A stretch of DNA of 19,315 nucleotides from a bacterium (GTDB lineage: Bacteria; JAHJDO01): positions 1 through 19,315 of the forward strand of contig JAUWOV010000032.1 in assembly GCA_030611945.1 (NCBI GenBank). Direction: 5' to 3'. This document shows positions 1 through 19,315 of this stretch, one piece after another (the stretch's first letter is position 1; each line of letters begins with the position of its first letter). The notes under the pieces are model-generated. The model saw nothing but the letters and a program-made list of their open reading frames with translations. It had not been told where the DNA came from and ran no database searches. The position numbers were made by a program, and so were the translations under genes.

Positions 1-2
1 AT

Positions 3-218
3 ACAATTGGACCAGGTCTATTCCTCAAAGCGGATAAAATAATCGGTGGATGTGACGGGACATTAGGCAGGGAGATGATGTGGCAGGGATTATCTCTCTG
101 GGTTACTTTAAGACACGGGCCAAACATCTGGATTCCTTCCAGTTTTATGCCTACTTTGGCTGGAAAACTCTTCTTTCTTAAAGAGCTTGCAGGCCCATTA
201 GTACCAGGCTGTAATTGA
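3..218 (+). CDS. C-terminal part of an unidentified reading frame (cut by window edge)
   Basis: An open frame runs in from the left edge and stops at TGA 216-218, giving about 71 codons with no start inside the window. The peptide is not low-complexity; it has a Gly-rich stretch ([10 protein letters not shown]), two Trp residues close together and ends in PLVPGC-N. I do not recognise the family. It lies about 30 nt upstream of a tRNA gene on the same strand. Radical-SAM and DUF2344 genes often precede rng in bacteria, but nothing here identifies it as one of those. It could also be chance coding potential, because the frame is short and its start cannot be seen. Confidence 0.3.
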
Positions 219-247
219 TTTAATAGATATGCAAGGTTAAAGAACTT

Positions 248-333
248 GCCGGGGTGGTGAAATTGGCAGACGCGCCGGACTCAAAATCCGGTGGAGCTTA
301 AACTCCGTGAGGGTTCGACTCCCTCCTCCGGCA
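248..333 (+). tRNA. tRNA-Leu (anticodon CAA, reads UUG)
   Basis: A complete class II tRNA can be folded by eye. The 7-bp acceptor stem is 248-254 with 326-332, including one G-T pair. The anticodon stem CCGGA/TCCGG (275-279 with 287-291) closes the loop CTCAAAA, with CAA at 282-284. The long variable arm contains a GGAG/CTCC stem, as expected for leucine tRNA. The T-arm is GAGGG-TTCGACT-CCCTC. A333 is the discriminator base, also typical of tRNA-Leu. The next bases are CTA, so the 3' CCA is not encoded and must be added enzymatically. The gene ends 24 nt before the rng start codon, so the two may share a transcript. Confidence 0.97.
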
Positions 334-357
334 CTAAACAAACTTTAGGGGAACATA

Positions 358-1857
358 GTGAAAAAGGAATTGATTATAAGCGTAGACGATTATGAAGTAA
401 GGACAGCATTATTAGAAGAAGGTATGTTAGCTGAATTTGCTATTGAAAGAAAAGGGGAAAGACGCATTGCAGGCAATATTTACAAGGGCAAAGTAAAAGC
501 CATATTGCCGGGCATACAATCCGCATTTGTAGATATAGGGCTGGAGAAAAACGGGTTTCTACATGTTAAGGATATAGCAACTCCTTCAGCAGTGCCGGAA
601 GACGTGGAAGAGTATGAAGGCAATGGCGAAAGAATTTCAAGGAGATCCCAGAAGGACTCTATATCAGACATCCTGACTAATGAGCAGGAAATACTTGTTC
701 AAGTGATAAAGGAACAATTGGGAACCAAAGGAGTGAAGCTATCCTCTTTTATTTCCATACCCGGCAGATTCCTGGTTTTGATGCCGACAGTTAATCATAT
801 AGGTGTATCCAGAAAGATAGATGACAAGAATGAAAGATACCGCTTAAAGGATATTGCAAAAAAAATCAGGCCCGAAAATATGGGGATCATTATTAGAACA
901 GGAGGCGCAGGAAAGACAGAAAAGGAGTTCGTTGATGAAATTAATTATTTAGTAAGACTTTGGAGAAGGATTCAAAAAAGGGCAAAAATATCTGAAGCGT
1001 TGACTGTTGTTTATCAGGAATATAATTTGATCCACAGACTTGTGAGGGACTTATTGCATCCTGATATCCAAACAGTGCTAATAGATTCAAGTGATGAATA
1101 TAACAAGTTGAGGCAGTTTGTAGGTGGAGTACTGCCTGAAATGAAATCTCGTATAAAATTATACAATGAGAAACAAAAGTTATTTGATAAGTATAATTTA
1201 GAAAAAGAGATAGATAAAGTATTGCAGAATAAAGTGAGATTAAAAAGCGGTGGATGGATATTAATTGAACAAACAGAGGCTCTTGTTTCTATAGACGTAA
1301 ATACAGGAAAATATGTGGGAAAAACATCCTTAGATGATACAGTTTTAAAAACTAATCTTGAAGCCGCTGCAGCGATAGCTCGCCAGCTCCGTCTCAGGGA
1401 TATGGGAGGAATTATAATAATTGATTTTATTGATATGAAGCATGAAAAACATAAACATAAGTTATTGCAAGTCTTTAAAAATGATTTAAAGAAGGACAGG
1501 GCTAAGACTACAGTAGTAGAGCGATTGAGTAAATTTGGCCTTTTAGAAATGACAAGACAAAGAGTTAAGCAAAGTGTCATTGATTATTTATTTCAAGTTT
1601 GTCCTTATTGTAGGGGAAATGGCAATATAAAGTCATTGGCAACTACGTGTATTGAGTTACAGAGAAGGATAGAGCAGTTATGCGCGACCAGATCAATGCG
1701 GACTATCTGGGTAAAGATCCACCCGTCTATATCTTCTTATCTTCTCAGGCATTATAAAGGAACACTGACAGGGTTGGAATTAACATATAATAAGAAGATT
1801 ATTCTGGAATCGGATCTGAATATGCATATAGAGACTTCGGAAATAAAATGTTTATAA
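358..1857 (+). CDS. rng: Ribonuclease G/E family endoribonuclease
   Basis: An Rng/Cafa-type single-strand endoribonuclease that cleaves AU-rich RNA 5' ends in rRNA maturation and mRNA decay. It has 499 residues, near the length of E. coli RNase G (489). An S1-type RNA-binding domain lies at about 36-130 (motif FLHVKDIA). The two Mg-binding aspartates are D313 in SIDVNTGKY and D356 in IIIIDFIDM; they are 43 residues apart, the same spacing as D303/D346 of E. coli RNase E. The Zn-link CPYC (C415, C418) is followed by RGNG. The long C-terminal scaffold of RNase E is absent. GTG at 358 is the chosen start: AGGGGA at 347-352 is well placed and the frame begins with the normal KKELIIS sequence. No terminator separates it from rplU, but rplU has its own promoter in the 86-nt gap. 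Confidence 0.97.
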   Translation: MKKELIISVDDYEVRTALLEEGMLAEFAIERKGERRIAGNIYKGKVKAILPGIQSAFVDIGLEKNGFLHVKDIATPSAVPEDVEEYEGNGERISRRSQKDSISDILTNEQEILVQVIKEQLGTKGVKLSSFISIPGRFLVLMPTVNHIGVSRKIDDKNERYRLKDIAKKIRPENMGIIIRTGGAGKTEKEFVDEINYLVRLWRRIQKRAKISEALTVVYQEYNLIHRLVRDLLHPDIQTVLIDSSDEYNKLRQFVGGVLPEMKSRIKLYNEKQKLFDKYNLEKEIDKVLQNKVRLKSGGWILIEQTEALVSIDVNTGKYVGKTSLDDTVLKTNLEAAAAIARQLRLRDMGGIIIIDFIDMKHEKHKHKLLQVFKNDLKKDRAKTTVVERLSKFGLLEMTRQRVKQSVIDYLFQVCPYCRGNGNIKSLATTCIELQRRIEQLCATRSMRTIWVKIHPSISSYLLRHYKGTLTGLELTYNKKIILESDLNMHIETSEIKCL

Positions 1858-1883
1858 CACTATGGCATGCAGGATGTTCAAGT

Positions 1884-1912
1884 TTGACAATCGCTTATGT
1901 GTATGGTAGTAT
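1884..1912 (+). promoter_or_regulatory. Consensus sigma70-type promoter for the rplU unit
   Basis: A perfect -35 TTGACA (1884-1889) is followed by a 17-nt spacer and a -10 TAGTAT (1907-1912) preceded by TGG, an extended -10 element. Predicted transcription start is near 1919, giving a leader of about 25 nt that holds the AAAGGAGA ribosome site at 1927-1934. It sits in the gap between rng and rplU and would drive rplU, the IHF/HU gene, the ATPase, cvpA and purM, which are closely spaced or overlapping. Confidence 0.75.
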
Positions 1913-1943
1913 TCGTTAACAATTGGAAAGGAGATATAAAGAA

Positions 1944-2321
1944 ATGCAAGCAGTTATTGTTACAGGTGGTAAGCAGTTCAAGGTTTCAGAAGGGGATGTT
2001 ATAAAAGTAGAGAAGATCGAAAAAAATGTTGGTGACAAGATCAATTTTGAACCTGTCTTGATTTCCGATAAAGAGACTATATCCATAGATAAAGATCGTC
2101 TAAAGGATGCGAAAGTTCATGGAGAAGTTATCTCGCAGGTCAAAGGGGAAAAGATTATAGTATTTAAAAAGAAAAGACGCAAGGGTTACAGCCGCAAGAT
2201 TGGGCATAGGCAGCTTTTAACAGAGGTTAAGATCGGGAAAATATCTCTTGAGTCACAGAAGAAGAAAGAGCCTGCGCTTGAAGTCGAGAAGAATAAAACC
2301 AAAGGGAGAATAACGAAATGA
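1944..2321 (+). CDS. rplU: 50S ribosomal protein L21 with a basic C-terminal tail
   Basis: Large-subunit protein bL21, a 23S rRNA-binding structural protein. The 125-residue protein opens with MQAVIVTGGKQFKVSEGD and carries KKRRKGYSRKIGHRQ, the conserved L21 rRNA-contact region. ATG 1944 is chosen over the in-frame TTG at 1923 because AAAGGAGA (1927-1934) lies 9 nt upstream of it and L21 proteins normally begin with M-x-A-V-I/V. The family usually ends soon after the HRQ...V-K-I segment, at about 103 residues; this one continues for roughly 22 more residues in a Lys/Glu-rich tail. Its stop overlaps the next start as ATGA. The usual partner rpmA (L27) does not follow. Confidence 0.96.
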   Translation: MQAVIVTGGKQFKVSEGDVIKVEKIEKNVGDKINFEPVLISDKETISIDKDRLKDAKVHGEVISQVKGEKIIVFKKKRRKGYSRKIGHRQLLTEVKIGKISLESQKKKEPALEVEKNKTKGRITK

Positions 2322-2593
2322 CAAAGAGAGAAATTGTAGTAAAAATTTCTGAGGAATTAGGATTGCGTCAGCTTAGTGTGGGAAAAGTAGTTGACAAGGT
2401 ATTGGGGCATATATCTGACAGTGTTCTTAGAGGGGAAAAAGTGGAATTGCGTAATTTTGGTGTATTCAAACAGAAGGCTAGAAAAGCCAGATTAGGTCGT
2501 AATCCGAAAACCGGTCAAGAAGTGCCAATTCCCGCAAGAAAAGTCGTTTATTTCAAGCCGGGAAAAATAATGAAAGAAAGAATGCTTGGCTGA
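2318..2593 (+). CDS. HU/IHF-family DNA-binding protein
   Basis: A nucleoid-associated protein of the bacterial histone-like family, which binds and sharply bends DNA as a dimer. The 91-residue length is typical. The frame shows the N-terminal helices (KREIVVKISEELGLRQ), the ELRNFGVF strand, and the beta-arm tip GRNPKTGQ followed by IPARKVVYFKPGK, the family signature. The NPKTG proline is the residue that intercalates at the DNA kink in known members. The RNFGVF and IPAR wording resembles IHF-alpha more than HU, but the two cannot be separated safely by eye. It overlaps rplU by 4 nt (ATGA), so translation is probably coupled. It occupies the place where rpmA is found in most genomes. Confidence 0.93.
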   Translation: MTKREIVVKISEELGLRQLSVGKVVDKVLGHISDSVLRGEKVELRNFGVFKQKARKARLGRNPKTGQEVPIPARKVVYFKPGKIMKERMLG

Positions 2594-2613
2594 GTATCAC
2601 GCAACGGGGGTGC

Positions 2614-4053
2614 ATGGAATCTCAATTAACAGTTTTAAAGCAGTTGGTAGTCTTATTTATTGCTGCTTTTCTTTGGTTTTTCTCAGTAGCATGGGTAAAT
2701 AGCGATACCCAAAAAACTGGTAGAAATACGAAGTTTTGGAATACTATATTTTTTTTCTTTTCTCCCATATCATTGATAATCTATTTGTCTCTTTCTTGGA
2801 AGAATAAATTAAAAAAAAGAACAGTTACTCCTAGGGCAGATTTAGTGCTTCTTAAGGGAAACGGGGAGCCTCTTTTTCTTGCCCAAGGTGGAGGACAAGA
2901 AAGTTTAACACTGGATTCAGTTAAGGATTTAATTAAGAAAGCGCTGAACAATAGAAGTACAGATATACACTTGTCTCCAAAAATTCATTCTTTGCTTACC
3001 AGGTTCAGAATAGACGGAATCTTACATGACGGACCTTCTTTTCCAGAGCGTCTGGGGACAGCTATTCTTTCCTCTTTTAAGGTTCTTGCTCAAGTAGATA
3101 TTGCAGAAAGAAGAAAGGCTCAGGATGGCAGTTTTATAGTTGTGGCGGATGGGAATACCATTAATTTTAGAGTATCTACCACCTCTAGTCTTTACGGTGA
3201 AACAATGGTTATTCGCATACTAGATTCTAAAAGAGGATTGATTAATTTGAATAAACTGGGTCTTTCCCCACAAGTAGAGGAAGAGTGTAATTCCTTGATT
3301 GCCAGTTCTCATGGTATGATTCTGGTAGCTGGTCCCTCTGGAAATGGAAAAACAACTACTCTTTATGCGATTTTAAATAGAGTTAATACGGGAGAGAAGA
3401 ATGTCATAAGTATTGAGGACCCTATAGAATATGAACTTGCAGGTGTTACCCAGATTCCAATTCATTCTAAGACAGGAGTAACTTTTGCCGGTAGTCTAAG
3501 AACTGTGTTAAGGCAGGATCCGGATGTTATTATGATAGGAGAAATAAGGGACTTAGAAACAGCTGAGATAGCTTTTAGAGCGTCCCTAACCGGGCACTTA
3601 GTTCTTTCAACTTTACATGCAACAGAAGCTGTGGAAGTCGTAGCCCGGCTGTTGGATATGGGATTAAAGCCTAATTTTGTATCTTCATCTCTTATTGGCG
3701 TATTAGCTCAGAGACTTATTCGCATTTTATGTCCTAAGTGCAAAAAATCTTATAAACCACAAAATTTAGAAGAATTATATAAAAATGGGTTAAAATTAGG
3801 AGAGAAGGATGTGCTATATAAACCCGTAGGATGTAAGTATTGTAGAAACACAGGGTATAAGGGGCGTATAGGAGTATTTGAATTACTCATTATAGATAAA
3901 GAAATTAGGACATGTATAGATGAAAAGGCGTCTAAGGAAGATATTTTTAGTATAATTAAGGAAAAAGGCATGCTTACCATGAAGGAAGATGGATGGGAGA
4001 AAGTAAAACAGGGTATTACTACGATTGAAGAAGTAGAGAGAGTTTTGAAATAA
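2614..4053 (+). CDS. GspE/PilB-type secretion/pilus ATPase with N-terminal membrane anchor
   Basis: A type II secretion / type IV pilus assembly ATPase. Landmarks: STDIHLSP of the N2 domain (115-122), Walker A GPSGNGKTT (240-248), Asp box IEDPIEYELAGVTQ (267-280), Walker B DPDVIMIGEIRD (302-313), and His box LVLSTLHATEA (329-339). A four-cysteine zinc module follows (C373, C376, C407, C410; CPKC and CKYC). All catalytic motifs look intact over 479 residues. What is unusual is the start: residues 11-28 and 44-62 are strongly hydrophobic, predicting two membrane helices in place of the usual GspE/MshE N-terminal domain. GGGGG at 2606-2610 is a close-set ribosome site for ATG 2614. No secretin, pilin or platform-protein gene lies in the window, so its machine cannot be named. 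Confidence 0.93.
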   Translation: MESQLTVLKQLVVLFIAAFLWFFSVAWVNSDTQKTGRNTKFWNTIFFFFSPISLIIYLSLSWKNKLKKRTVTPRADLVLLKGNGEPLFLAQGGGQESLTLDSVKDLIKKALNNRSTDIHLSPKIHSLLTRFRIDGILHDGPSFPERLGTAILSSFKVLAQVDIAERRKAQDGSFIVVADGNTINFRVSTTSSLYGETMVIRILDSKRGLINLNKLGLSPQVEEECNSLIASSHGMILVAGPSGNGKTTTLYAILNRVNTGEKNVISIEDPIEYELAGVTQIPIHSKTGVTFAGSLRTVLRQDPDVIMIGEIRDLETAEIAFRASLTGHLVLSTLHATEAVEVVARLLDMGLKPNFVSSSLIGVLAQRLIRILCPKCKKSYKPQNLEELYKNGLKLGEKDVLYKPVGCKYCRNTGYKGRIGVFELLIIDKEIRTCIDEKASKEDIFSIIKEKGMLTMKEDGWEKVKQGITTIEEVERVLK

Positions 4054-4058
4054 AAGAA

Positions 4059-4694
4059 ATGTCAATGAATTATTTTTATATTTTAAATTTATGTATTGTG
4101 CTAACTATTCTATACAGAATTTCTATAGGGTGGAAACGAGGATTATTTAATGAGTCCACAAATTTGGCAATTTTTTTATTTAGTTCCGGATTAAGTATTG
4201 CCTTTTTTGAGGTGTTTGCTGGGGTGATTAGGCATTACTTTTGTCGTAATGAGGACATTTCTATAGTTATATCTTTCGTTTCTATACTTATTGGAACTTT
4301 TGCAATCTTGTGGGTTTTGAAGTTTAATCTTATGGAGAAAGCGCTGCTGTCCGCGTATGAGAAAAGAATCCTTTTTCCAAAACTCTTAGACAAATTAGGT
4401 GGCGCAATATGTGGTTTGACGTTAGGAGCATTGATGTTGAGTTTTTTCATTCTATCTCTATATATGGCTCCTATTCCCAATGATTTTTATGAAGAAACAC
4501 GTATTAAGAACGAAGTCTTATTCCATTTGGATGAGTTTCTCCCACGCAGCTATGGTGCTATGTTACAAATTCCATTCTTTCAGGCTGAATTTAATTATGA
4601 AGATTTCTTAAATAAATATAGAAAAGTAGTTCTGGAAGATTTAGAGGAAAAGGAAGAGAAAGAAAAAGAAGAACATGAAGAAGTTAACATATAA
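4059..4694 (+). CDS. cvpA: CvpA family inner-membrane protein
   Basis: A CvpA-type (colicin V production) membrane protein of 211 residues; its family role in envelope and stress physiology is only partly understood. Four hydrophobic segments can be seen, at about 5-22, 34-55, 67-88 and 113-136, with the GWKRGLFNE loop after the first that is characteristic of the family. The tail is very acidic/basic (ED-L-EEKEEKEKEEHEE). ATG 4059 starts 5 nt after the ATPase stop; ATG 4065 in the same frame is an alternative, and no strong ribosome site distinguishes them. The last 20 nt overlap purM. In E. coli cvpA precedes purF, so linkage to another purine gene fits the family's known neighbourhood. Confidence 0.85.
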   Translation: MSMNYFYILNLCIVLTILYRISIGWKRGLFNESTNLAIFLFSSGLSIAFFEVFAGVIRHYFCRNEDISIVISFVSILIGTFAILWVLKFNLMEKALLSAYEKRILFPKLLDKLGGAICGLTLGALMLSFFILSLYMAPIPNDFYEETRIKNEVLFHLDEFLPRSYGAMLQIPFFQAEFNYEDFLNKYRKVVLEDLEEKEEKEKEEHEEVNI

Positions 4695-5676
4695 AAAAGC
4701 AGGCGTTGATATAAGAAGAGGGGACGAATTTGTAGACATAATAAAGCCCCTTGCGAAATCTACATTTGATAAAGGTGTACTTAGCGGGTTAGGCAGTTTT
4801 GCGGGCTTTTATGAGCCTGATATTGCTAAGTATAGCAAACCAGTTCTTGTTGGCGCGACAGATGGTGTTGGCACAAAGCTTGAAATAGCCTGTAAGTGTA
4901 AAACATACGACACTGTTGGCATAGACCTGGTGGCAATGTGCGTGAATGATCTTATTGTGCAGGGCGCAAAGCCTTTATTCTTTCTTGATTATTTAGCTAC
5001 AGGGCATCTTAATGTTAAAAGCGCAGCAAGTGTTGTAGAAGGAATTGTCCGGGGCTGCAGGGAGGCAGAGTGCGCTTTGCTTGGCGGAGAAACAGCAGAA
5101 ATGCCCGGATTTTATAAGCCGGGCGAGTACGAACTTGCAGGCTTTACAGTAGGAATTGTGGATAAGAATAAAATAATAACAGGAGCAAATATCACTTCAG
5201 GTGATCTCATAATAGGACTTCAATCCTCAGGGTTGCACAGCAATGGATTTTCTTTAGTAAGAAAGGTGTTTAATATTGATAAAATTGGTTCGCAATTAAA
5301 GAAAGAATTATTAACACCCACTAGAATTTATGTGAAGATAGTTATGAAGCTTTTAGGAAAACGCGGGATAAAGGGTATGGCGCATATAACCGGCGGAGGT
5401 ATTGAAGGGAATCTTGTAAGGGTTCTCCCAAAAGATTGCCAGGCTCATATAAATACAAAAAGTTGGAAAACACCACATATATTTGAACAAATTCAGAAAA
5501 AAGGAAATATTGAAACAAAGGAAATGTTCAAAGTGTTTAATATGGGAATTGGAATGATACTTGTGGTTTCCAAAAAAGAATCTGACAAAGTAATGTCTTC
5601 TCTCTCTAAAATAGGAGAAAAAGCCTATTTACTCGGAGAAATTTCTAAAGGCAAGCGTGGGGTGAAATTGATTTAG
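4675..5676 (+). CDS. purM: Phosphoribosylformylglycinamidine cyclo-ligase (AIR synthetase)
   Basis: Step 5 of purine biosynthesis: ATP-dependent closure of FGAM to aminoimidazole ribotide (AIR). The 333 residues fit the family. Signatures in order are GATDGVGTKLEIA, MCVNDLIVQGAKPLFFLDY, LLGGETAEMPGFY, GLQSSGLHSNGFSLVRKV and HITGGGIEGNLVRVLP, together making up the PurM/SelD-type ATP-binding fold. ATG 4675 lies inside the end of cvpA. The purine-only tract 4644-4673 immediately before it encodes the acidic CvpA tail and presumably also serves as the ribosome site. No other pur gene is in the window. It ends convergent with the MATE gene, with 122 nt between the stops. Confidence 0.97.
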   Translation: MKKLTYKKAGVDIRRGDEFVDIIKPLAKSTFDKGVLSGLGSFAGFYEPDIAKYSKPVLVGATDGVGTKLEIACKCKTYDTVGIDLVAMCVNDLIVQGAKPLFFLDYLATGHLNVKSAASVVEGIVRGCREAECALLGGETAEMPGFYKPGEYELAGFTVGIVDKNKIITGANITSGDLIIGLQSSGLHSNGFSLVRKVFNIDKIGSQLKKELLTPTRIYVKIVMKLLGKRGIKGMAHITGGGIEGNLVRVLPKDCQAHINTKSWKTPHIFEQIQKKGNIETKEMFKVFNMGIGMILVVSKKESDKVMSSLSKIGEKAYLLGEISKGKRGVKLI

Positions 5677-5798
5677 CACAAAAATCAATCGCGAGTGTAA
5701 CGAGTCGGCTAGATTTTTTTCATTTCAGTTTTTCAGATTCAGTTGTTACATCAACAATCTGATATTGATGGGTATTCATAATTCCTTATGGTGAAATT

Positions 5799-7154
5799 TT
5801 AGTTTATACTCTTCCACTTACCTTTTTTAAACCATCCAGCCATGGTCATTCCTTGAACTATATTTGAGATAGCAATTGCCAGCCATATGCCATTGGTATT
5901 CATGTTTAAATTTTTTGATAATAAAAATGCCAGTGGTATCTGAAATACAAAAAGAGAGACGCCTGTAATTATAAGCGGCGATAAAGTATCACCTGCACCC
6001 ATAAATGCTCTCCCAAGAACTATAGATGATGCCATAAAGATAAATGTAAAAGATAAAAAGCGTAAATATAAAGCACCTATTCTAATAACTTCTGGATTAG
6101 TATTAAAAATAGCGATTATTTCCTTAGCAAATATAGTAAATATTATTGTGAATATTATAGCCATAATTCCAAAAAATCCTGTTGACAACCATGCGCTTTT
6201 TTCAGCTCTTTTTGGTTTACCTGCGCCTAAATTTTGCCCAACTAATGTTGTAGCGCATTGAGCAAATGCAAAGCCGGGCATCATTACCAACATCAACACT
6301 CTCATCCCAATACCGTAAGCAGCTACAGCAAAAGTGCCGAATACAGCTACAATGCGCATTAAGATCAAACCTGATATATTTCTCGCAGCCATCTGTAAGG
6401 CAGCGAAAGTACCCGTGCGAATCATCTGAAGCATAGTGGAGAATCTCAATCTTGATTCCTTTATTTTTAAATGAATAATAGAGTGCCCATTAAAAATTGC
6501 GTATAATGCCCACATCATACCTGCTGCTCTGGCTATAACGGTAGCTATGGCAGACCCACTAACTCCCAAAGCAGGAAATCCAAATAGCCCAAATATTAAT
6601 AATGGATCTAAAATAATATTTAATCCTGTAGAAAGCACCAAAAATTTCATTGGTAAAAAGGCATCCCCTGCCCCACGAAGGATAGCGCTAATTAAAAATA
6701 AAAGAAACATTGTGATTGAACCAAGCGACAATATCTTGATGTAAGATGTTCCTAAAGAAATTACCTCGCCGCTTGCGCCAAATAAGATAAGCATAGGTTT
6801 TGCCAGAAAATAACCTGAAAGACCCAAAGCAATAGAGCCGACAACACCCATAAAAAGTGATTGCACGGCAATGTCTTCTGCCTCTTTAATATTCTTTTCC
6901 CCAATAGCTCTGGCTATCATAGCAGTAGTCCCGATGGATATACCTATTAAAGCGATCATAATTATTCCAAAGAAGATTCCTCCCATAGCTACTGCAGCGA
7001 TAGCCTCCGGACCTAATCTGCCAACAAAAATCATATCCACAATATTAAATGCATTGTGCAATACTACGCTAATCATGATAGGAAGAGCTAACTTCCAAAT
7101 ACTCTTAGGAATACTACCTTTAGTTAGATCGTTCTTTTCTATCTTATGATTCAT
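5799..7154 (-). CDS. MATE family multidrug/cation antiporter
   Basis: A NorM/DinF-like exporter of the MATE family, which uses Na+ or H+ gradients to expel organic cations and other compounds. The 451 residues form about 12 hydrophobic helices in two homologous halves. The first half shows LALPIMISVVLHNAFNIVDM, the VDMIFVGRLGPEAIAAVA segment and IGTTAMIARAIGEKN, which are strong MATE signatures. The second half repeats the pattern around MRVLMLVMMPGFAFAQCATTLVGQNLGAGK. Substrate cannot be inferred. It starts 9 nt after the trpD stop on the same strand, so the pair is probably co-transcribed, though no functional link is evident. Confidence 0.94.
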   Translation of the reverse strand: MNHKIEKNDLTKGSIPKSIWKLALPIMISVVLHNAFNIVDMIFVGRLGPEAIAAVAMGGIFFGIIMIALIGISIGTTAMIARAIGEKNIKEAEDIAVQSLFMGVVGSIALGLSGYFLAKPMLILFGASGEVISLGTSYIKILSLGSITMFLLFLISAILRGAGDAFLPMKFLVLSTGLNIILDPLLIFGLFGFPALGVSGSAIATVIARAAGMMWALYAIFNGHSIIHLKIKESRLRFSTMLQMIRTGTFAALQMAARNISGLILMRIVAVFGTFAVAAYGIGMRVLMLVMMPGFAFAQCATTLVGQNLGAGKPKRAEKSAWLSTGFFGIMAIIFTIIFTIFAKEIIAIFNTNPEVIRIGALYLRFLSFTFIFMASSIVLGRAFMGAGDTLSPLIITGVSLFVFQIPLAFLLSKNLNMNTNGIWLAIAISNIVQGMTMAGWFKKGKWKSIN

Positions 7155-7163
7155 AATTAAAAT

Positions 7164-8183
7164 TTAGAAATTTTTGTTCGTCTCTTCTCTTAATGCGTTA
7201 AGCTTATTGAGCGCCGCTCCTGAGTCTATAGAGTTCTCAGCTAATTTGATGCCTTCTCTTATATCTTTAGCTTTTCCTGCTGCTACAAAGATATGAGCAG
7301 CATTCAGAACAACGATATCTCTCCTTGCCCCTTTTTCACCATTTAGTATTTTTATAATGATTTTTGCGTTTTCAGCTGCATCGCTGCCTCTAATATCCTC
7401 TTCTTTTCCAACAGGCATACCAAAATCGTGAGGTTCTATAAAATATGTTTTTATCTCTCCATTTTTAAGCTCGCTGATTTTTGTCTTCCCTGTGATGCTT
7501 ATCTCATCAAAACCGCCTTCTCCATACGCAACAAAAGCTCTTTTTGCACCCATATTCTTAAGAACGTTTGCTAATTTATCTGTTAAATTGGTATCATAGA
7601 CTCCCAAAATCTGAGATGTAGCATTAGCCGGATTAGTAAGAGGCCCTAAAATATTAAAAATTGTTCTTATGCCTATTTCCCTTCTGGGACCAACTGCATA
7701 TTTCATAGCTTTATGGAAAAGCGGAGCAAACAAAAATCCAAGTCCTATCTTATTAATACATTTCTCAACTTTTTTAGGAGCGATATCTATGTTTACTCCT
7801 AAATCTTTCATCACATCAGCGCTGCCGCATTTACTGGATACAGCCCTGTTGCCGTGTTTTGCAACAACAACTCCGCCCCCTGAGGCCACAATTGCCGTTG
7901 CTGTAGAAACATTGAATGTATCAGCTTTATCTCCGCCAGTTCCACATGTATCAACTACATCTAACTCATTCTGAACATGAATTCTTTCCGCTTTTTCTCT
8001 CATCACTTTTGCGCATCCTGTAATTTCATCCACAGTCTCACCCTTCATTCTGAGCGCTGTTATAAAAGACGCTATTTGTGAAGCAGTTGCTTTCCCGTCC
8101 ATAATTTCTTCCATTGTCCCTCGCGCTTCGTCTTCTGCAAGATTACTGCCTTCTACAACCTTTTGAATTATCTCTTTAATCAT
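7164..8183 (-). CDS. trpD: Anthranilate phosphoribosyltransferase
   Basis: Second step of tryptophan biosynthesis: transfer of phosphoribose from PRPP to anthranilate. The 339 residues are family-typical. The PRPP/Mg site is clear: GTGGD (81-85), NVST (91-94) and KHGNR (109-113), followed by [13 protein letters not shown]. Later motifs [19 protein letters not shown] and GEGGFDEI also match TrpD rather than the related thymidine phosphorylases. AGGAG about 8 nt upstream supports the ATG at 8183. No other trp gene is visible in the window; the only partner is the MATE gene. No leader peptide rich in Trp codons is visible upstream. Confidence 0.96.
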
Positions 8184-8315
8184 TGTTTGTCTCCTGTGTT
8201 TTCAAACTTAAATTCCTTCCTGTATACTTTTTAGATGTTTCTCGTATAGTTTTTTTATCAATATCCGTAATCATGAGTGAATTGTAGCATATCTAAGCCC
8301 AACATAAAAATTCTT

Positions 8316-8356
8316 GTGTTACCTATGCGCCCAGCCGGCACATTAGCTTGACAACA
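8316..8356 (+). mobile_element. 41-bp remnant of a transposase 3' end and terminal repeat
   Basis: This segment matches 19228-19268 at 36 of 41 positions without a gap, in the same orientation. It reads in frame as VLPMRPAGTLA-stop, against VLPMCPASTLT-stop in the better preserved copy, and both continue as CAACA after the TGA. The shared end TTGACAACA is what an inverted-repeat terminus ending in ...ACA would look like; IS481-type elements commonly end this way. Upstream of 8316 the similarity fades, so almost the whole element is lost here. Confidence 0.7.
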
Positions 8357-8376
8357 TATACCTGCTTATGTAGAAT
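8348..8376 (+). promoter_or_regulatory. accD-folC promoter built on a transposon end
   Basis: A perfect -35 TTGACA (8348-8353), a 17-nt spacer and a -10 TAGAAT (8371-8376, 5 of 6 consensus). Predicted start is near 8383, giving a short leader with GGAGG at 8392-8396 before accD. The -35 box overlaps the stop codon of the transposase remnant; the -10 lies outside the remnant in host sequence. Confidence 0.75.
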
Positions 8377-8401
8377 TAGGCTGATGAATACGGAGGCATA
8401 A

Positions 8402-9256
8402 ATGGCCTGGTTTGGTAAGCGGAAATATACAGTACTTCCTGCTACAAAGAAGAGAGATATTCCTGATGGCTTATGGACAAAATGTCCCGGATGCGGGGAG
8501 ATTATCTATAATAAGAATCTGAATAAGAATCTCAATGTGTGTCCCAACTGCGGGTTTCATAATAGAATATCGGTACAAGAGAGAATTGCCCAATTAATAG
8601 ATAGGAACACTTTTATTGAGTACGATAAGAGCATGCAGTCAGTTGATCCATTAAATTTTAAATCTTACAAAAATTATAAAGATAAGATAGCGCAGGAGCA
8701 GAAAAAAACAGGTTTAAAAGAAGCAGCTGTGTATGGGGAAGGAGATATTGGAAGTTTTCATGTATCCATTGCGCTTACAGATTATAGATTTATTATGGGA
8801 AGTATGGGTTCTGTTGTTGGAGAAAAGGTTACAAGAGCTGTAGAACTTGCAATAGATAAAAAAATCCCCTTTATAAGTGTATCAGGCTCAGGAGGCGGCG
8901 CAAGGATGTATGAAGGAATATATTCTCTTATGCAGATGGCAAAGACAAGCGCAGCTGTAGCCCGCTTAAGTGATAAAAAAATCCCATTCATCTCAGTAAT
9001 AACTGATCCTACAGGAGGAGGAGTTTCGGCAAGTTTCGCATTTCAGGCAGACGTGATAATAGCTGAGCCGCGCGCTTTAATAACATTTGCCGGACCCAGA
9101 GTAATAGAACAGACAATTCATCAAAAGCTTCCGGAAGGTTTCCAAAGAGCAGAGTTCCTTCTTGAACATGGTATGATTGATATGATTGTTGAGCGTGTGG
9201 AGTTGAAGAAGAAACTTGTAGATATTATTAGGCATTTTGATTCCTGCAGAAAGTAA
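8402..9256 (+). CDS. accD: Acetyl-CoA carboxylase carboxyltransferase subunit beta
   Basis: Zinc-binding beta subunit of the carboxyltransferase that transfers CO2 from carboxybiotin to acetyl-CoA, giving malonyl-CoA for fatty acid synthesis. The N-terminal zinc ribbon uses C28, C31, C47 and C50 (CPGC ... CPNC). The crotonase-like core shows SGSGGGARMYEG, ITDPTGGGVSASFAFQADV and AGPRVIEQT, the acyl-CoA oxyanion-hole regions. At 284 residues it is of normal size. GGAGG 5 nt upstream fixes ATG 8402. The partner accA is not in the window. The stop TAA is immediately followed by the folC ATG; accD-folC adjacency is common in bacteria and suggests co-transcription from the promoter at 8348. Confidence 0.97.
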   Translation: MAWFGKRKYTVLPATKKRDIPDGLWTKCPGCGEIIYNKNLNKNLNVCPNCGFHNRISVQERIAQLIDRNTFIEYDKSMQSVDPLNFKSYKNYKDKIAQEQKKTGLKEAAVYGEGDIGSFHVSIALTDYRFIMGSMGSVVGEKVTRAVELAIDKKIPFISVSGSGGGARMYEGIYSLMQMAKTSAAVARLSDKKIPFISVITDPTGGGVSASFAFQADVIIAEPRALITFAGPRVIEQTIHQKLPEGFQRAEFLLEHGMIDMIVERVELKKKLVDIIRHFDSCRK

Positions 9257-10597
9257 ATGTCCTATGCTGATACATTAAAATACCTGAATAGTCTTCAATA
9301 CTTTGGTATAAAGTTCGGATTAAATAATATAAAGGTTCTACTTGACCTGCTTGGAAATCCGCATGATAAGTTTAAGGCGGTGCATATCGCAGGAACTAAT
9401 GGCAAGGGCTCAGTTGCTGCATTCACAGGTTCTATAATCGCTCTATCAGGATATAAGGTTGGAGTTTATACGTCCCCCCATCTCATTGATTTCAGAGAAA
9501 GAATAGCTATAAAAACGCAGTCAATCAGGCAAGAATCTGAGATCATAGAAAAGTTTATTCCGAAGACAAGAGTAGTATCAATTGTTTCCGATATAAAGAG
9601 AGCTGTTAAGCATATGAGTAATACTCTTGGCATGAATCATCCAACTTATTTTGAGATTATTACTGCTTTAGCCTTTAAGTATTTTGCTGATGAGAACATA
9701 GATATTTTGATATGTGAGACTGGCATGGGCGGGAGATTGGACGCAACAAATGTATGTAATTCAACTATATCAGTAATAACTAATGTTGGGCTTGAACACA
9801 CAGATGTGCTTGGTAAGAGAATTACAGATATAGCTTACGAGAAAGCATGCATAATAAAAAAAAACAATGTGGTAATAAGCGGCAGCAAAAAGCAAAAGGC
9901 GATTGATGTAATTACCAACATGGCAAGAAAAAAAGCGGCAAAATTAGTTGACATAAACTCTGAGTACAAATGGGGGAAAATAAGTTCTGATATTAATAGT
10001 CAAACATTCTGGATTAAAGGGAATGATTATTCATATAATGATTTAGAAACCAGTCTGCTCGGAGAGCATCAAGTAACTAACGCTGTACTGGCTGTTGCAG
10101 CAGCAGAGAAGCTTCAATTATTTGGTTTTAAAGTTCCTGAAAATGCTATTAAAACAGGTCTTAGCAAGACAGTCTGGCAGGGCAGATTTCAGGTATTAAG
10201 AAAAAATCCTTTACTGATTTGTGACGGAACGCATAATCCCAGCAGTTCAAGAGTTCTAAAGCAGACTATTTCTGAAATAGAGCATGATAGATTAATATTC
10301 ATAATCGGAATATTAAACAATAAGGATTATAAAGGTATTTTAAGAATACTTCTCTCAGGAGACTCAACTGCAATTTTTACTAATATTACAAGCACTGATC
10401 GGGCATTGAGTTCTGAAATCCTGGCTAAGGAGGCGCAAAAATTTACCAGTAATGTTGTTGTAAAAAAAGACATATCTTCATCATTAAAATATGCGTTTCG
10501 GAAAGCAAACAAAAATGACTTGATTTGCGTTACCGGGTCATTGTATCTTGTAGGAGAATTGTTGGCACATAATCCACAGCTTCATCAATCATCATAA
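9257..10597 (+). CDS. folC: Bifunctional dihydrofolate synthase / folylpolyglutamate synthase
   Basis: A Mur-ligase-family enzyme that adds glutamate to dihydropteroate and/or extends the polyglutamate tail of folates. The P-loop GTNGKGS is at 45-51, followed by the YTSPHLIDFRERI loop (71-83). Further signatures are ICETGMGGRLDATN (about 154-167), the NVGLEHTDVLG Mg/ATP region, WQGRFQVL and CDGTHNPSSS in the C-terminal domain. The length of 446 is slightly long for the family. There is no separate ribosome site: ATG follows the accD stop directly, so translation is probably coupled. The last 68 nt are overlapped by the Trm112-like gene on the opposite strand; the FolC fold is essentially complete before that (VTGSLYLVGELL). 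Confidence 0.95.
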   Translation: MSYADTLKYLNSLQYFGIKFGLNNIKVLLDLLGNPHDKFKAVHIAGTNGKGSVAAFTGSIIALSGYKVGVYTSPHLIDFRERIAIKTQSIRQESEIIEKFIPKTRVVSIVSDIKRAVKHMSNTLGMNHPTYFEIITALAFKYFADENIDILICETGMGGRLDATNVCNSTISVITNVGLEHTDVLGKRITDIAYEKACIIKKNNVVISGSKKQKAIDVITNMARKKAAKLVDINSEYKWGKISSDINSQTFWIKGNDYSYNDLETSLLGEHQVTNAVLAVAAAEKLQLFGFKVPENAIKTGLSKTVWQGRFQVLRKNPLLICDGTHNPSSSRVLKQTISEIEHDRLIFIIGILNNKDYKGILRILLSGDSTAIFTNITSTDRALSSEILAKEAQKFTSNVVVKKDISSSLKYAFRKANKNDLICVTGSLYLVGELLAHNPQLHQSS

Positions 10598-10730
10598 CAG
10601 GGATGCCTTCTTTTATCGGATAGTATTTCTTGCAAATGTCGCATACAAGCTTATCCTCGCCTTCAAGTCTTATATTCTCTTTGCATTTTGGACATGCTAA
10701 GATGTCTAGAAGTTCCCTGTTTATAGTCAT
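10530..10730 (-). CDS. Trm112-like zinc-binding protein (YcaR family)
   Basis: A 66-residue member of the Trm112p-like family. Four cysteines, CPKC (C13, C16) and CDIC (C30, C33), form a zinc module, and the family sequence RELLDILACPKC ... YPIKEGIPVMMIDEA is clear. In eukaryotes Trm112 activates methyltransferases; the bacterial small proteins have no settled role. A strong ribosome site (AAGGAGA) lies just before ATG 10730. The gene is 35 nt downstream of radC on the same strand. The last 12-15 residues (after MIDEAVDY) are unlike the family's usual end and lie within the overlap with folC, so the tail may have been extended into antisense folC sequence. Confidence 0.88.
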   Translation of the reverse strand: MTINRELLDILACPKCKENIRLEGEDKLVCDICKKYYPIKEGIPVMMIDEAVDYVPTILLQDTMTR

Positions 10731-10765
10731 AGTATTTTCTCCTTTTATCTATTAAATCCCAATGC

Positions 10766-11458
10766 TCATATTAATCTGTGTTCCTTAAAACTGAAATAGC
10801 CTTCAAAGCCTATAATAATGTGATCCAGCACATTAACATCTACAGTTCCAAGTGCTTTAATCAATACCTGTGTTATGTTCTTATCATCCTCTGAGGCTGT
10901 AAGACTTCCTCCCGGATGATTATGTGCAAGAATAACAGATACAGCCTTGTGTTTTAGCGCATGTTCCACTACTTTACGAGGGTAAACTACTGCTTTATTT
11001 ACAGTACCAACATGTATTGTCTCTACTTTAACAGGTCTGTTAGCAGTATTCAGAAATATAACCTTAAAGATTTCATCCTTAGATCCTATTAATGAAGCCT
11101 GCAAGTAATTATAGACTGCTTTTGGGGAAGATATTATATTTTTTTGTTCCAGAAGGCGTTGTAACAAATATAAGGAAACAACCTCTTTAAATAGGTTAAT
11201 AAGCATAGCTGCATTTGCGCCTATTCCATTTACTGTATTTAGCGCTTCTATTTCTGCATCAAAGACCCCTCTAATGCTTTTGAATTTTCTAAGCAATGCT
11301 TTGGCAATGGGCTTTGTATCCTTGCGAGGTATTGCGTATGTAAGTATTAACTCAAGAATTTCATAATCGTGCCAGTTATCCAATCCTTTCCTTTGATACT
11401 TTTCTTTAATTCTTTGTCTATGTCCCAAATAGTCAGGTTTTGCTATTTTATTTTTCAT
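10766..11458 (-). CDS. radC: RadC family (UPF0758) JAB/MPN-domain protein
   Basis: A 230-residue RadC-type protein. The N-terminal part has helix-hairpin-helix character (LNTVNGIGANAAMLI, about 74-88). The C-terminal JAB1/MPN-like metalloprotease fold has the motif H179-x-H181-x7-S189-x2-D192 in AHNHPGGSLTASEDD, all metal ligands intact. The name RadC is historical; a direct repair role is disputed and the biochemical activity is unknown. The start GHRQR...YEILELILTYAIPRKD is complete compared with the family. ATG 11458 lies 1 nt after the RAYT stop, and its ribosome site (AAAGGGAA) falls inside the hairpin repeat at the 3' end of the RAYT gene. Trm112 follows on the same strand. Confidence 0.93.
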   Translation of the reverse strand: MKNKIAKPDYLGHRQRIKEKYQRKGLDNWHDYEILELILTYAIPRKDTKPIAKALLRKFKSIRGVFDAEIEALNTVNGIGANAAMLINLFKEVVSLYLLQRLLEQKNIISSPKAVYNYLQASLIGSKDEIFKVIFLNTANRPVKVETIHVGTVNKAVVYPRKVVEHALKHKAVSVILAHNHPGGSLTASEDDKNITQVLIKALGTVDVNVLDHIIIGFEGYFSFKEHRLI

Positions 11459-11459
11459 G

Positions 11460-12068
11460 TTAAAATTCCCTTTCTGTCATTGCGAATCCCGAACACTTTC
11501 GGGATGAAGCAACCTCATCTTTATAATATTCGTCGTCTTCCCATTTTGCAGGATTGTCTTTAATGTATTTGCGGATACGATTCAAATCTTTTTCATCACG
11601 AATAACATGTTCATAATAATTTCGCTGCCATAATTTTTGACCGGGGAAATTACGAAGTTCATTTATCCGTTTTGTGCTCGCAGATTTAACCGCTCGTATA
11701 ATCGTCGGCAACGAACCAGACACCGACAAACCAAATTGTCCCGTAGGGGCACGGCGTGCCGTGCCCAAATCATTAATAATTATTACACCATGTATATGAT
11801 TCGGCATGATAACAAATTCGTCCAATTCAATCTCGTTTCGAATATATCCCGATTTTATCCATTCGTCATTAACAATATTACCATACTCATTAAGGATACA
11901 AAGGGCACAGCACGCTGTGCCCCTACGAATCTCACCAAACAATTGTTGTTTGTCATATGTGCATATTGTTACAAAATAATAACCATTTGATGCATAATCA
12001 TAATTTTTTAACCGCATTGATTGGCGATGATGAATTTGGGGATCATATTTTTTATTTTGAATATTCAT
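11460..12068 (-). CDS. REP-associated tyrosine transposase (RAYT, Y1_Tnp)
   Basis: A single-domain HUH transposase of the RAYT class, which nicks and processes single-stranded palindromic repeats. HUH motif H91-I-H93 lies in MPNHIHGVIII; the catalytic Tyr is Y151 or Y152 in QRNYYEHVIRDEKD; RKYIKDNPAKWEDDE is the usual end of the domain. ATG 12068 (202 residues) is chosen because upstream codons up to 12146 only translate a flanking hairpin repeat, and RAYTs start a short way before the RLKNYDY-xxx-GYYFVTIC segment. AAAGGA precedes it, though very close. Two GC-rich palindromes are inside the frame: one encodes RRGTACCAL (about 48-56), the other LGTARRAPT (101-109). The final residues, after about 184, also translate repeat DNA. 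The stop is 1 nt from the radC start. Confidence 0.92.
   Translation of the reverse strand: MNIQNKKYDPQIHHRQSMRLKNYDYASNGYYFVTICTYDKQQLFGEIRRGTACCALCILNEYGNIVNDEWIKSGYIRNEIELDEFVIMPNHIHGVIIINDLGTARRAPTGQFGLSVSGSLPTIIRAVKSASTKRINELRNFPGQKLWQRNYYEHVIRDEKDLNRIRKYIKDNPAKWEDDEYYKDEVASSRKCSGFAMTEREF
11464..11513 (-). repeat. Hairpin repeat family A, copy 1 (3' end of RAYT)
   Basis: A REP-like double hairpin. The inner stem is a perfect 8-bp ATCCCGAA/TTCGGGAT (11486-11493 with 11498-11505) around a 4-nt loop. The outer stem is ATTGC (11479-11483) with GCAAC (11509-11513). The flank AATTCCCTTTCTGTC is shared with copy 2 at 12082. It forms the last codons of the RAYT and carries the radC ribosome site. 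Confidence 0.8.
11742..11766 (-). repeat. GC-rich palindrome family B, copy 1 (in frame inside RAYT)
   Basis: GGGCACGGC and GCCGTGCCC (11747-11755, 11758-11766) form a 9-bp stem around 2 nt, with CGTAG attached at 11742-11746. It is inverted relative to copy 2: over 25 nt the reverse complement differs from copy 2 at only two positions, one in each arm, and those two compensate each other within the stem. It encodes part of LGTARRAPT in the RAYT. Confidence 0.85.
11900..11926 (+). repeat. GC-rich palindrome family B, copy 2 (in frame inside RAYT)
   Basis: GGGCACAGC and GCTGTGCCC (11903-11911, 11914-11922) form a perfect 9-bp stem around AC, followed by CTACG. The 27 nt from 11900 to 11926 are identical to 13576-13602. 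On the coding strand of the RAYT it encodes RRGTACCAL between the LFGEI strand and LNEYG. Confidence 0.88.
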
Positions 12069-12081
12069 GTCCTTTCGTACA

Positions 12082-12137
12082 AATTCTCTTTTTGTCATTG
12101 CGAACCCCAAACGCTTTTGGGATGGGGTGAAGCAATC
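12082..12137 (-). repeat. Hairpin repeat family A, copy 2 (5' flank of RAYT)
   Basis: The outer stem ATTGC (12097-12101) / GCAAT (12132-12136) is perfect. The inner stem is ACCCCAAA (12104-12111) / TTTGGGAT (12116-12123), with one G-T pair. It shares the flanking AATTCTCTTTTTGTCATTGCGAA with copy 1, so the RAYT gene lies between direct copies of the repeat. One stem position is G-C in copy 1 and A-T here, a compensatory change. An alternative ACCCC/GGGGT pairing is possible. Confidence 0.8.
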
Positions 12138-12289
12138 TTGTATCACCTAGCTTCTTTGTTTCCTTCTTTGTCAACAATAAAAATTTACCCCTGTTGACTG
12201 TTGAATTCATAAATTTCAATTATTTTTTAACAACGACAAGGTTAACCTGCTAATGCCTAAGTCCAAATAGACGAGAGCAACAGTCAGGC

Positions 12290-12658
12290 CTAGTATGTTG
12301 TTTGACGCTGTCTTTGTCTCTGTGGATGCGTAATCACTGTTTTACATTGTGGGCAAGTATAATTTGGTCCATCTACATTGTTAAATGGTGCAGGATAATG
12401 AATAGCCTTGTGGTTTACTTCCCAGCACCTTGGACAATGAGGAACATTGTCTCCGTTTGCATAATAAAAAGGTGATTCAAATTTCATTGATAGTTTCTTA
12501 TCTATAATTTTTTCTAACACTTTCACTTTTTCTAATAGTTCACTATTTTCTTGTTGGAGTTTTATAGTTGCTTCTCTAAGCTCCATTATTTTCTCTTGGG
12601 CTTCTATTGTTGCTCCTTTTTTTACAAGGTCAATAATTTCTTTAAAATTTGGAATCAT
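12290..12658 (-). CDS. Small coiled-coil zinc-ribbon protein, unknown function
   Basis: I do not recognise a named family. The 122-residue product has a heptad-rich helix at about 17-55 (EAQEKIMELREATIKLQQEN and following, Leu/Ile at regular spacing) that predicts a coiled coil. A zinc ribbon follows: CPRC (C75, C78) and CPQC (C102, C105), with YYANGD before the first pair and GPNYT before the second. The C-terminus is a QRQRQRQ basic tail. The design, a dimerising coil plus zinc ribbon, is seen in small accessory-region proteins but gives no function. It starts 12 nt after the lipoprotein stop on the same strand, so the two are probably co-transcribed. The ribosome site (AGAAAGAT) is weak. 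Confidence 0.75.
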   Translation of the reverse strand: MIPNFKEIIDLVKKGATIEAQEKIMELREATIKLQQENSELLEKVKVLEKIIDKKLSMKFESPFYYANGDNVPHCPRCWEVNHKAIHYPAPFNNVDGPNYTCPQCKTVITHPQRQRQRQTTY

Positions 12659-12670
12659 TTTTATATCTTT

Positions 12671-13399
12671 CTAACGTTTCGGTTCTCTAACAATGTCTTT
12701 TATTTCCAAAACTTGGGCATCGACTTCGAAAAGTTCTATCGTTATTTTCTTACCTGTGTTTGTGGCGATATGTTTTTTTGATGCAGCTACAAGAACAGGA
12801 AACACTCTACGCAGATCACTACTATACCCAGTGCTTGTGACAGTGGTTTTCCACAATTGAATCTCTTTTTTTGATTTTTTGTATTCTTCTAAATCTACTG
12901 CATCCAAAAACATAAACCTGAAATAGGTTGTATAAGAGCCTGTATGTGTTGTAGCACCTGTTACCCCGTATGTTGGAGTATATGTTGTTGTGCCAGAATA
13001 CGAACCATAACCACCATAAGAAGAACTTACAGTACCTGTTGTGGAGGAGGAGGAAACCCCTGTTTCCCCCCATGTTGGAATTGAATAAGAGTATTGACGC
13101 TCTTGTGGTTCACCAATTCCATACCCGAGAAATATTGCCACATTAGCATTCTCAAAATTCTCAGCGAGAGCAAAACCGTGCTGTAAAAGGACTCGATTTA
13201 CGTAGCTTGCGTATTCTTTGAATTGCAAATCATCTACTTTCGTATCTTTATTACCTGGCAACAAAACATAGGATTTTTTGTTTTCGCTGGAGCTACCAAT
13301 TGAATCAACATTCACACGAAACTTAGGCTGTGTGGTAGCACAACCCGATAAGATAAGCACAACGAAGACCAGGCTTAATAACGGAAAGTTTAACTTCAT
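12671..13399 (-). CDS. Outer-membrane-type lipoprotein, unknown function (DUF4136-like at best)
   Basis: A 242-residue lipoprotein. The signal peptide is clear: MKLNFPLLSL, a hydrophobic core, then lipobox LSGC with acylation at C20 and A at +2, compatible with outer-membrane sorting. The mature part has a YVLLPGNKDTKVDDLQFKEY segment, an AIFLGYGIGEP segment, a long Ser/Thr/Gly/Tyr-rich stretch at about 108-156, and FRFMFLDAVDLEEYK ... LWKTTVTSTGYSSDLRRVFPVLVAA. This order resembles a widespread family of uncharacterised bacterial lipoproteins; an assignment to DUF4136 is a guess. GGGAGGGAT just before the ATG is a strong ribosome site. It sits between two RAYT-derived regions with the zinc-ribbon gene behind it, which suggests an acquired pair. 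Confidence 0.85.
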   Translation of the reverse strand: MKLNFPLLSLVFVVLILSGCATTQPKFRVNVDSIGSSSENKKSYVLLPGNKDTKVDDLQFKEYASYVNRVLLQHGFALAENFENANVAIFLGYGIGEPQERQYSYSIPTWGETGVSSSSTTGTVSSSYGGYGSYSGTTTYTPTYGVTGATTHTGSYTTYFRFMFLDAVDLEEYKKSKKEIQLWKTTVTSTGYSSDLRRVFPVLVAASKKHIATNTGKKITIELFEVDAQVLEIKDIVREPKR

Positions 13400-13449
13400 G
13401 TGATCCCTCCCTTTTGAGTTCTAACACTAATTATTGAATATTTACTATT

Positions 13450-13458
13450 ATTCTAGCA
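13450..13458 (-). promoter_or_regulatory. Possible extended -10 promoter for the lipoprotein pair
   Basis: On the minus strand TGCTAGAAT (TAGAAT at 13450-13455, TGC at 13456-13458) forms an extended -10 element about 50 nt before the lipoprotein start. No good -35 box is visible at 16-18 nt, so this is only a candidate. Confidence 0.35.
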
Positions 13459-13500
13459 CTACCATAACCCAAATTGCTTAAAACCTCAATAAATTTAATT

Positions 13501-13645
13501 TCTGGATTCCCCGATCAAGTCGGAGAACGACCAAAGAGATTGCCACATCGCTACGCTCCTCGCAATGGGCATAAAAAAGGGCACAGCACGCTGTGCCCCT
13601 ACACGTTTTGATTTCACCAAACAATTGTTGTTTGTCATTCTCCGA
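13501..13645. repeat. Composite repeat block (hairpin C, family A copy 3, family B copy 3, RAYT relic)
   Basis: This fills most of the 368-nt gap 13400-13767. A hairpin TTCCCCGA/TCGGAGAA (13507-13514 with 13520-13527, one mismatch) opens it. Family A copy 3 follows at 13538-13567, bounded by GATTGC and GCAATG but with a different interior. Family B copy 3 is at 13576-13602, then a RAYT fragment to 13638. TCGGAGAACGAC (13520-13531) recurs inverted at 13634-13645 with 11 of 12 matches, so the whole block is itself bounded by an inverted repeat. The remaining 13646-13767 is T-rich and holds only a 35-codon open stretch behind the glycosyltransferase stop; I see no gene there. Confidence 0.75.
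13576..13638 (-). pseudogene. Relic of a second RAYT gene carrying palindrome B
   Basis: On the minus strand this reads NDKQQLFGEIKTCRGTACCAL, against YDKQQLFGEIRRGTACCAL in the intact RAYT. TCACCAAACAATTGTTGTTTGTCAT-equivalent DNA is identical over 25 nt (13614-13638 and 11932-11956) and the palindrome over 27 nt (13576-13602 and 11900-11926). Between them lie 11 nt here and 5 nt there, a 6-nt, frame-preserving difference. Nothing else of the RAYT remains on either side. Confidence 0.75.
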
Positions 13646-13767
13646 TTACTTTTCATTTATTAAAGGATTTGCTGAGATCTCCGTCTATTTTCTTTGCTGT
13701 TTTTAATTAATTTGTTTTTCACAGCTTTGCATACTTCCTCAACAATTATTGATATGTATGTTTTTAC

Positions 13768-15321
13768 TTAATCCTTAGCCTTTAATTCTAAGTTAAACAT
13801 AATATCACAAACATCAGATCTTTTGTATATCTTCAAGAAAGGCACTTGGGAATGGTAAGATACATCATATGCTGACTGCGCATGTTTATATATCTTCCAT
13901 AGTTTCTCATTGAACATTCCCTGTCTTGATAAAAGAATCAGATAATCAAAATCCTCGTCATTGATATCAGCTATTTCTATGTCTTTTCTCAACAGACCTG
14001 TCCCTTTATAGAATGTTGGCACAAAACTGCCAACTGGGAAGAATATTACACGTCCGTTCAGTGGAGTATTATCGTTTATGAATTTCAGAGTTTTTTCCGC
14101 GATGCAGTCTCCCCAGTAAGTAGTTTCCATTCCAAGTTTATGAGCCCCTCTGATCCCGCCAATGAACATGTTGTAATAGGAAGTTTGATATGGATGAATG
14201 CGTACCAGAGTTATTAGCGCGGGGAGCAATAATAAATAAAGTGTATTTGGCAGAAATTTATACTTTTTAGCAATGCTGATTCTTTTATGCAATTCAGAGA
14301 ATCCTACGCCTGCAAGCACAGCTAAAAAAGGGAATACAGGCATAAAGAGTCTTATTCCGTCATAATTTTGGGCTATTGGCAATGACATCAGTATTAATAA
14401 GAATAGAATGTTTATAATGACCATGCCTAAAATTTCATCTTTGAGATGTTTTTTGATATATGTCCTGACTCCATAGATTGATAACAAGAGCGTTGCAGGT
14501 GGAACAGTTGTTACAAAAAGGATAAGTGGATAGTGCCATGGAGCAATTTGCGCGCCATAGGTTTTCCCAAGATAAAAAACATTAACAGGACTATGTTTTA
14601 CATGATACATATAAAACCTAATAATATTAGGAAAAGGGTCATACCATAGTCTTGGCCAGAGCGCTATAAGGACTAGTGGAGAGAGAAAAAGGATAAAGAA
14701 CGCATTGCTTGCATAGGATTTTCTTCTATATATTTGTCCCCACAATAAAAGAGGGATTATTAAAAACACTGCGTTCTCTTTTGTTAGCAAAGCAAGTCCA
14801 TATAGTAGTCCGACAAATATACTCCATTTTATAGAACTGGTTCCTTTGATAAATGCCCAGGTCACAATAAACCAGGCTAGAGCAATAGGAACATCATATA
14901 CTGCGAAATGTCCGTGCGCAAAAATGCGAGGCATGAGAAATAATGACAGAGAAGAAAAAATAGCAGCGTGAATATTGTAGTATTTCAGACTAAAGAAATA
15001 GACGGAGGCTATAAGAAAAGAAAATAGCAGACACATAGGTATTCTGGATGCGTATAGAATGCCAACAAAATTGTGCAGCAATAATAAACCTCCACTCATA
15101 ACATATTTTACAAGAGGTGGATGTGGTTCAAACTGCCAGAATTTTTCTATTGTGCTTCCCAAGAAAGGATGTGGAGAAATTAGCCAATCAATCTGATGAA
15201 GAATATAGGAAATATAGATTGGTTCATCCCATGTTATGCCATAATCAAAAACAGTAAGCATACTTGAAACGAAAACAAGAAGAAAGATACAAAGACCTAT
15301 ATATATGTATTTTTTCTTCAT
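13768..15321 (-). CDS. GT-C membrane glycosyltransferase (GT39/PMT-like, family PMT_2)
   Basis: A 517-residue polytopic protein of the dolichyl/undecaprenyl-phosphate sugar glycosyltransferase superfamily, which moves sugars from a lipid carrier to lipids, proteins or glycans on the outer face of the membrane. The first periplasmic loop has the catalytic-type TWDEP motif (D32, E33) followed by FEPHPPLVKYV, and a second acidic pair lies in HFAVYDVPIALAWF. About ten or more hydrophobic helices follow, then a short soluble C-terminal part. The acceptor and sugar cannot be predicted. A weak AAGG precedes the ATG at 15321. It is divergent from yqeK, only 55 nt apart, and lies next to the accessory block. 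Confidence 0.9.
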   Translation of the reverse strand: MKKKYIYIGLCIFLLVFVSSMLTVFDYGITWDEPIYISYILHQIDWLISPHPFLGSTIEKFWQFEPHPPLVKYVMSGGLLLLHNFVGILYASRIPMCLLFSFLIASVYFFSLKYYNIHAAIFSSLSLFLMPRIFAHGHFAVYDVPIALAWFIVTWAFIKGTSSIKWSIFVGLLYGLALLTKENAVFLIIPLLLWGQIYRRKSYASNAFFILFLSPLVLIALWPRLWYDPFPNIIRFYMYHVKHSPVNVFYLGKTYGAQIAPWHYPLILFVTTVPPATLLLSIYGVRTYIKKHLKDEILGMVIINILFLLILMSLPIAQNYDGIRLFMPVFPFLAVLAGVGFSELHKRISIAKKYKFLPNTLYLLLLPALITLVRIHPYQTSYYNMFIGGIRGAHKLGMETTYWGDCIAEKTLKFINDNTPLNGRVIFFPVGSFVPTFYKGTGLLRKDIEIADINDEDFDYLILLSRQGMFNEKLWKIYKHAQSAYDVSYHSQVPFLKIYKRSDVCDIMFNLELKAKD

Positions 15322-15325
15322 TTTA

Positions 15326-15353
15326 TTGCCTTATATTAACAGAATGATATAAT
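15326..15353 (+). promoter_or_regulatory. Promoter for yqeK-argS-lpdA
   Basis: A consensus -10 TATAAT (15348-15353) is preceded after 16 nt by TTGCCT (15326-15331, 4 of 6 for -35). Predicted start is near 15360, 17 nt before the yqeK ATG. It lies in the short divergent gap with the glycosyltransferase gene. Confidence 0.6.
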
Positions 15354-15376
15354 GCCGTAAATACTCAATAAAAGTC

Positions 15377-15943
15377 ATGGACAATATTAAGAAGAAACTC
15401 AAAGAAATGCTTACTCGTGAAACATATGCTCATTCTCTTTCAACGTGTGAAACTGCGCTGGGCTTAGCAAGAAGATTTGGTGTTTCAGAGAAGAAAGTTA
15501 GGCTTGCAGCTCTTCTTCATGATTGCGCAAAATCAATGTCATATGATGAACTGATATGTAATGTTGAAAAGTATAAGATTCCTGTTGATAGGCTTGAACT
15601 GAAGACAGAGGCTCTGCTTCATGCTCCGGTTGGCAAAAAGCTCGCAAGTGTTCTTTTCGGAATAACAGACTCTCAAATATTGAACGCAATACGATATCAT
15701 ACAACAGCAGCTTCTGCGATGTCTGCTATTGCAAAAATCATATATGTATCGGATTTTATTGAATTAGGCAGAGATCATAAAGAAGCGGCAGACGCAAGAA
15801 AAGCAGCGGAGAAAGATATAGACAAAGCAATGCTTTTTATTTTGAGGAAAAAGATTCCATATTTAGTAAAGAAAAAAGTGCTAATTCATCCAAGGTCAAT
15901 TAGAGCATTAAACTGGTTTCTAGGAAAAGAGGAAAAGAAGTGA
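15377..15943 (+). CDS. yqeK: YqeK-type HD-domain diadenosine tetraphosphatase
   Basis: A 188-residue HD hydrolase of the YqeK family, which splits Ap4A symmetrically into two ADP. The metal and catalytic residues are all visible: H19 in YAHSLST, H48-D49 in LLHDCAK, H82 in LLHAPVG, H108 in RYHTTA and D126 in YVSDFIE, with the GR-x-H following as in the family. The tail is basic. ATG 15377 has only a weak AAAAG ribosome site. yqeK usually sits between nadD and rsfS; here it leads argS with a GTGA overlap, so translation is probably coupled. Confidence 0.92.
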   Translation: MDNIKKKLKEMLTRETYAHSLSTCETALGLARRFGVSEKKVRLAALLHDCAKSMSYDELICNVEKYKIPVDRLELKTEALLHAPVGKKLASVLFGITDSQILNAIRYHTTAASAMSAIAKIIYVSDFIELGRDHKEAADARKAAEKDIDKAMLFILRKKIPYLVKKKVLIHPRSIRALNWFLGKEEKK

Positions 15944-17607
15944 TTAACAAAGCGAAAAGACACATAATAAGAATAGTTCAGGAAAGCATTAAGAAAACAT
16001 ACTCTGTTAAAGGCTTGCTTATTTCAGTAGAAAGAACAAAAGATGGAAAATTTGGTGATTTTTCAACAAATGCAGCGATGATGCACTCACATAAATTAAA
16101 AGAACATCCAATGAGCATAGGCAAAAAGTTATGTAAAAATATTCAGCAGTCCTTATCTAAAGATTCATTCATAGATAAAGTTGAACTGGTTAAGCCCGGA
16201 TTTATAAATTTTTACATTAGCAAAAGATTCTGGATAGATGTCTTTAAAGAAGTTATTCTGGCAGGAGAAAAGTATGGCAGAAGTAATACAGGAGATGGCA
16301 AAAAGATTTTGGTGGAATTTGTAGGATCCAATCCTACAGGTCCTCTTAATGTAGTGAGCGCAAGAGCAGCGTCTATTGGGGATAGTTTGTGCAATATTCT
16401 ATCGTTTAACGGATACGATGTAAAAAGAGAATTCTATATAAACGATGCGGGAGAACAGGTTTCAAGGTTTGTTGAGTCGCTTATTGCAAGATATAACCAG
16501 ATATATAATCCCGATTTTCCATTTCCAGATGATGGATATCACGGGAATTATGTAAAGGATATGGCTAAAGAACTGGATGAAAAGTATGGCAGGAGTTTAC
16601 TGAATAAAAGAGCTGATGATGTTAAGGATAGATGCAGAAGCTTTTATCTTTCAAAGATATTAGGGGATCAAAAGCGTGATGTGGAGGGTTTTGGAGTTAA
16701 GTTTGATGTGTGGTTCAGTGAGAAAACACTTCATGATTCATCTAAGGTTACTAATGCTCTGAAAAAATTAGAAGAATGCGGTTTTGTGTATGAAAAGGAT
16801 GGTGCAACATGGTTTCGATCCACGAAGTTTGGCGACGACGAAGATAGAGTTCTAATAAAGGCTAATGGAGCGCCAACTTATTTTTTGGCAGACATTGCAT
16901 ATCATCTTGATAAGTTTGAGAGGGGTTTTGATAAAGCCATTGATTTTATGGGGCCTGATCATCATGGGCATATAGGAAGATTGAAAATGGCTATAAAAGC
17001 ATTAAGTATTGATGAGAAATGGCTGGATATTTTTATAGTTCAGCAGGTTAATCTTATGCGCGGCGGAGAGAAAATTAAGATGTCTAAAAGAGCCGGCAGG
17101 TTTGAGACAATGAGGGATTTAGTATCGGAGGTCGGCAAGGATGCTGCCAGATTCTTTTTTCTTATGCGTTCACAGAGCAGTCATCTTGACTTTGACCTGA
17201 ATTTAGCAAAGGAAGAATCTTCTAAAAATCCCGTTTATTATGTTCAGTATGCGCACGCAAGGATATGCAATATATTGAAGCATGCAGAAGAGGGTAAAAT
17301 TGATATGGGGGGAATTGATAATCCCAATATGGAGCTTCTAAATAAGCCGGATGAAATTGAATTAGCAAAGACATTGGCTGGATTTAAAGACATATGCGAA
17401 ATCAGCGCTCTAACTTATACGCCTCACAGGATAGCAGGATATTTGCTGAAGCTTGCCGGAGTATTTCATAACTTTTATAATAAACACCGTGTTGTTACTG
17501 AAAACAAAAAATTGACAGCTGCAAGGCTTCTAATCGTTAAATCTACCAGAATTGTTCTGGTAAACGGACTCAGACTTCTTGGTATATCCGCGCCTGAGAA
17601 AATGTGA
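15940..17607 (+). CDS. argS: Arginyl-tRNA synthetase (altered HIGH motif)
   Basis: Class I synthetase that charges tRNA-Arg with arginine. The 555 residues are normal length. The N-terminal additional domain (1-110) shows ERTKDGKFGDFSTNAAM. The catalytic core has VEFVGSNPTGPLNVVSAR (125-142) and FYINDAGEQV. KMSKR is intact at 380-384. The C-terminal all-alpha domain begins around NPVYYVQYAHARICNIL and carries the anticodon-binding helices. The HIGH signature, usually HVGH in GPLHVGHGR, reads N137-V-V-S140 here, so both histidines are replaced. The rest of the enzyme looks fully conserved and no second argS is visible in the window. GTG 15940 overlaps the yqeK stop by 4 nt, with a purine-rich ribosome site inside yqeK. 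Confidence 0.95.
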   Translation: MINKAKRHIIRIVQESIKKTYSVKGLLISVERTKDGKFGDFSTNAAMMHSHKLKEHPMSIGKKLCKNIQQSLSKDSFIDKVELVKPGFINFYISKRFWIDVFKEVILAGEKYGRSNTGDGKKILVEFVGSNPTGPLNVVSARAASIGDSLCNILSFNGYDVKREFYINDAGEQVSRFVESLIARYNQIYNPDFPFPDDGYHGNYVKDMAKELDEKYGRSLLNKRADDVKDRCRSFYLSKILGDQKRDVEGFGVKFDVWFSEKTLHDSSKVTNALKKLEECGFVYEKDGATWFRSTKFGDDEDRVLIKANGAPTYFLADIAYHLDKFERGFDKAIDFMGPDHHGHIGRLKMAIKALSIDEKWLDIFIVQQVNLMRGGEKIKMSKRAGRFETMRDLVSEVGKDAARFFFLMRSQSSHLDFDLNLAKEESSKNPVYYVQYAHARICNILKHAEEGKIDMGGIDNPNMELLNKPDEIELAKTLAGFKDICEISALTYTPHRIAGYLLKLAGVFHNFYNKHRVVTENKKLTAARLLIVKSTRIVLVNGLRLLGISAPEKM

Positions 17608-17622
17608 AAAGGAGAAATAACA

Positions 17623-19011
17623 ATGGCAAAATATGATATTGGAATAATTGGCGGAGGTCCGGGCGGCTATGTAGCAGCAATAAGAGCGGCGCAGTTAGGC
17701 GCTAAGGTTTATGTTGTTGAAAAAGACAAGGCGCTTGGAGGAACATGTCTTAACAGAGGATGCATTCCTACAAAGGCTATTCTTCATTCGGCAAAGATGT
17801 ATAGAAATCTCAGCAATGCTGGGAAATTTGGCATAAATACTTCGGAGATATCTCTGGATTATGGGAAAGTCATAAACAGGAAAGATCAGATAGTCAACAG
17901 GCTGACAAATGGTGTAAAGTTTTTATTTAAGAGTAATGCTATTGAAGTAATAAAGGGGAAGGCGGAGATTGTGTCTCCGGGAGTAATAGGAGTAACAGAT
18001 GATACTCAACAATATGAAGTTGAGGCAAGCAATATAATAATAGCAACCGGTTCAGAGCCAATGAGTTTGACTGATATTCCAACGGATGGAGAAATAATCC
18101 AGACAAGCAGAGAAATTCTTTCCTGCGATAATCTTCCAGGAAGTATTTTAATAATAGGAGCAGGCGCTATTGGCTGTGAATTTGCGGATATTTTCAATTC
18201 TTTCGGAGTAAAGGTAAAATTAGTTGAGATGATGGATCATATACTGCCAGAAGAAGATAATGAGATTGCTAGTAAGCTTGAGAGTATTTTAAAAAAGAGA
18301 GGCATAGAACTTTTTATTCAAACAAAAGTTAACAGAATAGAAAAGAGTAACTCTTTAGCAAACGTATATTTGTCGGGAGATAAGATATTTGAAGTAGATA
18401 GAGTGCTTGTTGCTGTTGGAAGAAGTTCAAATATTTCAGGGATTGGATTAGAAAACAATCAAGTAAAACTGGATAAAAATAGAATTCTTGTGAATGAACA
18501 TATGCAGACAAATATTCCGCATATCTATGCAATAGGAGATATTACGCCAGGTCCTATGCTTGCGCATGCTGCCTCAAAAGAAGGGATTATGGCTGTTGAG
18601 CATATAATGGGCATGGATTCAAAAATGGATTATAAAGTTATACCGTCCTGTGTATATACAGATCCTGAAGTAGCGGGAGTTGGTCTGACCGAGCAGAAAG
18701 CAAAGGAAACTCATGATATAAAGATAGGCAGATTTCCTTTAATGGCAAGTGGGAAGGCAATGTGTATAGGAGAGACAGAAGGCCTGATCAAGATTATAGC
18801 GGACAAGGATACTGATGAGATTCTGGGAGTAAGAATGATTGCTCCTCATGCAACAGAACTAATTGCCGAGTGCGTACTGACAATGAAGACTGAGTGCACG
18901 TACAAGGAACTTGCGGAAACGATCCATGCGCATCCGACCATATCTGAAGCAGTTATGGAAGCAGCGGAGGATGTTGATAATATGGCTATAAGTTTGCCTA
19001 AGAAATCCTAA
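17623..19011 (+). CDS. lpdA: Dihydrolipoyl dehydrogenase (E3)
   Basis: FAD-dependent E3 subunit that reoxidises dihydrolipoamide of 2-oxoacid dehydrogenase complexes or of the glycine cleavage system, with NAD+ as acceptor. The FAD site GGGPGG is at 10-15, the redox disulfide C42-LNRG-C47 is intact, and the NAD site IIGAGAIGCEFAD lies in the middle. The second FAD motif is IYAIGDITPGPMLAHAASKEG. The C-terminal His-Glu pair H437/E442 in HAHPTISEAVMEAAED distinguishes lipoamide dehydrogenase from mercuric or glutathione reductases in this family. At 462 residues it is normal length. AAGGAGA before ATG 17623 is a strong ribosome site, and the gap to argS is only 15 nt. No E1, E2 or gcv gene is in the window. 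Confidence 0.95.
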   Translation: MAKYDIGIIGGGPGGYVAAIRAAQLGAKVYVVEKDKALGGTCLNRGCIPTKAILHSAKMYRNLSNAGKFGINTSEISLDYGKVINRKDQIVNRLTNGVKFLFKSNAIEVIKGKAEIVSPGVIGVTDDTQQYEVEASNIIIATGSEPMSLTDIPTDGEIIQTSREILSCDNLPGSILIIGAGAIGCEFADIFNSFGVKVKLVEMMDHILPEEDNEIASKLESILKKRGIELFIQTKVNRIEKSNSLANVYLSGDKIFEVDRVLVAVGRSSNISGIGLENNQVKLDKNRILVNEHMQTNIPHIYAIGDITPGPMLAHAASKEGIMAVEHIMGMDSKMDYKVIPSCVYTDPEVAGVGLTEQKAKETHDIKIGRFPLMASGKAMCIGETEGLIKIIADKDTDEILGVRMIAPHATELIAECVLTMKTECTYKELAETIHAHPTISEAVMEAAEDVDNMAISLPKKS

Positions 19012-19059
19012 TGCTTACCATAAATACACTTGTACCGGTTTATAATATTGCCGCCATTA

Positions 19060-19263
19060 GAATATGAATGGCTGTATGATGGCAATCTCACTACTGATTG
19101 CGACGAATTTAATCCAGCTGTAACAGACTGGTTGATTGAGTACAATTTTAATCGCCCTCATCAGGCGCTTGATTATTTAACACCCATGAGATATATTGAG
19201 AATCACAATGAAAATCTTAAACAAAAAGTGTTACCTATGTGCCCAGCCAGCACACTTACTTGA
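19060..19263 (+). pseudogene. 5'-truncated IS481/rve-type transposase (C-terminal remnant)
   Basis: About 68 codons remain of a DDE integrase-core transposase. The stretch EYEWLYDGNLTTDCDEFN and then WLIEYNFNRPHQALDYLTPM is the typical end of the rve catalytic domain and its C-terminal tail. The DDE residues and the whole N-terminal region are missing, so it cannot be active. The frame can be read upstream to 19030, but the first ten codons are not transposase. It ends VLPMCPASTLT-stop, and the terminal 41 nt (19228-19268) match the remnant at 8316-8356. Placement in IS481 is a judgement from the tail sequence only. Confidence 0.8.
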
Positions 19264-19288
19264 CAACAGATTAGAAAATCAATATACT
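19260..19288 (+). promoter_or_regulatory. Consensus promoter at a transposon end, driving a gene beyond the window
   Basis: A perfect -35 TTGACA (19260-19265), a 17-nt spacer and TATACT (19283-19288, 5 of 6). The -35 overlaps the transposase stop codon, exactly as at 8348. An AGGAG ribosome site at 19309-19313 suggests a start codon just past the window end. Confidence 0.7.
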
Positions 19289-19315
19289 CCCAAATACATT
19301 AAAAAGTCAGGAGAT

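Follow-up and report, generated by a model that had tools for sequence, protein, structure and literature searches.

GTAG-Tagged REP Palindromes in the Reading Frame of a REP-Associated Tyrosine Transposase and Their Covariation with a Helix of the Enzyme

The 19,315-nucleotide stretch of bacterial DNA analyzed here (referred to below as the window) encodes a REP-associated tyrosine transposase (RAYT, or TnpAREP) whose reading frame contains two palindromes, designated sites A and B. On the basis of sequence comparisons, we consider it quite probable that these palindromes are GTAG-tagged REPs located in two loops of a TnpAREP of the subclass 2.4 type and that they belong to the class of REPs that is the cognate substrate for the enzyme they interrupt. 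In-frame REPs within tnpAREP genes are an already described kind of element (PMC6006769). What is new here is that, among homologous RAYTs, covariation links the stem of the in-gene REP to one face of a single helix (residues 144 to 156) and, more weakly, to residues 95 to 105, but not to positions elsewhere in the protein.

The Transposase and Its Gene

The open reading frame, which begins with a GTG codon, encodes 228 amino acid residues, although the ATG at position 12068 (M27) is probably the true start. Its product matches the Pfam family Y1_Tnp and the NCBIfam family NF047646 (REP_Tyr_transpos, REP-associated tyrosine transposase; E value of 4.2e-18, 65.6 bits). The latter score does not reach the cutoff of 80; as the protein is lengthened by the inserts, this lowers the family label and leaves the evidence from fold and motifs untouched. 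A phmmer search of the PDB with the single protein produced no match; an alignment profile and a fold search both led to the structure of Escherichia coli TnpAREP bound to REP (PDB entry 4er8), which was the top solved-structure match in the fold search (Z score of 13.0, rmsd of 3.1, 129 residues). The AlphaFold2 model of the protein has a mean pLDDT of 79.5. As in class 2 TnpAY1 proteins, there are an HUH motif, a single Tyr in a Y---NP motif (Y194---N198-P199 in alignment A1), and the Y1 transposase fold (Table 1). The enzyme is predicted to cleave single-stranded REP.

A second repeat, of the CATTGCGAA type, is present in two directly oriented copies (86%), at positions 11463 to 11506 and 12081 to 12124, which bracket the RAYT core and encode approximately 20 N-terminal and 18 C-terminal residues of the open frame. 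A further direct repeat, of 44 nt (86%), GTGTTACCTATG..., occupies two intergenic places in the window, 8316 to 8359 and 19228 to 19271.

Table 1. Positions of the RAYT gene, its motifs, and the REP copies in the window
Feature	Position	Strand	Basis
RAYT (TnpAREP) gene	11460..12146	-	ORF list; Y1_Tnp; NF047646 (below cutoff); fold match to 4er8
Site A, GTAG-tagged REP, residues 74-82 (RRGTACCAL), upstream of HUH	11903..11926	-	Sequence; genome copies; missing in most homologues
Helix 87-102	11841..11888	-	Model; weaker covariation with REP stem at 95, 98, 99, and 102
HUH motif, H117-I118-H119	11790..11798	-	Histidines invariant in homologue alignment A1
Site B, GTAG-tagged REP, residues 127-135 (LGTARRAPT), HUH-Tyr interval	11743..11766	+	Sequence; homologue hairpins
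Helix 146-165, downstream of site B	11652..11711	-	Model; mutual information; partial Mantel test
Presumed catalytic Tyr194, Y---NP motif of class 2 TnpAY1	11565..11567	-	Alignment A1; motif from PMC6006769
Third REP copy, at site A of decayed RAYT fragment (13574-13717)	13579..13602	-

Two Palindromes in the Reading Frame

Site B reads GTAGGGGCACGGCGTGCCGTGCCC on the forward strand and site A reads GTAGGGGCACAGCGTGCTGTGCCC on the reverse strand. The hairpin part of each is a perfect 20-nt palindrome, and the two are in opposite orientations. A preliminary description of this DNA had reported two GC-rich palindromes of opposite orientation that match at 23 of 25 positions and are translated as LGTARRAPT and RRGTACCAL, which agrees with the sequence if the preceding C is counted. 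Its statement that the differences are compensatory is likewise correct: both of them fall in one stem pair, which is G-C in one copy and A-T in the other. The core of site B is ACGGC and that of site A is ACAGC, and the family of this genome is made up of both subtypes. The same description placed the two elements in surface loops flanking the HUH strand. In the model, both do lie in loops, with site A forming the turn of a beta-hairpin (71-75/81-85) and site B a low-confidence loop that leads from the HUH strand (117-124) to helix 146-165; only site B adjoins the HUH strand, and site A is located about 35 residues earlier.

When folded as single strands with DNA parameters, sites A and B form stable hairpins adjoining GTAG (-10.2 and -9.0 kcal/mol). 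Such stability would suit hairpins that serve chiefly as RNA or translation elements limiting RAYT expression, through mRNA structure or through binding of the enzyme to its own gene, as would the presence of the GTAG of site A on the sense strand. However, the GTAG of site B is on the antisense strand, and mRNA structure alone leaves unexplained the covariation with the recognition helix described below, which makes this role unlikely as the main one.

Occupancy of the Two Sites in Homologous RAYTs

Named genomes and whole-genome searches yielded a set of 157 distinct RAYT sequences; phylum-wide extension from three of the genomes (G005, G028, and G033) added almost no further genomes. A hairpin with a score of at least 7 is found at site B in 137 of these 157 RAYTs, and 102 of the 137 have P values of at most 0.01 against synonymous shuffles. 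Many of the site B elements are perfect “double-foot” REPs, GTAGGGGC...GCCCCTAC, whose stems differ in sequence. Their named hosts include Nitrospirae, Deltaproteobacteria, Aquaspirillum, Chloroflexi, and Omnitrophota, as well as Acidobacteria, Planctomycetes, Cyanobacteria, Thermus, and Bacteroidetes. At site A, nothing more than a short loop (e.g., VDGEM) is found in most homologues. Apart from the window RAYT, those with an insert there are L060, L078, L121, and RAYTs from the window's genus. Thus, site B is the standard, near-universal REP site of the clade, and site A is a rarer second site. The description of the two palindromes as inserted elements holds insofar as they are REPs lying in frame; it does not hold for site B as an insertion private to this gene, and in-frame REPs of this kind are known from PMC6006769.

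The filling of site B in most of the clade and the recurrence there of peptides such as RGTARRAPT and VGAxxRxAPT might indicate ordinary protein segments, selected as a basic loop, with the DNA palindrome as a by-product. In that case, the same peptides would be expected throughout the homologues. Instead, the in-gene peptides vary in frame, sequence, and length, and some homologues are without any. The same core read in different frames yields unrelated peptides next to the same helix, the majority of the hairpins exceed the synonymous-codon expectation, and identical DNA also occurs outside the gene. On the evidence of reading frames and codon shuffles, we reject the normal peptide loop, which we regard as very improbable. 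The earlier proposal that it is the hairpin, rather than the peptide, that is kept is supported by the unchanged neighboring helix beside cores read in different frames.

REP Copies Elsewhere in the Genome

With up to 3 mismatches allowed, the palindrome pattern occurs in about 16 places in the 1.66-Mb genome, compared with 0 for a reversed control, and 5' GTAG is found at one end of all 16 copies. These copies lie mostly outside substantial ORFs. Thus, the element has the features of GTAG REPs, namely, a palindrome with a GTAG foot that is repeated in the genome and is mainly intergenic. We dismiss a chance origin of the palindromes at sites A and B because of these 16 copies, all of them GTAG tagged, against none in the control, and because, of 200 synonymous-codon shuffles per site, none reached the hairpin of site A and 1 reached that of site B.

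The palindromes might still be random REP insertions that happened to hit a RAYT gene and are otherwise unconnected with the enzyme. Intragenic REPs are known from other genes of other species (PMC3733652), and the element overlaps other ORFs at three places in this genome (C56:14191, C61:19014, and C73:18495). Yet a hairpin occupies one and the same site in 137 of the 157 RAYTs of the set, and genomes carry several REP classes, of which the in-gene one tracks the helix of the enzyme, so that we find random insertion hardly credible.

The copy at C61:19014 (L023) is REP-like and overlaps the C terminus of a sigma-factor-like ORF of 507 aa, which ends in VGARRDMPL, and the REP-like copy at C56:14191 (L022) is in frame close to the N terminus of a 535-aa ORF (VGAHPAVPRL). 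The same genome contains further classes of GTAG-tagged hairpins, TCGGATTTATCCGA, ACAATATTTTGT, CGGGGCTTGCCTC, and AGGTTTGAAACCT (e.g., at C40:8076, C38:273, C28:33322, and C33:2066); none of these could be paired with a RAYT.

Two of the palindrome copies reside in decayed RAYT fragments, one in contig C43 and one in the window. The window fragment, with 48% amino acid identity and 3 stop codons, nevertheless has the complete 27-bp REP and a 28-bp stretch (96%) in common with site A of the intact gene, and a recent conversion between the two is possible. In the other fragment (L012, G000:C43:2949-3155), homology ends at the 3' end of the site A REP and is followed by a T run and another repeat. 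Thus, both RAYT relics of the genome stop at the 3' end of their own site A REP. These ends and the 28-base near identity are compatible with, and do not prove, REP-centered rearrangement or conversion. Because sites A and B are paired in inverted orientation, a REPIN was also considered, but it was rejected: a 501-bp query found no second place spanning both, so that this unit is not repeated.

Covariation of the In-Gene REP with the Transposase

For this comparison, the REP core was defined as the 5 bases immediately after GGGC in the stem of each in-gene REP. The covariation set comprised 114 nonredundant RAYTs from many phyla and served as the training set from which both this definition and the contact positions were taken. 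The REP classes are accompanied by particular motifs in the helix downstream of site B. Thus, PTIIR[SA]FKS is found with ACGGC, RLFKS with ACGTT or ACATT, GRLIGAFKTVSTKQIN with GGTTC, GAIVRGFKS with GTATN, [FL]IAGFKS with GACCG or GCACG, GAIIGQFKS with GACCC, EIVRAFKTFSARRIN with GGGTT, and RIVGYYKMNTAKRIN with AATTC. Examples include L091 (GRLIGAFKTVSS, core GGTTC) and L063 (GAIVRGFKSTAA, core GTATT). The helix of the window RAYT, SLPTIIRAVKSAS, belongs to the ACGGC group, in agreement with the core of site B.

The mutual information with the core, summed over the 5 bases and shuffle corrected in the 114 proteins, peaks at columns 148, 152, 144, 151, and 141 (2.47 to 1.81 bits), against 0.09 for the median column. 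The covarying residues of the helix that follows site B (144, 148, 151, 152, 155, and 156) are on one face, and the signal in the segment from 143 to 159 has a helical period, with a maximum near 90 to 100 degrees. A weaker group, consisting of residues 95, 98, 99, 102, 103, and 105, is also helically spaced. The linker at 138 to 142 covaries with the REP stem as well; the rest of the protein is silent.

Relatedness of the proteins contributes little to this signal, as the distance between cores correlates with the distance in the rest of the protein with an r value of only 0.08. The partial Mantel r is 0.42 for residues 143 to 157 and 0.19 for residues 95 to 106, compared with no more than 0.05 for the HUH block (0.03), residues 158 to 175, and the Tyr region. 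The value for the helix is 0.41 after identity thinning at 65% and 0.31 at 60%; at 55% (n = 20), it is 0.27, barely above the null maximum of 0.20. In an independent-pair test, five pairs of core and helix traits, which were picked from the same data, switch together in about 11 to 17 pairs, with 0 to 1 switching in the opposite way, and four control residue tests display no bias. This test used all branches of the best tree, as the tree built from the remainder of the protein has poor resolution and its supported branches alone give no power.

The positions were also applied to a held-out set of 31 RAYTs that were fetched later and had not been used in choosing them. Prediction by the nearest contact residues recovered 71% of the bases and 29% of the exact cores in these 31 proteins, compared with 42% and 0% when the rest of the protein was used and with 34% and 3% for the baseline. 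In a separate analysis, prediction was weak when it drew on distant relatives alone (<50% identity elsewhere), at 42% of the bases.

Since the helix is about 30 to 60 nt from site B and the linker between them covaries too, the REP and the helix might covary merely as neighbors that are inherited or exchanged as a cassette, without recognition. However, residues 95 to 106 also covary with the stem, although they are farther from site B than the HUH block, which shows no such covariation, and the signal follows a helical face. Helix identity is 0.68 in pairs with the same core in different frames and 0.72 in those with the same core in the same frame, compared with 0.35 for pairs with different cores, so that REPs in differing frames lie beside the same helix. 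Recent exchange is disfavored by the lack of enrichment in identical helix codons in same-core pairs (0.383, versus 0.428 in the rest of the gene). Taken together, these data make a cassette without recognition quite unlikely.

The flanks of 97 RAYT loci contain 32 hairpins that belong to the in-gene class, whereas 0.29 would be expected if the class were a foreign one. A general palindrome pattern, applied to 16 genomes, was incomplete for high-copy genomes and picked up unrelated REP classes, and it was left out of any cognate count. A look at six genomes matched the abundant GGGTT class of G073 and the GAGGT/GGGGT-type classes of G067 and G069 with further RAYTs that have the expected helices; for the GCAGC class, which is also abundant in G073, there was no matching RAYT among those found in these genomes. 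Because the covariation with the helix survives the tests of relatedness, frame, and held-out prediction and because the flanking REPs are of the same class, the in-gene REP is very probably the enzyme's own cognate substrate. The suggestion that the gene contains a substrate of its product thus gains support from sequence comparison.

Comparison with Known Systems

According to Quentin (2018; PMC6006769), TnpAREP genes of subclass 2.4 hold inserted REPs that leave the reading frame intact. These REPs are double foot and as a rule lie in the HuH-Y interval, in a region predicted to be a peripheral loop. Site B of the window RAYT is an in-frame REP in the same interval, which places the enzyme with subclass 2.4 by this feature rather than by the subclass HMM of those authors. 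The window RAYT differs in having an extra REP upstream of HUH and in that both of its REPs are single tagged. A REP before HUH is not mentioned in the main text of PMC6006769. No description of the covariation between helix and REP was found in the literature searched, including that main text, an absence that is no proof of novelty.

GTAG REPs and REPtrons have been characterized by Di Nocera (2013; PMC3733652) as GC-rich palindromes with a GTAG foot that are repeated and mostly intergenic, with some intragenic copies. In the window, by contrast, it is the RAYT gene that hosts the elements, and the genome has few copies (about 16). The same paper describes the Rickettsia RPE as palindromic repeats that are inserted in frame in ORFs and translated. 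The likeness of the window REPs to RPE is an analogy only. To our knowledge, the genes that host RPE do not encode enzymes known to act on RPE, and we know of no cognate enzyme-substrate relation in that system.

E. coli TnpAREP and the window RAYT have in common, besides the fold, the HUH and Y motifs and the helix that follows HUH. In the E. coli enzyme, however, the loop corresponding to site B is short and holds no in-gene REP, and its REPs are bulged, whereas those of the window type are perfect palindromes. The alpha3 helix of E. coli TnpAREP, located after HUH, contacts the REP through K82 (Corneloup 2021; PMC8266576), and this residue falls at R151 of the window RAYT in a rough alignment. 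How TnpAREP recognizes perfect-palindrome REPs was stated as an open question in that work.

Possible Mechanism and Implications

The simplest reading of the covariation is that the helix at 144 to 156 reads the bases of the REP stem, as alpha3 contacts the REP in E. coli TnpAREP. REPs may enter the two loops, or be replaced there, through cleavage and strand transfer by the enzyme itself or through conversion from other cognate REPs, and would persist because the loops tolerate them. A gene with its own cognate REP would be able to seed a new genome following transfer. The in-gene hairpins might also allow self-targeting or autoregulation, as proposed in the preliminary description. A further idea, which we put forward tentatively and regard as rather doubtful, is that the in-gene REP is an actively maintained record of specificity that updates itself: after a change in the helix, the enzyme would use the new cognate class to rewrite the REP of its own gene, the gene and its substrate would evolve and travel as one unit, and residues 144 to 156, with 95 to 105, would constitute a readable code for the stem bases.

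With one REP inside each gene of the clade, every gene supplies a pair consisting of an enzyme and a sample of its probable substrate, so that a map of residues to bases can be obtained without prior assignment of genomic REPs to enzymes. Such a covariation map predicts the substrates of uncharacterized RAYTs and names the residues for swaps of specificity. The clade also allows one to ask directly why hairpins persist in the gene of an enzyme that acts on them.
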